From: Desulfovibrio desulfuricans DSM 642
GTDB lineage: Bacteria > Desulfobacterota > Desulfovibrionia > Desulfovibrionales > Desulfovibrionaceae
Assembly (NCBI RefSeq): GCF_000420465.1
Contig: NZ_ATUZ01000014.1
Coordinates: 310,001 to 374,000 of the forward strand
Reading direction: 5' to 3'
Length of the DNA: 64,000 nucleotides
The position numbers were made by a program, and so were the translations under genes. Under the pieces are notes generated by a model that saw only the letters and a program-made list of their open reading frames with translations, made no database searches and was not told the DNA's origin. The stretch's first letter is position 1. Every line of letters begins with the position of its first letter. Below are positions 1 through 64,000 of this stretch, piece by piece.

Positions 1-474
1 ACGTCCACCATCAACAACCGCCGCTGGACAAATCCGTCAAGTCAGGCCGCCTGGAACGCCCGCACCCGCGAGGGGAATCTGGCCCAGACTGTGGAAGAAC
101 TCACGCCCGAAACGCGCGTGCTCGAGCTTTTGATGCTGCGCCTGCGCACGGCGCGGGGTCTACGCGTAAAAGAGTACCGCGAAATGACCGGGCGCGACTT
201 TGTGCGCGATCACCAGCGGCTGGTGCAGGCCCTGCACGAAAACGGGCTTATCCGCATCCGGCAGGGCTATATGCGGCTGACCCGTAGTGGTATGCTGGTT
301 TCCAACTCCATTCTCAGCAACCTGTTTGCCCGCACCCGCGAGGTACTCAAGCAGGCGGCGCTTTCCGGCGGGCTGAAGCCCCAGGCCGTGGAATCTCCCG
401 AAGGAACAGCAGAGCAGAGTGCGCTGCACGAAGACAGCCCGGAAATCCGCCCGGTACGCTGGCCCAGCGCCTGA
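1..474 (+). CDS. hemW: HemW-like radical SAM protein, C-terminal part (5' end outside window)
   Basis: The reading frame is open from base 1 to the stop at 472-474, so this is a gene cut by the window edge. The visible part begins with an N-N-R-R-W-T-NPSS stretch and continues LTPETRVLELLMLRLRTARG, which matches the C-terminal winged-helix-like region of the HemW/HemN family (formerly called oxygen-independent coproporphyrinogen III oxidases; HemW is a heme chaperone). The radical SAM CxxxCxxC core would lie upstream and cannot be seen. The last 40 residues are a low-conservation tail. HemW rather than HemN is inferred from the short C-terminal domain and could be wrong. Confidence 0.75.
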   Translation, partial: TSTINNRRWTNPSSQAAWNARTREGNLAQTVEELTPETRVLELLMLRLRTARGLRVKEYREMTGRDFVRDHQRLVQALHENGLIRIRQGYMRLTRSGMLVSNSILSNLFARTREVLKQAALSGGLKPQAVESPEGTAEQSALHEDSPEIRPVRWPSA

Positions 475-855
475 TTTGCATTCAGGAGTGAGGCCGCTGT
501 GCTGGTTTGCGCAAGGCCGGTGTTTACGCGGGGCAAAAATGCCACTAGTATGCGGCAGCCGGTCTTGACGGTACCCCCCTCCGTCTGCTCGGCTGATGCG
601 AATTGCCCGCGCCCTTGCGCGGCTATGGCTGATCCTTCCCCGCCGCCTGCGGTTACGCGCGGCGCGGGACCAACCGATTTGGGCCTGTTCACGCTATGGC
701 TCCTTTGCCCCTGCCTGCGTCAGAAAGCCTTTTTATTCCAGTTGAGTACCTATGTGTACACTCCTTTCACAAAAAGGCTTCCATCCCTGGCAGGGAACAA
801 GATTTCTCACAGCGTCAACAGTCCCTGAGCGTCAACGAGAATACGGAGAGAGGGT
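475..855. other. Intergenic region with a 10-bp inverted repeat
   Basis: No convincing gene lies here. A perfect 10-bp inverted repeat (AAGCCTTTTT at 725-734, AAAAAGGCTT at 771-780) encloses a 36-nt loop that itself holds GTAC-CTATGT-GTAC. It could form a transcript-end structure for hemW or a leader structure for the next gene. A purine-rich stretch (GGAGAGAGGGT) just before 856 is the ribosome-binding site of the next gene. Confidence 0.4.
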
Positions 856-1539
856 ATGCGGCAAAAGGATTTTGTGGTTTTAGGCGTTTGTTTGGCGGCG
901 TTCGGTTGGCTGGCTTTTGGGCCTGGGGCGCTTGAGGGCTTTATCAGCCTGACTGCCCAGTATCCTTTTGGCATGAGCTTTCTCAAGTTTGCCATTCTGG
1001 CTACCCTTGGCGAATGCATTGCCCTGCGCATTACCGCAGGTGTGTATAACAGGCCTGGTTTTGGCGTTTTGCCCAAGGCGATTATCTGGGGTTTTCTGGG
1101 CATAGGCATCAAGATTGCCTTTACCGTGTACGGCGCGGGCACGTTCAAACTGCTCAACGAAATGGGTCTGCTTTCGGGCGCTCCCACGACCTTTGGTGCC
1201 AAGCTGCTCATGTCTTTTTCCATCAGCGTGCTCATCAACACGTTGTTCGCACCGGTGCTGATGATTACCCACAAGCTCACCGACCTGCATATTGCGGCCA
1301 CCGGCGGCACGCTCAACAGCCTGTGCACCAAGCCTGACGTGGCGGCCCTGTTCCGCACCATCGACTGGAATTCCATGTGGAGCTTTGTGCTCAAGAAGAC
1401 CATTCCGTTCTTCTGGATTCCCGCGCACACCATCACCTTTATGCTGCCCGCCCATTTTCAGGTGGTGTTTGCGGCGGCGCTGGGCATTGCCCTGGGCGTG
1501 ATTCTGGCCTTTGCGGGCCTGCGCGCCAAGAAGGCCTAA
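856..1539 (+). CDS. Mpv17/PMP22-like integral membrane protein
   Basis: A 227-residue hydrophobic protein with an N-terminal membrane segment (about residues 5-25) and four or so further segments. The pattern resembles bacterial proteins grouped with Mpv17/PMP22: a conserved K-A-I-I-W-G-F-L-G block near residue 75, an N-T-L-F-A-P block near 130, and a W-S-F-V-L-K-K-T-I-P-F-F-W-I-P-A-H block near 175, followed by a last membrane helix. The molecular function of the bacterial members is unknown; the eukaryotic proteins are small organelle membrane channels. An AGAGAGGGT site just upstream supports the ATG at 856. It appears to be a single-gene unit ending at the terminator at 1590-1627. Family assignment is from recall of motif layout. 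Confidence 0.6.
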   Translation: MRQKDFVVLGVCLAAFGWLAFGPGALEGFISLTAQYPFGMSFLKFAILATLGECIALRITAGVYNRPGFGVLPKAIIWGFLGIGIKIAFTVYGAGTFKLLNEMGLLSGAPTTFGAKLLMSFSISVLINTLFAPVLMITHKLTDLHIAATGGTLNSLCTKPDVAALFRTIDWNSMWSFVLKKTIPFFWIPAHTITFMLPAHFQVVFAAALGIALGVILAFAGLRAKKA

Positions 1540-1589
1540 GCAGAGCAGAAAACCTCGCGGGGTGAACTCCGCAAGATCGAGAACATAAA

Positions 1590-1627
1590 AAACGGCCACA
1601 CCGCAAAAAGTGTGGCTGTTTTTTTAT
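1590..1627. terminator. Bidirectional intrinsic terminator
   Basis: A 7-bp stem (GCCACAC at 1595-1601, GTGTGGC at 1610-1616) is preceded by an A-run and followed by TTTTTTT, so it can end transcription from the 856 gene on plus and from the glycerate kinase operon on minus. Confidence 0.85.
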
Positions 1628-1663
1628 GATGCATACGTCTGGCAGGGGGCGCTGCGAATCTGC

Positions 1664-2824
1664 CTACCTGCCCGCGCGGCATGCGCCAAGGTTCAGGCCC
1701 ATGGAAAGGATGGCGGCTATGTTGCGGGCTGTTCTGCGCAGATTTTCATTGCCCTCGGTAAGCGCCTCGTCAATGGTGCAGGGGCGGTAGAGCACGCTTG
1801 AAACCGCGTCAATGCCGTGGGCAAATACGGCGTCCACATCGGCCCGCAGTGAACCGCCAATGGCTATAACCGGCTTGTTGTAACGCTTTGCCACGCGGGC
1901 AACGCCCACAGGAGTTTTGCCAAAGGCCGTCTGCCCGTCAATGCGGCCCTCGCCGGTAACAACGATATCAGCATCGCGCACATGCGCGTCCAGGCCCACG
2001 GCTTCGGTCACAATCTCGCTGCCGGGGCGCAGCCGCCCTTTCAAAAAGGCGAACATGGCCGCGCCCATGCCGCCAGCCGCGCCAGCGCCGGGCATGTCCG
2101 CCATGTCCACGCCGAGGTCGCGGCGCGCGATGGCCGCAAAGTTCTGCAAATAGCCGTCGAGCTGCTGCACCATTTCAGGCGTGGCCCCTTTCTGCGGGCC
2201 AAAAATGGCCGATGCGCCGCGCGGGCCGCAGAGTGGGTTGTCCACATCGCAGGCAACATCGATGACGCAGTCGGCAAGGCGGGCGTCAAAGGCGGACATG
2301 TCTATGCGCGCAAGCCTGCCAAGGCCCATGCCGGTGGGCTCGATTTCCTGCCCCTGACCATCCAGCAGCCGCACCCCCAGAGCCTGAAGCATGCCAGCGC
2401 CGCCTTCGTTGGTGGCGCTGCCGCCAATGCCCAGAATGAACTTGCGCGCGCCGGCATCCAGCGCAGAGCGGATAAGCTGGCCCGTGCCGTAGCTGGTGGT
2501 ATTGAGGGGATTGCGCAAGTGGGGCGGCACAAGGGCCAGGCCGCTGGCTGCGGCCATTTCGATCACTGCGGTTTTGCCATCGCCGGTCAGGCCGTAAAAA
2601 GCATCCACCGGGTCGCCCAGCGGGCCGCGTACCGTGGTATCCACCCGGCGGCCTGCCGTGGCTTCCACCATGGCTTCCACTGTGCCTTCGCCGCCGTCTG
2701 CCACAGGAACCTTGACGTAGACCGCATCGGGAAAAACCTCGCGAAAGCCGGATTCGATGGAAAGGGCCACTTGCAGGGCAGACAGGCATTCCTTGTACGA
2801 GTCGGGCGCGATGACGATCTTCAT
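1664..2824 (-). CDS. glxK: Glycerate 2-kinase (GlxK/GarK family)
   Basis: A 386-residue protein matching the class I glycerate kinases, which use ATP to phosphorylate D-glycerate, usually at the 2-hydroxyl, feeding lower glycolysis in the cytoplasm. Visible family signatures are APDSYKECLSA (residues 6-16), VADGGEGT (41-48) and GIGGSATNEGG (132-142), and the length is typical. A GGAGGT site lies just before the ATG at 2824. It is the last gene of the DeoR-led acid-sugar operon, but is separated from the GntP gene by 285 bases holding a strong hairpin, so it may be made at a different level. Its presence suggests that glycerate is either another substrate imported by the permease or a side product of the pathway. 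Confidence 0.93.
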   Translation of the reverse strand: MKIVIAPDSYKECLSALQVALSIESGFREVFPDAVYVKVPVADGGEGTVEAMVEATAGRRVDTTVRGPLGDPVDAFYGLTGDGKTAVIEMAAASGLALVPPHLRNPLNTTSYGTGQLIRSALDAGARKFILGIGGSATNEGGAGMLQALGVRLLDGQGQEIEPTGMGLGRLARIDMSAFDARLADCVIDVACDVDNPLCGPRGASAIFGPQKGATPEMVQQLDGYLQNFAAIARRDLGVDMADMPGAGAAGGMGAAMFAFLKGRLRPGSEIVTEAVGLDAHVRDADIVVTGEGRIDGQTAFGKTPVGVARVAKRYNKPVIAIGGSLRADVDAVFAHGIDAVSSVLYRPCTIDEALTEGNENLRRTARNIAAILSMGLNLGACRAGR

Positions 2825-2934
2825 ACCACCTCCAGAACGGCAGGAATCTGCGGCGCGTCACGCGCCGCGATGCCCCAGCATAGGGCACAACTGGCCGAAT
2901 GAACAGGTGCTGCGGGGACTGGCCTTATCTGCAC

Positions 2935-2984
2935 CAACAACAAATGCCGACAGCCCGTGTGGGGGCCATCGGCATTTGTTGTTG
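2935..2984. repeat. 16-bp perfect inverted repeat between gntP and glxK
   Basis: CAACAACAAATGCCGA (2935-2950) and TCGGCATTTGTTGTTG (2969-2984) are exact reverse complements around an 18-nt loop. Read on minus, the GC-rich core followed by ATTTGTTGTTG could act as a terminator or processing signal after gntP. The 10-mer ATTTGTTGTT is also present in the DeoR promoter at 7817-7826, so an operator role is a second possibility. Confidence 0.75.
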
Positions 2985-3109
2985 CGGCACCATGTCGGAG
3001 AGGGTCGGCTGTGCCGTCTCAAGTTTTAAGGCGCTCACTCCCGTGCGTAATAGCTTCGTGGCGGGGCCTGTTCGCACAGTTGCCAGAGCGAACTCAGAGT
3101 GAAATTGCT

Positions 3110-4492
3110 CTAGATGAAAAAGCCCGCCACGATGAGGATGGTGCAGCCCACAGCCCAGCAGATGGTGGTCGTGACCGACCAGATGCGGATCTGCTCGCGC
3201 ACGTCCGAAACACCGAGCATGCGGGTGACAACCCAGTAGTAGCTGTCATTGAAGTAGGAGAAGATAAATGCGCCAGTGCAACAGGCCAGCGCCCCAAGGG
3301 TGGGGTTGAGGCCAAGGGTTGCGGCCATGGGCGCAACGATGGAGGCCGATGTGACCATGGCCACAGTGCCGGAACCCTGCATAAGGCGCACAATGGTGGC
3401 GATGGCAAGCGGCAGGATGACCGCAGGCAGATGCATGGTGGCAATGAGGTTTGCCACATGCGTACCCGCGCCGCTGTCGCGCAGCACCATGCCCAGCGCG
3501 CCGCCGCCGCCGGTAACGAGCAGAATGATGCCCGCCTGCTTGACGGAGTCGTCCATCGTGTTGACGACGTCCTTGCGGCTCATGCCGTCGGTGAGGAAGA
3601 AGGCCGCGAAAACAAGGCCGATGCCCACTGCCACAACGGGGGAACCAAGGCCGTCAATGAGGTCAAACATCAAGCCCACGCGCTCAGCCTTGGGAACAAG
3701 GGCGGTGGTGAAGGTGCCAAGCAGGATGAGCACTACGGGAATAAGAATGGGTGCAAAGCTCTTCCAGGCCGAGGGCAGCTTGCTGTCATCTTCATCCATC
3801 CACTGGCCGCCAGCGCCGATGGCATAGGGCTGATCCACAAAGCCATCATCGCTGTCCTGTGCGGGCAGACGAAAAACCTTGTTCCCGATGTAACGGGCAT
3901 AGATGATGGAGGCGATGGTCAGGGGGATGGCCAGCAGCAGGCCGAACAGGATCATGTCGCCAAGGGGCACGTTGAAGTATTCCGCCGAGGCCACAGGGCC
4001 GGGAGTGGGCGGAATAAGGTGGTGGGTGATGACCAGCCCTGCCGCCAGCGCCACGCCAAGAGTGATGAGGCTTTTGCCAGTGGCCCGCGAAATGGCTTTT
4101 GCCAGCGGCGAAAGAATGACAAAACCCGAATCGCAGAAAATGGGAATGGACACGATAAAGCCCGTTGTGGCAAGGGCCAGTTCTTCGCGGCCTTTGCCAA
4201 AAAGTTTCAGAAAAACCTTGGCCATGCGCTTGGCAGCGCCGGATTTTTCAAAGATGGCGCCCATCATGATGCCAAAACCGATGATGATGCCGATGCTGCC
4301 CAGGGTGCCGCCAAAGCCCTTGGTGACAGAAGCGATAACCTTGCTGAAGGGCATGCCGCCCACAAGGCCCGTGACGATGGCGGCAATGATCAGCGCCGGG
4401 AAGGCGTGAATACGACTGTAAAGAATAAGACCAACCAGAACGCAGATGCCAACCACAAGGCCGGCAATCATCTGCCAACTGCCCACATCCAT
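3110..4492 (-). CDS. GntP-family gluconate/sugar-acid:H+ symporter
   Basis: A 460-residue polytopic inner-membrane protein of the GntP family, which imports gluconate and related sugar acids with protons. Family features include the long run of about 12 hydrophobic segments, the IPIFCDSGFVILSPLAKA block and the H-H-L-I-P-P-T-P-G-P block. I chose the ATG at 4492, which is preceded by GGGAG at a good distance; a longer frame starts at 4543 without a site. It lies between the PdxA2-like dehydrogenase and glycerate kinase, so the cargo is most likely a four-carbon acid sugar (threonate or erythronate) or glycerate rather than gluconate. This specificity is an inference from neighbours. Confidence 0.92.
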   Translation of the reverse strand: MDVGSWQMIAGLVVGICVLVGLILYSRIHAFPALIIAAIVTGLVGGMPFSKVIASVTKGFGGTLGSIGIIIGFGIMMGAIFEKSGAAKRMAKVFLKLFGKGREELALATTGFIVSIPIFCDSGFVILSPLAKAISRATGKSLITLGVALAAGLVITHHLIPPTPGPVASAEYFNVPLGDMILFGLLLAIPLTIASIIYARYIGNKVFRLPAQDSDDGFVDQPYAIGAGGQWMDEDDSKLPSAWKSFAPILIPVVLILLGTFTTALVPKAERVGLMFDLIDGLGSPVVAVGIGLVFAAFFLTDGMSRKDVVNTMDDSVKQAGIILLVTGGGGALGMVLRDSGAGTHVANLIATMHLPAVILPLAIATIVRLMQGSGTVAMVTSASIVAPMAATLGLNPTLGALACCTGAFIFSYFNDSYYWVVTRMLGVSDVREQIRIWSVTTTICWAVGCTILIVAGFFI

Positions 4493-4600
4493 AGCTAACT
4501 CCCTTTTGAAAAGTGCGCGCGCGGCAAACCCTCGTTGCCGCACCGGCTTTATCCGGCGGCCACTGCCATACCCCTTGCAGCAGCGGCCGAGTGCCCGGAT

Positions 4601-5596
4601 TTAATGTCTGACGAAGTTGGGCGCGTATTCCGCAGCAAGGCGGATGGCTTCCACCATGCTCACAGCGCTGACCTTGCCTGTTCCGGCAATGTCAAAGGCG
4701 GTACCGTGATCCACCGATGTACGCAGAATGGGCATGCCCAGCGTGAGCGAGATGGTGCGCTCAAAGTCCACCATCTTGGTCGCTATGTGGCCCTGATCGT
4801 GATAGAGCGAGAGCACGGCGTCCCACGCGCCCTTGAGGGCAAAGTGGAAGACCGAGTCCGCCGGGTTGGGGCCGTGAACGTTGAAGCCCTGACGGCGGGC
4901 TTCTTCAATGGCCGGAACCACTTCAGCGTCTTCCTCATTGCCAAAAAGCCCGTGCTCGCCGCAGTGCGGGTTGAGGCCAGCCACCACCATGCTCGGATTT
5001 TTCAGCCCCAGCAGCTTGAGGGCGCTGGTGCAGCGGCCAATGTAGTCGAGCACGCGGTCTTTTTTCACAGCGCGGCAGGCATCAATCAGAGAGAGGTGAC
5101 GGGTCAGGAAGAACACGCGCAGGTTGTGCACCTGAAACATGGTCAGCGGGTCCTTGGTGCCGGTGAGGTCGCCAAAAATTTCGGTGTGCCCGATGTAGGG
5201 CACGTGGGCTGCCTTGAGGGATTCCTTGTTGATGGGCGTAGTTGCCACGGCGGCGGCCTTGCCAGCCAGGGTCAGCTCAATGGAGGCCTTGATGTATTCA
5301 AAGGCAGCCTGTCCGCACTGGGCCTGCACCTTGCCGTAGGCAAAGGAGGCCATATCCACGTTGTCCATGTTGATGATATTGGCAGCGCCCTCGCGCCAGC
5401 CGTTGAGATCCGCATCCACCTCGTTGAAGTCGAGGTCTGCCTTCATGATGGCGGCGGCGCGGCGTATGATTTCGGTATTGCCCACCACAAGCACATTGGC
5501 CATGTCGGTGACGGCGGGGTCAGCCAGCGAAGCGGCCAGAATTTCCGGCCCAACGCCTGCAGGGTCGCCCATTGGAGCGCAAATCAGGGGTTTCAT
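4601..5596 (-). CDS. pdxA2: PdxA2-type 4-phospho-threonate/erythronate dehydrogenase
   Basis: A 331-residue NAD- and metal-dependent dehydrogenase of the PdxA family. The G-D-P-A-G-V-G-P-E motif is at 10-18 and the three metal-binding histidines of PdxA correspond to H167, H211 and H266. Classical PdxA makes the vitamin B6 precursor, but when encoded beside a DUF1537 kinase the enzyme is PdxA2, which oxidises 4-phospho-D-threonate (or erythronate) and lets it decarboxylate to dihydroxyacetone phosphate. The gene starts 49 bases after the kinase stop and precedes the GntP permease. A role in B6 synthesis cannot be excluded if no other pdxA exists in the genome. Confidence 0.88.
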   Translation of the reverse strand: MKPLICAPMGDPAGVGPEILAASLADPAVTDMANVLVVGNTEIIRRAAAIMKADLDFNEVDADLNGWREGAANIINMDNVDMASFAYGKVQAQCGQAAFEYIKASIELTLAGKAAAVATTPINKESLKAAHVPYIGHTEIFGDLTGTKDPLTMFQVHNLRVFFLTRHLSLIDACRAVKKDRVLDYIGRCTSALKLLGLKNPSMVVAGLNPHCGEHGLFGNEEDAEVVPAIEEARRQGFNVHGPNPADSVFHFALKGAWDAVLSLYHDQGHIATKMVDFERTISLTLGMPILRTSVDHGTAFDIAGTGKVSAVSMVEAIRLAAEYAPNFVRH

Positions 5597-5645
5597 TTCT
5601 CTCGTCCTTGTTGATTATGAACTGGTTTTGGTGCGGCGCAGCGCG

Positions 5646-6977
5646 TCAGGCGGGCCGCTTGCGGCTTGAAATTTTGGTGAACAGGTATTCCGTGCACTCC
5701 ACCAGGCTGTCTTTGTCCCCCACAAATCCACCCTTGGTGATCATGGGCAGATCGGGGTGTTCGCCGCCGATGATGTGACCGTACACGGCAAGGGGCAGCA
5801 CCTGATCGCGCACGGAAAATCCGCCCGCCTTCAGGGTGCGTACCACGGCTACCGTGACTTCCCCGCCTGAGGTGTAGAGGCCGCCGATGCCCAGTTGTTT
5901 TTGTCGCAGGGCCTCGCGCGTCACGGCGGCAAGGGCCGTGTTGATGTGCTGCGAAATGTCGCAGGGCAAAATGCCAAGCTTGCGCGACATTTCTTCCATG
6001 GAAAAAACGTCTTCCCTGCTGTCAGCCGTGCAGATGCCAAGAACCGTGGCCTCCTTGTGCGGGGTGCATACGGCCTTGAGCACCCGGTCGCATTCCTTTT
6101 GCCATTCTGTTTCTCCAGCCAGAATTTTACGAACATCCATCGTTATGAGATGGCAGGGATGGGCCAGACGCAGGGTTTCAATCTGGGTGCGGGTCAGTTC
6201 GCAGGTGCTGCCCACGGCAAGAAAAATACGGTTTTCAAACTGCGCGCGCGGGGCCTTGACGCGTACGGCGGCAAGCTCTGCCGTGAACGGGCCGGGATCA
6301 AGGGCGATCAGGGGATAGGGCGCACTGGCAAGGGCCTGCGCGATGGTGGTGATGTCTTCATCCGCCACGGCATCGCAGACCACGGCGCGACAGCCACGGG
6401 CGCGTGCGTCCTCAATGGTTTCGCGTACGGCGGCAGGCCCGGCGAGGATCCTGTCAAGCGGGACAAATCCGCAGGCAATGGCGCTTTGCTCTGCCACGAT
6501 TTTAAGCACAGAGGTATTGTTGACAGGGGTTGCCGCGTCCTTGGCAATGGGCGAGCGTTCCAGCGGTATGCCGTGAACGATCTGGTATCCGCCCACGCAT
6601 ATGCGGCCCGATGACGGGTAGGACGGCACCAGCACGGCCAGCGACTGCTGGTGCCCGTAAGTGTCGTCCATAGCCTTGATGGAGGCTTCCATTTCTGCCC
6701 CCACGTTGCCGCGCAATGTGGAATCCACCCGCTTTGAGACAAGGGCTGGATGTTCCCTGCAAAACATGCTCACGGCGTCGTACACAACCTGCCAGGCTTT
6801 TTGCTGTGGCAGCAGGCGACTTTCCGCATTAAGGGAAACCGCAGTGTAGGCAGAAAAATCTGCGGGGTTCCAGTGATCCGGCCCAAGGCAGGTGGCGCTG
6901 GAAAAGCCCTTGGCTGTGAGCAGGGCCCCGTTGGCATTGGCGCCCGTGAAATCATCGGCAATAACGGCAATATCCAT
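5646..6977 (-). CDS. Four-carbon acid sugar kinase (DUF1537 / OtnK-DtnK family)
   Basis: A 443-residue cytoplasmic kinase of the DUF1537 family, which phosphorylates C4 sugar acids such as D-threonate, D-erythronate or 3-oxo-tetronate with ATP. The N-terminal substrate-binding domain opens with MDIAVIADDFTGANANG, the family hallmark, and the C-terminal nucleotide-binding domain ends with G-L-Y-T-S-G-G-E-V and M-I-T-K-G-G-F-V-G-D. I place the start at the ATG at 6977 (AAGG six bases upstream); an upstream ATG at 7013 would overlap the regulator gene. It lies 22 bases after the DeoR gene. With PdxA2 next door the most likely substrate is D-threonate (DtnK) or D-erythronate; sequence alone does not separate these. 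Confidence 0.9.
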   Translation of the reverse strand: MDIAVIADDFTGANANGALLTAKGFSSATCLGPDHWNPADFSAYTAVSLNAESRLLPQQKAWQVVYDAVSMFCREHPALVSKRVDSTLRGNVGAEMEASIKAMDDTYGHQQSLAVLVPSYPSSGRICVGGYQIVHGIPLERSPIAKDAATPVNNTSVLKIVAEQSAIACGFVPLDRILAGPAAVRETIEDARARGCRAVVCDAVADEDITTIAQALASAPYPLIALDPGPFTAELAAVRVKAPRAQFENRIFLAVGSTCELTRTQIETLRLAHPCHLITMDVRKILAGETEWQKECDRVLKAVCTPHKEATVLGICTADSREDVFSMEEMSRKLGILPCDISQHINTALAAVTREALRQKQLGIGGLYTSGGEVTVAVVRTLKAGGFSVRDQVLPLAVYGHIIGGEHPDLPMITKGGFVGDKDSLVECTEYLFTKISSRKRPA

Positions 6978-6999
6978 AACAAACCTTGTCAGAAAAGGG

Positions 7000-7773
7000 T
7001 TATGCGTCGGCAATAATCAAATGGGCGGGCGCAGCTTCAAGGGCGGCGCGGGCTTCGGCGGTCAGGCCGCTGTCGGTGATGATGTGGTCAAAGCGTTCCA
7101 CACCGGCCACCAGCCAGGGGCTGAACTTGGCGTACTTGGACGCATCTGCCAGCAGAAAGGTTTTGTCGGCGCTGGTCATGAGCTGACGCTTGTAATGCAT
7201 CTTGGCGGAAGTGCTGGTGGTGACGCCGTGGTGCGCGTCCCACACGTTGGTGCCCACAAAGGCCATGGTAAGGCGCAGGCCGCGCAGGTAGGCCACGGCA
7301 TCGCTGTCGTTGCAGGCGCGGCTGACGGGATCGATAAGCCCGCCCGAAAGAAAGACGGAAATATGGTCGCAGCCAGAAAGCAGCAGGGCTATTTCCAGGT
7401 CAGGCGTGACAACGCCGAGGCTTGTGAGGGGCAGGGTGGGCAGCAGGCGGGCCAGCTCAAGGCTGGTGGTGCCCGCATCAAGGGCAATGAAGTCTTCGTT
7501 CTTGATAAACTGACAGGCGGCGCGTGCTATGACCTGTTTGGCCTCAAGCATGGAAACGGCCTTGCGGGCGCGGGGAATGTCGTTGGCTTCAAAACTCAGG
7601 GGCACAGCCCCGCCCCAGGTGAGCTCAAGCTGGTTGCGTTCTTCCAGCACCTTGAGGTCGCGGCGCACAGTCATGGTGGAAATGCCCAGCGCTTCGGCAA
7701 GTTCGCGTGTATTGACCGCGCCCCGGTTTTTGATGAGGCGGGCCATTTCTCTGCGGCGTTCTGCTGGCAACAT
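7000..7773 (-). CDS. DeoR-family transcriptional repressor of the acid-sugar operon
   Basis: A 257-residue DeoR-type regulator. Residues 1-56 form the helix-turn-helix with the signature V-N-T-R-E-L-A-E-A-L-G-I-S-x-x-T-V-R-R-D-L; the remainder is the sugar-phosphate sensing domain (A-L-D-A-G-T-T near 97, and a final D-x-I-I-T-D block). It is the first gene of the minus-strand operon, so it most likely represses itself and the catabolic genes until a phosphorylated intermediate binds. Candidate promoter and T/G-rich operator repeats lie directly upstream. Confidence 0.9.
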   Translation of the reverse strand: MLPAERRREMARLIKNRGAVNTRELAEALGISTMTVRRDLKVLEERNQLELTWGGAVPLSFEANDIPRARKAVSMLEAKQVIARAACQFIKNEDFIALDAGTTSLELARLLPTLPLTSLGVVTPDLEIALLLSGCDHISVFLSGGLIDPVSRACNDSDAVAYLRGLRLTMAFVGTNVWDAHHGVTTSTSAKMHYKRQLMTSADKTFLLADASKYAKFSPWLVAGVERFDHIITDSGLTAEARAALEAAPAHLIIADA

Positions 7774-7805
7774 GGCGGCTCCGGAGTGTGACGGGTCTGT
7801 GTTAA

Positions 7806-7859
7806 TTTTGTTTCAAATTTGTTGTTTTGTGTTATGCCCCTGAATGGGGATATCGTCAA
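7806..7859 (-). promoter_or_regulatory. Promoter and putative DeoR operator of the acid-sugar operon
   Basis: On minus, TTGACG (7854-7859) and CATAAC (7831-7836) are spaced by 17 bases. Immediately downstream, across the expected start of transcription, are near-repeats TTTTGTTT (7806-7813), ATTTGTTG (7817-7824) and TTTTGTG (7825-7831) as read on plus. Such T/G-rich tandem half-sites are usual for DeoR-family operators. A further copy-like stretch, TGTTGTTTTTTGTT, lies at 7919-7932. Confidence 0.5.
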
Positions 7860-7983
7860 GACGGGTGGGGTTATTTTGTGGATTCAACTCGTGCTTTTTA
7901 TCTATGTTATCGGAAAAATGTTGTTTTTTGTTAATTAGTGAGAGGTCAGCCAGGGCACTGTGTTCCGCCTCCCCGCCGGGGCA

Positions 7984-8014
7984 ACAAAAAAAGCCCGGAG
8001 AATCCCTCCGGGCT
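7984..8014 (-). terminator. Intrinsic terminator of the 101-residue zinc-ribbon gene
   Basis: On minus a 9-bp stem (AGCCCGGAG and CTCCGGGCT, 7992-8000 with 8006-8014) is followed by eight T residues. It lies downstream of the gene ending at 8137. Confidence 0.85.
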
Positions 8015-8136
8015 GGAAAAAGCAAGTCCGCCGCCGCTGTGCAGTATTGCCTGAGGCAGAACGCAAAAAGGCCGCCGGGCACATGATCCGGCAGCCTTCT
8101 GCTAGGGTTTACGCGGGCGGGGTAGACCCGCGCTGG

Positions 8137-8442
8137 CTATGCGTTGCCGAAGAATGGGGGGCGGCGCGTCTGCGCATCGCCGCTGACCCGGAAAATCTGT
8201 ACCGTATACTGGTCTTTGCCGCTGCACATGGGGCAGCCGTCTGTGACCAGCATGCAGGAAGAATCAAGTTCAAGGGGGTCAATGCCCGCCAAGCTGAGAA
8301 TATGGGTGGCCTTGCCCTGCTCCCACATGACGGGCGAGCCGCAACGGGCGCACTCAACATAGAGCAGTTCAGGGTCAAAACCTGCGGGCACGGGGGTGCC
8401 GCGCAGCGGTTCGGCAATGGCTTTCAGTGTGTTGCTGTACAT
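8137..8442 (-). CDS. Small zinc-ribbon-like protein, function unknown
   Basis: A 101-residue protein with two cysteine pairs, CARC (C31/C34) and CPMC (C70/C73), the usual arrangement for one zinc site. Between the pairs is a conserved-looking stretch including L-A-G-I-D-P-L-E-L-D. The ATG at 8442 follows GGGAGG at good spacing, which rules out the longer frame starting at 8655. It is divergent from mutL, and has its own terminator at 7984-8014. I do not recognise a named family; nucleic-acid binding or a structural zinc role are possible. Confidence 0.75.
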   Translation of the reverse strand: MYSNTLKAIAEPLRGTPVPAGFDPELLYVECARCGSPVMWEQGKATHILSLAGIDPLELDSSCMLVTDGCPMCSGKDQYTVQIFRVSGDAQTRRPPFFGNA

Positions 8443-8634
8443 AGAAACCTCCCGGCTTGCTTTGCGTGTTGCCAGAAGCCTGGCCGCGCGCATACGCAGC
8501 CTCGTCTTCCATACATAAGCACAGCGTGCGCCGAGGCAAGCCCTGCCACGGGAATTTATTCTCCACGCGCAGCCGCGCATGCGCCGCATTCGAGGCCGCT
8601 TGCCTTGTGGAGCGCGCCCGAATACACTGGGCCT

Positions 8635-10653
8635 ATGTCTGAAAAACATCGTCATATACGTTTGCTACCGCCTGAGTTGCGCAATCAGATCGCCGCTGGT
8701 GAAGTGGTGGAGCGTCCTGCCAGCGTGCTCAAGGAGCTGGTTGAAAACAGCCTTGACGCCGATGCCGCGCAGATCGACGTTTGCCTTGAAAACGGCGGGC
8801 AAAGCCTTATCAGCGTGCAGGACGACGGGTGCGGCATAGCCGCAGCCGATCTGGAACTGGCCGTCACCCGGCACGCCACGAGCAAGATTGCCAGTCTATC
8901 TGACCTTGAGCACATCAGCTCTTACGGTTTCAGGGGCGAGGCCCTGCCGAGCATTGCTTCGGTTTCCCGGTTTTCCATAACCTCTGCGGTGACTGACCCG
9001 GACGGCCAGACACAGGCGCACAGGGTTGAGGTGGAGCACGGCTTGCTGACGGTTTCCGCCCCGGCGGCCCTGCACCGGGGAACGCGGGTGGAAGTGCGCG
9101 ATCTTTTTTCCAACATACCAGCACGCTTGAAATTTTTAAAGACCCCATCCACAGAGTTCAAACGTGCGCAGGACTGGCTGGCCCGGCTGGCGCTGGCCCG
9201 CCCCGCCGTGGGCCTGAGCCTGAGCTCCGGCGAGCGCGAGGCACTGCGGTTTTTACCGGGGCAAAGCCTTGCCGACCGCCTTGGCGTGCTCTGGCCCCGG
9301 CTGATTGTGGAGGCCCTGCGCCCCTTTGACGGCACCCGCCACGGCATCCGCGTGCGCGGGTTGGCTGCCCTGCCCAATGTGAGCCAGCCGCGCGGCGACC
9401 GCATGCTGTTTTACGTCAATGGCCGTTCGGTGACGGACAAGCGCTTGCTGGCAGCGGTGCGCGAGGCCTACAAGGGCCGTATGACCAGCCGGGATTATCC
9501 GCAGGTAGCACTGTTTGTGGAGATGGACCCGGCGGAAGTGGACGTGAACGTGCATCCCGCCAAGTCTGAAGTGCGTTTTCGGGATGAGTCCGCCGTGTTT
9601 TCCGCTGTGCTGCATGCCGTGCAGGGGGCACTGCTGACCTCCTACGATGTGGCCGAAAATCTGTGGCCGAACGCGTCAGAAGGCGACACTGCGGAAAGCA
9701 ACGTGGCTCCCTCAGCCCAACAATCAGCCCCGCGTCCGCAGGGTTTTTGGGGCAGGCTGGACAACCCGCCTCTTATTAAGCCGCAGGAGCGGGACGACAG
9801 GCCGGACGAGGAATCCTCGTGGCAGGCCCGGTTGCCCGAACCAGACGCAGGCCCGGACAGTGCGGCAAGCTGGTGGGGCGATTCTGTTCAGAGTGATGCG
9901 GCATCTGCCCATGAGCCAGCGCCCGCGCAGAAAGAAAGCGCCCTGTTTGTTACTGCGCCGGAAGATGTATCAGGCCTTGCGGAAGCCGCCTCTGCCTATG
10001 CGCACCAAACTCCTGATTCTGTCCCGTATCAGGCTGCGGATACGGCGAACGAGCACAGTGGAGACATTTTCCCGCCCGCGCAGGAACGCCAGCCCTTGAG
10101 CGTTGGGCAGTTTGCCTACCTTGGGCAGGTGACGCTGACCTATCTGGTGCTGCGGGACGCATCCGGCGCACTGCTGCTGCTCGACCAGCATGCGGCGCAC
10201 GAGCGAGTGCTGTATGCCCGCCTGCGGCGCGGGGGATTTGCCGGGTCTGGGCAGTTGCTGGCCCTGCCGCTTGATCTGCCCCTGCATCCGGCTGAAACGG
10301 AACGTTTTTTTGAATTGCGGCCCCGGCTGGAATCTCTGGGCTTTGCGCTTGAGGTCTGCGGCGGCAACCTGCGCGTGAATGCCATGCCCCCGGTGCTTTC
10401 CCGCGCCGAAGCCAGGGATTTTTTGCGTGAGGCCCTTGCCGGACGTAAGGATGATCTGGCCGACATGTTCATATCCATGTCGTGCAAGGGGGCCATCAAG
10501 GCCGGGCAGCGCCTTGCGGACGACGAGGCCGCCGGGCTGTTGCAGCAGTGGCTGGAAACGCCCGACCGCGAATATTGCCCGCATGGCCGCCCCTGCGTCT
10601 TGCGCTGGGACGCAGCCGAACTGGAAAAGATGTTCAAGCGGCGGCAGTCGTAA
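8635..10653 (+). CDS. mutL: DNA mismatch repair protein MutL
   Basis: A 672-residue MutL. The N-terminal GHKL ATPase shows I-A-A-G-E-V-V-E-R-P (19-28), E37/N38, D-D-G-C-G-I (63-68) and G-F-R-G-E-A-L (98-104). A low-complexity linker (about 345-480) leads to the C-terminal dimerisation/endonuclease domain with DQHAAHERVLYA, MSCKGAIKAG and CPHGRP. The CPHGRP zinc motif points to the endonuclease class; note that the last acidic residue of the DQHAx2Ex4E motif reads alanine here. MutL couples mismatch recognition by MutS to strand cutting. The ATG at 8635 fits the family N-terminus; the frame stays open far upstream but that part is not MutL-like, and no clear ribosome site is seen. Confidence 0.95.
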   Translation: MSEKHRHIRLLPPELRNQIAAGEVVERPASVLKELVENSLDADAAQIDVCLENGGQSLISVQDDGCGIAAADLELAVTRHATSKIASLSDLEHISSYGFRGEALPSIASVSRFSITSAVTDPDGQTQAHRVEVEHGLLTVSAPAALHRGTRVEVRDLFSNIPARLKFLKTPSTEFKRAQDWLARLALARPAVGLSLSSGEREALRFLPGQSLADRLGVLWPRLIVEALRPFDGTRHGIRVRGLAALPNVSQPRGDRMLFYVNGRSVTDKRLLAAVREAYKGRMTSRDYPQVALFVEMDPAEVDVNVHPAKSEVRFRDESAVFSAVLHAVQGALLTSYDVAENLWPNASEGDTAESNVAPSAQQSAPRPQGFWGRLDNPPLIKPQERDDRPDEESSWQARLPEPDAGPDSAASWWGDSVQSDAASAHEPAPAQKESALFVTAPEDVSGLAEAASAYAHQTPDSVPYQAADTANEHSGDIFPPAQERQPLSVGQFAYLGQVTLTYLVLRDASGALLLLDQHAAHERVLYARLRRGGFAGSGQLLALPLDLPLHPAETERFFELRPRLESLGFALEVCGGNLRVNAMPPVLSRAEARDFLREALAGRKDDLADMFISMSCKGAIKAGQRLADDEAAGLLQQWLETPDREYCPHGRPCVLRWDAAELEKMFKRRQS

Positions 10654-10698
10654 CAAAAAAGCCGTCAGGCACGACATCTCATTTCTTGCGCATAAAAC

Positions 10699-10735
10699 AG
10701 CGGGCGGCTCTCCCATGAGAACCGCCCGCTTTGCT
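10699..10735. terminator. Intrinsic terminator between convergent mutL and D-lactate dehydrogenase
   Basis: A 9-bp perfect stem (AGCGGGCGG at 10699-10707, CCGCCCGCT at 10722-10730) with an extra TCTC/GAGA pair inside, followed by TTGCTG on plus and by TGTTTT on minus. It sits between two convergent genes and probably serves both. Confidence 0.75.
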
Positions 10736-10737
10736 GT

Positions 10738-13554
10738 TTATTCGCTGGCTTCGTCAACCAGATAGACGATGGAATAGTAGGGGATGCCGCCGTGCAGCGA
10801 GAGGCCGATCTGGCAGGTGCGGCTGGATGAATAGCCCACCTCGCAGGTGCTTACCTGCATGCGCAGGCCCTTGAGCGCGGCCTCGTTGAGTTCGGGATGG
10901 GTAAAGCCCCTGTCGCCCGCCCAGCCGCAGCAGTTGATGCCGTCCGGCACCACCACGGTTTCGGCGCACTTGCGGGCCAGTTCTTCCAGCTTGCCCTCAA
11001 GGCCCATCTTGCGCATGGAGCAGGTGGCGTGCAGGGCCACGGTTTTGGGCAGCTTTTTGAGCTTGAGCGTATCCATGAGATTCTCAAGGATAAACTGCAC
11101 AGGCTCCATGAGCTTGATGCCGGGGTCGAGGGTCTGCTTCATGTGCAGCAGGCAGGGGCTGGTTTCGCACAGCACAGGGTATTCGCCATTGTTGCTGGCC
11201 TGCCTCAGGGCCTTTTCCAGCTCCTGCTCTTTCTTGTGGGCGGCGTCAGCGAGGCCCTTGCTGGCAAAGGCCATGCCGCAGCACAGCTTGTCCAGATTAT
11301 TGGGCAGAATGACGTCATACCCGCCCTTGAGCAGCACGCTGATGACGGCTTCCGGCTCTGTACGGCGGTCGCTGTGCTCCTCGCCGGGGCCCATGTTGCG
11401 GGCGATGCAACTGGGGAAGTAGACGACCTTCTTGGCGTTGCCCGAGTACGGGGTGGGCAGATAGACCGAGCCCCCGCCCTTGGGCATGTTTTTGTTCCAC
11501 AGTGGCACCTTGTTGAAGGTCAGGCAGCGCAGGAGGCGCGAGCCATCGCGCATGATGGTGGTGCCAAGGGCGCGGTGCAGGGCGTCCACGCTGTTGAGCG
11601 CAATGGACATGGCCTTGCAGGTTCCCGCAAAGTGGTCGGCAATGGTTCCGGCAATGCTCTTGCCCATGGAACCGGCGTCCTTTTTGCGCAGGCTCTTGAT
11701 GAAAACGCCCGTATCCACGCCTGCGGGGCAGCGCGGGCGGCACAGGCTGTCTGTGGCGCAGGTGGCCTTGCCCATGTATTCGTAGCCCTTTTGCAGCGTT
11801 TTCAGCTCGCTGCTTTCAGGGGCAACCTCGCGCAGGCGGCAGATTTCGCGGTATACGGTGATGCGCTGGCGCGGCGTGAGCGTAAGATCGCGCGAGGGAC
11901 AGACAGACTCGCAGAAGCCGCACTCCATGCATTTGTCCACCAGTTCGTCGGCGGGGTGCAGGGGCTTGAGATTTTTGAGATGCCCCTGCGAATCGCTGTT
12001 GAGCAGCACGCCGGGGTTGAGGATGTTCTTGGGGTCGAGCAGGCTCTTGATGCTCTTCATGATGGCGTAGGCCTGACTGCCCCACTCCAGCTCCACAAAG
12101 GGCGCGATGTTGCGGCCAGTGCCGTGTTCCGCCTTGAGCGAACCATCGTATTTTTCCGTAACCAGCTTGCAGAAGTCTTCCATGAACCCCTTGTAGCGGG
12201 CCACTTCTGCCGGAGCGCCAAAGTCCTGCCAGAAAACAAAGTGCAGGTTGCCGTCGCGCGCGTGACCGAAGAGCGGAGCCACCGTGTAGCCGTGGCGGGC
12301 AAAAAGTTCCTGCAGGTCTGTGGCGGCCTCGCCCAGCCTGTCGAGGGTGAAGGCCACGTCTTCAATGACAATGGAGGTGCCCACGGGCCGCATGCCGCCC
12401 ACCGAGGCCAGAATGCCCTTGCGGATGAGCCACAGCTTGGTGAATTCTTCGGGTTTGTCGGTAAAGGCGTAGGGCCGCACAAAGGTCACGTTGCTGAAAG
12501 CCGCATTGATGGTGGCAATGTTCTTTTCAAGCTGTTCGTGGGTGGCGGCACGGGTTTCCACAAGCAGGGAACAGACGTCGTCGTCCAGGGTTTCCAGCCC
12601 TTCGGGCAGGCCGGGGGTGCCTTCCACCGAGCGCAGGGATGCCCTGTCCATAAGTTCCGCAGCAGCAACGGGCAGAGTTGCCACGGCAGAAGCCAGATCA
12701 CAGGCGGCCTTGACCGTGGGCAGGAGCAGCAGGGCAGAGGCCTTGAAGGGGGCCTCCTCCACCGTGCGGTAAGTCACTTCGGCGATAAAGCCCAACGTGC
12801 CTTCGGAGCCGACCATGACATGCTGCAAAATTTCAAAGGGATCTTCGTAATCCACCAGAGCGTTGAGGCTGTAGCCTGTGGTGTTCTTGATCTTGAACTT
12901 GCGGCGGATGCGGTCGGCAAGCTCGGGATTGTCCATGATCTGTTTGCGCAGATCGGCAAGGCCGTTGAGAATATGGGCGTGGGTTCTGGCAAAGGCGGCG
13001 CGGCTTTTGGCGTCCGCCGTGTCCAGCAGGGTGCCGTCTGCCAGCACCATGCGTGAGGAAACAACGGTTTTATAGGAATTGTCAGACGTGCCGCAGCACA
13101 TGCCGCTGGCATTGTTGGCAAAAATGCCGCCGATAAAGCAGCTGTCGATGGAGGCCGGGTCAGGCCCGATTTTTTTGCCAAATTCCGCCAGAATCTTGTT
13201 GGCCCCGGAGCCGATGATGCCGGGTTGCAGGGTGATGCGCTCGGCGTTTTCGCCCACGCGCCAGTTACGCCAGCCCTTGCCTATGCGCACAAGGACGGAA
13301 TCGGACACCGCCTGACCGGACAGGCTGGTGCCTGCGGCGCGAAAGGTCACAGGCACGCGCATGCGGTCGGCCAGGCCCACCAGTTGCACCACTTCGGCCT
13401 CGTCCAGCACGTCAACCACGATCTTGGGGATCAGGCGGTACACGCTGGCGTCTGTGCCGTAGGCCAGCATGCGCAGGGGATCAGTATGGATGCGGTCTTT
13501 GGGAATAAAGTCCAGAAGGGCTTGTTTGAATTCTTTGTAGGGAGAAGCAAGCAT
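10738..13554 (-). CDS. FAD/Fe-S D-lactate dehydrogenase (Dld-II type)
   Basis: A 938-residue respiratory-type dehydrogenase. The N-terminal half is an FAD-binding PCMH oxidase (F-R-A-A-G-T-S-L-S-G-Q at 71-81, then an FAD-oxidase C domain with H-A-R-D-G-N-L-H). Next comes a ferredoxin-like domain with C-M-E-C-G-F-C-E-S-V-C-P and a second cysteine cluster (C-A-T-D-S-L-C-R-P-R-C-P), then two CCG domains typical of heterodisulfide-reductase-like subunits. This layout and length match the Dld-II D-lactate dehydrogenases, which pass electrons from D-lactate to the quinone pool at the inner membrane; lactate is a classic Desulfovibrio substrate. GGAGG before the ATG at 13554 sets the start. Glycolate or 2-hydroxyglutarate as substrate is a less likely alternative. 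Confidence 0.87.
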   Translation of the reverse strand: MLASPYKEFKQALLDFIPKDRIHTDPLRMLAYGTDASVYRLIPKIVVDVLDEAEVVQLVGLADRMRVPVTFRAAGTSLSGQAVSDSVLVRIGKGWRNWRVGENAERITLQPGIIGSGANKILAEFGKKIGPDPASIDSCFIGGIFANNASGMCCGTSDNSYKTVVSSRMVLADGTLLDTADAKSRAAFARTHAHILNGLADLRKQIMDNPELADRIRRKFKIKNTTGYSLNALVDYEDPFEILQHVMVGSEGTLGFIAEVTYRTVEEAPFKASALLLLPTVKAACDLASAVATLPVAAAELMDRASLRSVEGTPGLPEGLETLDDDVCSLLVETRAATHEQLEKNIATINAAFSNVTFVRPYAFTDKPEEFTKLWLIRKGILASVGGMRPVGTSIVIEDVAFTLDRLGEAATDLQELFARHGYTVAPLFGHARDGNLHFVFWQDFGAPAEVARYKGFMEDFCKLVTEKYDGSLKAEHGTGRNIAPFVELEWGSQAYAIMKSIKSLLDPKNILNPGVLLNSDSQGHLKNLKPLHPADELVDKCMECGFCESVCPSRDLTLTPRQRITVYREICRLREVAPESSELKTLQKGYEYMGKATCATDSLCRPRCPAGVDTGVFIKSLRKKDAGSMGKSIAGTIADHFAGTCKAMSIALNSVDALHRALGTTIMRDGSRLLRCLTFNKVPLWNKNMPKGGGSVYLPTPYSGNAKKVVYFPSCIARNMGPGEEHSDRRTEPEAVISVLLKGGYDVILPNNLDKLCCGMAFASKGLADAAHKKEQELEKALRQASNNGEYPVLCETSPCLLHMKQTLDPGIKLMEPVQFILENLMDTLKLKKLPKTVALHATCSMRKMGLEGKLEELARKCAETVVVPDGINCCGWAGDRGFTHPELNEAALKGLRMQVSTCEVGYSSSRTCQIGLSLHGGIPYYSIVYLVDEASE

Positions 13555-13921
13555 GGACAAACCTCCGTGGCGGTTCATGCCGTCATTGGTTGGGCGCCTG
13601 AAACAGCGCTGGGCGGGGAATTGCTGCCGTTGAAACCTGGATGGGAACCCTGGCATTTCTGCAAATGCCGGGTATGCTGATCTGGAGATGACAATGGATT
13701 AACAATAACAATTATCGGGGCGGATGGCTACTGTTTTGCTGGCAAAAAGCACTTCGGCCTGCGCAATCCTTGTGCCTCTGTCGCCCCTGCGTTACAAAAA
13801 AGAAAAACAGTTTGCTGATTTGATTTACAGCATTCCAGCGTCTGCCGTTGGGGTCGCTGGCGTTTTTGCGTATCGGTTTGAACATGCGGGATGTTACGGT
13901 CTGATTTTTTATGGAGGTTCC
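13555..13921. other. Intergenic region between divergent D-lactate dehydrogenase and C69 peptidase
   Basis: This 367-base stretch must hold the promoters of both flanking units. I see AT-rich DNA (for example 13696-13712) but no -35/-10 pair that I would defend, and no clear palindrome. GGAGG at 13914-13918 is the ribosome site for the gene starting at 13922. Confidence 0.35.
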
Positions 13922-15649
13922 ATGAAGCGGCTGATCGTCTTATGCTGTGTTTCCCTGGCCCTGCTGCTGCCGCAGGCTGTTCTTGCCTGCACTACCTTTA
14001 TTGTTACCAAGGGGGCCAGCGCTGATGGCTCCGTGATGGTAAGCCATTCTGACGACAACGATCTCAACGACCAATCCATTGTGTATGTTCCGGCCCGCGA
14101 CTGGCCGGAAGGCGCGCAGCGCCCCGTGTATGATTCCGCCGTGGCGGTGAAGGAAAATCCCGCCACCAACACTTTTCTTGTCCCCCGCCTTTCCGACCCC
14201 AAGCGCGCGCCGGGCTATAACCACCCGGATACGCCGCGCACGATTGCCATCGGTTTTATCCCTCAGGTGCGGCACACCTTTGCCTATATTGACGGCAACT
14301 ACGGCATCATGAACGAGCATGGCCTCATGTTTGGCGAATGCACCGACGGGGCGCACAATACCTGCACGGCAGAGCCGGGCAAGCGCATTTTCTATTCGTC
14401 CGAACTGGCGCGCGTGGCGCTGGAGCGCTGCAAAACAGCCCGCGAGGCCATTGAGCTGATGGGCACGCTCATTGAGCAGTATGGCTACTACGGAACGGGC
14501 GAAACCCTGCCCGTTGCCGACAAAAACGAAGCATGGGTTATGGAAATGGCCCCCTCCCCTGCGGGAACCGGCGGCCTGTGGGTGGCCCAGCGCGTGCCGG
14601 ACGGCCAGTTTTTTGTGGCGGCCAACGAATTTCGCATCCGCGACATCACGCCCGGCAACCCCGACCAGATGTACGGCAAAAGCCTGTTTGCCACGGTGGA
14701 CAAGTACAACATGCGCAGCCCCAAGGACGCCTCCAAGCCTCTGGACTGGCTGACCACTGTGAGCGATGGCGAATATAACCACCCGTATTATTCGCTGCGC
14801 CGCGTGTGGCGGGCGCTCTCTCTGGCGGCTCCTTCGCTGAAACTACCCGCCTGGGTGGAAAACGGCGCAACACGCGCCTATCCTTTTTCCGTCAAGCCGG
14901 ACAAGCTGCTGAGCCTGGACGACATCAAGCGCATGCATCGCGACCACTACGAGGGAACGGAATTCGACCTCACTAAAGGCACTGCGGCGGGGCCGTTTGG
15001 CAATCCCAACCGCATTATCGGCCCCAAGGATCCCAGCGGCGACGTGAGCCCGACCACCAAGCTTGAAGGCGCGTGGGAACGGCCCATGGGCATGTATTAT
15101 GTGGGCTACACGACCATTGCGCAGTATCGGCCCGATGTGCCGGAACCGCTCGCGCTGGTGTGCTGGGTTGCGCTCGCTCCGGCGGCGGAATCTGTCTTTG
15201 TGCCGCTGGCGGTCGGCCCCATGCCCGCAGGCTACGAACAGGGCGACACCCGCCGCTTTGCCAATGATTCCGCATGGTGGGCCTATTCTCTGGTGAGCGA
15301 TTACGCCAACATCCGTTACGACCTGATCTCTCAGGAGATTCAGACCAAAGCCGCCAGCATGGAAGCCGCCTTTGCCGCCCGCGTAGCAGGGCTGCAAAAG
15401 GAACTGGCCCCCAAGGCGGCATCATCCCCGGCGCAGGCGCAGGCTGCCTTTGCCAAGGCCCTGCGGGCACAGGCAGAGGGCGCGTTGCGCGACTGGCGAG
15501 AATTTTTCCCCCAACTGGTGGCGCGGCACTGTCAGGGTTTTCTCAACAGCCCGGACAAAATGGCCCAGAACATCGGCTATCCCGATGCATGGCTGCCCCG
15601 CACCAACTATTCCACCGGCCCGGTCTCGTATAAAAAGCCCCGGCAGTAG
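13922..15649 (+). CDS. Exported C69-family dipeptidase
   Basis: A 575-residue peptidase of family C69 (PepD-like Ntn hydrolases). After a typical signal peptide (residues 1-22, L-L-L-P-Q-A-V-L-A) the mature protein begins C-T-T-F-I-V, the family's N-terminal nucleophile cysteine, followed by A-S-A-D-G-S and the S-D-D-N block. Removal of the signal peptide thus exposes the catalytic residue. The V-L-A-C sequence could also be read as a lipobox, but the C69 motif fits better. It should cleave dipeptides in the periplasm. GGAGG five bases before the ATG at 13922 supports this start. The serine dehydratase gene follows after 38 bases and is probably in the same operon, ended by the terminator at 17182-17218. 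Confidence 0.9.
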   Translation: MKRLIVLCCVSLALLLPQAVLACTTFIVTKGASADGSVMVSHSDDNDLNDQSIVYVPARDWPEGAQRPVYDSAVAVKENPATNTFLVPRLSDPKRAPGYNHPDTPRTIAIGFIPQVRHTFAYIDGNYGIMNEHGLMFGECTDGAHNTCTAEPGKRIFYSSELARVALERCKTAREAIELMGTLIEQYGYYGTGETLPVADKNEAWVMEMAPSPAGTGGLWVAQRVPDGQFFVAANEFRIRDITPGNPDQMYGKSLFATVDKYNMRSPKDASKPLDWLTTVSDGEYNHPYYSLRRVWRALSLAAPSLKLPAWVENGATRAYPFSVKPDKLLSLDDIKRMHRDHYEGTEFDLTKGTAAGPFGNPNRIIGPKDPSGDVSPTTKLEGAWERPMGMYYVGYTTIAQYRPDVPEPLALVCWVALAPAAESVFVPLAVGPMPAGYEQGDTRRFANDSAWWAYSLVSDYANIRYDLISQEIQTKAASMEAAFAARVAGLQKELAPKAASSPAQAQAAFAKALRAQAEGALRDWREFFPQLVARHCQGFLNSPDKMAQNIGYPDAWLPRTNYSTGPVSYKKPRQ

Positions 15650-15687
15650 GCTTCGCAATCTGCCAGATAACTCAGGAGGATGCATGT

Positions 15688-17172
15688 ATGTACTGTAATC
15701 GTCGGCGTTTCCTGCAATCAATGGCTGTGACTGGCGCGGGCCTGTGCCTGTCCTCGCTCACATGGGCAGGCTTTGACCCCCTGTGGAAGCCTGGCTCCGT
15801 GTGCGCCAATCCCATTGACGTGACAGTGTTCGAGATGTTCAAGATCGGCCCTGGCCCTTCCAGTTCACATACCATTGCGCCCATGTCGGCGGGCAATGAT
15901 TTTATCCATCTGTGCGCCCAGTTGCCGCAGGAGCAGCTTGCCCAGGCGGATGCCGTCAAGGTGCACCTGTACGGCAGCCTCTCGGCCACGGGCAAGGGGC
16001 ACGGCACTGACCGCGCCGTGGCGGCGGGCCTGCTTGGGCAAAAGCCCGATGAATGCAAGGCCGAATTTCTGGACAACCTTTTTGTAAAGCCGGACGACAC
16101 TCGCACGGTAGTGCTTGGCCCGGCCCGGATTCCGCTCAAGGATTCGGACGTGATCTTTGAGCAGGGCACCATCGAGGCCCCGTTCAGCAACGTGCTGATC
16201 ATCGAGCTGCTGGGCAAGGGCAAACAGCTTGCCTCGCGCGAATACTATTCCGTGGGCGGCGGATTTTTGCAGTGGAAGGGCTGGAAGGCACCGGACAAAG
16301 GCAAGCCCGTGCATGCCTTTGATTCCATGAACGGCCTGCTTGAAATCGTGAAGACCACGGGCAAGAGCATCCCGCTCATTATGCTGGAAAACGAAATGTC
16401 CATCACCGGGCAGTCGGAACAGGACATCCGGCAGGGCGCGCAGCGCATCATCCACGTGATGGACAGTTGCGCCGCCACAGGCCTCGGGCTGGAAGGCAAG
16501 CTCAAAGGGCCATTTGGTCTGGAGCGCCGGGCCAAGCTCATGCTGGAGCAGGCCGCCAGCTCGCCGGAACCAGCGGACGCCTTTGCGGCGCGGCTGTCGG
16601 CCTACGGGCAGGCCGGGTCGGAAGAAAACGCCATGGGCCACCCCATTGTAACCGCGCCCACGGCGGGTTCCGCAGGTGTTATGCCTGCGGTGGTGCACAT
16701 GCTCATCAAGGAGCGCGGCAAAACAGAGGCCGACCTTGTGGACGGTCTGCTGGTGGCTTCTATGGTGGGTACGCTTGTCAAGCGGCACGCCAGTGTGGCG
16801 GGCGCGGATGTGGGCTGTCAGGGCGAGATCGGCTCGGCCTCAAGTATGGCGGCTGCCATGCTGTCGCAGGTCATGGGCGAAACGCCCGATGTGGTCGAAA
16901 ATGCGGCGGAATTTGCGCTGGAGCACCACCTGGGCATGACCTGCGACCCTGTGGGCGGCTATGTGCAGATTCCCTGTATTTCGCGCAACGCCATGAGTTC
17001 CGTGAAGTCGTGGAACGCCTGGATGATGGCCCGCACCGGGCAGGGCACCAAGCACCCTGTGGGGCTTGATCTCTGCATCCGCACCATGAACCAGACAGGC
17101 CGCGACATGAAGGATGACTACCGCGAAACCGCGCGTGGCGGGCTGGCTTTGTTCTATACACAGGGGTGTTAA
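15688..17172 (+). CDS. L-serine dehydratase (4Fe-4S) with a twin-arginine signal peptide
   Basis: A 494-residue one-chain L-serine ammonia-lyase: beta domain with FKIGPGPSSSHT (about 51-62), alpha domain with V-G-C-Q-G-E, M-T-C-D-P-V and Q-I-P-C-I (the three cluster cysteines) and the R-E-T-A-R-G-G-L-A block; the C-terminal residue is also cysteine. The enzyme normally converts serine to pyruvate and ammonia in the cytoplasm. Here about 39 extra residues precede the usual start and read M-Y-C-N-R-R-R-F-L-Q-S followed by a hydrophobic run, a good Tat signal. AGGAGG at 15674-15679, eight bases before the ATG at 15688, shows that the extension is translated. Tat export of a folded Fe-S enzyme is plausible. 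The partner gene upstream is an exported dipeptidase, which supports a periplasmic role. Confidence 0.9.
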   Translation: MYCNRRRFLQSMAVTGAGLCLSSLTWAGFDPLWKPGSVCANPIDVTVFEMFKIGPGPSSSHTIAPMSAGNDFIHLCAQLPQEQLAQADAVKVHLYGSLSATGKGHGTDRAVAAGLLGQKPDECKAEFLDNLFVKPDDTRTVVLGPARIPLKDSDVIFEQGTIEAPFSNVLIIELLGKGKQLASREYYSVGGGFLQWKGWKAPDKGKPVHAFDSMNGLLEIVKTTGKSIPLIMLENEMSITGQSEQDIRQGAQRIIHVMDSCAATGLGLEGKLKGPFGLERRAKLMLEQAASSPEPADAFAARLSAYGQAGSEENAMGHPIVTAPTAGSAGVMPAVVHMLIKERGKTEADLVDGLLVASMVGTLVKRHASVAGADVGCQGEIGSASSMAAAMLSQVMGETPDVVENAAEFALEHHLGMTCDPVGGYVQIPCISRNAMSSVKSWNAWMMARTGQGTKHPVGLDLCIRTMNQTGRDMKDDYRETARGGLALFYTQGC

Positions 17173-17181
17173 GGCAAAATG

Positions 17182-17220
17182 ATTAGCCCCGCAAAGCAAA
17201 CTACTTTGCGGGGCTAATTT
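17182..17220. terminator. Strong terminator after the serine dehydratase gene
   Basis: A perfect 15-bp stem (17182-17196 with 17204-17218, 7-nt loop) with a GCCCCGC core and T/A-rich ends. It sits between convergent genes and may serve both. Confidence 0.8.
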
Positions 17221-17224
17221 GACA

Positions 17225-18529
17225 TCAAGCTGGTTTGTCCGCGCCAAGTTCTTGTTCGGGGGGGGATGAGGGGACAGAGCGCTTTTTTCCTGCTCCCGCT
17301 AGTGCTTTTGCTGCAAGGTTTTTTACTTGCTCTGAAAAATTGGGGGCAATCTTTAAGGCGTCTTTAATTAGATCAGATGTAAGCAGCTCGTGCCAAGGAC
17401 TTCCTGGGGTAGTTGTTTCGACTAGCCGTAAGGGCAGCTCGTCAAAGCGAGTCAGTGCAGATGAAAGGAGACGTGTTTCCATATCTTTGTCAAATTGGGC
17501 GGCTTCTCTTCTAAATCCTTCATAGGCAGAAGAAATTGATGCTTTAAAAGCATAATCTTCGGCAAGTCTAAATCGTTGGCCAATTTGTTTTGTTGATAAC
17601 CATGCAAACCAAACTGGGGCTCCTACAGAGAGGAGGGCGAGAAGAATATTCAACGTTATCGCTGGCGAGGAAACTTCGGGTTTTAAGACTATGTTGGAAA
17701 GCTCGTGGAGTCTGCCTGATCCAAAATATCCGCCAGCAGCAAGCGAGAGAATAAGCCCTACAACCCACACCCACATAGAAGAAGATAGCTCTTTGGAGCG
17801 CTTCGCAAAGGCTGCGGCTAGTCCAACACTTGTTGCAGCTGCATAGGCTGTTTCACAACGGGCAAGGACAGACTTTGATTGTTCAACACTAATAGCCAGT
17901 GCTTGATCGTACTTATGAGAACGCTCTTTAATCTCCTCAAGAGTACTGCAATCCTTGTTAGCACCGTTAACAAGGGTAGCTAGTTGTTGCCTTGCCTCTG
18001 CCAATGAAGCTAGGTCGGTAGGAAGTTGATCTGCAGCAGAATGAGCGTGCTCAATCTCTTGAATCATTGTTTCTAATAACGCCGCTCGGGGCGTCAAGTT
18101 ATCAATTTGCGCTTCAATAGCTCTAAGTCTGTTGCGCTGTTCTTTAATTTTTTTTTGTATTTCAGCTGGCGCGTTTGGCGTCAAAATTGGTGACAATGCC
18201 CGCTTCAATCCGTCAAGTGTGTGAATAAACGCCGGTACGGCTGAAGATGCAGACCCCCAAATGTTGGGGACGGTATGTGCTTGTAGGTATTGAAGTCTAG
18301 GGAGGTATGTTTCAAGCAGTTTATTATGTTCGCCAAGGTCATCAACTCCTTGGATGTCAATTAAGTTATATATTTCTTTGACATATGAGATTAATTCGCT
18401 TTTTGAAAGGCCGGGAAAACTCCAATTACTTTGGGCAGTAGAAAAAGGCGTGTCATTTGGAATTGTAGCTTGAAGTTGAGTAATAAGTCCCTTTAGGGAC
18501 TCTTGGATGGCTTGTAACGTTTCGTGCAT
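17225..18529 (-). CDS. Orphan coiled-coil membrane protein, function unknown
   Basis: A 434-residue protein that I do not recognise. Residues 1-120 look globular; about 120-249 is rich in Lys/Glu/Gln heptad-like sequence and likely coiled coil; two membrane segments follow at about 252-270 and 291-311; the last 120 residues are charged and soluble, ending in a P-S-S-P-P-E-Q-E-L tail. The ATG at 18529 follows AAAGGAG at good spacing; a frame from 18562 has none. Base composition is clearly more AT-rich than neighbouring genes, with poly-T/poly-A runs, suggesting recent transfer. It begins exactly where a HepT toxin gene is cut off, beside a tRNA gene, so it may be cargo of an accessory hot spot, possibly defence-related; that is inference only. 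Confidence 0.75.
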   Translation of the reverse strand: MHETLQAIQESLKGLITQLQATIPNDTPFSTAQSNWSFPGLSKSELISYVKEIYNLIDIQGVDDLGEHNKLLETYLPRLQYLQAHTVPNIWGSASSAVPAFIHTLDGLKRALSPILTPNAPAEIQKKIKEQRNRLRAIEAQIDNLTPRAALLETMIQEIEHAHSAADQLPTDLASLAEARQQLATLVNGANKDCSTLEEIKERSHKYDQALAISVEQSKSVLARCETAYAAATSVGLAAAFAKRSKELSSSMWVWVVGLILSLAAGGYFGSGRLHELSNIVLKPEVSSPAITLNILLALLSVGAPVWFAWLSTKQIGQRFRLAEDYAFKASISSAYEGFRREAAQFDKDMETRLLSSALTRFDELPLRLVETTTPGSPWHELLTSDLIKDALKIAPNFSEQVKNLAAKALAGAGKKRSVPSSPPEQELGADKPA

Positions 18530-18598
18530 CCGCATCTCCTTTACGGCATGATAAAACTGCAAACTTTGGGGCTTCGTATAAACACAAATGGCAGAAAT

Positions 18599-18664
18599 TT
18601 AGCGTATGCGCTCCATACAGCGCTGGAGTGAAACAAGCTTTGTCTTGATGACATCCGTATCCAT
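18599..18664 (-). pseudogene. Truncated HepT-like (HEPN, DUF86) toxin gene
   Basis: Starting at the ATG at 18664, which overlaps the TGA of the upstream nucleotidyltransferase gene by one base, the frame reads MDTDVIKTKLVSLQRCMERI-R and then TAA. This is the N-terminus of HepT proteins (pattern D-V-I-x-x-K-L-x-S-L-x-R-C-x-x-R-I). The family runs to about 130-145 residues and holds its Rx4-6H RNase motif further in, so only 21 codons survive. The rest is absent from the following 1.4 kb, replaced by AT-rich DNA with the orphan gene. Confidence 0.8.
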
Positions 18665-19056
18665 CAGAACCCCCGTTCCAGACTTTTTTCAATGATTCTT
18701 TGGCGCAGCGGTTCCATGTCCGCCTGATCAAAAAGCATGCGCTTGAGCAGCATGGCATGGGCGGTGTCTGAACGTTTGAGGGCCAGTGTGCCTGTGGTCA
18801 GCACCTGACGTAAAATCAGCCCCCAGGCCGTAGAAAGATCAACAAGGTCAACCTCGCGCTTCACAGCAAGGCTGAGTTCTGCCATGAGTTCAAGCCGCAC
18901 CTCGGGCGAGAGGTGGGATGCCGCAAGTACGGCCACGTCCACATCGCTGTCGGGCCGCAGCGCGTCACGGGCTGCGGAGCCAAACACGAACGCCAGCTGG
19001 ATTTCAGGATGGGGCGCAAGCGCTTCTGCTATTTGTTGGGTGAGGGCGGTTGTCAT
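18664..19056 (-). CDS. mntA: MntA-like minimal nucleotidyltransferase (antitoxin of a HepT/MntA pair)
   Basis: A 130-residue MNT protein. The nucleotidyltransferase signature is intact: G-S-A-A-R-D-x4-S-D-V-D-V-A-V (about 26-40) with the third acidic position in E-V-D-L-V-D-L near 70. In complete systems MntA adenylylates the HEPN toxin HepT and blocks its RNase. Its stop codon overlaps the start of a hepT remnant, the usual operon order with translational coupling, but that toxin is truncated, so this antitoxin is probably orphaned. The start at 19056 fits the family N-terminus, though the ribosome site is weak. The frame extends upstream through the tRNA-Ser gene, which is not meaningful. 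Confidence 0.87.
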   Translation of the reverse strand: MTTALTQQIAEALAPHPEIQLAFVFGSAARDALRPDSDVDVAVLAASHLSPEVRLELMAELSLAVKREVDLVDLSTAWGLILRQVLTTGTLALKRSDTAHAMLLKRMLFDQADMEPLRQRIIEKSLERGF

Positions 19057-19138
19057 GCTGCGTTCCAGTATTGCGGTGGTTGATGCAACATAACAATCAA
19101 TATGCGGGATGACCAGCGTGCGTGCGCCCTGCCAAAAC

Positions 19139-19174
19139 AAAAGAGCTGAAACCCGTAAAGGTTTCAGCTCTTTT
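19139..19174. terminator. Terminator of tRNA-Ser
   Basis: A perfect 15-bp stem AAAAGAGCTGAAACC / GGTTTCAGCTCTTTT with a 6-nt loop. On minus it follows the tRNA directly and ends in a T-run. Confidence 0.88.
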
Positions 19175-19194
19175 CTAATCACGTACAAGCAAAC

Positions 19195-19284
19195 TGGCGG
19201 AGGGGGAGGGATTTGAACCCCCGGAAGGCTTACACCTTCAACGGTTTTCAAGACCGCCGCGATCAACCGCTCTGCCACCCCTCC
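19195..19284 (-). tRNA. tRNA-Ser (anticodon TGA), CCA encoded
   Basis: The minus strand folds as a class II tRNA: acceptor GGAGGGG / CCCCTCC, discriminator G, genomic CCA, anticodon loop CTTGAAA, a long variable arm, and GGTTCAA in the T loop. Length 90 including CCA. It flanks an AT-rich accessory patch; I saw no copy of its 3' end that would mark an att site. Confidence 0.95.
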
Positions 19285-19415
19285 GCAGAGGTGTTTTCTC
19301 CGGCTTTATGCAGTGGCGGCCAAAAAGCTGCGTACATGGCGGGAGAAAATATCGACGGCGCGATTACCCTGTGTGAAGGCAATAGCGCCGCCGAAAAAAT
19401 GTGTCGCTACGCCAC

Positions 19416-19691
19416 TTACTTAATGGCGTCTTTCAGGCCCTTGCCGGGCGTGAACTTGGCAACCTTGCTGGCAGGAATGGTGATTTCCTTGCCGGTGCGG
19501 GGGTTGCGACCCTTGCGGGCGGCGCGCTCAACTACCTTGAAGCTGCCGAAACCGGTGAAGGTCACGGATTCGCCAGAGGCCAGGGCTTCGCGCAGCGAGG
19601 CCACCACGGCGTCAAGAGCTTCTTCGGCTTTGGCCTTGGTGGGCAGGCCGGCTTTGGCATGGATCTTTTCTACGAGCTCAGCTTTGGTCAT
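19416..19691 (-). CDS. hup: DNA-binding protein HU
   Basis: A 91-residue histone-like protein: M-T-K-A-E-L-V-E-K-I start, G-F-G-S-F central motif, R-x-x-R-x-G-R-N-P-R-T-G-K-E arm and a final G-K-x-L-K-D. HU binds and bends DNA non-specifically as a dimer and organises the nucleoid. GGAG precedes the ATG at 19691; a longer frame from 19814 has no support. IHF is excluded by the G-R-N-P-R-T-G-K-E-I-x-I-P arm of HU type. Confidence 0.95.
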   Translation of the reverse strand: MTKAELVEKIHAKAGLPTKAKAEEALDAVVASLREALASGESVTFTGFGSFKVVERAARKGRNPRTGKEITIPASKVAKFTPGKGLKDAIK

Positions 19692-20038
19692 GATGCTACT
19701 CCATAAAGGATTTCGGTTATTCCCTGCAAGCCGGATCGGGTAGACATGCCAGAAGTCTGGTGCCGGGGCCCGATTCGCCGCACTCAAATGAAACAGCCGC
19801 AAAAAAGCCGCCAAGGCTTTTTCACGTCATGGGGGAATCGTAAGCAAAACCGCTTCTACAGCGGTCAGAACTTTTGTTTCCTTACGTTAGGGGCGGTTTC
19901 CTGTCAACGAAAAAGCGCAGAATCCCGCGTCTGCTCTAGCTTTTCACGAAATACCGTTTGGGCAAACAGGCCCAATACAAGAGTCTGCCCCTTACTGGAA
20001 GTTTTTTATCTGTCCGGAAATAATGATTAAAAATGCTG
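19692..20038. other. Upstream region of hup
   Basis: This 347-base stretch holds the likely hup promoter at 19879-19907 and a long leader of about 180 bases, in which I see no strong hairpin. The part beyond 19910 separates it from murI, also on minus, whose stop is at 20039. Confidence 0.4.
19879..19907 (-). promoter_or_regulatory. Putative sigma-70 promoter of hup
   Basis: On minus, TTGACA (19902-19907) and TAAGGA (19879-19884) are 17 bases apart. The -35 is perfect; the -10 matches weakly. It lies 188 bases before the hup start. Confidence 0.5.
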
Positions 20039-20881
20039 TTATAGATCGACCAGGCAAACTTCGTCATCGCTGAGGTTGCGGCCCAGAAAAAGGCTGCCTG
20101 TCCGGGCAAAGCGGGCGGCATTATCTGTGGTCAAAAAGCGGTAGTGCGCGCCGCTATCCGCAGGCTGCAGCAGGTTGGTGGCCCGCAGCTCGTCAGCCAC
20201 GCACAGTGCCGTGGTGGCGGCAGAATCCACTATGCGAACCTGCGGCCCCACCACGTTTTGCAGTGCTTCCTGCAACAGTGGAAAATGCGTGCAGCCAAGC
20301 AGCAGGGTATCGGGTTCCAGATTTCCTGCGGGGGCGGCTCCCTCAAATGGAAAAATGTCGGCCAGATAGCGCCTTGCAACGCCTTCCACAATGGGGCCGT
20401 TCATCCAGCCTTCTTCGGCAAGGGGTACAAACAGGGTGCAGGCGCGCCCGGTCACAACGGCGTCAGGCCGGATGCGGGCAATGGCCTTCTGGTATGCGCC
20501 GCCGGAGATGGTGGCCTCTGTCGCCACTACAACTATATGACCGTTGGCGCTGGCTGCGGCGGCCGCCTGCGCGCCGGGATCCACCACGCCCATGACCGGC
20601 AGCGGGGCAAACTGCTCCCGCACTGCGGAAAGCGCCGCAGAGGTAGCCGTATTGCAGGCAATAACGAGCATTTTAACGCCCAGGTCCACCAGCTTTTGGG
20701 CGGCCTTGAGCGTATAGCGCGTTATAGTGTCGCGCCCCTTGGTGCCGTAGGGCAGGCGGGCGGTGTCGCCAAGGTAGAGCAGATCTTCGCCGGGCAGACA
20801 TTCTGCCAGAGCCTTGAAAACCGTGAGGCCGCCCATGCCGGAATCAAACAGGCCAATGGGCAACCGGGAAGAATCATTCAT
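20039..20881 (-). CDS. murI: Glutamate racemase
   Basis: A 280-residue cofactor-independent racemase making D-glutamate for peptidoglycan. The catalytic cysteines are in V-I-A-C-N-T-A-T (about 75) and L-L-G-C-T-H-F-P (about 187), and the N-terminus shows I-G-L-F-D-S-G-x-G-G. AAGGA seven bases before the ATG at 20881 sets the start; the frame remains open to 21565 but the extra part is not racemase-like and runs into the transporter gene. The TauE/SafE gene ends 150 bases upstream on the same strand. Confidence 0.94.
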   Translation of the reverse strand: MNDSSRLPIGLFDSGMGGLTVFKALAECLPGEDLLYLGDTARLPYGTKGRDTITRYTLKAAQKLVDLGVKMLVIACNTATSAALSAVREQFAPLPVMGVVDPGAQAAAAASANGHIVVVATEATISGGAYQKAIARIRPDAVVTGRACTLFVPLAEEGWMNGPIVEGVARRYLADIFPFEGAAPAGNLEPDTLLLGCTHFPLLQEALQNVVGPQVRIVDSAATTALCVADELRATNLLQPADSGAHYRFLTTDNAARFARTGSLFLGRNLSDDEVCLVDL

Positions 20882-21030
20882 TGCAATTTCCTTTACAGTG
20901 CCGCGCGCGATACTGCAAAACGCGCGCCTTGGGGGCTTTGCTGCCTGCCAAAACAGACGAAGCGCCTCCGGCGCTGCCCTGCGGCAGGTCGAAAGCGCTC
21001 CGGCCAGAAAAACTCCGGGCGGCAGCGGCG

Positions 21031-21951
21031 CTAGAAACCTTGGCCCAAATAGCGCACGGCTGTAAAGAGCAAAACTGCGGTCAAAAGGGCCTTCAAGGCA
21101 AGGGAAGGCACAAACTTCTGGCAACGCGCCCCGGCATACATGCCGCACATGCCGCCAAGGCCCACCAGAACGCCCATACGCCAGTCGGGCGCAACGGCCA
21201 TATCCGGGTAAAAGGGCGCGAGCAGGGCGTAAAACGACACGCCCGCCACGGATGTTACAAAGGTGGCAAAGAGCGTGGAGCCTGCAACAACATAGACAGG
21301 CAGCCCGAAAAACGAAACCAGAAACGGCGCCATAATGGCACCGCCGCCGATGCCGTAGATGCCGCCCACAAGCCCCACCACAAGGCTCAGCAGCACAAGT
21401 GCGCGGGTGGCGACAACATACTTGGTTTCCTGAAACACAAAGGCCACTTCCTTCATATTCCAGTAAAGAACGTGGCAGCACATGAGCCTGCCGTTTTTGT
21501 CCTCGCAGGTGGGCATGTTCTCTTTCTTTTCCTTGCGCGCCCACAGCGAGGCCCTGCCTTGCCATGTGGTCATGGCCATGCGCCCGCCAATGTACAGCAG
21601 CACAAGGCCCGCAAAAATTTTAAAGCTCTGGGGGTTGGGCAGCAGATTGATGCGCACGATGGCCCCTATAAACACGCCCGGCAATGTGCCGAGGGCAATG
21701 GTAAAGGCCAGCGGCCACACAAGCCGCCCCTCGTGCCAGTAGCGCCATACGCCCGAGGGACAGGCCAGCACGTTAAAAAACTGGTTGGTGGCGCTGACGC
21801 TGGGGTTGGTATAGCCCAGAACGCTCATCTGGAACGGCAGCAGCAAAAAAGCGCCCGAGATGCCGCCCATGGATGTGAAAAAAGAGATGCCAAGAGCCAC
21901 CGCAAAAGGAACAAAAGGGTTGCACTCAATGCCTGCAGTGGGAAAATACAT
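21031..21951 (-). CDS. TauE/SafE-family membrane transporter
   Basis: A 306-residue protein with about eight membrane segments of the TauE/SafE (DUF81) family, proposed exporters or importers of small sulfur-containing or organic anions such as sulfite, sulfoacetate or taurine. The two-repeat structure is visible: first half G-G-I-S-G-A-F-L-L-L-P-F, second half G-G-I-Y-G-I-G-G-G-A-I-M-A-P. A charged, cysteine-containing central loop (about 135-170) separates the repeats. In a sulfate reducer a sulfite or sulfonate role is attractive but unproven. A dyad and a TATAAT box lie upstream. Confidence 0.87.
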   Translation of the reverse strand: MYFPTAGIECNPFVPFAVALGISFFTSMGGISGAFLLLPFQMSVLGYTNPSVSATNQFFNVLACPSGVWRYWHEGRLVWPLAFTIALGTLPGVFIGAIVRINLLPNPQSFKIFAGLVLLYIGGRMAMTTWQGRASLWARKEKKENMPTCEDKNGRLMCCHVLYWNMKEVAFVFQETKYVVATRALVLLSLVVGLVGGIYGIGGGAIMAPFLVSFFGLPVYVVAGSTLFATFVTSVAGVSFYALLAPFYPDMAVAPDWRMGVLVGLGGMCGMYAGARCQKFVPSLALKALLTAVLLFTAVRYLGQGF

Positions 21952-21982
21952 GCTGGCCTCCTGCGCAGATGGCGTGGTAACT

Positions 21983-22054
21983 ATTATAAAATATTAAAAA
22001 AATTCTTTGCATGGGAAGTTATGATGTTCACGGTTTCTATAATAACCGTGAACA
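21983..22054 (-). promoter_or_regulatory. Promoter and 11-bp dyad upstream of the TauE/SafE gene
   Basis: On minus a perfect TATAAT (21983-21988) has a poor -35 (TGCAAA, 22006-22011). A perfect dyad, TGTTCACGGTT (22025-22035) and AACCGTGAACA (22044-22054) with 8 bases between, is centred about 63 bases before the expected transcription start, a usual place for an activator. The spacing does not match Crp/Fnr (TGTGA-N6-TCACA). Confidence 0.5.
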
Positions 22055-22241
22055 TTGAAATTGTCACGCCATTCCGCAAAAGGTTTACCGCCGCCGCTTG
22101 CTGGCGCGCGGATTTTTCCTGCGATGCCGGGGCATCATGCCAGCCTGCGCGTTGCCTGCGCACCGGCAAAAAGGTATGATGCAGCTTTCAAAGCCACTAG
22201 CCGCCAATCCCCCCACGGCAACAACAAGCAGAGGATGCACC

Positions 22242-22880
22242 ATGCTGGCCATTCTGGACTACAAGGCAGGCAATCAGACGAGCGTGCGCCGCGCCCTTGA
22301 ACATTTGGGTATACCTTGCGCCATCACGGCGGACCCCGCAACACTGGAACGCGCCCACGGCATCATTTTCCCCGGTGTGGGCGCTGCCGGGCAGGCCATG
22401 CGCGCCCTGCACCCCACGGGTCTTGACGTGCTGTTGCGCGAGTGCGTCAAGCGCGGCCAGCCCCTGCTGGGTATCTGTCTGGGCTGCCAGATTCTGCTTG
22501 ACCGCAGTGAAGAAAACGACACCACAACCCTTGGCATTGTGCCGGGCCTGTGCCGTCGTTTTGAAGACAACATGCGCGAAGAGGACGGCACGCCCGCGCC
22601 CATCCCGCATATGGGCTGGAACAGCCTGAAGGCGACCGCCCCCTGCCCTCTGCTCGCGGGCGTTGCCCCCACGGCGGAATTCTATTTCGTACACGGCTAT
22701 TATGTGGAGCCGGACCCCACCTTTGTGATCGCCACCACCACCTACGGCAAGGAATTCTGCTCCGTATACGGGCGCGACGGCCTGTGGGCCACACAGTTCC
22801 ACCCCGAAAAAAGCGGGCGTCCGGGGCTGACAATTCTGCGCAACTTCTACGACTACTGCGAGGCGCGTCATGCTCAGTAA
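22242..22880 (+). CDS. hisH: Imidazole glycerol phosphate synthase, glutaminase subunit HisH
   Basis: A 212-residue class I glutamine amidotransferase. The nucleophile lies in G-I-C-L-G (C79) and the His/Glu pair in Q-F-H-P-E-K-S; F-P-G-V-G is the oxyanion strand. It supplies ammonia to HisF for step five of histidine synthesis. GAGG before the ATG at 22242 sets the start. The stop overlaps the hisF start by 11 bases, so the two subunits are translationally coupled. Confidence 0.95.
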
Positions 22881-23649
22881 GCGAGTGATTCCCTGCCTGG
22901 ATGTGCGCAACGGCCGACTGACCAAGGGCGTCAAATTCGTGGGCAACGAAGACATCGGCGATCCGGTTGAAACCGCGCGGCGGTACTATGAGGAAGGCGC
23001 GGACGAAATCGTGTTTTACGACATCACGGCCTCTGCCGAGGCGCGCGGTATCTTTATTGATGTGGTGGAGCACGTGGCGGAGCAGATTTTCATTCCCTTT
23101 TCTGTTGGCGGCGGCATTTCAAGCGTGGCAGACATGCGCGCCGTGCTGCTGGCCGGGGCGGAAAAGGTTTCGGTCAATTCGGCTGCGGTCAAGGATCCGC
23201 ACATCATCAGCGATGGCGCGGATGCTTTCGGTTCCCAGGCTATCGTGGTGGGCATGGACGTGCTGGCTGTTCCGGTAAGCGCAGAAATCCCCTCGGGCTA
23301 TGAAATCGTCATCCACGGCGGCCGCAAGCGCATGGGGCTGGATGCCATTGCCTGGGCGCGCCGCTGTCAGAAGCTGGGCGCTGGCGAACTCTGCGTCAAT
23401 TCCATTGATGCGGACGGCACCAAGGACGGTTACGAACTCAAGCTGACCCGCGCCATAGTCGATGCCGTGTCCATACCCGTGATTGCTTCCGGCGGTGCGG
23501 GCGAGCCTCGCCACATGCTCGAGGCAGTTACCGAAGGCGGGGCCTCTGCTGCGCTGATCGCGTCCATTGTTCACTACGGGCAGTATTCCATCCGGCAGTG
23601 CAAGGAATATATGGCCGGGCACGGGGCCAAGGTGCGTATGACCTGGTAG
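22870..23649 (+). CDS. hisF: Imidazole glycerol phosphate synthase, cyclase subunit HisF
   Basis: A 259-residue TIM barrel that, with HisH, turns PRFAR and ammonia into imidazole glycerol phosphate and AICAR. Catalytic aspartates are in I-P-C-L-D-V (D11) and V-G-M-D-V-L (about 130); phosphate-binding loops S-V-G-G-G-I and A-S-G-G-A-G are present. No other his genes are in the window. Confidence 0.96.
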
Positions 23650-23698
23650 GCTCGGTCCAAGGCTTGTGTGGCCTTTTGCCGCATCAAGGGTGGAAGAT

Positions 23699-24580
23699 AT
23701 GAGTAAAAATCTTTTCCGCGCGGATCAGGTTCCAGCTGCGCTTGCCGCTGTGCTGCGCGATCTGCCCCGCCTGGCGGTGGCTTTTTCCGGCGGGCTGGAC
23801 AGCCGTTTTTTATGCCACGCGGCCCTGTTGTGCGGTTGCGACGTACTGGCCGTGCATGTTTACGGCCCGCACATTCCACCGCAGGAAAGCGCCGGTGCTG
23901 CCGCCTGGGCGCGTGAGCGCGGCCTGCGCCTGCATACGGCGCGGTTCGATCCTCTTGCCCTGGCGGGGGTGGAGACCAACAGCCCCCAACGCTGCTACGG
24001 CTGCAAGACGGGGCTGGTGGCTCTGCTGCGCGGCGAGCTTGCCCCCATGGCGGAAGCTCATGACCACGTGCTCTGCGATGGCACCAATGCGGATGATTTG
24101 CAGGCCTACAGACCGGGCTTGCGCGCGCTTGAAGAAGGCCGCGTGCGTTCCCCCCTGGCCGAAGCCGGGCTGACCAAGGCGCTAGTGCGCGAGGCCGCCC
24201 GCGCCACTGGGCTGGACAGGCCGTGGCAGTGCGCACGGCCTTGCCTGCTGACGCGGCTGGCCTACGGCATGCGGCCCGAGGCCGGCACTCTGGCGCGTCT
24301 GGCGGCGGCGGAGGCCGATCTTGCGGCTTTGGGTGCAACCGCCTCTGCGCAAGGGGAGTCGCAACATGTTGTGCTGGAGGAGGACAGCGTGAGCGCGCTG
24401 GGGGATTTTCGTCTGCGGCTCACGCCGGAGCCTGTGTTGCAGGCTGAAAAACTGCCGGAAAAACTGCTCCCGGAATTGCGGAACATCCTGATCCGTCATA
24501 GTTTCTGGCCGTGCGGGCTGGAGGCTGGCGACAATATCAGCGGCTTTTACGATGCGGGCGACAGCGCCGGAAGGCACTAG
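23699..24580 (+). CDS. larE: LarE-like PP-loop sulfur transferase
   Basis: A 293-residue ATP pyrophosphatase-fold protein. The PP-loop reads A-F-S-G-G-L-D-S (28-35) and the family motif R-C-Y-G-C-K (C99, C102) is present, with a further cysteine pair in Q-C-A-R-P-C near 180. LarE builds the nickel-pincer cofactor of lactate racemase by donating sulfur; cysteine-rich members may carry an Fe-S cluster. No larB or larC is in the window, and the D-lactate dehydrogenase at 10738-13554 is the only lactate gene nearby. The ATG at 23699 is preceded by a weak GGAAG. A related ExsB/NadE-like role is the alternative. Confidence 0.75.
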   Translation: MSKNLFRADQVPAALAAVLRDLPRLAVAFSGGLDSRFLCHAALLCGCDVLAVHVYGPHIPPQESAGAAAWARERGLRLHTARFDPLALAGVETNSPQRCYGCKTGLVALLRGELAPMAEAHDHVLCDGTNADDLQAYRPGLRALEEGRVRSPLAEAGLTKALVREAARATGLDRPWQCARPCLLTRLAYGMRPEAGTLARLAAAEADLAALGATASAQGESQHVVLEEDSVSALGDFRLRLTPEPVLQAEKLPEKLLPELRNILIRHSFWPCGLEAGDNISGFYDAGDSAGRH

Positions 24581-24708
24581 GCGAGGCAGATTTTTTCCGC
24601 CTGCGGTCAGTGTTTTCAGCCCGGAATGTGGCTCGGGACTGGACTTTGCCGATCAAAGAGCATATGAATACCCACTTATATTAACGGGGCTTGCCCCTGG
24701 AGGGAATC

Positions 24709-24816
24709 ATGGCACATAAGAAAATTGAGCGTAAGAAAGAACTGGATCGCCGCCGTAAGCGCCGTGAAGAGCGTCTGAAGCAGCGCGTGCGCGAAGCCAA
24801 GGCTGCCAAGGCCTAA
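24709..24816 (+). CDS. Very small, highly basic protein (35 residues)
   Basis: A short frame, MAHKKIERKKELDRRRKRRE followed by 15 more residues ending K-A-A-K-A, with GGAGGG five bases before the ATG. Over half of the residues are Lys, Arg or Glu and the pattern predicts one long helix. It lies between larE and the FmdB gene with its own leader. The strong ribosome site and codon use speak for translation. It is too small for most gene finders; RNA or ribosome association is possible but not shown. Confidence 0.65.
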   Translation: MAHKKIERKKELDRRRKRREERLKQRVREAKAAKA

Positions 24817-24974
24817 GCTTCGGACACGGGAAACCGGCGTTCCGACGGCTGCGGATTGACGCGCCGTCACATATGGTGCTCGGCCCGGCTGCCTCCTGGC
24901 AGCCGCGCGGGGCGCAAACAAGTAGCAGCGGTCAGCACGGCAGCATGCCGTGTCATGGCCTTTTTAGTGTTACC

Positions 24975-25370
24975 ATGCCTATCTACGAATATCAGTGCCC
25001 CAAGTGTCAGCATACGTTTGAGGAATGGGTCAAGGCATCGGAATCCCACGGGCAGGAACCCTGCCCCAAGTGCGGTGAGCCTTCGCCCCGCATCATGTCG
25101 CACACATCGTTCGTCCTCAAGGGCGGCGGCTGGTATGTGAGCGACTACGGCTACCGCAAGGGCGTCAAGGAAGAAGGCGGCTCAACTGCCTCCTCCTCCG
25201 ACACATCCGGCGGTTCCTCCGCCCCCGCTTCCGGCGGTACGGCAGGCGAAAAAGCCTCTGCATCTGCATCCGATTCTGGAAACAGCGCCGCCAAGGCGGC
25301 CTCCGCCCCTACGCCAACCACAGGGTCCGCAGCGTCGGCACCCACCAAAGCCGCCAGCTCGGCTTCATGA
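24975..25370 (+). CDS. FmdB-family zinc-ribbon protein
   Basis: A 131-residue protein starting MPIYEYQCPKC, with C8/C11 and C30/C33 forming the FmdB/CxxC regulatory zinc ribbon (about residues 1-42). The remaining 85 residues are Ser/Ala/Gly/Thr-rich and probably disordered. FmdB was named as a regulator of formamidase genes; most members have no known role. It precedes purB by seven bases and is probably cotranscribed with purB, pyrE and the L,D-transpeptidase gene. I chose the ATG at 24975 from the family N-terminus; a frame from 24873 adds unrelated residues. Confidence 0.87.
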   Translation: MPIYEYQCPKCQHTFEEWVKASESHGQEPCPKCGEPSPRIMSHTSFVLKGGGWYVSDYGYRKGVKEEGGSTASSSDTSGGSSAPASGGTAGEKASASASDSGNSAAKAASAPTPTTGSAASAPTKAASSAS

Positions 25371-25377
25371 GGCAGCC

Positions 25378-26694
25378 ATGATTGATCGCTACACCCGTCA
25401 GGAAATGGGCCGTATCTGGACCCTTGAAAACCGCTATCAGGCATGGCTTGATGTGGAAGTTGCCGTTTGCCGGGCCTGGAGCGACATGGGCCGCATCCCA
25501 GCCGCCGCGGTGGAAAATATTCAGGCCAAGGCTTCCATTGATGTGGATCGCATTCTGGCTATTGAAGAAGTGACCCGCCACGACGTCATCGCCTTTTTGA
25601 CCTCGCTTGAAGAAAAGGTTGGCGCGGAAGACGCGCGCTACATCCACCTGGGCTGTACCTCCTCCGATATCGTGGATACAGCCAACGCCCTTCTGCTCAT
25701 GCAGGCCGGGCGCCTGATCCTCAAGGACATCCGCGCGCTCCTGACCGCCATTGAAAGTCTGGCTCGCCGCCACAAGGGTGTGCTGTGCATGGGCCGCACG
25801 CACGGCATCCACGCGGAACCCACCAGCTTTGGGCTCAAAATGGCCGGATTCTACGCCGAGTTTGAGCGGCACCTTGCCCGGGTTGAAGCCGGGATTGAAA
25901 GCGTGCGCGTGGGCAAAATCTCTGGTGCTGTGGGCACCTATGCATTTTTGTCGCCCGAGCTTGAGCAGCGCGCTCTGAGCTATCTTGAACTTGAGGTTGA
26001 TCAGCACTCCACCCAGATCATTCAGCGCGACCGTTACGCCCACTTCTTCACCTCGCTGGCCGTGCTGGCTGGCGGCGTGGAGCGCCTGTGCGTTGAATTG
26101 CGCCACCTGCAACGCACGGAAGTGCTTGAGGTGGAAGAAGGCTTTGCCAAGGGGCAGAAGGGTTCGTCGGCCATGCCGCACAAAAAGAACCCCATTTCGG
26201 CAGAAAACATGAGCGGTCTTTCGCGCCTTTTGCGCACTAACGCCCTTGCCTCGCTGGAAAATCAGGCCCTGTGGCACGAGCGCGACATCAGCCATTCTTC
26301 AGTGGAGCGGGTCATTATGCCCGATTCCACCATCCTGGCCGATTATGTGCTGAGCCGCCTCACCAAGCTGCTTGAAGGGCTGGTGGTCAAGCCCGAGCGC
26401 ATGCGTGAAAATATGGAACGTTCTTACGGCCTGTATTTTTCGCAGCGTGTGCTGACGGCCCTTATTGCCACCGGGCTTCCGCGTCAGCAGGCTTATGAAG
26501 CCGTGCAGCGCCTTGCCATGCAGAGCTGGGAAAGCCGCATGCCCTTCCCCGATCTGGTGCGCAACGATGCCGACATGAGCGGGCGGCTGGGCGCAGCTGC
26601 GCTGGCCGAGCTTTTTGATCCTTCGTACTACCTGCAGCACGAAGACGAAATTTTTGCCCGGGTGTTCAAGAACGCTGCGGCCAACAAGGCGTAA
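25378..26694 (+). CDS. purB: Adenylosuccinate lyase
   Basis: A 438-residue homotetrameric lyase acting twice in purine synthesis (SAICAR to AICAR, and adenylosuccinate to AMP, releasing fumarate). The fumarase-superfamily signature G-S-S-A-M-P-H-K-K-N-P is near residue 262, T-S-S-D at about 91 and M-G-R-T-H-G-I-H-A-E-P around 138. The gene starts seven bases after the FmdB gene and ends nine before pyrE. Confidence 0.96.
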   Translation: MIDRYTRQEMGRIWTLENRYQAWLDVEVAVCRAWSDMGRIPAAAVENIQAKASIDVDRILAIEEVTRHDVIAFLTSLEEKVGAEDARYIHLGCTSSDIVDTANALLLMQAGRLILKDIRALLTAIESLARRHKGVLCMGRTHGIHAEPTSFGLKMAGFYAEFERHLARVEAGIESVRVGKISGAVGTYAFLSPELEQRALSYLELEVDQHSTQIIQRDRYAHFFTSLAVLAGGVERLCVELRHLQRTEVLEVEEGFAKGQKGSSAMPHKKNPISAENMSGLSRLLRTNALASLENQALWHERDISHSSVERVIMPDSTILADYVLSRLTKLLEGLVVKPERMRENMERSYGLYFSQRVLTALIATGLPRQQAYEAVQRLAMQSWESRMPFPDLVRNDADMSGRLGAAALAELFDPSYYLQHEDEIFARVFKNAAANKA

Positions 26695-26703
26695 GGAGCT
26701 GTC

Positions 26704-27285
26704 ATGCAAACCCTTTCTTCTGAAGAACTGCTGGCTCTCAAGCGCCGCCTTGCCCGCCTGCTGGTAGAAAAATCATACCGCGAGGGAGATTTTGTGCTGG
26801 CATCAGGCCGCAGAAGCGATTATTATTTTGATTGCCGCGTCACGGCGCTCCACGCCGAAGGATCGTGGCTTATAGGAATTCTCTTCAACCACATGCTCCG
26901 CGAGATGGACATCAAGGGTGTGGGCGGCATGACCATGGGTGCTGACCCGCTGGTTGCAGCCACCACTGTCATCTCGCACGAACAGGGCAGGCCGTTGAAC
27001 GGCCTTTTGGTCCGCAAGGAAGCCAAGGGGCACGGCACAGGGCAGTTTGTTGAAGGGCTGGGCAATTTCTGCGCGGGCGACCGCGTAGCCATGCTTGAAG
27101 ACGTTGTTACCACCGGCGGTTCTCTGCTGAAGGCCTGCGATCGTATTGCTGATGCTGGCCTGTCCATTGTGGCGGTTTGCGCCATCCTGGATCGGGAGGA
27201 AGGTGGCCGGGAAAAGCTCCGTGAGGCGGGATATGACCTGCTTGCGCTCTTTACCCGTGCGGAATTGGTGGACCTTGCGCGTTAA
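26704..27285 (+). CDS. pyrE: Orotate phosphoribosyltransferase
   Basis: A 193-residue enzyme joining orotate to PRPP in pyrimidine synthesis. The PRPP-binding loop L-E-D-V-V-T-T-G-G-S is at 131-140, and A-S-G-R-R-S-D-Y-Y-F-D, the PyrE N-terminal block, at 33-43. An AAGGAG site precedes the ATG. It sits in the purB cluster, so nucleotide genes are grouped here. Confidence 0.95.
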   Translation: MQTLSSEELLALKRRLARLLVEKSYREGDFVLASGRRSDYYFDCRVTALHAEGSWLIGILFNHMLREMDIKGVGGMTMGADPLVAATTVISHEQGRPLNGLLVRKEAKGHGTGQFVEGLGNFCAGDRVAMLEDVVTTGGSLLKACDRIADAGLSIVAVCAILDREEGGREKLREAGYDLLALFTRAELVDLAR

Positions 27286-27337
27286 GGTCCCCACCGACCC
27301 GCGCGCCTTGCCCCAGGTGGCATTGTCGCAATGCTTG

Positions 27338-29557
27338 ATGGGTTCTGCGGCCAGTTCCATTGTCAGGCCCATGGTCAGTTGTCTGGCCAATTGCCTTGTC
27401 AGATGCATGGCCCTGGGGCTGCTGATGGCCTTTGGCATTGGTTGTCCCCTCGCCGCTCCACATCTGGCGCAGGCCGAAGAATGGCAAGCCTCTCTGTACA
27501 ATGAGGGGCTTCCTACGCATTTGGTGGCTGTGGACAAAAAGCGCCAGACCTTCATGTTTTTTGAGAAAAAAAGCCCCCTCAAGCTCAAATACACCTTTCC
27601 CTGCACCACAGGCCAGTTGCCCGGCGACAAGCAGGCGCTCAACGATCTGCGTACGCCCGAAGGCATCTACTTTGTGGAATATAAAATTGCCAGCGGGCTG
27701 GATTTCAAGGAATACGGCGGTATTGCCTATACCCTGAACTATCCCAACCCCGTGGATCGTCTGCGCGGCAAAACCGGCCACGGTATCTGGATTCACAGCA
27801 AGGGTTTTGGCATTGAACCGCTTTCCACACGTGGCTGCGTAGCCATCGGGCTTAAGGAAATCGACGAGGTCGGGCCGCAGCTGACGCCTGGCACGGCAGT
27901 GGTTCTGGCCGAAAAGATGGACGAGACCGCCCAGCCCCGGCCCGATAGCAGCACCGCCAACGAATTGCGCCGCCTGATGCAGAACTGGAGCAACGCCTGG
28001 GCCTCCCGTTCGGTCAAGATGTTTGATTACTATAATCCCGATGCCTATTCCAAGGCCATGACGGAAAATTTCACGGCCTTCCGGCAGAACAAGGAGCGTC
28101 TGTTCAAGTCGCTTCGGTTTATCAAGATTTTCAATCGCAAGATCAACGTGCTGGAAGGGCCGGGGTATTGGGTAACCTGGTCAGAGCAGCTCTATACGGC
28201 ATCCAATCTTTCCACAGAGGGTGTGCGCCGCTTGTACTGGCAGCGCGGCAACGACCAGAAGTTCCGCATTGTTGGTATGGAATGGACACCACGCGATCTG
28301 GGTATGCGCGCCGATTTTCAGAAGGGCCAGCTTGTGGCCGAAGCGCCCTTGCAGCAGGTCAGCGATGCTTCCTCCGAAGCTCCGCAGCGCCCCCGGCTGG
28401 ATATGCCCGAAGCAGCGCCTGAAAAGGCGGAGGCAACGACCCTTGCCGCGCCGCAACCCTCGCAGGACAAAACCGTTACCGCCAAGGCTGGTCAGGGCGA
28501 CAAGCTCATGGCGGCCAATGATCCGTTGGTGCCCCGCCGCAGCAATGCGACACCTCCGGCAGAAGTAAACTGGGGTGCGCGCCCCGCAATGGAAGAAGCG
28601 GCCCGCAGCGAGGCGGAATCCGCCCCCAAGGGCGCACCTGCCAAGCCTGCCGATCAGGCGGCAAAACCCGCCGTGGTCCAGCAGGCTGTTAACTTGCCTG
28701 CACCAACGTCTGTTCAGGCTCCCATAGCAGCACCGGCACAAGCCAACGCTCCCGTGGCAGCGGCAGCGCAGCAGCTGACCCTTACGCCGGAAGTTCGCGC
28801 CGCACTGGAAAAGGCCGTGCAGGCCTGGAATGCGGATTTTGCCGCGCGTTCGACCAACATCGCCTCCCTTTACGATCAGGCCAAGTACAACCGCGAAGCC
28901 GGAACCCCTCGGGGATATTCCTACAATTCGACCATGCGCGAATTTGATCGCCGCTTTGCCGTGCCGTGGCTGCGCCTCATAAGCCGCAAGCCCAAGTTCG
29001 AGATCCAGGGTTCACTGGCGGTGAGTCATTGCGAGCAGCTTGTGGTGGCCCCCAACGGTATGGAGCAGGGCGTGCGTTCCTTCTGGTGGAGCCGGGACGA
29101 CAAGGGCGGTTTCCGCATTGTTGCCTCGCAGTTCAAGCCAGAAGAACTTGGCCTTGCTGCGGATTATCTGGATCAGGTCAGCGACGCCGCCAGCGCTATG
29201 GTTGAAAAATGGCGCAAAGCCTGGGAAGCTGGACGTCTGGACGAATACATTGAATACTATGCGGACGATGCCATCCAGCAGGGGCGCTGGGGCGCAAAGA
29301 ATATTCAGAAGCAGAAGGAACTGCTCTGGCAGCGCGTGCAGCCCACCTTGGTTCAGATCACGGGCCTGCGGCTGGTGGCTGACAAGCAGGGCCTGCGCGC
29401 CGACATGAATCAGGTCTACGCCGACAGCTCCGGTCACACTGACCGGGGCACCAAGACCCTTTTGCTGCGCTTTGACGGCAAGGGCTGGCGTATCGCCCGC
29501 GAGGACTGGGCACCTCTTGGCGCTCCCGTTGCTCCCATCGGAGAGGCAGGTCAATAG
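27338..29557 (+). CDS. Exported L,D-transpeptidase (YkuD) with three NTF2-like (Cds6-type) domains
   Basis: A protein of about 739 residues. After a hydrophobic signal (ending A-Q-A near 46) comes a YkuD domain (about 60-195) with H-G-I-W-I-H-S-K-G (149-157) and the catalytic S-T-R-G-C-V-A-I (C167), the hallmark of enzymes forming 3,3 peptidoglycan cross-links or attaching proteins. Three repeats of an NTF2-like, Cds6-type domain follow at roughly 207-320, 460-590 and 605-715, each with a W-x-x-x-W/A-x-x-x-D/S-x-x-x-Y pattern; a Pro/Ala-rich linker separates the first two. Most family members carry one such domain. The start is uncertain: no good ribosome site is seen, and ATGs at 27371 or 27407 are alternatives. 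It follows pyrE by 52 bases. Confidence 0.87.
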   Translation: MGSAASSIVRPMVSCLANCLVRCMALGLLMAFGIGCPLAAPHLAQAEEWQASLYNEGLPTHLVAVDKKRQTFMFFEKKSPLKLKYTFPCTTGQLPGDKQALNDLRTPEGIYFVEYKIASGLDFKEYGGIAYTLNYPNPVDRLRGKTGHGIWIHSKGFGIEPLSTRGCVAIGLKEIDEVGPQLTPGTAVVLAEKMDETAQPRPDSSTANELRRLMQNWSNAWASRSVKMFDYYNPDAYSKAMTENFTAFRQNKERLFKSLRFIKIFNRKINVLEGPGYWVTWSEQLYTASNLSTEGVRRLYWQRGNDQKFRIVGMEWTPRDLGMRADFQKGQLVAEAPLQQVSDASSEAPQRPRLDMPEAAPEKAEATTLAAPQPSQDKTVTAKAGQGDKLMAANDPLVPRRSNATPPAEVNWGARPAMEEAARSEAESAPKGAPAKPADQAAKPAVVQQAVNLPAPTSVQAPIAAPAQANAPVAAAAQQLTLTPEVRAALEKAVQAWNADFAARSTNIASLYDQAKYNREAGTPRGYSYNSTMREFDRRFAVPWLRLISRKPKFEIQGSLAVSHCEQLVVAPNGMEQGVRSFWWSRDDKGGFRIVASQFKPEELGLAADYLDQVSDAASAMVEKWRKAWEAGRLDEYIEYYADDAIQQGRWGAKNIQKQKELLWQRVQPTLVQITGLRLVADKQGLRADMNQVYADSSGHTDRGTKTLLLRFDGKGWRIAREDWAPLGAPVAPIGEAGQ

Positions 29558-29696
29558 GGTCTTCTGCCGTCTTGTCTCTTTGGACAGTGGGCTGAGGCTG
29601 GTCAAACAGTTTGCCCCGTTTTATGGCGAGGTATCATAACAAGGTGTTGTGTGTGGCCATCCCGAAATTTCAAACGCCAAAGTTCGTGAGGACCGT

Positions 29697-30476
29697 TTGA
29701 AGTACCGCGAAAATCTCAGCATAATCCTGATGCGGGATAACGGCCCCAGGCACAGCTATCGAGTGCGCAGGGGGCGGTTTGTGGCGGCCCTTGGGGTGAT
29801 GGCCTGCCTGCCCGTGGCCTGCGCTGTTCTGGGATGGCTGTGCTGGACTATGTGGCAGCAGAACGTGCAGTTGCGGGACAATATGCTGCGCTTTGAAAGC
29901 GATTCGCAGACGGCACAGGCCAATGCGGAGCGGCTGGAACACCTTGAAGAACTGCTGCGCGAAGAAAATATCCCAGGCCGGGAGCTGGTGCTGCGCAGGC
30001 TCAGCACTGGCGGTGCCGCTGCGGAAGCACCGGGTGAAGGCCCCGCAATTACTGGCGGGGCAGCGGCGGCAGACAAGCCTCAGGCCGGGCCCAGCGATGC
30101 GGCCCGCACCACGGAAGGGCCGGGGCATGAGGACTTTCCCTCCATTGACCTTGATTACGTCAAGGTAGGGAATGTGCAAGTGCGTGAAATCAGGGGCGGC
30201 AAGCTGCGTGTCGCACTGGATCTGCGCAATACTGACAGCCAGAAGATACTTTCTGGCATGGTCAGCGGCACGTTGCTGACAGCTGATGGCAAAAAATATT
30301 CTCTGCGCTTTGAGCCCGAAGATGTGGGCAGTTTTCGTATCAGCCGGTTCAAGCGCGCCGTCATGGTTGCTTCTGCCGAGCACCCCATGAGCCTCACCAA
30401 CGCCCAGGTCATTCTTGAAGTGCGCAGCCAGGAAAATGGCGTTGTGTTCCGCAATATTTACGCCGTTGAGCATTAA
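29697..30476 (+). CDS. Membrane-anchored protein, function unknown
   Basis: A 259-residue protein with a basic N-terminus, one membrane segment (about 25-52), a short coiled coil (55-90), a Gly/Ala/Pro-rich linker, then a C-terminal beta-rich domain of about 110 residues (V-K-V-G-N-V-Q-V-R-E onward). The topology suggests a single-pass inner-membrane protein with its domain outside. I prefer the TTG at 29697, which follows TGAGGA; a GTG at 29649 would add 16 residues. The L,D-transpeptidase upstream hints at a cell-envelope role. I do not recognise the family. Confidence 0.7.
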   Translation: MKYRENLSIILMRDNGPRHSYRVRRGRFVAALGVMACLPVACAVLGWLCWTMWQQNVQLRDNMLRFESDSQTAQANAERLEHLEELLREENIPGRELVLRRLSTGGAAAEAPGEGPAITGGAAAADKPQAGPSDAARTTEGPGHEDFPSIDLDYVKVGNVQVREIRGGKLRVALDLRNTDSQKILSGMVSGTLLTADGKKYSLRFEPEDVGSFRISRFKRAVMVASAEHPMSLTNAQVILEVRSQENGVVFRNIYAVEH

Positions 30477-30581
30477 AGCGAATTTCAACATCCGTTGCCG
30501 ATGCACCCTGAGTAAGGGGTGCTGCTAACCGGCCTCTGACCAGGAAAAAGCGGGCCGGGGCCTTGGCATTGCGAGGCCTTT

Positions 30582-31625
30582 GTGGCTGAAAGTTCCACCC
30601 TGTTGTGCTATTTTGCCACCATCCACGCGGCCTGGCCCTGGATGCGGCAGACAGAAGACGGCAACGGCGCTCTGGGCCGTGCGCAATTTGTGCTGCCCCC
30701 GCCAGCCTCCCATGCCCCCACATCGCTCCCCTCCCCTCTGGGAACTGCCAGCGCATGGCTTGTGGTTTTTGACGAAGCCCCTGTGGGGTTCAGCACCACA
30801 GTGCCCCGTGAACGGCGCATCCTCTTTGTCACCGAACCGCCGGAAATCAAAAAATATCCCCGTTCCTACCTCGGTCAGTTCGGCACGGTGGTGTCGCCTT
30901 ATGACTTGCGTGGTGTCGAGCGACGCAGCATGGTCATCAGCAACCCCTGTCTGAGCTGGCACTACGGCGTCGAACGTTCATCAGGAAAAAATATAAGTAA
31001 ATTCAGCAGTCTTAATGAATTGCGCACATTTCCTATGCCAGAAAAAACAGGCTTGATTTCCGTAGTCTGTTCCACCAAGACGGCAACGTCGGCACAGCGC
31101 GCACGACTTGCACTGGTACGTATGCTCAAAGAGAGGCTGGGGGACGCGCTGCATGTGTACGGGCGCGAATTCAATCCCGTGGATGACAAAATGTCGGCCA
31201 TTGCGCCCTACAAGTATCATGTGGTGCTTGAAAACAACTACCTCGACAACTTCTGGACAGAAAAACTGTCCGATGCCTGGCTCGGCTGGGCGCTGCCGCT
31301 CTATCTTGGAGCACCCAATCTTGGCTCTGTTTGCCCCGCACCCGGATTTGTGCCCTTGCCGCTCGGCGATCTGGAAGCCTGCGCGCAGAGCATCCTGTCT
31401 GCAATCAAGAGCCGTTTGTGGGAGGCCCGGCAAGCAGAGCTGGCTCTGTGCCGCAACTGGATGCTGGAAACCACCAATGTTTTTGCCCACGCTGCCCGGA
31501 TGATGGAAACAGCGCCGGATTATTGCCGCAGGCTGCCTGCGCTAGGCAGATCGGAGCCCATATTTGGCGCGGGGCGCAATGATGTGGCCGCCTTGTACAG
31601 GCTGGTGAGGGGGCAAGGCAAGTGA
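30582..31625 (+). CDS. Glycosyltransferase with a GT10 (fucosyltransferase-like) C-terminal motif
   Basis: A 347-residue protein. Residues 210-246 read Y-K-Y-H-V-V-L-E-N, then W-T-E-K-L-S-D-A-W and P-L-Y-L-G-A-P, the nucleotide-sugar site of alpha-1,3-fucosyltransferase-type GT10 enzymes. The N-terminal half is less conserved. It likely transfers a sugar, perhaps fucose or another deoxyhexose, onto a surface glycan in the cytoplasm. The start is a GTG at 30582. Its stop overlaps the next gene's GTG by four bases, so the two glycosyltransferases are coupled. Confidence 0.77.
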   Translation: MAESSTLLCYFATIHAAWPWMRQTEDGNGALGRAQFVLPPPASHAPTSLPSPLGTASAWLVVFDEAPVGFSTTVPRERRILFVTEPPEIKKYPRSYLGQFGTVVSPYDLRGVERRSMVISNPCLSWHYGVERSSGKNISKFSSLNELRTFPMPEKTGLISVVCSTKTATSAQRARLALVRMLKERLGDALHVYGREFNPVDDKMSAIAPYKYHVVLENNYLDNFWTEKLSDAWLGWALPLYLGAPNLGSVCPAPGFVPLPLGDLEACAQSILSAIKSRLWEARQAELALCRNWMLETTNVFAHAARMMETAPDYCRRLPALGRSEPIFGAGRNDVAALYRLVRGQGK

Positions 31626-32572
31626 GTTCGTCCAAGCCAGAAATCACTGTGGCAATGCCCGCCTATAATGCCGCCGCTCACCTGCTTGAAGCGATAGATT
31701 CCATCCTGGCCCAGAGCTTTGAAGACTTTGAGCTGCTGGTGATTGACGATGGCTCCACAGACAATACCCTTGCCCTCGCGAAGTCCTTTGACGACAAAAG
31801 GATTCGAGTTGAGCTGCTGCCATCCAACAAGGGGCGGGCCACAGCGCGCAATATGGCGCTGGGCCGTGCGCGGGGTCGGTATCTGGCCTGGATGGACGCG
31901 GACGACATTGCCATTCCCCATCGACTGCAAGCGCAGCATGCCTGCCTTGAGGCGCAATCCAAGATTCATATCTGCGGTGCTGGCGTGCAGTATTTTGAGC
32001 AATCAAGCGCACTTGAGCTGTTTCCCGAGCAGCCGGGCGCAGCACGAGCCGCCACGCTGTTTGGGGTGCCTGTGCCCAACTGTTGCGTCATGGTGCGGCT
32101 GGACGCGATGCGCGCCTTTGGCTTACGCTATGACGCCACCCTGGCAAGGGCAGAGGACATGGCCTTTTGGGCCGATGCCCTGCTCAAGGCCGGATTGCAG
32201 GCGGTCAATTTGCAAGAGCCGCTGCTGCACTATCGTTATGCGCCAGCAGCCCATGCCCGTCAGTGGCACATGCGTGCACTGCTTGGGCATGTGTTTCCTC
32301 CGCTGGGTATCCGGGCGACAGGCGCACAGGCGGCACTGCATGCAGGGCTGATCTATGGCGGGCCTGCAGAGCCGGAAGCAGCGCTGCGCTGGCTTGATAC
32401 CCTCTGGCAGGTCTGGACAGCCCGTTATGGGCACGATGAATATATGCAACGCCATATGCTTGTTTTTATGGCGCGCATTCTGCGCGAAGCCTCGCCGGAT
32501 GCAGCACAGGCGGATCGGGCAGGCAGGCTTTTGCGTACACTTTCGCTCGCCGCGCTGGCAAAAAATATCTGA
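31622..32572 (+). CDS. Family 2 glycosyltransferase
   Basis: A 316-residue GT-A fold enzyme: T-V-A-M-P-A-Y-N start, V-I-D-D-G-S-T-D-N (40-48), and the metal-binding W-M-D-A-D-D (90-95), followed by a variable acceptor domain with a small C-terminal helical part. It should add a sugar to a lipopolysaccharide, capsule or protein glycan using a nucleotide sugar. The GTG start overlaps the GT10-like gene. Confidence 0.9.
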   Translation: MSSSKPEITVAMPAYNAAAHLLEAIDSILAQSFEDFELLVIDDGSTDNTLALAKSFDDKRIRVELLPSNKGRATARNMALGRARGRYLAWMDADDIAIPHRLQAQHACLEAQSKIHICGAGVQYFEQSSALELFPEQPGAARAATLFGVPVPNCCVMVRLDAMRAFGLRYDATLARAEDMAFWADALLKAGLQAVNLQEPLLHYRYAPAAHARQWHMRALLGHVFPPLGIRATGAQAALHAGLIYGGPAEPEAALRWLDTLWQVWTARYGHDEYMQRHMLVFMARILREASPDAAQADRAGRLLRTLSLAALAKNI

Positions 32573-32633
32573 CGCTTGCGCCCCGGCCCTGCGCTTTGGC
32601 CGCCCGCGCGTTTTTACAGTCAGGAGGATTACC

Positions 32634-33809
32634 ATGCACGATTTTACGTACTACACGCCCACAAGGGTGGTTTTCGGCAAAAATACAGAGCAGCAGACCG
32701 GCGCACTCGTCAAAGCCTGCAAATGCCGCAAGGTGCTTATCCACTTTGGCGGGCAGAGCGCCCTGCGTTCGGGCCTTGTGGACAGGATAAAAAACTCTCT
32801 TCAGGCCGAAGGACTTGCCTTTGTCACTCTTGGCGGCGTCGTGCCCAACCCCCGGCTGTCGTTGATCCGCGAGGGCATTGAACTGGCGCGCAGTGAAAGG
32901 GTGGATTTTGTGCTGGCAGTGGGCGGCGGCAGCGTCATCGACTCGGCCAAAGCCATTGCCTACGGTGCCGCCAACGAGGGGGACGTGTGGGATTATTACA
33001 TGGGCAAGCGCAAGCCGGACGCATGCCTGCCCATTGGCTGCGTTGTGACCATCGCCGCCGCGGGCAGCGAGATGAGCAGTTCGACCGTTGTGACCAACGA
33101 GGAAAACGGCTTCAAGCGCAGCTTCAAGACGGATATGGCCCGTCCGGCCTTTGCCGTCATGAATCCGGAGCTGACCTTGTCGCTGCCGCCCTTTCAGACG
33201 GCCTGCGGCTGCGTGGATATTCTCATGCACACCATGGAACGCTATTTCGGGCATGGCTCGAACATGGACATAACGGACAGCATCGGCGAGGGCCTCATGC
33301 GCGTGGTCATGCACCACGCCATCGTGCTGCGCGATGACCCGGCCAACTACGATTCCAGAGCCGAAGTCATGTGGGCTGGCAGCCTTTCGCACAACGGCCT
33401 GACCAGCTGCGGTTCGGACGGCGGCGACTGGGCCACGCACATGATCGAGCACGAGTTGAGCGGCATGTTTGACGTGGCCCACGGTGCGGGGCTGTCTGCC
33501 ATATGGGGCAGTTGGGCCCGCCATGTGCTGCCCTTGCGGCCTGACCGCTTCGCCCTGTTTGCAGAAAGGGTCATGGGCGTTGCCCCGGCGGAGACGGAAA
33601 CCATCACGGGTCTGCGGGGCATTGAGGCCATGGAGCGGTTTTTCCGCTCTCTGCGCATGCCTACCTCGCTGAAAGAGCTGCATCTTGCGCTCACGGATGC
33701 GCAGATTGCCGAAATGGCCGATAAGGCTCTTGTGGGCAAAACCCACATTGGCAGCGTAAAAAAACTGCTGCCGCCCGATATTGTCGCCATTTTTGCTGCC
33801 TCGCGGTAG
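32634..33809 (+). CDS. Iron-containing alcohol dehydrogenase (YqhD/BdhA-like)
   Basis: A 391-residue type III alcohol dehydrogenase, typically NADPH-dependent with one metal ion, interconverting alcohols and aldehydes in the cytoplasm. Landmarks are F-T-Y-Y-T-P-T-R-V-V-F-G-K at the start, the nucleotide loop V-G-G-G-S-V-I-D-S-A-K, and metal-site histidines in the H-T-M-E-R-Y-F region and the A-H-G-A-G-L-S block. GGAGG before the ATG at 32634 sets the start. It follows the GT2 gene by 61 bases. The exact alcohol is unknown; butanol- or glyoxal-type activity is common in this clade. Confidence 0.9.
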   Translation: MHDFTYYTPTRVVFGKNTEQQTGALVKACKCRKVLIHFGGQSALRSGLVDRIKNSLQAEGLAFVTLGGVVPNPRLSLIREGIELARSERVDFVLAVGGGSVIDSAKAIAYGAANEGDVWDYYMGKRKPDACLPIGCVVTIAAAGSEMSSSTVVTNEENGFKRSFKTDMARPAFAVMNPELTLSLPPFQTACGCVDILMHTMERYFGHGSNMDITDSIGEGLMRVVMHHAIVLRDDPANYDSRAEVMWAGSLSHNGLTSCGSDGGDWATHMIEHELSGMFDVAHGAGLSAIWGSWARHVLPLRPDRFALFAERVMGVAPAETETITGLRGIEAMERFFRSLRMPTSLKELHLALTDAQIAEMADKALVGKTHIGSVKKLLPPDIVAIFAASR

Positions 33810-33836
33810 GAGAGACTGTCGGAGAAAGCATTGTTG

Positions 33837-33887
33837 GCCCGTTTCAGGCCGGGGTAACCAGACTGCCCCGTCTGAAACGGGCTTTTT
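33837..33887 (+). terminator. Intrinsic terminator after the alcohol dehydrogenase gene
   Basis: An 11-bp stem (GCCCGTTTCAG at 33837-33847, CTGAAACGGGC at 33872-33882) with an inner GGGG/CCCC pair, followed by TTTTT. Confidence 0.9.
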
Positions 33888-33951
33888 CCGGCCTTGGGCC
33901 GGGGACATTGAGGCAGCCTGCGGGCTGTAAAAGCGACATCAGGAGCCAGCC

Positions 33952-34962
33952 ATGCATGATGCATTTGAAGGCCGTATTGACGTAAAGTTTTCGCGCGCGG
34001 TGGCTACAGGCGTTACCGGCAACTGGGCCTTTGCCGCGGGCACGGTACTGCTGGCGCTTCGGCGGCATAATCCGGGAATGGAGGCCGACATCATCGTTTT
34101 TTGTGATGACTCCCTACTGGAAACCGATGCCGCGATATTGCGCAACCTTGGCGCGCAACTTGTGCCTTTTACGCCTGTTCCCGCAGAGCTGACGCCGGAG
34201 GCGCTGGAGGTTTTTTCACCGCTCAGTTTGGCAAAATTTGACTGCTTTGACTTGCTGCAACGTTATGCGTCTGTTGTATGGCTTGATGCGGATGTGCTGA
34301 TTCAGGACAGTCTGGAAGAGCTTTTTGATTGCGGCCCCCTTGGGCTGGCGCTTGAAGATCCGGAGTTTTCCGACCCTCCGGGGGCCAAGCCTGCGCAGAT
34401 CAATCTGCACGAACCCATTGAGGGGTTTGACGGCGGCGCAAACAACCTGAATTCGGGCGTCATTGTATTCCGCAATGATTTGCCAGCGCCGGACGCCTTG
34501 CGGCAGGGGTGTCTGGAATTTGTGTGCCGTCACGGCGCAAGGTTGCGTTACCCTGATCAGGCGGCCTTTAACCTGCTGGCACAGATGCTGCTGCGGCAGT
34601 ATCCGCAGAGCGTTTTTCAACTACCCCAGGGGTTCAATACGCATCCGCGTAATCCGGCGGCGGCCTTTGCGCCAGTGGTGCATGCCTTTGGAGCGTACAA
34701 GCTGTGGAATGACGGCCTCACCGCCACCTGTTTTCCTGAATGGCAGCGTGATTATGCCCGCTGGCAGCGCCTTGGCGGCAGCCCCTATGCAGGAACAGTG
34801 GAAAATGCTGAGTTTCTTGAGGGTGGCGCGTTTTCACTGCTCGGGGGGCTTTGCGGCACCATTGAAAAAGCCGAGGCCGCCATTGCCGAATTGCAGCAGA
34901 AGCTGGAAATGGAAACCAGAGTTCGGGCCAGACTCGAAGCTGTGGTCAGCAGGCTCGGGTGA
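33952..34962 (+). CDS. Family 8-like glycosyltransferase
   Basis: A 336-residue enzyme with the GT-A layout of GT8 (glycogenin/LPS galactosyl- or glucosyltransferase type): the D-x-D is in V-W-L-D-A-D-V (109-115), a L-N-S-G-V-I-V-F block lies near 165, and H-A-F-G near 245. The last 35 residues form a coiled coil. A CAGGAG site precedes the ATG. It has its own transcription unit after the terminator at 33837-33887. It is the third glycosyltransferase in 4.4 kb. Confidence 0.85.
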   Translation: MHDAFEGRIDVKFSRAVATGVTGNWAFAAGTVLLALRRHNPGMEADIIVFCDDSLLETDAAILRNLGAQLVPFTPVPAELTPEALEVFSPLSLAKFDCFDLLQRYASVVWLDADVLIQDSLEELFDCGPLGLALEDPEFSDPPGAKPAQINLHEPIEGFDGGANNLNSGVIVFRNDLPAPDALRQGCLEFVCRHGARLRYPDQAAFNLLAQMLLRQYPQSVFQLPQGFNTHPRNPAAAFAPVVHAFGAYKLWNDGLTATCFPEWQRDYARWQRLGGSPYAGTVENAEFLEGGAFSLLGGLCGTIEKAEAAIAELQQKLEMETRVRARLEAVVSRLG

Positions 34963-35205
34963 GAGATGCAACGTCCCTGGTACGGTCAGCGGGCTGCGCC
35001 AGCCGTTTGCAAAATGGGCGGCGCAGCCATGAGGGTAAGAATTTGCCGTACCAATAATGCACGGCGCGTAAGCGCGTGCATCAAAAAATGGCAGGAGTGG
35101 CGAGAAAACATTTCACGCAGGGCGGCTGTAGTGCCGTCTCAGATCAATCCAGCATCACTGTGGTCATGTTTCTGACTACAAAAAAGCCCCATACCAATCC
35201 TCTGG
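34963..35205. other. Intergenic region with a small hairpin
   Basis: Nothing coding is evident. A short stem-loop, TGCACGGCGC-GTAA-GCGCGTGCA with one unpaired base, spans 35058-35080 but has no T-run on plus. The GC content falls towards 35200 as the AT-rich lipoprotein gene is approached. Confidence 0.35.
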
Positions 35206-35793
35206 TCACAGAATTATGCGTGAGCAGGGTTCTCCTTCGAATAAGAGTTTCGCAATCTTGCGAAACGCGGGCTGAAAATCTTTCCATAACATCGTGGTGA
35301 CATCCTGAGGATTAATAACACCCAATTCAAAGCGCACAGATATGGATCGAGGCAAAGAAGAAATTTTTAAATCCATGACATTTATGGTAACTATCATATA
35401 TCGTTGTGGATATTTTTCATTAAGAAGTGAAGTCTGTGCAGTATATAAATACAGGTATACTATATAACGCGCATTGTTGGCCTTGGCCAATTCATTGACT
35501 TTGTACCACTGCTCGTGTCGATCTGTGATAATGGCCTGCTTCGCAAAGGGGGTAAAGGATTCCTGGAACATTTTCGCTAACTGAACTTCAATATCCGGGT
35601 ATCGTGTGCTATCTACAGGCATGCCGTAACCTTCTCTTCGGTCATCGCCATGAAGTATTCCACTATCCGGTACAATATATATAGTTTCCCCGCGCTCCAT
35701 AGTTCCGAATTCAGGCGGACCAAAATCTGTCAGTCGTTTTGTGCAACCGCATAATGTCATTAATATTAATAAAATAAAAGATAAATATCGCAT
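35206..35793 (-). CDS. AT-rich lipoprotein gene, function unknown
   Basis: A 195-residue protein starting MRYLSFILLILMTLCGC: a lipoprotein signal with the lipobox L-C-G-C, so it is probably anchored in a membrane facing the periplasm. The mature part is alpha/beta with many aromatic and charged residues; it may resemble the DUF4823 lipoproteins, but I am not sure. GAGG precedes the ATG at 35793. Its base composition is far more AT-rich than nearby genes and it lies beside tRNA-Arg, which together suggest horizontal transfer. Confidence 0.75.
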   Translation of the reverse strand: MRYLSFILLILMTLCGCTKRLTDFGPPEFGTMERGETIYIVPDSGILHGDDRREGYGMPVDSTRYPDIEVQLAKMFQESFTPFAKQAIITDRHEQWYKVNELAKANNARYIVYLYLYTAQTSLLNEKYPQRYMIVTINVMDLKISSLPRSISVRFELGVINPQDVTTMLWKDFQPAFRKIAKLLFEGEPCSRIIL

Positions 35794-35934
35794 ACATATC
35801 CTCACAAAAAAAGAACTCAGGCGGGTCATGGTGAATGCAGTGGAAGTATTGAGGCTTCAATGTAATCACAAAGTGCGCAAGAACGCTATCTGTAGGAACC
35901 ATGCCAACGGAAAGCGGTCTGGGGAGATTAAAAA

Positions 35935-35964
35935 AAGCGGTCAGCTTTTTACAGCTAACCGCTT
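35935..35964 (-). terminator. Terminator of tRNA-Arg
   Basis: On minus a 12-bp stem (AAGCGGTTAGCT pairing with AGCTGACCGCTT, one G-U) directly follows the tRNA and ends in a T-run. Confidence 0.88.
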
Positions 35965-35974
35965 GAATTCTTAA

Positions 35975-36051
<77 letters not shown>

Positions 36052-36237
36052 ATAAGAACATTTCTGATATGCTTTGTGCTGGCGGCTGTCAAGGCGTGGG
36101 CCTGAGCCGAAAGGATAAGGACACACGGTCACCAGCCGCAGGCATGCTGCGCGCCGCCGGGTTTGCGCGCCGTAGCAATGTGCGGTAAAAATCAGGCTGA
36201 GGGGCAATTGCTCTGTGATATTTTATGCGGAGAATGC

Positions 36238-36819
36238 ATGCGTGATATTCTTGTTGGGGTGAGCGGGGCCAGCGGCATGCCCCTGGCCCTCTGCCTCATG
36301 CGGTTGCTGGCGTCCATGCCCGATGTGTGCACCCACTGCGTGGTCTCCGATGGCGCACGGGCCGTACTGCGGGCGGAATGCGGCGCGGATGCCGATCTGC
36401 TCACGGCGTTGGCGCACACCGTATACGCCGCAGAAGACCTGGGCGCAGGCCCGGCCAGCGGCTCGTGGTGGAGGCGCGGCAACAACGAGCCAGCGGCCAT
36501 GCTGCTAGTGCCGTGCTCCATGGGAACAGTCGGGGCCATCGCCAGCGGAGCCACGCGCAACCTTGTTCACCGTGCTGCGGATGTGGCGCTGAAGGAGCGC
36601 TTGCCTCTGGTGATGGTCACGCGCGAAAGCCCGCTCTCTGCCATACATCTGCGCAATCTGCTTACCTTGCGCGAGGCTGGCGCGGTGGTCATGCCGTTTT
36701 CTCCCTGTTTTTACCTGCGGCCTGCTGGCGTGGAGGAACTGCTGGAGCAGTTCTGTGGCCGCATCTTTGATCAGGTGGGGCTTGCGCATGGTCTTGCCCG
36801 CTGGACAGGTCAGGCATAG
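36238..36819 (+). CDS. ubiX: UbiX-type flavin prenyltransferase
   Basis: A 193-residue flavoprotein that makes prenylated FMN, the cofactor of UbiD decarboxylases. Landmarks are V-G-V-S-G-A-S-G-M near the start, the [14 protein letters not shown] block, and V-T-R-E-S-P-L-S with L-R-N-L-L. It works in menaquinone or aromatic-acid metabolism depending on the UbiD partner, which is not in the window. GGAG before the ATG at 36238 sets the start. Confidence 0.92.
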
Positions 36820-36923
36820 CGCAAGCAAAAGGCGGCACCACGCCGTTCCTCCTCCATTTGCCGTCTTCCGTTCCATCACAGCACGTTTTTTCTGAATTGT
36901 TAAAGTGTTACGCTGGAGGCAGC

Positions 36924-37610
36924 ATGAGCGACATAACCTGGTTTGGACACTCGGCATTCAAAATCAGCGCGCCTGGCGCGCAGGTGATTATTGATCCTTT
37001 TTTTGCTCCTTCTGCGGGAGTATCGTCCAGCGCGGCAGGTGATGTGGATATTGTGCTGGTGACCCACGACCACGGCGACCATGTGGGTGATGCCGTGTCC
37101 CTGTGCCGCCGCACCGGCGCGCAGCTGGGGGCCATTGTGGGCACGGCTGGCAAACTGGCCGAGGCTGGTGTGCCGCAAGAGCAGATTCTCAACGGCATCG
37201 GCTTTAACATGGGCGGCACCCTGACCCACAAGGGCGTGAGCATGACCATGACGCAGGCTTACCATTCCAGCGATTCGGGCGCTCCGGCGGGCTACATTGT
37301 GCGGATGCCCGACGGCCTCACCGTATACCATGCGGGCGACACCTGTGTTTTCAGCGGCATGGAGCTATGGGGGCAGCTTTACAGCATAGATGTGGCCCTG
37401 CTGCCCGTGGGCGGCGTGTTTACAATGGATGCGCGTCAGGCTGCCCTGGCTTGCAAACTGTTGCGCTGCAAGGCTGCTGTTCCCATGCATTGGGGGACGT
37501 TCCCGGTGCTGGCGCAGAGCGCAGCGGGGTTCAGGGCAGAGCTTGAAAACCTGCACCTGCCCTGCCGTTGCGTGGAAATGACCACCGGCGAGACCGTAAG
37601 CTTCGGCTGA
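36924..37610 (+). CDS. UPF0173-type metal-dependent hydrolase
   Basis: A 228-residue metallo-beta-lactamase-fold protein of the UPF0173/YtkL family: it starts I-T-W-F-G-H-S-A-F, has T-H-D-H-G-D-H (47-53), H-A-G-D-T and P-M-H-W-G-T, all metal-site regions. The substrate is unknown. GGAGG precedes the ATG at 36924. It may be in one unit with the Rrf2 gene 44 bases downstream. Confidence 0.88.
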
Positions 37611-37654
37611 TTTATTCCTGCGGTTGCACCGCCTTTTTCCCGCAAGGATTACCC

Positions 37655-38092
37655 ATGAGCGTTTCACTCAAGTGCCAATACGGTTTGCGCGCCCTGTTTG
37701 AGCTTGCCCGTCGCACGGGCAGCGGCCCCACGCGCATTCAGAAGATTGCCGAGGCGCAGGCCATTCCCCCCCGTTTTCTTGAAAATATCCTCAACCAGCT
37801 CAGGCGCGGCGGCTTTGTGGACAGCCGCCGAGGCAAGGCGGGCGGCTTTATGCTGGCCCGGTCTGCCAGCCAGATCACCACGCTCGAAGTTATCCGCTTT
37901 CTGGACGGCCCGGTGCATTCTTTTGACTGCGAGGGCGACAGCCCTGTGCGCAAGTGTTCCCTTGGGCCGGATTGCGTGTTCATGCCTTTGTGGCAGCGGG
38001 CGCGGCAGGCATTGGAAAACGTATACGGCGGCACCACGCTTCAGGATCTTGTGGACGCTCAGGCAGCCGCTATCCCCGATTTCAGCATTTGA
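37655..38092 (+). CDS. Rrf2-family transcriptional regulator
   Basis: A 145-residue Rrf2 protein: winged helix (K-C-Q-Y-G-L-R-A-L-F-E-L-A and I-P-P-R-F-L-E-N-I-L near 40-50, G-G-F near 65) followed by a cysteine cluster C-x8-C-x5-C (about 95-111). IscR binds [2Fe-2S] with C-x5-C-x5-C, so the wider first spacing is unusual and a cluster is plausible but not certain. The gene lies just before cysK, suggesting control of cysteine synthesis like CymR, or of Fe-S supply. AAGGA precedes the ATG at 37655. Confidence 0.89.
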   Translation: MSVSLKCQYGLRALFELARRTGSGPTRIQKIAEAQAIPPRFLENILNQLRRGGFVDSRRGKAGGFMLARSASQITTLEVIRFLDGPVHSFDCEGDSPVRKCSLGPDCVFMPLWQRARQALENVYGGTTLQDLVDAQAAAIPDFSI

Positions 38093-38166
38093 TACGAGTT
38101 TGCCTGCGCTTCTTCCGAGCGGGCAGAAATATTTTTGCATCAGGCCTTGCCTTTCAGAAGTTCTGT

Positions 38167-38203
38167 TATTATCACTTAATCAGTCGAGTTAATGTAGTTA
38201 ATG
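38167..38203 (+). promoter_or_regulatory. Putative cysK promoter with TTAAT repeats
   Basis: TATTAT (38167-38172) could be a -10 box; a clear -35 is lacking. Downstream are ACTTAAT, then a tandem GTTAATG-TA-GTTAATG (38188-38203), plausible binding sites for the neighbouring Rrf2 regulator. Confidence 0.4.
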
Positions 38204-38293
38204 CGGGCCAGAGGTGTCATGCCCGCCCGACACGGCTGAACCATACACTCTGGATTGCACACAGCATCGCCAAGGCGGGCAAGGAGAACGCAT

Positions 38294-39250
38294 ATGTCCA
38301 GAATTTATCAGAATAATCCTCTTTCTATCGGCAATACCCCTCTGGTGCGGCTTAACCGCGTGGTCGGCCCCAAGGCCATAGTGCTGGCCAAGATTGAAGG
38401 CCGCAATCCCTCCTATTCCGTCAAATGCCGCATTGGTGCGGCCATGATTGCCGATGCCGAGAGCCGTGGCCTGCTACGGCCCGGCGTGGGCATTGTGGAG
38501 CCCACCAGCGGCAATACGGGCATTGCCCTGGCCTATGTGGCCGCCGCCAAGGGCTATGAACTTACACTCACCATGCCCGAAACCATGAGCCTTGAGCGCC
38601 GCCGCGTGGTGGCCATGCTGGGGGCCAAGCTGGTGCTCACACCCGGTGCGGAAGGCATGCCCGGGGCCATAAGAAAGGCCGAAGAACTGGTGGCTGCCAA
38701 CCCCGGCGCATATTTTATGCCCCAGCAGTTCAAGAACCCGGCCAATCCGGCCATACACGAATCCACCACCGGCCCGGAAATCTGGAATGACACAGATGGG
38801 CAGGTGGACGCCATTGTGGCGGGCGTGGGCACAGGCGGCACCATTACGGGTATTTCGCGCTATCTCAAACACACGCGGGGCAAGAACATTGTTTCCGTGG
38901 CTGTGGAGCCTGAGGCGAGTCCTGTGATCAGTCAGCATCTGGCGGGCAAGCCCCTGCAACCTGGGCCGCACAAGATTCAGGGCATTGGTGCTGGCTTTAT
39001 TCCTGAAACGCTGGATGTCAGCCTGCTGGATCGGGTCGAGACTGTGGGCAACGATGAGGCCATTGAATTTGCCCGCAGGTTGGCGCGCGAGGAGGGCATT
39101 CTTGTCGGTATTTCTTCCGGCGCGGCGGCAGCTGCGGCGGCGCGGCTGGCGGAGATGCCTGAATTTGAGGGCAAGACCATAGTGGTCATTCTGCCTGATG
39201 CGGGCGAACGGTATCTGTCGTCTGCCCTTTACGAGGGCATTGGCGAGTAG
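38294..39250 (+). CDS. cysK: Cysteine synthase A (O-acetylserine sulfhydrylase)
   Basis: A 318-residue PLP enzyme making cysteine from O-acetylserine and sulfide. The PLP lysine is K44 in [10 protein letters not shown], the substrate loop T-S-G-N-T-G follows, and the phosphate loop G-T-G-G-T is present. AAGGAG at a good distance sets the ATG at 38294. In a sulfidogenic organism it links plentiful sulfide to cysteine. The Rrf2 gene upstream probably regulates it. Confidence 0.95.
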
Positions 39251-39299
39251 AAGAGGGAAGAAAGGCAGGAAGGCGGAAAAGGGCTTGGTGGCAGGGGGC

Positions 39300-39443
39300 G
39301 AGCCTGTCGAGCGCATTTACGCCAACCCGACTTTTTTGGCCTGACAAGGAAAAATGCGTATTTTGCAAATTCACTCAACACCAGCCGTCGCCTCCGCATT
39401 CGCTCCGGCGAGTATAAGGAGGGCGACGCCACGACCAGCTTTT
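39300..39443 (+). repeat. Direct repeat copy 1
   Basis: Shares ordered blocks with copy 2 at 39511-39727: GAGCCTGTC, AACCCGACTTTT, GCGTATTTTGCAAATTC, CAACACCAGCC, CTCCGGCGAGT and CCACGACCAGCTT. The GTCGCCTCC and GGAGGGCGAC stretches inside can pair. Confidence 0.75.
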
Positions 39444-39510
39444 GATTGAGTGCCGGGTGAAAGGCGCGAAAGACCAGGAGAGAAAAGGCAAAACAGGCGA
39501 GGGGTGGGGT

Positions 39511-39727
39511 GAGCCTGTCAGGCTGATTTACGCAAACCCGACTTTTACGCCCTGAATGCGTCAGCGCCGGGATTTTGATGCTCACGTACTTGAGTACGCT
39601 GCGCTCAAAATCCCGGCGCTTCCTTTTCAGACCGCAAAACGCGTATTTTGCAAATTCGCCCAACACCAGCCATCGCCTCCGCGCTGCTCCGGCGAGTTTA
39701 AGGAAGGTGACTCCACGACCAGCTTCT
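39511..39727 (+). repeat. Direct repeat copy 2, interrupted by a palindrome
   Basis: The same block order as copy 1, but between the AACCCGACTTTT and GCGTATTTTGCAAATTC blocks there is extra sequence holding the palindrome at 39563-39620. Confidence 0.75.
39563..39620. repeat. 58-base palindromic element
   Basis: AGCGCCGGGATTTTGA (39563-39578) is the exact reverse complement of TCAAAATCCCGGCGCT (39605-39620). In the middle, GTACT-TG-AGTAC forms a second stem. The layout resembles REP-like or MITE-like elements. Confidence 0.8.
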
Positions 39728-40106
39728 TATGGCGGCTGAAATTTTTGACGCACAAGTGACCTGCTTCTGTGCCCGAATGCGCTTGGTTATTGCTTATGCG
39801 TCATGGGATGCATCATGGGAATCGAATTTTTACGCTGCAGTTCCCGATAATTCTGGCGGCAAGATGCATCAGGGTAAGCGCGAGGTCACAAAGCACGCCC
39901 ACTAATCGCAAATATTACAGAGGTATTGGGCTGAAGCGGACTTACATTCAAAGCGAAAGCATCCTCTGGCATTTACGCGTCGCGGAGGGAGATCACCTGA
40001 GCGAGCGAGGCGAGAGAAGGAAGCTCCCGCAGCAGGAGACGCGTTGCCCTCGTTATCTGACGGAAATTGAAAACGTTTCTTAGGGGGTGCTCCGGGGGGA
40101 GTGCAG

Positions 40107-40145
40107 AGGGGGCCAAGGAGGGGCGCAGCCCCTAACAGGCCCCCT
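40107..40145. repeat. Nested hairpin
   Basis: AGGGGGCC (40107-40114) pairs with GGCCCCCT (40138-40145); inside, GGGGC-GCA-GCCCC (40120-40132) forms a second hairpin. No T-run follows. Confidence 0.65.
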
Positions 40146-40266
40146 TTGCCCCACGCCGGGGAGGCGAAATCGCGCGCCGCGCAGGCGTCCCAAACTTCGC
40201 CGGACGGCGGAATAACAAGCCCGAAGAGCAGAAAAAAATAACCGGATATCGCAAAAGAAACAACAA

Positions 40267-40297
40267 AGCGGCCACATCCAGCAAGGATGCAGCCGCT
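40267..40297 (-). terminator. Terminator of the acetolactate synthase gene
   Basis: AGCGGC/GCCGCT and CATCC/GGATG pair around a 5-nt loop; on minus it lies just after the gene and is followed by TTTGTTGTTTCTTTT. Confidence 0.65.
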
Positions 40298-40319
40298 CCG
40301 TTAAAAGAATATCAATTCG

Positions 40320-41993
40320 CTACAACTCATCAAGCGCACACAGCGCAGGCGTCAACTCACCCAAGCTATTGATAAGCGCCATGTTCTCGCTGTAGTCCAC
40401 AGGGCAGGCCACCAGCGACACGCCGGGTTCGTCCAGAGCCTTTTGCAGGGTGGGCAAAAGTTCGGCGGCGCTTTCAATGCGGTAACCCTTGGCGCCAAAG
40501 CTTTCGGCATAGGTCACAAAGTCGGGATTGCCAAAATCCACGCAGTCGTGCGAGCCGGATTCCATGTCCATCTTCCACTTGATGAGCCCGTAGCTGTCAT
40601 CCACCCAGATCAGTATCTTGAGCGGAATATTCTCGCGCACGGCGGTTTCCATCTCCTGCGAATTCATCAAAAAGCTGCCATCGCCCATCACGGCCAGCAC
40701 CTTGCGCTCGGGGCAGGCCAGATGCGCGCCGATGGCTCCCGGCAGGGAAAAGGCCATTGTGGAAAGGCCGTTGGAAACAATGCAGGTCAAGGGCGCATAG
40801 GTGGGGTAGAGGCGCGCCATCCACATCTTGATGGCCCCTGTGTCGGCCAGCACGATATCTTCATCGCCCATTGCAGCGCGAATATCGCTCACGATGCGCT
40901 GCGGCTTGAGGGGAAAGTCGTCGCTCTCACGCCCCTTGGCAAGTTCGGCCTCCACCAGTTCGCGGATTCTCGCCCCGCGCCCGGCGGAAAGCAGAGGTTC
41001 CGCCCCAAGCTCCTTGGCCAGAGAGGCCAGGGCAAGACCCACATCGGCCATGATGCTGACCTCGGGGTTATAGTGGGCGTCCACATCGGGCATGAATGTG
41101 TTGATATGGATGATGCGCTTGTTTGAATGGGGATTGATGCGCATGGGCGTGAATTCCTGCAATTCGTAGCCGATGGAAAGGATCAGGTCCGCCTGATCGA
41201 ATGCGCAGTTTTCGTAGTCGTGCCGCATAAAGCCGATGACACCCAGAGACTGGGGGCTGCGGTCGCTGATAACGCCCTTGCCCATAAACGTCGTTGCCAC
41301 GGGGATTTTGTAGCGCTCGGCAAAGGCGGCCAGCACGGCGGCATTGCCAGTGCGGGCAACGCCGTGCCCGGCCATGATAACGGGCTTGCGCGCACAGCGC
41401 AGCAGGGCGGCGGCTTCCGCCACCGCAGCGGGAGAGGGTATGGCCTTGGCGCAGGGAGCCGCCTTGAGGGGCACGGCCTCGGGCATGGGGGCCGCTTCCA
41501 CGTCTTCGGGAATGGCAAGGTAGGTCGCGCCGGGGCGCTCCTCCTGCGCTACCTGAAAGGCATTGCGCACCATTTCGGGCACTGCCTGGGGCGTCAGCAC
41601 CGTGTCTGCCCACTTGGTAACGGGCCTGAACATGCCAACGAGGTCAACAATCTGGTGCGATTCCTTGTAGATGCGCTTCAGCCCCACCTGGGCGGAAATG
41701 GCCACCAGAGGGCTTGAATTGGTTTGCGCGTCAGCCGCGCCCAGCAGCAGGTTGATGGCCCCCGGCCCGAGAGTGGCGGTGCATACGCCCGCCTTGCCTG
41801 TCAGGCGGCCATAAATATCGGCCATCAGGGATGCGCCCTGCTCGTGCCGGGCAAGAATAAAGCGGATGTCGCCGGAGGCGGCCACAGCCCGCACAAATTT
41901 GATGTTTTCCTCACCGGGGATGCCGAAGACGTACTTAACTCCCTCGGTTCTGAGGCATGAAACAAGGAACTGGGCTACGTTCTGCTGATCCAT
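40320..41993 (-). CDS. alsS: Acetolactate synthase (catabolic AlsS-like)
   Basis: A 557-residue thiamine-diphosphate enzyme condensing two pyruvates to 2-acetolactate. The catalytic glutamate is in A-R-H-E-Q-G-A (about 50), the ThDP motif runs G-D-G-S-F-L-M-N-S-Q-E to about 35 residues later, and the central FAD-like domain is present. Overall sequence and the lack of an adjacent regulatory ilvH subunit favour the catabolic AlsS/BudB type, but the anabolic IlvB type or a glyoxylate carboligase cannot be excluded. GAGG before the ATG at 41993 sets the start; the frame upstream is unrelated and overlaps gmhA. Confidence 0.87.
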   Translation of the reverse strand: MDQQNVAQFLVSCLRTEGVKYVFGIPGEENIKFVRAVAASGDIRFILARHEQGASLMADIYGRLTGKAGVCTATLGPGAINLLLGAADAQTNSSPLVAISAQVGLKRIYKESHQIVDLVGMFRPVTKWADTVLTPQAVPEMVRNAFQVAQEERPGATYLAIPEDVEAAPMPEAVPLKAAPCAKAIPSPAAVAEAAALLRCARKPVIMAGHGVARTGNAAVLAAFAERYKIPVATTFMGKGVISDRSPQSLGVIGFMRHDYENCAFDQADLILSIGYELQEFTPMRINPHSNKRIIHINTFMPDVDAHYNPEVSIMADVGLALASLAKELGAEPLLSAGRGARIRELVEAELAKGRESDDFPLKPQRIVSDIRAAMGDEDIVLADTGAIKMWMARLYPTYAPLTCIVSNGLSTMAFSLPGAIGAHLACPERKVLAVMGDGSFLMNSQEMETAVRENIPLKILIWVDDSYGLIKWKMDMESGSHDCVDFGNPDFVTYAESFGAKGYRIESAAELLPTLQKALDEPGVSLVACPVDYSENMALINSLGELTPALCALDEL

Positions 41994-42096
41994 GACTAAC
42001 CTCGTTGGGGGCGTTTGCCCAAGGCCCATGCCTTGGCGATGACTGGCCGGAAAGGGCCTGGCGTGATCCTGCCGTGCGCAGATTTTGCGGTCGGGC

Positions 42097-42669
42097 TTAT
42101 TTTTGCGCCACGGCGCGTTCAAGCACGTCGGCCCAGTGGTGCAGAATGAAGATGTGGGCCTCCTGAATGCGGGCCGTGACATCGTGGGGAACAATAACAG
42201 CCATGTCGGCCAGCGATTCCAGCTTGCCGCCATCCCGGCCCAGCAGGGCAATGCTGGCAATGCCCTGAGCGCGCGCCTCATTGACGGCGGCGATGATGTT
42301 GGCTGAATTGCCGGAGGTGGAAATGCCCACAAAAACATCGCCGGGGCGGGCAAGGGCCTCTACCTGACGGGAGAAAACATCGTTGAAGCCGTAGTCGTTG
42401 CCGATGGCCGTGAGGTTTGACGTGTCCGTGGTCAGGGCGATGCAGGCCAGCGCCTTGCGGTTGCACTGAAAGCGCCCCACAAGCTCTGCTGCAAAGTGCT
42501 GTGCGTCCGCCGCAGAGCCGCCGTTGCCGGCAATAAGCACCTTGCCGCCTGCCCCAAGTGCTGCGCTCAGCCGCTCTGCCGCCGCTTCCACGGCGGGGCG
42601 CATGGTCTGCAACACGCCAAAAAGCTTCAGATGGGCGGAGAGAGACATATCAAAAAGCGAATTCGTCAT
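42097..42669 (-). CDS. gmhA: Sedoheptulose 7-phosphate isomerase
   Basis: A 190-residue SIS-domain enzyme for the first step of heptose synthesis for lipopolysaccharide core. Signatures are A-G-N-G-G-S-A-A-D-A-Q-H-F-A (46-59), T-D-T-S-N-L-T-A-I-G-N-D, and the C-terminal I-L-H-H-W-A-D-V. AAGG before the ATG at 42669 sets the start. The acetolactate synthase gene follows after 103 bases on the same strand. Confidence 0.94.
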   Translation of the reverse strand: MTNSLFDMSLSAHLKLFGVLQTMRPAVEAAAERLSAALGAGGKVLIAGNGGSAADAQHFAAELVGRFQCNRKALACIALTTDTSNLTAIGNDYGFNDVFSRQVEALARPGDVFVGISTSGNSANIIAAVNEARAQGIASIALLGRDGGKLESLADMAVIVPHDVTARIQEAHIFILHHWADVLERAVAQK

Positions 42670-42823
42670 GATCTGGCCTTGCTGCACGGTTTGGTTTCCC
42701 CGTAAGGGCATCGGTTTTGAAAACGTCTTGCAAGCCTAGCAAGGCCGGGAACAAAAGAAAAGCATCCGCCGCCCGCGCTTGCGGCACTGGCGCGCATGTC
42801 GTACATGCAGGGGAGGAGGCATT

Positions 42824-44167
42824 ATGAGCACATTCAAAGAGCAGTGGGCGCAACTGCTGGCCCCCAACCGCAAAACCGGCACGGGCATGAAGCTCGACAC
42901 GCTGGACGCGGTGCGTAATCCTTTTCTGGTAGATTACGACCGGATCATCTTTTCCAGCTCATTCCGCAGGCTGGCAAGAAAAACCCAGGTGCACCCGCTG
43001 GTGCGCAACGACCATATTCACAACCGCCTTACCCACTCGCTTGAGGTGAGCTGCGTTGGGCGATCCCTTGGACTTGGCGTGGGCGATGCCCTGCGGCGGC
43101 GCGGCGACCTGCCCGAAGGCTGCACTCCGGACCATCTGGGCCAGATCATTCAGGCCGCCTGCCTGGCGCACGACATAGGCAATCCTCCCTTTGGCCATGC
43201 GGGCGAGGAGGCCATCCGCGACTGGTTCAAGGATTCCGTCAATAAAGAGCAGTATTTCAAAAATCTGCTGCCCGCAGAGTGGGCCGACTTTACGGCTTTT
43301 GACGGCAACGCCCAGGGCTTCCGCGTTATCAACGCGCTTGAAAACAACAAGGACAGGGGCGGCTTTCGTCTGACATTTCCGGTTGTTGCTGCTCTGGTGA
43401 AGTACCCGCGTTCCGCCTACGATGCGCTGGGCGTGGGCAAGAGCAAGTTCAATTTCTATACGGCGGAGCGCGATCTTTTTGGCGAGATATTCGGAGCGCT
43501 GGGGCTTGCGGAAGGCGCGGGCTGGCGCAGGCATCCGCTTTCGTACCTTTTGGAAGCGGCGGACGACATCTGCTACCGCATTATCGATATGGAAGACGCG
43601 CGCGAGCTGCGTATCATCACCTATGCCGACTTTAAGGCGGCCATGGCGCCTTTGCTGGATGTGAATTGTCTGGACGATCCGCGCCTTGATTCCATGGATT
43701 CCGACCGCAGACGCACCAGCATGCTGCGCACCACGGCCATGGGCCGCATGATTCCGTCCATCACGCAGACGTTTATGGACAATTATGAAGTCATCATGGA
43801 GGGGCGGCTTGATGGCTGCCTGCTGAACCACGCCCGCGAGGATGTGGCCGGGTTCATGCGTGAGGCGGGGCGGGTCTTCAACAGCAAGATAATGAACAAT
43901 CCGCAGAAGACGGCTCTGGAAATCGGCACCTACACGCTCTACCGGCGGCTGCTTGACGTGTTTATTCCGGCCTGCTTCAACTTCACCAAGGGTAATGCCA
44001 TGAGCTATCAGGAAACACGCGCCCTCACGCTCATGGGGGCCAATGCCCCGAGCAGGGAAGACAGTTTGTATATGGCCTATCTGCGGGTGCTGGATTTTGT
44101 GTCCGGTATGACGGACGACTACGCCGCGTTTATTTCACAGCAGTTTTCCGGCACTGCCGGACGGTAG
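42824..44167 (+). CDS. dgt: Deoxyguanosinetriphosphate triphosphohydrolase
   Basis: A 447-residue HD-domain enzyme splitting dGTP to deoxyguanosine and triphosphate. The metal site is visible as H-N-R-L-T-H (66-71) and L-A-H-D-I-G-N-P-P-F-G-H (114-125), with a later aspartate in E-A-A-D-D-I. GAGGAGG before the ATG at 42824 sets the start. Confidence 0.93.
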   Translation: MSTFKEQWAQLLAPNRKTGTGMKLDTLDAVRNPFLVDYDRIIFSSSFRRLARKTQVHPLVRNDHIHNRLTHSLEVSCVGRSLGLGVGDALRRRGDLPEGCTPDHLGQIIQAACLAHDIGNPPFGHAGEEAIRDWFKDSVNKEQYFKNLLPAEWADFTAFDGNAQGFRVINALENNKDRGGFRLTFPVVAALVKYPRSAYDALGVGKSKFNFYTAERDLFGEIFGALGLAEGAGWRRHPLSYLLEAADDICYRIIDMEDARELRIITYADFKAAMAPLLDVNCLDDPRLDSMDSDRRRTSMLRTTAMGRMIPSITQTFMDNYEVIMEGRLDGCLLNHAREDVAGFMREAGRVFNSKIMNNPQKTALEIGTYTLYRRLLDVFIPACFNFTKGNAMSYQETRALTLMGANAPSREDSLYMAYLRVLDFVSGMTDDYAAFISQQFSGTAGR

Positions 44168-44288
44168 GCGTCTACAGGCGGGAACAACTGGGCTGCCAAT
44201 TCAGGATGCCGCGCAACGCGTGCCTTGGGCATGTGGTGCGCGGCATCTCTCGCCGAACCTGTCTATGCAGGTTGTCAGGTGCGCCCCG

Positions 44289-44882
44289 TTAAAGGGCTAT
44301 GGCGGCATTCATGAACGGCCCCAAAGCCTGCGGCAGCATGCGGTGCCCGGTGTCAGCCCATTCGCGGTCTTGCGCAATGGCGTCAAGCGTGAGGTCGCGC
44401 AACTGCTCGTAACATTCCACCAGCGAATACCTGTCGGTATCAATGATGCTGTGGGGGCTACGGGGTTCGTCAAAAGCGTCAAAAACTGAATCCAGGGTCG
44501 AAAGGGCACCGCGTTCAGCCTTGGCATACAAGCCTTTGGCATCGCGCTGCACCAGGGTTTGCAGCGAGCAACGCACCCATACCTCTCGGTACATGGGCAG
44601 CATGGCCCTGTTGCTCTGGCGCATGCTCTCGTATGGGGTGGCGGCGGCGACCACGCATAGTTTGCCCTGCGCCTGCAAGCTCAGCGCGTAATCGCGCAGT
44701 GCATCGGTATTGCGCACGCGATCCTCAGGGGTGGCGGCGGAGAATCCGTTGCTGCGGCAAAAGGTGTCGGCGTCGATGAATTCAACGTCAAAGCCCTGCC
44801 CGTCAAGATACAGGCGCAGCAGTGAACCAAGGGTGGTTTTTCCACTGCCGGAAAGTCCCAGCAACCAGATTGTCGGCGTCAT
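44289..44882 (-). CDS. cysC: Adenylylsulfate (APS) kinase, divergent
   Basis: A 197-residue P-loop kinase (G-L-S-G-S-G-K-T-T at 9-17) with the APS kinase motifs R-D-A-K-G-L-Y-A-K-A and a C-terminal I-I-D-T-D. The usual D-G-D-N-V-R-x-G-L-N block reads I-D-A-D-T-F-C-R-S-N-G-F-S, so the substrate loop is divergent. It makes PAPS from APS, which in a sulfate reducer competes with dissimilatory APS reduction; PAPS may serve sulfation. No sulfotransferase is in the window. The gene stands alone between dgt and an intergenic palindrome. Confidence 0.85.
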   Translation of the reverse strand: MTPTIWLLGLSGSGKTTLGSLLRLYLDGQGFDVEFIDADTFCRSNGFSAATPEDRVRNTDALRDYALSLQAQGKLCVVAAATPYESMRQSNRAMLPMYREVWVRCSLQTLVQRDAKGLYAKAERGALSTLDSVFDAFDEPRSPHSIIDTDRYSLVECYEQLRDLTLDAIAQDREWADTGHRMLPQALGPFMNAAIAL

Positions 44883-45039
44883 ACTGTCCTCGCTTGCTTG
44901 CAGTGCGGTTTTGCGTGTTGCAAACCTGCAATAGCTTATGCAAATTTTCGGCCAGTATTTAATTTTTTTAGTAAGTTTGTATTGTTAAGGATATCCAATA
45001 ATTGAGGAGTGCGGCAATTTTGACAGCGCTGGCCCCATT

Positions 45040-45077
45040 CCGCCTTGGGCAATCCCTCGAGGGATCACCCAAGGCGG
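45040..45077. repeat. 38-bp near-perfect palindrome
   Basis: CCGCCTTGGG (45040-45049) and CCCAAGGCGG (45068-45077) enclose a perfect TCCCTCGAGGGA core (45053-45064) with two 3-nt bulges. No T-run follows on either strand, so a simple terminator is unlikely. Confidence 0.75.
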
Positions 45078-45141
45078 CCATGCGGGCAAATACATGCTGC
45101 GAGTGCAAGGTCGGGCTGTGGCGGCGAGAGAACGGTGCTTG

Positions 45142-46131
45142 TTACTTTGCAGAACCCTGGATGGCATCATTGATATAGGGGATGGGGAACCACTGATACC
45201 CCTGCCCCGCCTTGCCCACGTGCCCAATGCCGGGAAAGGAAATGTGCGCTCCAGCCACAAGGTGGCCCTTTTCCGCGGCCTCTGCAAAAAGGCGCTGTCT
45301 CTGCCTGACGGCTCCTTCCGGGTCAAGGTCATACTCAATGGCCGTATCCGGCAGGGGAAACTGCGCTTCCGCTACATGAACGGTATCTCCCCAGAACAAC
45401 AGTTTTTCTCCATTGCTTTCAAGCAGGTAACATGTGTGACCCGGAGTGTGACCCGGTGCGGCCACGGCGTATATTCCGGGCAGCACCATTTGGCCCGCTT
45501 CAAAATGGGCCACCTTGCCCGCGCTGAGGTATGGGGCCAGGGATTCCTGCCCTTTCACAAACATGGGCCTGAAATACTCCGGCGACTTGTCCATCTGGGC
45601 AGCGCTGAGCCAGAATTCGGCCTCAACGCGGTTCACATGCACGGTGGCAGACGGGAAAACCCTTTTGCCGTCCACTGTAAGCCCGCCAGAGTGGTCGCCG
45701 TGGATGTGCGTGAGCAGAATATCCGTGATATCTGCGGGTTTGAATCCGGCCCCCTCAAGGCTGGCTGCAAGTTTGTTTACGGTTGGGCCGAGCAGCTTGC
45801 CTGAGCCAGTGTCTACAAGGATGCGGCGGTTTTGGGCGAGAATAAGAAAGGCATTGACAGAGGTAGGTCTGGGAGAGGGTACATAGGCCTTTTTAAGGGC
45901 ATCTTCTACCTGCCCCTGTTTGGCGCTGATCAGTCGTGCGTTGCTGGTCAATGTGCCATCGGAAATTGCCGCCACATGCACATCTCCCAGTTGCAGCCAG
46001 TAGTAGCCCGCCTGTCGGTAAAGCGGCGCGGGCGGCGGTGTAGCTGCAAGGGAAGGCCGCGGCAGCAGCGCCGCACCGGGCAAAACAAGTGAAGCGACTG
46101 TTGCCTGTTGAAGGAACTGGCGTCTGTTCAT
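45142..46131 (-). CDS. Tat-exported metallo-beta-lactamase-fold hydrolase
   Basis: A 329-residue protein. The N-terminus, MNRRQFLQQATVASLVLPGA with a following A-S-L-A-A-type site, is a good twin-arginine signal. The MBL fold shows L-L-T-H-I-H-G-D-H-S-G-G (about 143-154), G-H-T-P-G-H and F-W-G-D-T, so a two-metal site is complete. Relatives are lactonases and other hydrolases acting in the periplasm; the substrate is unknown. CAGGAG before the ATG at 46131 sets the start. An ArsR-family gene is divergent, with a dyad between them. Confidence 0.88.
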   Translation of the reverse strand: MNRRQFLQQATVASLVLPGAALLPRPSLAATPPPAPLYRQAGYYWLQLGDVHVAAISDGTLTSNARLISAKQGQVEDALKKAYVPSPRPTSVNAFLILAQNRRILVDTGSGKLLGPTVNKLAASLEGAGFKPADITDILLTHIHGDHSGGLTVDGKRVFPSATVHVNRVEAEFWLSAAQMDKSPEYFRPMFVKGQESLAPYLSAGKVAHFEAGQMVLPGIYAVAAPGHTPGHTCYLLESNGEKLLFWGDTVHVAEAQFPLPDTAIEYDLDPEGAVRQRQRLFAEAAEKGHLVAGAHISFPGIGHVGKAGQGYQWFPIPYINDAIQGSAK

Positions 46132-46247
46132 GTGATCTCCTGTTTGGCTGGGATCACCGGGGCAAGGATGCCGCATATGCATGCTTGAATGCCCTCTAGC
46201 CCCAGTATATGCTTGGTTTTGGCGGGATGCATATGTACATTGTTCGT

Positions 46248-46268
46248 TAGTTCCGTTTTTATGAACTA
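46248..46268. promoter_or_regulatory. Putative ArsR operator
   Basis: TAGTTC (46248-46253) and GAACTA (46263-46268) form a dyad with 9 bases between, in the 211-base gap of the divergent MBL and ArsR genes; an additional TTCGTTAGTTC-like half-site overlaps it. Confidence 0.45.
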
Positions 46269-46342
46269 TTGGGGCGGGTGTCAATATCGCCTGCGCAGGT
46301 TTGCCGTCTGGCGCCGTCCTTTTGCTTTTATACCAGGAAAAA

Positions 46343-46693
46343 ATGATGAAAACCCTGCACCATCCGGCTGTTGAAAACGTAACGGTCGAAGGTCTTCTGC
46401 ACGCCCTTTCTGACCCTGTGCGCGTACAGATTCTCAAGGAAATCATACGCTCAAATTCGCCAAAAATGTGTTCTGACTTCCTGAACATGCCGGACAGGGC
46501 CATACCCAAGTCGACCCTTTCGCAGCATTTCAGGATATTGCGCGAGGCTGGCCTGATCCGCAGCGAGAGAAGCGGTGTTGCGCTCAAGAATACTCCTCGG
46601 TGCCAGGAATTGCAGCCCCGGTTTGGGCGGATGTTAGCTGAAATTCTGGCGGCATATGCCGAGGAGTACGGCAGGAAAAATGCGGATGAATAG
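46343..46693 (+). CDS. ArsR-family transcriptional regulator
   Basis: A 116-residue winged-helix protein with L-S-D-P-V-R-V-Q-I-L and the recognition helix P-K-S-T-L-S-Q-H-F-R-I-L-R-E-A-G-L. No cysteine pair typical of metal sensors is in the recognition region, so a small-molecule or redox signal is more likely. It is divergent from the MBL gene and is probably its regulator. AGGA precedes the two tandem ATGs (46343 or 46346). Confidence 0.87.
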   Translation: MMKTLHHPAVENVTVEGLLHALSDPVRVQILKEIIRSNSPKMCSDFLNMPDRAIPKSTLSQHFRILREAGLIRSERSGVALKNTPRCQELQPRFGRMLAEILAAYAEEYGRKNADE

Positions 46694-46804
46694 AGGCGGG
46701 CGTAAAAAGTTGCACGCTTGAAGGCTGGAGCATCGGTTCATCCGCTAGCCCTCGAGCATGTGCCATAGAGCAGTCAGCCCCCCCCGATGTGAGTCATTTT
46801 TTGT

Positions 46805-46878
46805 CAATCAGCAAGGTTAAATGGTATTGCCGATTGGTTGAATTATGCGTGTTGACAGGAGGGTGCAGAATTTATAAT
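46805..46878 (+). promoter_or_regulatory. Promoter and putative operator of the tetR-exporter operon
   Basis: TTGACA (46852-46857) and TATAAT (46873-46878) are both consensus, with a short 15-base spacer. Just upstream, CAATCAGCAA (46805-46814) and TTGCCGATTG (46827-46836) form a dyad with one central mismatch, a likely TetR site. Confidence 0.65.
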
Positions 46879-46924
46879 GAGAGTGAGCACTTCGTTTATT
46901 AATAGCCGGTGCAGGAGACTTCCC

Positions 46925-47521
46925 ATGGCCCGACCAAAAAATGAAAAGCTTGAAATCCAGCGGCGTGAGGAAATTTTGCAGGCTGCGGCCCGCGTGTTCC
47001 GGGCCAAGGGTTTTCATCTTGCCAGAACAGAAGACATCTGCACCGAGGCCGAAACAAGCGCGGGGACACTGTTTCGTTATTTCAAATCGAAAAAAGAAAT
47101 CATTGAGGCTATTGTTGAGGCAGAAATGAAGGCCAACGATGAGGATCTGCTGGTTCTGGCGCAACGGCAGTCCGTAGAGGGGTTGGCCACACTGACGGCA
47201 GAAGAATTACAAGAAATGCTCCGCCCCAGCGGGTACGGGCTGGCAACAGAGAGTTGGCTTGAACTCTCTCGCAGTCCGGATGGCAGAAAGGAGCTTGCCG
47301 CTTCATCTGCCAAGCTGGAAGCAGCGCTCGCCGCTTTGCTGGCACAGGGTCAGGCCGAGGGCTGGGTGCGCCGCGATCTCAACGCCAAGGGCGCTGCCAG
47401 CCTGCTGCTTATTTTGTATACCGGGGTGCAATTTGATGCAGACCTCGGCATGGATATCGATTACGAGGCCTCGGCTCTGGCCATTTCAGACCTTATCAAA
47501 AGTTTTATTCTGACCTCCTAG
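46925..47521 (+). CDS. TetR-family transcriptional regulator
   Basis: A 198-residue TetR protein with a typical N-terminal HTH (I-L-Q-A-A-A-R-V-F, then T-S-A-G-T-L-F-R-Y-F) and a diverse ligand-binding C-terminus. AGGAG before the ATG at 46925 sets the start. It heads an operon with an ABC permease, an ATPase and an HlyD-like adaptor, so it most likely senses the exported compound and represses the operon. Confidence 0.92.
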   Translation: MARPKNEKLEIQRREEILQAAARVFRAKGFHLARTEDICTEAETSAGTLFRYFKSKKEIIEAIVEAEMKANDEDLLVLAQRQSVEGLATLTAEELQEMLRPSGYGLATESWLELSRSPDGRKELAASSAKLEAALAALLAQGQAEGWVRRDLNAKGAASLLLILYTGVQFDADLGMDIDYEASALAISDLIKSFILTS

Positions 47522-47566
47522 GGTTTGCCACCGCACTTTGTGCTGTGCATCTGTTAGTCAGATAAA

Positions 47567-48724
47567 ATGACGGAGTACTCCGTTTATAGTGAGGCATACG
47601 TGGTTTCCATCGCGCGTTCGAGTCTTTTATACGAGTGGCGGCGCTATCTGGCCGCAGTACTGGCCGTTACCTTTGCCGGGCTTTTGACTGTGGTGCAACT
47701 GGCCCTATTGCTCGGATTGTTCAATACGGTGTCTGTTCCGCTGGATCAGTCAACGGCAGAACTGTGGATTGGTTTTCGCAACACAGCAAGTGTGGATCTT
47801 GGCCGGGCTGTGAGCCAGAGCGCTGACACCAGAGCCTGGATGCATCCGGGCGTTGCCTATATTGAAAGATTTGTCAGCGCTTACGGCGATTTGCGAAGGG
47901 CAGATGGAGTGCCCGTCTCAGTGATTATCAATGGCATTGATACCGGCGGGGAGGCCTCGGCCTTTTCGCAGCTGCTCACGCCCAAACAGCGCTCCTTGCT
48001 GCGCGAACCCGATGCCGTGCTTATTGACGTGGCAGATGCAAACAAACTTGGTGCAGAGTGCAGCACCCTGGTGGAAATTAACGGCAAAAGGGCGCGCATT
48101 GCCGGAACAATCAAGGGGCTACGTGCCATCGGCGGCGTGAACATGCTGGCCTCGCTTGCTACGGCGCGGCGGCTTGCTCCAGAAACAGCCAACCAGACAA
48201 CGTATTATATGGTGCGGCTCAAGCCTGGCTTTGCAGCAGAACAGGTGCAAAAGGAAATTGCTGATACTGGCCTTGTTTCACGCTACAGCGTGTGGCAGGC
48301 TGAGGATTTTTCTGTTCAGTCTCAGGGTTACTGGCTTTTTGAATCAGGTAGCGGTGTGGGGACGGGCTTTGCCTCGTTGCTTGCCCTGCTTGTGGGCGTG
48401 GCAATCACCAGCCAGACGCTTTCGGCGGCAATCACTGCATCTATCAAGGAGTTTGCGGCCTTGCGGGCTTTGGGAGTGTCCAGGCACAGCCTGCGTTGCG
48501 TGGTCATTGAGCAGGCTGCCTGGATTGGCTTTATTGGGCTGCTGCTCACGGCTGCGCTCACCATCGCCATTGCCCTGCTGGGCGAGGCGGCCAATATTGC
48601 CATGGCTTTTCCTGTCTGGCTGCTGGCAGGGAACGTTTTGATCATGATGGCCATCGCCGTTGGATCCGGGCTGCTTGCGCTCAAACCTTTGCTCAACACC
48701 GAGCCGGTCACACTTTTGCGCTAG
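47567..48724 (+). CDS. ABC exporter permease (DevC/FtsX-like)
   Basis: A 385-residue permease with one N-terminal membrane segment (about 28-52), a large outside domain, then three C-terminal segments of the FtsX fold. This is the MacB/DevC design, in which the permease works with a separate ATPase and an HlyD-like adaptor. It lies 45 bases after tetR and ten before the ATPase gene. Confidence 0.88.
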   Translation: MTEYSVYSEAYVVSIARSSLLYEWRRYLAAVLAVTFAGLLTVVQLALLLGLFNTVSVPLDQSTAELWIGFRNTASVDLGRAVSQSADTRAWMHPGVAYIERFVSAYGDLRRADGVPVSVIINGIDTGGEASAFSQLLTPKQRSLLREPDAVLIDVADANKLGAECSTLVEINGKRARIAGTIKGLRAIGGVNMLASLATARRLAPETANQTTYYMVRLKPGFAAEQVQKEIADTGLVSRYSVWQAEDFSVQSQGYWLFESGSGVGTGFASLLALLVGVAITSQTLSAAITASIKEFAALRALGVSRHSLRCVVIEQAAWIGFIGLLLTAALTIAIALLGEAANIAMAFPVWLLAGNVLIMMAIAVGSGLLALKPLLNTEPVTLLR

Positions 48725-48733
48725 GAGCCTTCA

Positions 48734-49429
48734 GTGTCCAACATTCCCACATTACAGGCCACGGGCATATCAAAGAGCTTTGTCAGCGGCAGTATTTCAC
48801 AGCAAGTAATCAAACAGAGTTCGCTCGATGTGTTCTCAGGTGAACTCACCCTGCTTGTGGGGCCTTCCGGTTCAGGAAAAAGCACGATGCTCTCCATGCT
48901 GTCTGGCCTGCTGCACCCAGATACCGGGATGGTTATGGCTCTTGGCACCAATTTGTGGAGCCTGGGAGAAAAGGAGCTGGATGCATTTCGGCTGGAACAT
49001 TGCGGGTTCATCTTTCAGGGCTTCAATCTTTTCGGCTCATTAAGCGCATTGGATAACGTAATCCTGCCCCTCCAGTATATGGGCATTCAGGGGGAGGAGG
49101 CCAGAGACAGGGCGAGGCTGGCTCTGGAAGAAGTTGGCCTTGGGGGGCGTTCCCATTTGCGGCCCCTTGAGCTTTCTGGCGGCGAAAAACAGCGTGTTGC
49201 CATAGCCCGCGCGCTTGTCAAAAGACCGCAGATGATTTTTGCCGATGAACCAACTTCCGCTCTTGATAAGGCCAACAGCGAAATTGTTATAACCCTGCTT
49301 CAAAGTATTGCCGGACAGCACAACGCAACCGTGCTGGGCGTCACGCATGACCCGCGCCTGCTTTCCCACGCCGACAGGGTTATTCATCTTGAAGACGGCA
49401 TTTTAAAGCAGGATCACCGTAATCCTTAA
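48734..49429 (+). CDS. ABC exporter ATPase (DevA/MacB-like)
   Basis: A 231-residue ATPase with Walker [10 protein letters not shown] (43-51), signature L-S-G-G-E, Walker B I-F-A-D-E-P and the following S-A-L-D. It powers the neighbouring permease. The start is a GTG at 48734 with AGGAG upstream. Confidence 0.93.
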
Positions 49430-49449
49430 GTAATTTCCGTGGAGTACAA

Positions 49450-50400
49450 ATGAACAGTCTTACCGTGCGTGCAAAAAAAATGTGCGGAGCCGTGCTGTGC
49501 ATCATACTGTGCGTGTTCTGTGGGGTTTTGCTGGCAGCTGGTCAGGGCCAGGAAATACCCCCTGCACCAGTTGCGGAGGTGCTGGCCAGCGCCAAGGGCC
49601 GTGTGGATGTGGAAGGTGGCGTGATCAAGCTTGCCGCGCGCAGGGACGGCGTGATCACCGCTGTGATGGCGGAGGAAGGGGAAAGTGTGCAGGCTGGCCG
49701 TGTGCTGGCTTGTCTGGATGACAGCCTTGCGCGCAACAGGCTGAATTTGGCGGAGCAAGAGCTGAGTCATACCGAGCTTCAGGTGCGGCGTAACGAAATC
49801 GGTTTGCGGGCGGCGCAGAGGGAGTTGGAACGTCTGCGCCCCATGATCAAAACCGGGGCTGTTGCCATGCGCGAATTTGATCAGGCGGGGGATGCCCTTG
49901 TGGTGGCTGAAGTCGATCTGCGCAGCAGTATTGCTGCCGTGGAAGTGGCCCGCGCCCGCGTGGTGGTCGCGCAGAATGAAGTCAACGAGTACAGGATTGT
50001 GGCGCCGCTTGATGGCCGCATCGTGCAGAGGCAGGCGCGTCCGGGTAACGGGGTGAGTACCCTGAATGTGACTCCCCTGTTCAGTTTTGTGCCCAATAGC
50101 CCGTTGATTGTACGTGCAGAACTGGACGAGCAGTACTTGTCTCAAGTCTGGCCGGGGCAGCAGGTGCTTATTGTGCCCGAGAGCGATCAGTTCCGCACGC
50201 TGAACGGCACCGTGCTGCGAATAGGCCGGGTAGTGGGCCAGCGTCTGCCACCGGAAGATCCGGCAGAAAAGCACGACACAAGGGTTGTTGAAGTGGTGAC
50301 GACCCTTGAGGCGGACAGCCTGCTGATAGGGCAAAGGGTGGTTGTGCGGTTCCTTGCAGACGGCGGAAGCAGTCCAAGAACTGACGGAAAGGCTCCGTAG
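49450..50400 (+). CDS. HlyD/DevB-like periplasmic adaptor of the ABC exporter
   Basis: A 316-residue membrane-fusion protein: one N-terminal membrane segment (about 11-30), a biotinyl-lipoyl-like half (G-V-I-T-A-V-M-A-E-E-G-E-S-V-Q-A-G), a coiled-coil hairpin (about 95-180), and a second lipoyl half (I-V-A-P-L-D-G-R-I-V). It links the permease to an outer-membrane channel, which is not encoded here. It closes the TetR-led operon; the hairpin at 50421-50448 follows. Confidence 0.9.
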   Translation: MNSLTVRAKKMCGAVLCIILCVFCGVLLAAGQGQEIPPAPVAEVLASAKGRVDVEGGVIKLAARRDGVITAVMAEEGESVQAGRVLACLDDSLARNRLNLAEQELSHTELQVRRNEIGLRAAQRELERLRPMIKTGAVAMREFDQAGDALVVAEVDLRSSIAAVEVARARVVVAQNEVNEYRIVAPLDGRIVQRQARPGNGVSTLNVTPLFSFVPNSPLIVRAELDEQYLSQVWPGQQVLIVPESDQFRTLNGTVLRIGRVVGQRLPPEDPAEKHDTRVVEVVTTLEADSLLIGQRVVVRFLADGGSSPRTDGKAP

Positions 50401-50420
50401 TTTTTGCAATGGATAAAAAC

Positions 50421-50448
50421 AGGGCCGCCCGCAGTTGTGGACGGCCCT
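50421..50448 (+). terminator. Possible terminator of the exporter operon
   Basis: AGGGCCG (50421-50427) pairs with CGGCCCT (50442-50448). The following T-run is weak (TAAATTATT). Confidence 0.55.
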
Positions 50449-50476
50449 TAAATTATTGCGCGTGGGCTACAGATAA

Positions 50477-50507
50477 AAGAAACGGGAGGTCAGTGATCTG
50501 ACCTCCC
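50477..50507 (-). terminator. Terminator of the tRNA-Val/tRNA-Asp unit
   Basis: A 9-bp stem (GGGAGGTCA / TGACCTCCC, 50484-50492 with 50499-50507); on minus it is followed by TTTCTTTT. Confidence 0.8.
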
Positions 50508-50516
50508 GGTGACTTC

Positions 50517-50593
<77 letters not shown>

Positions 50594-50604
50594 GTTTTTG
50601 GGGA

Positions 50605-50680
50605 TGGTGGGCAGTACAGGACTTGAACCTGTGGCCCCCGCCGTGTGAAGGCGGTGCTCTACCAGCTGAGCTAACTGCCC
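50605..50680 (-). tRNA. tRNA-Val (anticodon CAC), CCA encoded
   Basis: Minus-strand cloverleaf with acceptor GGGCAGT / ACTGCCC, discriminator A, genomic CCA, D arm AGCTCAG, anticodon stem CCGCC/GGCGG with loop TTCACAC, and T loop GTTCAAGTC. Length 76. It is transcribed with tRNA-Asp, 11 bases downstream on minus. Confidence 0.96.
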
Positions 50681-50695
50681 TCCCGGCGAAGATGA

Positions 50696-50724
50696 GTTCT
50701 ACGCAAACACCCCCTCAGAGTCAA
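50696..50724 (-). promoter_or_regulatory. Promoter of the tRNA-Val/tRNA-Asp unit
   Basis: On minus, TTGACT (50719-50724) and TAGAAC (50696-50701) are 17 bases apart, 15 bases before tRNA-Val, preceded by A/T-rich tracts (50725-50790) like an UP element. Confidence 0.7.
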
Positions 50725-50986
50725 GCGAAAAAAATGAAGTAAAAAAATTTTTACAAGGCAAAAATTTTAACATGCTGATTTTTAATTAAAAGTTGAAAAA
50801 ATGCCCCATAATGCCATTTTGCTTGTGTTGCGGTGCTTCATGGGGAGTGCTAGACCTCCCCTTAGCACATTACAGAACGCTGAACGCCGCTGTTTTCGCG
50901 CTTCCGGCGCAGAAGCAGCACAGTGGATGCGCCGCCGGGGAGGCGGTTTTCTGTTCTGGGCAATTCGCTGTTGAGGCACAAGAAAA

Positions 50987-52021
50987 ATGAGATTTTTTTT
51001 CAAGCAGATATGCCTGGCGGCCTGCTGTTTTGCAGTTGGGCTTGCTGCCCAGTCGGCGCAGGCTCGTGTGGTGGAAGGCAACGTCATCATGGATCAACCC
51101 ATGCGTGAGAACCTGTGCGCCCTCACCTTTGATGACGGCCCATCGATAAACACCCCGCATCTGCTGGACATGCTGGAAGAATACGGCATTCCCGCCACGT
51201 TTTTCATGTTGGGCAGCCAGGCCGAGCGCCATCCTGATATTGTAAAGCGCGTCATCGCCGAGGGGCATGAGGTGGGCAACCATTCCTATTCGCACCCCAA
51301 TCTGCGCGTAGTCAGCCTTGCCCGCAAAGAAGAAGAACTGCGCCGCACAGATACCATCCTGCGCAACCTCGGGGCCTCGCCCCAGTTCATGCGCCCGCCT
51401 TACGGCTCGTATGATGCCTCTACTGAAAAAGTGGCGGCCAGCCTTGGGCTTTCCCTCATGCTCTGGTCCATGGACAGCCGCGACTGGCAGCGCCTGCCAG
51501 ACAATTACGCCACCCTGCGCAACAACAGGGGCACAGTCTATGCGCCGGGAACCCTGCGCGGTATTTTTCTGTTCCACGACTCGCACAAGCGCACTGTAGA
51601 CGACCTGCCGCGCATCATTCGTGATCTGCGCGCTGGCGGCTGTCAGCGTTTTGTGACCGTGACCGACTATCTTGAGGGGCTTATGGATCCTGAACCCGGC
51701 CTGCTCATGACGCGCGTCAAACGTGGCGCACCCGGCATGGATGAGCCGCCCCTGGTTGCCCGGCATCAGGTTGAGGGGGTGCACCAGTCAGAAGAACTGC
51801 CGCCGCACAGCTTCCCTGCCGGTTCGGCTGATATTCCTCTTGCGCGCAGCAGCACTCCCTGGCAACTGGTGGAGAGTCCAAGCCCGGAAATGGCAGGGCA
51901 GGCCGCACTGCCCGGCACTGCCGCGCATCCCGTGCAGGATGCTCCCCAGCCTGCGGGCAGCAGTGCAGTCCAGCCGAGAGAAGGCTCTGCCCTTTCCCCG
52001 GCGCAGGCTCCGGCCTCTTGA
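50987..52021 (+). CDS. Exported polysaccharide deacetylase (NodB domain)
   Basis: A 344-residue protein: signal peptide (1-26, ending A-Q-A), NodB domain with T-F-D-D-G-P (47-52), the metal histidines in H-S-Y-S-H-P (99-104), R-P-P-Y-G and the L-F-H-D-S-H motif; then about 105 residues of Pro/Ser/Ala-rich tail. It should remove acetyl groups from N-acetylglucosamine in peptidoglycan or another polysaccharide, in the periplasm. The start is an ATG at 50987 close to a weak GAGG. Confidence 0.9.
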   Translation: MRFFFKQICLAACCFAVGLAAQSAQARVVEGNVIMDQPMRENLCALTFDDGPSINTPHLLDMLEEYGIPATFFMLGSQAERHPDIVKRVIAEGHEVGNHSYSHPNLRVVSLARKEEELRRTDTILRNLGASPQFMRPPYGSYDASTEKVAASLGLSLMLWSMDSRDWQRLPDNYATLRNNRGTVYAPGTLRGIFLFHDSHKRTVDDLPRIIRDLRAGGCQRFVTVTDYLEGLMDPEPGLLMTRVKRGAPGMDEPPLVARHQVEGVHQSEELPPHSFPAGSADIPLARSSTPWQLVESPSPEMAGQAALPGTAAHPVQDAPQPAGSSAVQPREGSALSPAQAPAS

Positions 52022-52137
52022 TGCGAGGTTAATGTTTCTTTTGACATTGCTCTGCCAAAGGCGTGTAATTCAGCTATGGCATGAGGGCATGCCTCCAGAT
52101 TTTCCACTGTCCTCCCCCCCACAGGGAAGTACAAATG

Positions 52138-52175
52138 AAAGGCCCGGATCAACGATCCGGGCCTTTCTGCTTTTC
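52138..52175. terminator. Bidirectional terminator
   Basis: A perfect 13-bp stem (AAAGGCCCGGATC / GATCCGGGCCTTT, 52138-52150 with 52154-52166), followed by a T-rich stretch, between convergent genes. Confidence 0.88.
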
Positions 52176-52208
52176 AAAATTGAATGATTCGGGGACAGTT
52201 CTGTCCGC

Positions 52209-53429
52209 TTATGAAAGCCGCGTTCTAAAATCCTGGTAGCCAAATTCCCGCAGCATGCGAAAGCGCGTGTCGCCCGTTGCATCGGCCTCGCAAATGCCAA
52301 TGGATGGCAGGCGCAGGCCGTTGAATGTGGTGGTTTTGACCATGCTGTAAATGGCCATGTCTTCAAACACCAGCCGCTGACCGGGCACAAGAGGCGCGTT
52401 GAACGAATATTCCCCGGCCACATCGCCCGCCAGGCAGGATTTTCCGGCAAGGCGGCATGTCCAGGCCTGTTCCCCGGTCTCGCCCGCCAGTTCGGCCACA
52501 TTTTCAGATTCGTATCGTACACGCGGGCGATAGGGCATTTCAATGACATCGGGCATGTGGCAGGGAACGCCAATATCAAGAATGGCCACAGGCATGTCGG
52601 CCTGCACCACATCCAGCACCGTTGCCACGAGCCAGCCTGCGTCCAGAGCCACGGCCTCGCCCGGCTCAAGGTATATCTGCGCATTGTAGCGGTCGCGCCA
52701 GTCGGTCAGGCAACGGCAGAGCAGATCAAGATCATAGCCGGGCTTGGTGATGTGGTGGCCGCCGCCAAAGTTGATCCAGCGGCACTGTGGCAACCACTGC
52801 CCAAAATGGCGCTCAACGGCCGCCAGGGTGCGTTCAAGGGCATCGGCCCCCTGTTCGCACAGGGTGTGGAAATGAAGCCCGGAAATGCCCTCCATGGTCG
52901 CAGGATCAAAGTCCTTGGGTCTGATGCCCAGGCGCGAGCCCGGCGAGCAGGGATTGTAGATGGCGGCTGCTCCCTCGGAATGCTCAGGGTTGATGCGCAG
53001 GCCGCACTGAATCTGGCGGTCCGGGCAGCGGCTCTTGTTCTGCATGGCCACTGCGGGCGCGAATTCGCGCCACTGGGCAATGGAGTTGAATACCAGATGA
53101 TCCACAAGGGTGAGCAGTTCAGCCATCTCGCGTCTGTTCCAGGCAGCGGCAAAGGCATGCACCTCGCCGCCAAAATCCTCCCGTGCCAGCCGCGCTTCGT
53201 CCACGGAGCTTGCGCAGGCCCCCCACAAGGGGCCGTGCCCCTTGGTGCGCGAAAGAAGCGGAAAAGTTGCCCAGGCAGCGTAGCCCTTGAGCGCAAGGAG
53301 AATCTTGGCCCCGGTGCGCTCCTGAACTGCGCCCAGAGTGGCGGCATTGGCCAGAAGCTGCGCTTCGTCCAGAACAAAACAGGGCGAAGGAATGCGGGCC
53401 GGATCGAACAGAAGGTTCTGGCAGTGCAT
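52209..53429 (-). CDS. nspC: Carboxynorspermidine decarboxylase
   Basis: A 406-residue PLP enzyme of the alanine-racemase-fold decarboxylases, making norspermidine or spermidine from the carboxy precursor. The PLP lysine is K48 in L-L-A-L-K-G-Y, with G-L-H-F-H-T-L-C, F-G-G-G-H-H and Y-L-E-P-G-E-A-V as further active-site blocks. Length and motifs match NspC rather than diaminopimelate decarboxylase. The dehydrogenase partner is not nearby. AAGGAA before the ATG at 53429 sets the start. Confidence 0.92.
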   Translation of the reverse strand: MHCQNLLFDPARIPSPCFVLDEAQLLANAATLGAVQERTGAKILLALKGYAAWATFPLLSRTKGHGPLWGACASSVDEARLAREDFGGEVHAFAAAWNRREMAELLTLVDHLVFNSIAQWREFAPAVAMQNKSRCPDRQIQCGLRINPEHSEGAAAIYNPCSPGSRLGIRPKDFDPATMEGISGLHFHTLCEQGADALERTLAAVERHFGQWLPQCRWINFGGGHHITKPGYDLDLLCRCLTDWRDRYNAQIYLEPGEAVALDAGWLVATVLDVVQADMPVAILDIGVPCHMPDVIEMPYRPRVRYESENVAELAGETGEQAWTCRLAGKSCLAGDVAGEYSFNAPLVPGQRLVFEDMAIYSMVKTTTFNGLRLPSIGICEADATGDTRFRMLREFGYQDFRTRLS

Positions 53430-53482
53430 GAATGTTCCTTTGAACAAAAAGAGTTTCAGTATGGTGCCGCTCCCGCGCTGGC

Positions 53483-54727
53483 TTATGCTTGCCAGATAAA
53501 GCGGTCGCGCCCTTCCCGTTTGGCTGTGTAAAGCTGGGCATCGGCCGCGTTGATGAGCGATTCGAGGTCGCTGGCCTTTTGCTCGGCCATGCCGATGGAA
53601 ACAGAAATGGCTATGCTGAGCGCGCCGATCTGCACTGGTTTTGAACTAACGGAAGTGCGAAAATTTTCAAGCCTTCTGGCAAAGTCGTCTTTATCCATGC
53701 TCGGCGCGACCACGCAAAATTCTTCTCCGCCGTAGCGCCCGCAGATGTAGGGAGCGGGAAATTCGTCACGCAGCATGCCGCCAAGCTGCCGCAGGGCAAT
53801 ATCGCCCGCCAGGTGCCCGTAACGGTCATTGACCTGCTTGAAATAGTCAACGTCGATCATTGCGGCGGCCAGGGGGCGGCGGTCTTTTCTTGCCTCGGCC
53901 ACTGCCTCTTGCGCCTCAGAGAAAAACTGACGGCGCACCAGCAGGTTGGTGAGGGCGTCGCGTTCTGCAAGAGCGCGGTTTTTGCGGATAAGATCCTGTA
54001 TGTCAAGATTCATGGAAATACGGCACAAAAGCTCCTCAAAGGAGGACGTTTTGAATACGTAATCGTTGGCACCTGACCGCAGAAATTGCGCACCCGCGTC
54101 CGTGCCCACAGAAATGACAATAATGGACAGCTCGTCCATGGTGTGGGTTTTGCGGATGGCGGCGGTGAGTTTGATGCCGTCCATGCCGGGCATATAGTGG
54201 TCGGCCAGCACAACGCGTATGGCGGGGTGCTCCTTGAGAATCTGCAATGCTTCCAGGCCGTTGCTTGCCGTGTAAGCCGTGATGCGTTGCCGCCTCAGCA
54301 GCTCGGATACCTGCATGCACCAGAGGTTGGAATCGTCCACAATCAGGGCTTCAACGCCGCTGTTGGCGCGCAGGCGGCTCACCACGCGCATGAGGTACAT
54401 CATATCATCGGGGGTGCGCTTGACGATGTAATCGGTAACACCCTGCAGCATGAGGCGTTTATAGATGTCTTCGTCAAAATGGGCGCTGACCACCACCACA
54501 GGGATGTTCCGGGCAAGGATGGCAGGGACAATTTCGCCGTTGGGGGCATCGGGCAGGTTGAGGTCGCAAAGGGCCAGAAAGTACTGCGAAGGATTGTCCT
54601 CCAGCAGTTTCAGGGCTTGCTGGCGGTTCTCGGCGCATTCGTAGGAAAGCCCCAATTGTTCCTTGAGATTGTGCGCCATAAAGCGTGCTGTTGTCCGGCT
54701 GTCTTCAACGATGAGAACTTTCTGCAT
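53483..54727 (-). CDS. Response regulator with two REC domains and a GGDEF (diguanylate cyclase) domain
   Basis: A 414-residue cytoplasmic signalling protein: REC1 (about 1-120, phosphoacceptor D55), REC2 (about 125-245, phosphoacceptor near 180 in L-A-D-H-Y-M-P-G-M-D-G), then GGDEF (about 255-414) with G-G-E-E-F, so it probably makes cyclic di-GMP. No R-x-x-D inhibitory site precedes the G-G-E-E-F. No histidine kinase is nearby. GGAAG before the ATG at 54727 sets the start; the frame upstream is unrelated. Confidence 0.92.
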   Translation of the reverse strand: MQKVLIVEDSRTTARFMAHNLKEQLGLSYECAENRQQALKLLEDNPSQYFLALCDLNLPDAPNGEIVPAILARNIPVVVVSAHFDEDIYKRLMLQGVTDYIVKRTPDDMMYLMRVVSRLRANSGVEALIVDDSNLWCMQVSELLRRQRITAYTASNGLEALQILKEHPAIRVVLADHYMPGMDGIKLTAAIRKTHTMDELSIIVISVGTDAGAQFLRSGANDYVFKTSSFEELLCRISMNLDIQDLIRKNRALAERDALTNLLVRRQFFSEAQEAVAEARKDRRPLAAAMIDVDYFKQVNDRYGHLAGDIALRQLGGMLRDEFPAPYICGRYGGEEFCVVAPSMDKDDFARRLENFRTSVSSKPVQIGALSIAISVSIGMAEQKASDLESLINAADAQLYTAKREGRDRFIWQA

Positions 54728-55112
54728 GTTTGCTTCCGCATGGGGGATTGGTTTGGGGCAGGATAAAAAAATTGCGCCGTGCAAGAGTGCGGAACCTGCG
54801 CGGCGGCTGTGAATTCTAATCGTATTGATTTTTGCTCTTGCAGTCAAAAGGGATAAAGGCTCTTGCATGTTATATTTGCAGAACCTTCCCTGTATGGCGC
54901 AGTCGGCGAAACAGCGGGCCAGAGCAGCGGGAACCATTGTCTGCCGCAGTTTTGCCCAAGATAGCAGGTAACAGGCTCTACGCGAGCAAGAGCCCTGCTG
55001 GCAATTGTGGGCGGCATTGCCGCCTTGTGTGTGGCTCCAATTGGTGTATTGCCCATTTTGCTTGGGGGGACATGCCTCGTTGTCTTGGCATTCTCTGGGC
55101 AAAAGTATAGCA
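54728..55112. other. Intergenic region between divergent genes
   Basis: This 385-base stretch separates the REC-REC-GGDEF gene from the EamA gene. I see no convincing promoter pair, hairpin or small gene. Confidence 0.35.
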
Positions 55113-55955
55113 ATGCCCATGTCGCCATCAATATTGCTCGCCATCCTCTTTGCCGCATTTCTGCACGCGCTTTGGAATATTATTGTCAAAAGCGGTGAGA
55201 ACAAGCTGTTTGAAACAGGCTTGAACGCCTTTGGCGCTTGCGTGGGCGCGTTGTGCCTGCTGCCTTTTTTGCCGCCTCTTCCGAAGGCCTCGTGGCCTTA
55301 TCTTGGCATGTCGTGCCTGTGCCACCTTGGGTATTACATCTGCATTTCCGCCGCATATGAGCGGGTAGACATGTCCTTTGCTTACACAGTAATGCGCGGC
55401 TGCGCGCCCTTGCTCACCTCGCTGGCACTGCTGGCCTTTGGCGTGAACATGTCTGTGGGCGCGTGGTGCGGCGTGCTTACGCTGTGCGCGGGGATTCTGT
55501 GCCTTGCCACGGATAATATGCGCCGTGGATATGGTTGGAGCGAAGTTTTTATCTCGTTGCGCACATCATGCATCATTATGGGGTACACGCTGGCGGACGG
55601 CCTTGGTGCGCGTGAAAGCGGCAACGCTGCCACCTACACCACCTGGATTTTTTTGATCAACGCGGTCCCCGTGCATGTTTACATCCTGTGGCGGTATGGC
55701 TGGAGCTACGTGAGCTATGCCCGTAAGCGGCTTGCTGTGGGTACGTTTGGCGGGTTGGCGAGCATGGGGTCATACGGTATCGCCCTGTGGGCCATGACAC
55801 TTGCGCCCATTGCAGTGGTGGCGGCCCTGCGCGAGACCTCGGTGATCTTTGGCATGCTGCTGGCCATGTGGCTGCTGCACGAGCGTTTTACGCCCTTGCG
55901 TGGATTTTCTGTGCTGCTGGTTGTCGGTGGTGCCGCACTGCTCAAGCTGGCCTGA
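55113..55955 (+). CDS. EamA/DMT-family membrane transporter
   Basis: A 280-residue protein with about ten membrane segments in two EamA repeats, a family of metabolite and drug transporters. The ends I-A-V-V-A-A-L-R-E-T-S and F-G-M-L-L-A-M-W-L-L-H-E-R belong to the second repeat. The start is uncertain: ATGs at 55113 and 55119 both lack a good ribosome site. The substrate cannot be predicted. Confidence 0.87.
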   Translation: MPMSPSILLAILFAAFLHALWNIIVKSGENKLFETGLNAFGACVGALCLLPFLPPLPKASWPYLGMSCLCHLGYYICISAAYERVDMSFAYTVMRGCAPLLTSLALLAFGVNMSVGAWCGVLTLCAGILCLATDNMRRGYGWSEVFISLRTSCIIMGYTLADGLGARESGNAATYTTWIFLINAVPVHVYILWRYGWSYVSYARKRLAVGTFGGLASMGSYGIALWAMTLAPIAVVAALRETSVIFGMLLAMWLLHERFTPLRGFSVLLVVGGAALLKLA

Positions 55956-56160
55956 TCAGAAGGTTGCAGGCAGGCGGGCTGGCCCGGTAATTATGGCGGC
56001 GGGCTATTGCGAATGCCTGCCATTGTTGAAGCCTGGGTGCATGCCCCCCAGTGCGGCGATAGTTCTGCCACTGGGGCAAGGTGCCAGCCCCGGTAGAGAT
56101 CACGGGTGCATCCCCGACTTAATAACCCCCCTCGCTGTTTGTTGCTGGCAGGCAACAAGA

Positions 56161-56190
56161 AAGGGCGCTCCCTTGCGGGAACGCCCTTTT
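56161..56190. terminator. Bidirectional terminator between the EamA gene and rpsA
   Basis: A stem AAGGGCG(C)TCCC / GGGA(A)CGCCCTT (56161-56172 with 56177-56188) followed by TTTT on plus; on minus it is followed by TTCTTG. Confidence 0.8.
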
Positions 56191-56211
56191 GTATTTTGAA
56201 GCAGAACCAGA

Positions 56212-57924
56212 CTAGCTGTTTTCGCTTTCTTCAAACTTCTGCTTGAGTAGGTCGCCCAGGCTCTGACCGGCTTCTTGCGGGCCGGAATGGAATTCCTTGG
56301 GCTTGCGGCGTTCTTCTTCGTCCTTGATCTGCTTGATGGAGAGGCCCAGACGGCGCTCTTCAGCGCTGACATGAATGACCTTGGCCTGGATTTCCTGGCC
56401 TTCCTTGTAGATCTCGGCGGGGGTCTTCACTTTCTTGCTGGAAAGTTCGGACACGTGCACCAGACCTTCAATGCCTTCTTCCACTTCAACAAAGAGGCCG
56501 AAGTCGGTGATGTTGGTCACGATACCCTTGATGGTGCAGCCCACGGGGTAGGTGTTGGGCACATGGCCCCACGGATCGTCCACCAGCTGCTTCACGCCGA
56601 GGGTGAACTTTTCGTTTTCCTGATCCACGGTCAGCACCTTGGCCTGCACGGTGTCGCCCACCTTGTACAGTTCGTTGGGATGACGCACTTTCTTGGTCCA
56701 GGAAATGTCGGAAACGTGGATAAGACCGTCGATGCCGTCTTCGATGCCAATGAACATGCCGAATTCGGTGATGTTCTTGATGACGCCTTCAAGGACGGTG
56801 CCTTCGGGGTACTTTTCAGCAACCAGTTCCCAGGGATTGGGACGAACCTGCTTCATGCCGAGGCTGATGCGCTTCTTGTCGCCGTCCACGCCCAGGATGA
56901 CCACTTCGACTTCGTCGCCGGTGTGAACCATCTGGGAAGGATGACGCAGCTTGCGGGTCCAGGACATTTCGGAAATGTGCACCAGGCCTTCAACGCCGGG
57001 TTCCAGTTCCACAAATGCGCCGTAGTCAACCAGGTTGGTGACCTTGCCGCTGCACTTGGCCCCTTCGGGGAAGCGGGCGGAGATGTCCTGCCACGGATCG
57101 GGCACGAGCTGCTTGAGGCCGAGGGAAACTTTGTTGTTGTCGCGATCGAAGGAAAGCACCTTCAGGGTCAGTTCCTGGCCGATGGTGATCATTTCCTTGG
57201 GATGGCGAATGCGCTTCCAGCTCATGTCGGTGATGTGCAGCAGGCCGTCGAGGCCGCCGAGGTCAACAAACACGCCGTATTCGGTGATGTTCTTGGCCTT
57301 ACCGGTAACGATCTGGTTTTCTTCAAGGGTGCGCAGCAGATCCTGGCGTTTGGAATCGCGCTCCTCTTCAAGCAGCACGCGGCGAGAAACGATAACGTTG
57401 CTGCGGCGGCGGTTGATCTTGAGCACACGGAATTCGAATTCCTGGTTGACCAGGGCATCCATATCCGGCACGGGGCGCAGATCCACATGTGAACCGGGCA
57501 AAAACGCTTCCACACCGCCGATGTCCACGGTGTAGCCACCCTTGATGCGGCGGACAATGTGGCCCTTGATGACCCGGTTGTTTTCCTGCACGTCTTCGAG
57601 CTGGTCGAACACCTGCATGCGCTTGGCTTTCTCGAAAGAAAGAGTGATGGTGCCGTCGTTTTCGTTTTTGCGAACAACGTAAACGTCAACACGATCGCCC
57701 ACTTTGACGGAAATGTTGCCGGCGGGGTCGCGGAATTCTGCCGCGGGAATCTGCCCTTCGGACTTAAAATTCACGTCAACAAGCACATTGTCATCATCCA
57801 CGCGGACGATTTCGCCCTTCGTGATAGAGCCTTCCTCAAGATCGCCGAAATCGGGATTGAGGTAGTTTTCAAGGGCGCTTTCGAAATTGATTTCGTTGTC
57901 GTGCCCGGTTTCCAAACCTGCCAT
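56212..57924 (-). CDS. rpsA: 30S ribosomal protein S1
   Basis: A 570-residue protein with six S1 (OB-fold) repeats. Each of the last four repeats holds a G-x-V-x-x-I/L-x-x-(Y/F)-G-x-F-V-like start and an H-I/V-S-E/D-x-S-W block, with L-G-x-K-Q linkers. S1 binds mRNA on the small subunit and helps start translation. GGAGG, eight bases before the ATG at 57924, sets the start. A 16-bp inverted repeat lies in its upstream region. Confidence 0.97.
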   Translation of the reverse strand: MAGLETGHDNEINFESALENYLNPDFGDLEEGSITKGEIVRVDDDNVLVDVNFKSEGQIPAAEFRDPAGNISVKVGDRVDVYVVRKNENDGTITLSFEKAKRMQVFDQLEDVQENNRVIKGHIVRRIKGGYTVDIGGVEAFLPGSHVDLRPVPDMDALVNQEFEFRVLKINRRRSNVIVSRRVLLEEERDSKRQDLLRTLEENQIVTGKAKNITEYGVFVDLGGLDGLLHITDMSWKRIRHPKEMITIGQELTLKVLSFDRDNNKVSLGLKQLVPDPWQDISARFPEGAKCSGKVTNLVDYGAFVELEPGVEGLVHISEMSWTRKLRHPSQMVHTGDEVEVVILGVDGDKKRISLGMKQVRPNPWELVAEKYPEGTVLEGVIKNITEFGMFIGIEDGIDGLIHVSDISWTKKVRHPNELYKVGDTVQAKVLTVDQENEKFTLGVKQLVDDPWGHVPNTYPVGCTIKGIVTNITDFGLFVEVEEGIEGLVHVSELSSKKVKTPAEIYKEGQEIQAKVIHVSAEERRLGLSIKQIKDEEERRKPKEFHSGPQEAGQSLGDLLKQKFEESENS

Positions 57925-58388
57925 ATGTCCAGCCTCCAAACATAATTTCCCCATAACAGGGAGGTGCCTTATTATCAGGATTTCAGTAAAAGAACAAGAA
58001 AAAATACGCGCCAAATCGGCTTTAGCCGCCGAAAAATCGGGATTCCACGCCGCTCCGGACGGCGCAGGCGCGGCAACCCGCGCGGGGCATACCCTGCAAG
58101 GGCCTGTCTGGCGGGGCTTGCAGGGTATGCCCACTTGACTTTTATTGCCGCATGAATTGTTTTGAAAAGGTCGGCGGGGAATTCCGTTAAAATCGGAAAC
58201 AGTCGCGCTGCGGTAAGAGGGAACGAAGCTTCATCGTTCCGCCACATGGCGGGGCGCTACAGCCAGTCGCGCTAGCGGCGAAGGCGAAGTCTAGGCAAGG
58301 GGCGCAAGGCCCCCATGCCCTCAAGTCCGAATATCCTCCGGCATTTCATCCAACTTCAACCCGTCAACGCGCCATTGAGGAGGTTGCC
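57925..58388. other. Shared upstream region of rpsA and the CbiK gene
   Basis: This 464-base stretch holds a 16-bp inverted repeat (58085-58132) and a 7-bp hairpin (GGAACGA / TCGTTCC, 58220-58240). I looked for a cobalamin riboswitch before the CbiK gene and did not find its B12 box. Confidence 0.5.
58085..58132. repeat. 16-bp perfect inverted repeat upstream of rpsA
   Basis: GGGCATACCCTGCAAG (58085-58100) and CTTGCAGGGTATGCCC (58117-58132) are exact reverse complements with a 16-nt loop, 160-210 bases before the rpsA start. Confidence 0.75.
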
Positions 58389-59327
58389 ATGCTGCGTACT
58401 ACGTCGCATTCCATTCTGCATTTTTTCACCCGTACCCTTTTGCCCATCCTTTTGCTGTGCGCCGTCATGGGCGCGCCTGCGCTTGCCCCTGCCGCGGAAT
58501 CCGGCGCAGAAAGCCCCAAGTCGGGCGTGCTGCTGGTGGCCTTTGGCACCAGTGTTCCCGAAGCCCTGGCTTCCATGAAGGCCGTGGATGCGGAGTTCAA
58601 GGCCGCTTTTCCCGGTCAGCCTGTGGTGTGGGCCTATACCTCGCAGATTATCCGCAAAAAAATAGCCGCCGAGGGGCATCCCGTGGGCGGCATTAGCGAT
58701 GGCCTCGCCCAGCTTGCCAAGGACGGCGTCAAGGTCGTGCGCGTACAGTCGCTGCACGTCATGGCGGGCGAGGAGTTCAGCGCGCTTGAACGGGCTGTGC
58801 TTATCGATCTGCAAAAAAATCCGGGCCGCTTTGACTCCGTGTTTCTTGGCCGCCCCATGCTGGAATCGAAAAAAGACGCGCAGGAGCTCATTCAGGCCAT
58901 CAGGGAAGACGTCAAGTCCCTGCGCGGCAAGGATGCAGCCCTGGTGCTCATGGGCCACGGCCAGAGTCATGGCCGCGCGGATCTGACGTTTGAAGGCACA
59001 CGCGCCGTGTTCCACGATGCGGACAAGCGCGTGTTTATGGCGACAGTCGAGGGCGCGCGCAGCGTGGACGACCTGCTGGTGGAACTCAAGGCCGCCAAGG
59101 TCAAGAAAGTGGTTATCGAGCCCCTCATGCTGGTGGCTGGCGACCATGCGCACAACGATCTGGCCGGGGATGAAGACGATTCCTGGGCCTCAAAGCTCAA
59201 GGCCGCAGGTTTCAAGGTGGAGACAAACCTCAAGGGTTTGGGCCAGATTGCCGGTGCACGCGCCATTCTGGTGCGCCATGCGCGTGAAGCCGCTGATGAC
59301 CTGACCAAGGAACCCAAGAAGCAGTAG
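58389..59327 (+). CDS. cbiK: Periplasmic sirohydrochlorin cobaltochelatase (CbiK-P type)
   Basis: A 312-residue chelatase with a signal peptide (1-36, ending A-L-A-P-A-A-E). The catalytic histidines are H190 in L-M-G-H-G-Q-S-H-G and H253 in V-A-G-D-H-A-H-N-D. The Desulfovibrio vulgaris homologue is exported, tetrameric and binds heme b. It can insert cobalt or iron into sirohydrochlorin, but in the periplasm its true role is thought to be metal or heme handling. GAGG precedes the ATG at 58389. It is a single-gene unit. Confidence 0.92.
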   Translation: MLRTTSHSILHFFTRTLLPILLLCAVMGAPALAPAAESGAESPKSGVLLVAFGTSVPEALASMKAVDAEFKAAFPGQPVVWAYTSQIIRKKIAAEGHPVGGISDGLAQLAKDGVKVVRVQSLHVMAGEEFSALERAVLIDLQKNPGRFDSVFLGRPMLESKKDAQELIQAIREDVKSLRGKDAALVLMGHGQSHGRADLTFEGTRAVFHDADKRVFMATVEGARSVDDLLVELKAAKVKKVVIEPLMLVAGDHAHNDLAGDEDDSWASKLKAAGFKVETNLKGLGQIAGARAILVRHAREAADDLTKEPKKQ

Positions 59328-59505
59328 CGGGCGCTTCCTGCACCGCATATTTGTTGCGGGAGCCGCATAAGCCGGGACAGCGCGCCTGGTTTGTGCGGCT
59401 TCTGCGTTTTTGGGCGGGAAAATGGGGAGTGCGGGAGGTGCTGCTTCCATCGCTGGATTCTCGGGAATTTTCGTGGGGTTCAGTGCGCTTGAGTCTGTTT
59501 GTGCC

Positions 59506-60081
59506 TTAAGCCTGTCTGGTTACCAGCCATGCCAGCATGCCGCCCTGCGCCGCAATGGCGGCCGCAAAGGCCAGCCAGCAGCCCCAGAGGGGCAATGCCT
59601 TGGGCGCAATGCCCGCAGCCAGCGCCAGCATGCCCTGGAATGCCCGTTTGAGCGGCCACAGCAGCGCAAGCCCCGCCCACACTGAGGCGCTCAGGGTAAA
59701 AACCTGCAATTCCTTGACTTCCCACAGCCCCACCAGCGAAGCGTACAGATCCACCTTGCCCGCATTGTAGGCATTACCGATGAGTTCCAGCCTGTCCAGA
59801 GCCGGGCCGTCAGTGCAAATTGCGCCAAGAATGAAAAAAATGCCCACAAGGCCGAGAAACAGCAGCAGAAAAAGACCGAAGGTGCGCATTTGCCAGCGGG
59901 AATGCGCCACGCCAGCAAAATCGCCGATACGGCGCGCAAGAAAATGCAGGGGAATAGACAGAAGCGGCACTGGCACAATAAGCAGGCCCAGACCTGGCCT
60001 CACCAGCGCAAACGATCCCCCTGCAAGCATAAGATAGCCTGCAAGCGAGAAAATGGATGCGGGTAAGGCGGCAAGGGGCAT
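59506..60081 (-). CDS. Membrane protein, function unknown
   Basis: A 191-residue protein with about five membrane segments (roughly 11-33, 69-91, 123-140, 145-160, 166-185). The stretch between the second and third (L-G-A-I-C-T-D-G-P onward) is polar and probably outside. I do not recognise a family. The start at 60081 is the first ATG and no strong ribosome site decides it. Confidence 0.6.
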   Translation of the reverse strand: MPLAALPASIFSLAGYLMLAGGSFALVRPGLGLLIVPVPLLSIPLHFLARRIGDFAGVAHSRWQMRTFGLFLLLFLGLVGIFFILGAICTDGPALDRLELIGNAYNAGKVDLYASLVGLWEVKELQVFTLSASVWAGLALLWPLKRAFQGMLALAAGIAPKALPLWGCWLAFAAAIAAQGGMLAWLVTRQA

Positions 60082-60298
60082 ACGCGCTCCAGTGTCGGCG
60101 GTTCTGGCGCGTAGAACAAGGACGCGCTCGCATAAAATCCTATGCCAAAAATGGGCAAAGGTCTATGCGGCAAAGGGAGTTGTGATAATTTGTCGGGGCT
60201 GGAGCGCATACGCGGCAATGCAAGCGTCGGCCGTCGGGCGAAGGGCAGGCGCTTTGTCCCACCCCCTCTGGGCGGCAACTTTAATCTGATTTTCTGGC

Positions 60299-60724
60299 CT
60301 AGCGTTTGGGCATGGCGAGAAAGGCGGGTATGCTGGCCGCAGCAGTACGGCAGGCTGGTGCATCCGGGTCAAAGCAGCACAGGATGGCGCACCATGATCC
60401 ACCATCACGCTGTTGCGCCACGCAGCGGTCAAGCTGTCTGTCCGGGCAACTGGCGGCGGGGGCCAAATCCGGCAGGACGGAGCGGCAGGCAGCTTCAAGC
60501 CGCAGGCATTCAGCTTGCGCCTGTGCTTGATCCTGTTCCTTTCCCTGAGTTCTTGCTGGCGAGCTGTACCGGGCGCACCATGCTGGGCTGTCTACTTCTG
60601 CGATTTCTCTCGCGGAGGCAGCAGGGGGCAACAGGCACAGGGCCAGCAGGCTTGCGGCGGCAAAGCCCATGATAAAGGCGCAGGGCAAAAACCCTGCGCC
60701 AGTGCAATCAATATTTTTTGCCAC
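60299..60724 (-). CDS. Small cysteine-rich exported protein, function unknown
   Basis: A frame of up to 141 residues with a hydrophobic signal (about 18-37, ending A-S-A) and eight cysteines in the mature part, suggesting disulfides. Two starts are possible: a GTG at 60724, two bases after the paaK stop, or an ATG at 60670. A hairpin (60677-60700) lies between them and would fall inside the frame in the first case and just upstream of the start in the second. Neither has a good ribosome site, so confidence is limited. Confidence 0.45.
   Translation of the reverse strand: MAKNIDCTGAGFLPCAFIMGFAAASLLALCLLPPAASAREIAEVDSPAWCARYSSPARTQGKEQDQAQAQAECLRLEAACRSVLPDLAPAASCPDRQLDRCVAQQRDGGSWCAILCCFDPDAPACRTAAASIPAFLAMPKR
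60677..60700 (-). terminator. Possible terminator after the PaaK-like gene
   Basis: GGCGCAGGG / CCCTGCGCC form a 9-bp stem; on minus it is followed by TTTATC, a weak T-run. It lies just after the stop of the gene ending at 60727. Confidence 0.55.
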
Positions 60725-60726
60725 GC

Positions 60727-62007
60727 CTAGCGCTTGTCCACCACGCGCTTGGATTTGCTGAAGGTACGCGGCAGGCTGGCGTAGTCCGCCACGCTCACGG
60801 AAACACGGGCCATGATGGCCTTGTGCAGGCGGGTTTCAAGCTCGTGGGCCAGGGCGGCATCGTTGCCTGCGGTCTGCCCCTGCCCGCGTTCCACGGTGAG
60901 GGCCAGATGGTCGAGTGAGCGCTCGTCGCGGGTGAGTTCCACCTGATATTCGCCGCCAAGTTCCGCAAACTGGCCGATAACTTCCATGAGCTGACCGGGG
61001 TAGATGTTTACGCCACGGTAAATGATCATGTCGTCCGAGCGCCCGAGGATGCGGTCATGGCGCGGCATGGCAAGGCCGCAGGAGCATTGGCCCGGCAGCA
61101 GGCGCGAAAGATCGTGAGTGCGGTAGCGCAGCAGGGGCACGGCCTCCTTGCACAGGCTGGTCACGACCATTTCGCCCACTTCGCCCTCGGCAACGGGCTG
61201 CATGGTGGCGGGGTCGAGCACTTCAATGATGAAGAGGTCGGCCCAGTAGTGCAGGCCTTCGTGGGCGTCGCAGTCGATGGCGGTGCCGGGGCCGTACATT
61301 TCGGTCATGCCGCCAATGTCGTAACAGCCCTCAAGGCCGAGCTTGCTTTCAATGGCGAGGCGCATCTTTTCACTGCGGGTTTCTGAACCGCAAACCATGC
61401 GCTTGAGCTTGATCTTGCCGCGCAGATCGGCGCGCTCCACTTCTTCTGCCAGCAGCAGGGCCATGGATGCGGTGGCCGTAAAGCCGGTGGCCCCCAGATC
61501 CTGCAAAAGCTGCAAGTGCATTTCAAGATTGCCCGGCCCCACAGGCACGGTAAGCATGCCAAGCCGTTCGCTGCCCACCTGAAAGCCCGCGCCAGCCGTC
61601 CACAGGCCGTAGCCCACGGCGAGCTGCATGCGGTCTTCGGGGGTAAAGCCCGCCAGTTCAAAGCAGCGGGCAATCTGAAGGCTGAACGTATCAATATCGC
61701 GTTGGGTGTAGGCCAGAATTTTGCGTTTGCCAGTGGTGCCGCTGGAGGCATGGATGCGCGCCACGTCACGCGGCGGTACGCACAGGAGCGGCAGGGGGTA
61801 ACCCTCGCGCAGGTCTTCCACGTCGCAGGTGGGCAGGCGTTGCAGGTCGTCCAGGCTTGTGATGTCGTCCGGCTTCAGGCCGCAGGCTTCCAGCTTTGCC
61901 CTGTACTGGGGCGAATTCCAGGCCTGACGTACGGTGTAGCGCAGACCTTCAAGCTGTTTCTGGCGGATATCCTCATCGGTGAGCTGGGGAATAAAGCGAT
62001 ACGACAT
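60727..62007 (-). CDS. Phenylacetate-CoA ligase-like (PaaK family)
   Basis: A 426-residue AMP-forming ligase. The phosphate loop reads H-A-S-S-G-T-T-G-K-R-K (86-96), with Y-D-I-G-G-M-T-E, R-T-H-D-L, and D-D-M-I-I-Y-R-G-V-N-I-Y-P-G-Q. It should activate an aromatic or other acid to its CoA thioester in the cytoplasm. Such genes are often beside indolepyruvate oxidoreductase genes in anaerobes, but none is in this window. GGAGAG before the ATG at 62007 sets the start. Confidence 0.9.
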   Translation of the reverse strand: MSYRFIPQLTDEDIRQKQLEGLRYTVRQAWNSPQYRAKLEACGLKPDDITSLDDLQRLPTCDVEDLREGYPLPLLCVPPRDVARIHASSGTTGKRKILAYTQRDIDTFSLQIARCFELAGFTPEDRMQLAVGYGLWTAGAGFQVGSERLGMLTVPVGPGNLEMHLQLLQDLGATGFTATASMALLLAEEVERADLRGKIKLKRMVCGSETRSEKMRLAIESKLGLEGCYDIGGMTEMYGPGTAIDCDAHEGLHYWADLFIIEVLDPATMQPVAEGEVGEMVVTSLCKEAVPLLRYRTHDLSRLLPGQCSCGLAMPRHDRILGRSDDMIIYRGVNIYPGQLMEVIGQFAELGGEYQVELTRDERSLDHLALTVERGQGQTAGNDAALAHELETRLHKAIMARVSVSVADYASLPRTFSKSKRVVDKR

Positions 62008-62108
62008 GAAGCTCTCCTGATTCCATTGGGGTCATGGGCTTGAAAAAGAAAATAAACCACACACTGCGGTTTTTTTGCGCCGCAGGCAAGCCCAAAGGGC
62101 GCTGCTGC

Positions 62109-63158
62109 CTACAGTTTGGCCCCAAGGGCGAACACTTCGCGCACCGAAAGCATGCGCTGCGCCGGTTCGGCATTCTTCTGCTGCTCCAGCGCCAGCATGA
62201 GCAACACGCGGGCCTTGGCGGGCGAAAGCATGCCGCCGGGCACAAAGCCCTCGTATTCATCAAGAGGCGTCACCGGGCCGGAACCGGTGCGGCTGCACCG
62301 GATAACAGGGATGCCCCCGGCAATGGCCTGCCGCAGCTCGTGGCGCACGGCATCGGGCATGGAGCCGTTGCCCATGCCAGCCAGCACTATACCCGCGCTG
62401 CGCTCCACGGAATAGCGCACAAGATCAACGGGCATGCCCGCGCAACCGTAGATCACATCCACGCGCGGCAGATTTTTGCGGCCTGCAAGTTCGGCAAAGG
62501 TTCCGGCCAGAGCGGGATCTTCCTCCCCGCCGTAGTAAAACTGGGGTTCGCCGTTGATAACCCGGCCAAGGCAGCCCGATTCCAGCGCGCGGAAGGCTTC
62601 CACATCAAGCGTGGCGACCTTTACAGCCGTGCGGGCCGAGAGCACCCGGCTGTTCATGACCAGCAGCGCGCCGCGCGCCTGCGCCTGCGGGCAGGCCGCC
62701 ACAGCCACGGCATCGCGTATGTTGATGGGACCGTCTGCGCTCAGCGAGGTGGCGGGGCGCATGGAGCCGGTCAGCACCACGGGCTTGGGGCTGGCAAGGG
62801 TGAGGTGCAGATAGAAGGCCGATTCTTCCAGCGTGTCTGTACCGTGGGTCAGCACCACGCCGCAGATTTCGGGGTCGTCCAGCGCCTTGGCGCACTGCTC
62901 GCCCAGCATGGCCCAATGCTCGGGGGTGATGTTCTCGCTGGGCAGGTTGCCGCACTGCACACTGGTGATGCGGGCCACGCCCTCAATGCCGGGCAGGGTT
63001 TCGAGCATGCTGTCAACGGTGAGCACCCCCGCCTGATAGCTGATCTGCTCAAGCGGCGTGGGGGCAACGCCCGCAATGGTGCCGCCCGTGGCAATAAGGG
63101 CCACCTTGGGCAGGGAGGTTGCGCTGGAACTGGCAGATGACAAAGGATGATTGCTCAT
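62109..63158 (-). CDS. ansA: L-asparaginase
   Basis: A 349-residue asparaginase with both active-site threonine regions: A-T-G-G-T-I-A-G (23-30) and V-L-T-H-G-T-D-T-L-E-E (about 102-112). It hydrolyses asparagine (and perhaps glutamine) to aspartate and ammonia. A short Ser-rich N-terminus is present but no signal peptide, so it is probably cytoplasmic. GGAGCC precedes the ATG at 63158. Confidence 0.92.
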   Translation of the reverse strand: MSNHPLSSASSSATSLPKVALIATGGTIAGVAPTPLEQISYQAGVLTVDSMLETLPGIEGVARITSVQCGNLPSENITPEHWAMLGEQCAKALDDPEICGVVLTHGTDTLEESAFYLHLTLASPKPVVLTGSMRPATSLSADGPINIRDAVAVAACPQAQARGALLVMNSRVLSARTAVKVATLDVEAFRALESGCLGRVINGEPQFYYGGEEDPALAGTFAELAGRKNLPRVDVIYGCAGMPVDLVRYSVERSAGIVLAGMGNGSMPDAVRHELRQAIAGGIPVIRCSRTGSGPVTPLDEYEGFVPGGMLSPAKARVLLMLALEQQKNAEPAQRMLSVREVFALGAKL

Positions 63159-63182
63159 GGTGGCTCCTGCGGCGCGCTTTGC

Positions 63183-63749
63183 CTATGGACGGCAGGTTGC
63201 AGCCGCTTTGTCGTGAACAGTGTGCGCCGCAGTCCAGAGCATATCTATCTGCGGTTCGTTGGTATGCGGGCAGATGCTGCGCCCGGCGGGGATAAAACCC
63301 ATGCGGGCATAGAATGCCAGGGCGCGGCTGTTTTTATCGTATACGGTGCAGCGGAGGCTGGCGTTCTTTTGATCGGGGAGTTCAGCCATCACCTGTTCCT
63401 GCACCAGTTCCAGAAGTTGCCGCCCAAGACCCTTGCCCCACCAGCGGGGCAGCACGAACAATCCCGCCAGATACGTGCAGTTGCCGTCCGGCAGGGTTGC
63501 GGCAAATGCGGCGGGCTCCCCATCGGCGGTCAGCAATAAGACCTGCGATGAAGGCAGGTAGTGCTCCGCCATAACTGCCCGCTGCCCGCGCCAGAACGCG
63601 GCAGGCACAAAGTCATGTCCTGCCAGAGAGGCCGCCAGCCAGATGTCGGCGCAGGTCGAATAATCCTTGGTAGATGCCGCCCTGACTGTTGTTACAGCCG
63701 GGCGTGGTGCGGCATGCCCTGCGGGGGCGGGAAAAGTTGTTGTTTTCAT
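63183..63749 (-). CDS. GNAT-family N-acetyltransferase
   Basis: A 188-residue acetyltransferase: the acetyl-CoA loop reads L-P-R-W-W-G-K-G-L-G-R-Q-L-L (about 115-128), with N-S-R-A-L-A-F-Y-A-R-M-G-F in the next motif. The substrate is unknown. The ATG at 63749 is close behind GGGAGG; the upstream frame to 63950 is not GNAT-like. The stop is 24 bases before the asparaginase start. Confidence 0.88.
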   Translation of the reverse strand: MKTTTFPAPAGHAAPRPAVTTVRAASTKDYSTCADIWLAASLAGHDFVPAAFWRGQRAVMAEHYLPSSQVLLLTADGEPAAFAATLPDGNCTYLAGLFVLPRWWGKGLGRQLLELVQEQVMAELPDQKNASLRCTVYDKNSRALAFYARMGFIPAGRSICPHTNEPQIDMLWTAAHTVHDKAAATCRP

Positions 63750-63873
63750 GGCCTCCCTCTGCTTAAGCGAGCAAGTGCAGCGCGTCAACAGCCGGGAACG
63801 CAGTACAGTCCCCGCGCTTGTGAAGCCGCGCGCGTTGCTTGGATTTGGAACAACATTGGTGTAGCGTGCCGCA

Positions 63874-64000
63874 ATGGACAAAAAGAAAATACTCCTCGTG
63901 TCGTTAGGGCATTTGTCGTGCGATATTAATGGCGGTGCCTTGCCCGCCATACTGCCTTTTTTGCGGTCGGCCTTTGATTTGAGTTATCAGGCCACGGGCG
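63874..64000 (+). CDS. MFS transporter, N-terminal end (3' end outside window)
   Basis: The frame starts at the ATG at 63874 and runs to the window edge. The visible sequence has a short basic start, then L-L-V-S-L-G-H-L-S-C-D-I-N-G-G-A-L-P-A-I-L-P-F-L, the first membrane segment typical of MFS proteins like fosmidomycin-resistance (Fsr) transporters. Only 42 residues are visible, so the subgroup is a guess. Confidence 0.6.
   Translation, partial: MDKKKILLVSLGHLSCDINGGALPAILPFLRSAFDLSYQATG

Follow-up and report, generated by a model that had tools for sequence, protein, structure and literature searches.

A putative Tat-exported iron-sulfur L-serine dehydratase, often encoded beside an exported dipeptidase, in Desulfovibrio desulfuricans DSM 642 and related genomes

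L-Serine dehydratases are regarded as cytoplasmic enzymes, and their iron-sulfur cluster is oxygen-labile. The Fe-S proteins exported by the Tat pathway include the hydrogenase small subunits and the Rieske proteins, which serve in electron transfer. The gene analysed here encodes a protein of the SdaA type (type 2 L-serine dehydratase) represented by the structure 4RQO, with which it shares both domains, the catalytic His, the three cluster Cys and the C-terminal Cys. Unlike that type, it bears a predicted Tat signal, to which its clade (clade 1 below) adds the motif G-[FY]-D-P-x-W. Like the hydrogenase small subunits and Rieske proteins, it is predicted to be exported folded with its cluster, but it is a non-redox hydro-lyase. 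Cytoplasmic dehydratases of Desulfovibrio relatives that contain GPGPSSSHT (for example L066/L087 of G154 and L016/L088 of G035) belong to the same subfamily and are 45–53% identical. They sometimes share an operon with a C69 dipeptidase of the family that neighbours the present enzyme; however, they are leaderless and, unlike the Tat loci, can have a TIGR00814-type transporter beside them. The L-cysteine desulfidase CyuA (PDB 9FSL and 9HE0) is a distant fold match with 10–12% identity, from which our protein differs in lacking GCTEP and in possessing the SDH beta domain PF03315. The gene upstream belongs with the C69 (PepD-type) dipeptidases as a PF03577 member, but it has an export leader and falls below the NF033678 cut-off. 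Our literature search, which covered few subscription papers, found no description of a Tat-exported or periplasmic L-serine dehydratase among the matches listed.

The window, i.e. the whole stretch of DNA that was analysed, comprises 64,000 nucleotides of D. desulfuricans DSM 642 (assembly GCF_000420465.1, contig NZ_ATUZ01000014.1, positions 310,001 to 374,000). The features of the locus, in window positions, are as follows.

13922..15649, + strand: C69-family dipeptidase of 575 aa (PF03577, 174.5 bits against a cut-off of 23), with an export leader by reading
15674..15679, + strand: ribosome-binding site AGGAGG, 8 bases 5′ of the Tat start codon
15688..17172, + strand: Tat-bearing single-chain [4Fe-4S] L-serine dehydratase, 494 aa, ATG start
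15688..15768, + strand: predicted Tat signal peptide, residues 1–27 (from the leader alignment and the low model confidence of residues 1–30; cleavage A27|G28 presumed, by reading)
15769..15786, + strand: G-F-D-P-L-W, presumed mature N-terminus (G-[FY]-D-P-x-W in 10/10 readable clade-1 members, absent in clade 2)
16000..16002, + strand: H105, equivalent of LpLSD His61, proposed catalytic base (16/16 Tat rows, 65/65 others)
16816..16818, + strand: C377, cluster ligand (16/16 Tat rows, 65/65 others)
16942..16944, + strand: C419, cluster ligand (16/16 Tat rows, 65/65 others)
16975..16977, + strand: C430, cluster ligand (16/16 Tat rows, 65/65 others)
17167..17169, + strand: C494, last residue, equivalent of LpLSD Cys458 (C-terminal Cys in 16/16 Tat rows, 46/65 others)
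17182..17218, no strand assigned: 17-pair inverted repeat, a possible terminator between convergent genes (flagged on the − strand only; a pattern match)

By family, the product of 15688–17172 would be a single-chain [4Fe-4S] L-serine dehydratase, predicted to convert L-serine to pyruvate and ammonia. It matched the equivalog model of this enzyme, TIGR00720, with 429.2 bits (cut-off 345.1) over residues 45–488. Both domains (PF03315, beta, and PF03313, alpha) and all three cluster cysteines (C377, C419 and C430) were present, as the earlier note had claimed, and the 16 intact Tat rows all keep H105, these cysteines and the C-terminal Cys. The roles given to the His, the cluster Cys and the C-terminal Cys are transferred from the available part of one paper, in which His61 of LpLSD is the proposed catalytic base and its Cys458 binds the fourth iron (PMC12647591). 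The nearest solved structure was the Legionella pneumophila L-serine dehydratase 4RQO (phmmer, 324.4 bits); a Foldseek comparison of our model with it gave TM-scores of 0.79 and 0.88 at 41–42% identity. The AlphaFold model, built from 52 sequences, had a mean pLDDT of 91.1. Its residues 1–30 were poorly ordered (block means 63, 60 and 56), and block 31–40 reached 84, so that order starts just past the presumed cleavage at A27|G28. At position 64, beside the GPSSSHT loop, Ala was found in 16/16 Tat rows against 6/65 others; at position 434, Cys replaces Asn in 4/16 Tat rows and in 0/65 others.

The same genome contains TatC (PF00902, 248.5 bits) and, about 32 kb away, a second, cytoplasmic L-serine dehydratase, whose start is MLSVFDLFKIGIGPSSSHT. 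Since this separate cytoplasmic enzyme is present, the putative exported one is an addition and need not be the housekeeping copy. Two further PF03313 genes (L003 and L004) look CyuA-type because they carry a GCTEP motif. In the available part of PMC12647591 the catalytic residues of CyuA are Cys23 and Glu25, which are not conserved in SdaA/B; we equated them with GCTEP by reading. This motif (catalytic Cys and Glu) is present in L003 and L004 and absent from the window protein. The CyuA-type gene in L004 (8–2523) is preceded by what looks like a cation-coupled symporter gene for amino acids or dicarboxylates. Divergent from the dipeptidase gene, the − strand of the window (10738–13656) encodes an FAD-linked oxidase of 972 aa that has 4Fe-4S and CCG domains and that we take to be D-lactate-dehydrogenase-like; it also stands beside the dipeptidase–dehydratase pair in the close relatives G155, G134, G132, G143, G011 and G013.

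The earlier note had described 39 extra N-terminal residues forming a twin-arginine signal. An extension is indeed there, and N-R-R-R-F-L-Q occupies residues 4–10; by the family model its length is 44 residues and not 39, since the TIGR00720 match starts at residue 45. Residues 1–27 (MYCNRRRFLQSMAVTGAGLCLSSLTWA) make a Tat-like leader. On the first 47 residues, however, PF10518 gave 18.5 bits where 22.7 are required, and TIGR01409 gave 15.1 where 16.7 are. The window leader by itself is thus sub-threshold, and what decides its predicted Tat character is conservation among relatives.

A search of the order with the window protein matched 177 of 348 genomes (E ≤ 1e-100), and the N-termini were read for a subset of this list. 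Clade 1 comprises G000, G155, G134, G132, G143, G011, G231, G002, G232 and G156 (59–99% identical to the window protein), with G013 (81–84% identity) as the eleventh genome. All ten readable N-termini of this clade have RR-x-F-L, a hydrophobic run and then G-[FY]-D-P-x-W; the leaders otherwise diverge widely, as in MKTRRQFLYWGAGLGAGLLLSPASVLG of G002 and MLTRRSFLAMSALCGGGLAFAPAAALA of G156. The gene of G013 (L039/L076) lies at a contig end, with its frame broken within the signal, and that of G156 (L036/L074) has one in-frame stop near residue 190; in draft assemblies, assembly error and decay look alike in both cases. The G231 gene (L071, 3733–8506) sits downstream of genes that resemble the menaquinone genes of the futalosine pathway.

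Clade 2 consists of L021 (G054), L158 (G519), L160 (G500) and L176–L179, the last four from the class of G500, where 9 of 155 genomes matched (E ≤ 1e-90). Its members are 41–44% identical to the window protein, and each has an RR-x-F-[LFI] leader. A looser relative with 49% identity, L180 (G865), was noticed through its leader. RR-x-F-[LFI] is therefore found in 18 N-termini (10/10 readable in clade 1, 7/7 found in clade 2, and L180), although the Tat proteins are only 41–49% identical across groups. Of the 18, PF10518 matched 16 and TIGR01409 matched 14 (E ≤ 1). The features of a Tat substrate, by our own rule and reading, occur in the window protein and its 17 relatives: RR-x-F-L motif, uncharged hydrophobic run, and small residue before the cleavage position, which by reading is Ala or Gly in 18/18 leaders. 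All 18 passed our loose Tat rule, modelled on TATFIND, against 15 of 353 other ORFs of the same loci, a set in which spurious frames are counted, as are cytoplasmic dehydratases and a few Tat ones with a longer upstream frame. One of these 15 has RR-x-F-L.

None of 46 further dehydratase genes from the order whose 5′ ends were read, most of them picked because the open frame could hold a leader, showed a Tat-like start, and many relatives at about 45–53% identity start without the extension. The extension in homologues is thus kept through large divergence among close ones and absent in many of these more distant ones. Plasmid records with homologues numbered 189, all at less than 60% identity, and 19 of 395 genomes matched in a sample of one phylum (E ≤ 1e-70).

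The AGGAGG that the earlier note placed eight bases before the ATG is at 15674–15679, and start and ribosome-binding site are conserved in most close homologues. AGGAGG itself is kept in G155, G134, G132, G143 and G011, and most clade-2 members have comparable sites; by reading, the sites of G002, G231 and G742 are weaker. The pooled pN/pS was 0.175 for codons 2–44, 0.218 for signal codons 2–27 alone and 0.096 for codons 45–257, as pooled over the six non-independent pairs of G000, G132, G143 and G011. The extension is under purifying selection; comparison of 0.175 with 0.096 indicates that it is translated and retained, under weaker constraint than the core.

In the best tree, the 6 rows of clade 1 and the 7 rows of clade 2 formed two fully supported groups that were set apart, and L180 grouped with clade 2 (support 96/91). 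Holding all 14 Tat rows together was not rejected (p-AU 0.386). Independent gains of the signal were therefore dropped, and our claim is limited to two clades.

The upstream gene proved to encode a C69 dipeptidase, as had been proposed, with a leader that reads as Sec-type and would export it. The leader ends in LPQAVLA, with the presumed N-terminal nucleophile Cys next; the NF033678 score was 178.2 bits (cut-off 250). In the C69 proteins of L072 (2589–4439), L087 (1719–3617) and L144 (5275–7137) a short segment, a possible propeptide, lies between leader and presumed nucleophile Cys; in the window protein this Cys directly follows the leader. Only 38 bases separate the C69 gene from the dehydratase gene.

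Eight of the 11 clade-1 genomes have a C69 gene next to the Tat gene. It lies upstream of the Tat gene in G000, G155, G134, G132, G143, G011 and G013; in G002 it lies downstream and abuts. Because gene order is reversed in G002, the link has outlived rearrangement. Two of the seven clade-2 genomes (G846 and G858) have a leader-bearing C69 gene about 0.35 kb downstream of the Tat gene and in the same orientation, which makes 10 of 19 Tat loci overall. Genome-wide PF03577 searches found no C69 gene in G231, G232 or G156 (the last 81% complete), nor in five of the eight clade-2/G865 genomes, G865 included; G737 does have C69 genes, but away from the contig of the Tat dehydratase. The pairing put forward in the earlier note thus held in both gene orders and in a second clade, and failed in the 3 of 11 clade-1 genomes without C69. 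With these and the five clade-2/G865 genomes, the dipeptidase was dropped as an invariable partner; since several Tat genomes are without C69, it is a frequent partner and not a required one. Across the order, this C69 occurs in 60 of the 348 genomes (E ≤ 1e-30). Eight of them belong to clade 1, and there it always neighbours the Tat gene. The remaining 52 include 39 from the 177-genome dehydratase list; both positions are given for 32 of these, many of them draft genomes and compared by eye, and the two genes lie together in two (G035 and G154).

These two genomes show the counterpart arrangement: a leader-bearing C69, a TIGR00814-like serine/threonine transporter (484 bits in G154 and 500 bits in G035, below the cut-off of 525.8) and a leaderless dehydratase, in this order. 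A TIGR00814-type transporter lies beside 10 of the 27 cytoplasmic loci of the subfamily (L080–L106) and not beside the other 17, nor at three more cytoplasmic loci (L172–L174). At the Tat genes, none was found beside any of 19 loci (0/12 for clade 1 plus G054, 0/7 for the further ones), a count that covers the TIGR00814 family and in which some loci are on short contigs. Genome-wide (E ≤ 0.001), there was no match in 8 of the 11 clade-1 and 6 of the 7 clade-2 genomes. Matches were weak (40–45 bits) in G002 and G737 and strong in G013, G232 and G865 (413–425 bits in G013 and G865, away from the Tat gene), and no genome's match reaches 525.8. All five comparison genomes have such a transporter. 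G232 holds both enzymes, and there the transporter adjoins the cytoplasmic one.

We consider it likely that a Tat-exported, cluster-loaded dehydratase deaminates serine outside the cytoplasm, the serine often coming from an exported dipeptidase, and that the pyruvate is taken up. The dehydratase would fold and load its [4Fe-4S] cluster in the cytoplasm before Tat export, and its signal would be cleaved near A27|G28. Outside the cytoplasm it would convert L-serine, its presumed physiological substrate, to pyruvate and ammonia. The Sec-type exported C69 dipeptidase, where present, would free serine from dipeptides; that some Tat genes are without C69 suggests that free serine may be enough. Since no TIGR00814-type transporter gene was found beside the exported enzyme, the cell may import pyruvate and not serine; the strong transporter homologues at other sites in G013 and G865, and the 17 cytoplasmic loci that have no such neighbour either, count against this. 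The earlier interpretation as a putative exported Fe-S serine deaminase finds support in more than one clade, through conservation, selection and linkage.

The sub-threshold PF10518 and TIGR01409 scores, the GTG and ATG codons near the domain start, and the many relatives (about 45–53% identical) that begin there without a leader could instead mean that the N-terminus is only Tat-like and the enzyme cytoplasmic, through a non-functional leader or an internal start, e.g. GTG 15820 or ATG 15835. A labile Fe-S cluster outside the cytoplasm would also be at risk from oxygen, which counts against our main reading, as do the interrupted genes of G156 and G013. We find a cytoplasmic location highly doubtful, because RR-x-F-[LFI] is kept in the 18 N-termini while the remaining leader diverges, the AGGAGG is conserved at the Tat start with no comparable site seen by reading at the internal ones, and codons 2–44 are under purifying selection. 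An uncleaved signal might anchor the enzyme in the inner membrane with its active site in the periplasm, cleavage being predicted from sequence reading; the Ala or Gly at the presumed cleavage position of every leader, the order of the model right past this position and the modest hydrophobic run make such anchoring distinctly improbable.

Export might hold and the main substrate be other than free L-serine: L-cysteine (yielding H2S), threonine or another beta-substituted amino acid. Position 64, Ala in all Tat rows and in few others, would fit this, as would CyuA, a cysteine desulfidase of the same fold; the fold does not reveal specificity. Yet the window protein scores above the L-serine dehydratase equivalog cut-off (TIGR00720) and lacks the GCTEP that both CyuA-type genes of its genome carry, and cysteine competitively inhibits LpLSD with a Ki of 55 uM, according to the available part of PMC12647591; we regard a different main substrate as unlikely. 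Rather unlikely, in our view, is that the enzyme is exported and active and that its benefit is serine removal or ammonia release instead of pyruvate feeding. The separate cytoplasmic L-serine dehydratase and the Tat genes without dipeptidase speak for such a role, but the dipeptidase linkage at 10/19 Tat loci and the transporter-containing counterpart operon point to nutrition.

The genes that flank the Tat dehydratase of one clade-2 genome, G737 (L186, G737:C74:3500-14500, 2222–7795), each have an export leader by reading. One is an arginine deiminase gene by its match to PF02274 (155 bits), another codes for a DDAH-like lipoprotein matching PF19420 at 347 bits, and the third for an AAT-like Ntn hydrolase whose PF03417 score, 22.0 bits, falls short of the 23.2-bit cut-off. 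It is possible that they form a periplasmic deamination cluster in which several amino acids would be deaminated outside the cytoplasm.

If serine is deaminated outside the cytoplasm by a Tat-exported dehydratase, this enzyme would be a non-redox Fe-S hydro-lyase at work there, and ammonia and pyruvate from peptides would be released in the periplasm. Two natural arrangements would then exist, a transporter with the enzyme inside, or an exported enzyme without a TIGR00814-type transporter, with enzyme export standing in for amino-acid transport. Whether these genes make up a module of periplasmic amino-acid breakdown, in which an exported non-redox Fe-S deaminase obtains its substrate from an exported dipeptidase and enzyme export has taken the place of amino-acid uptake, the keto acid being imported, seems to us evenly poised. 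Our analysis suggests that some bacteria may degrade serine before its uptake.
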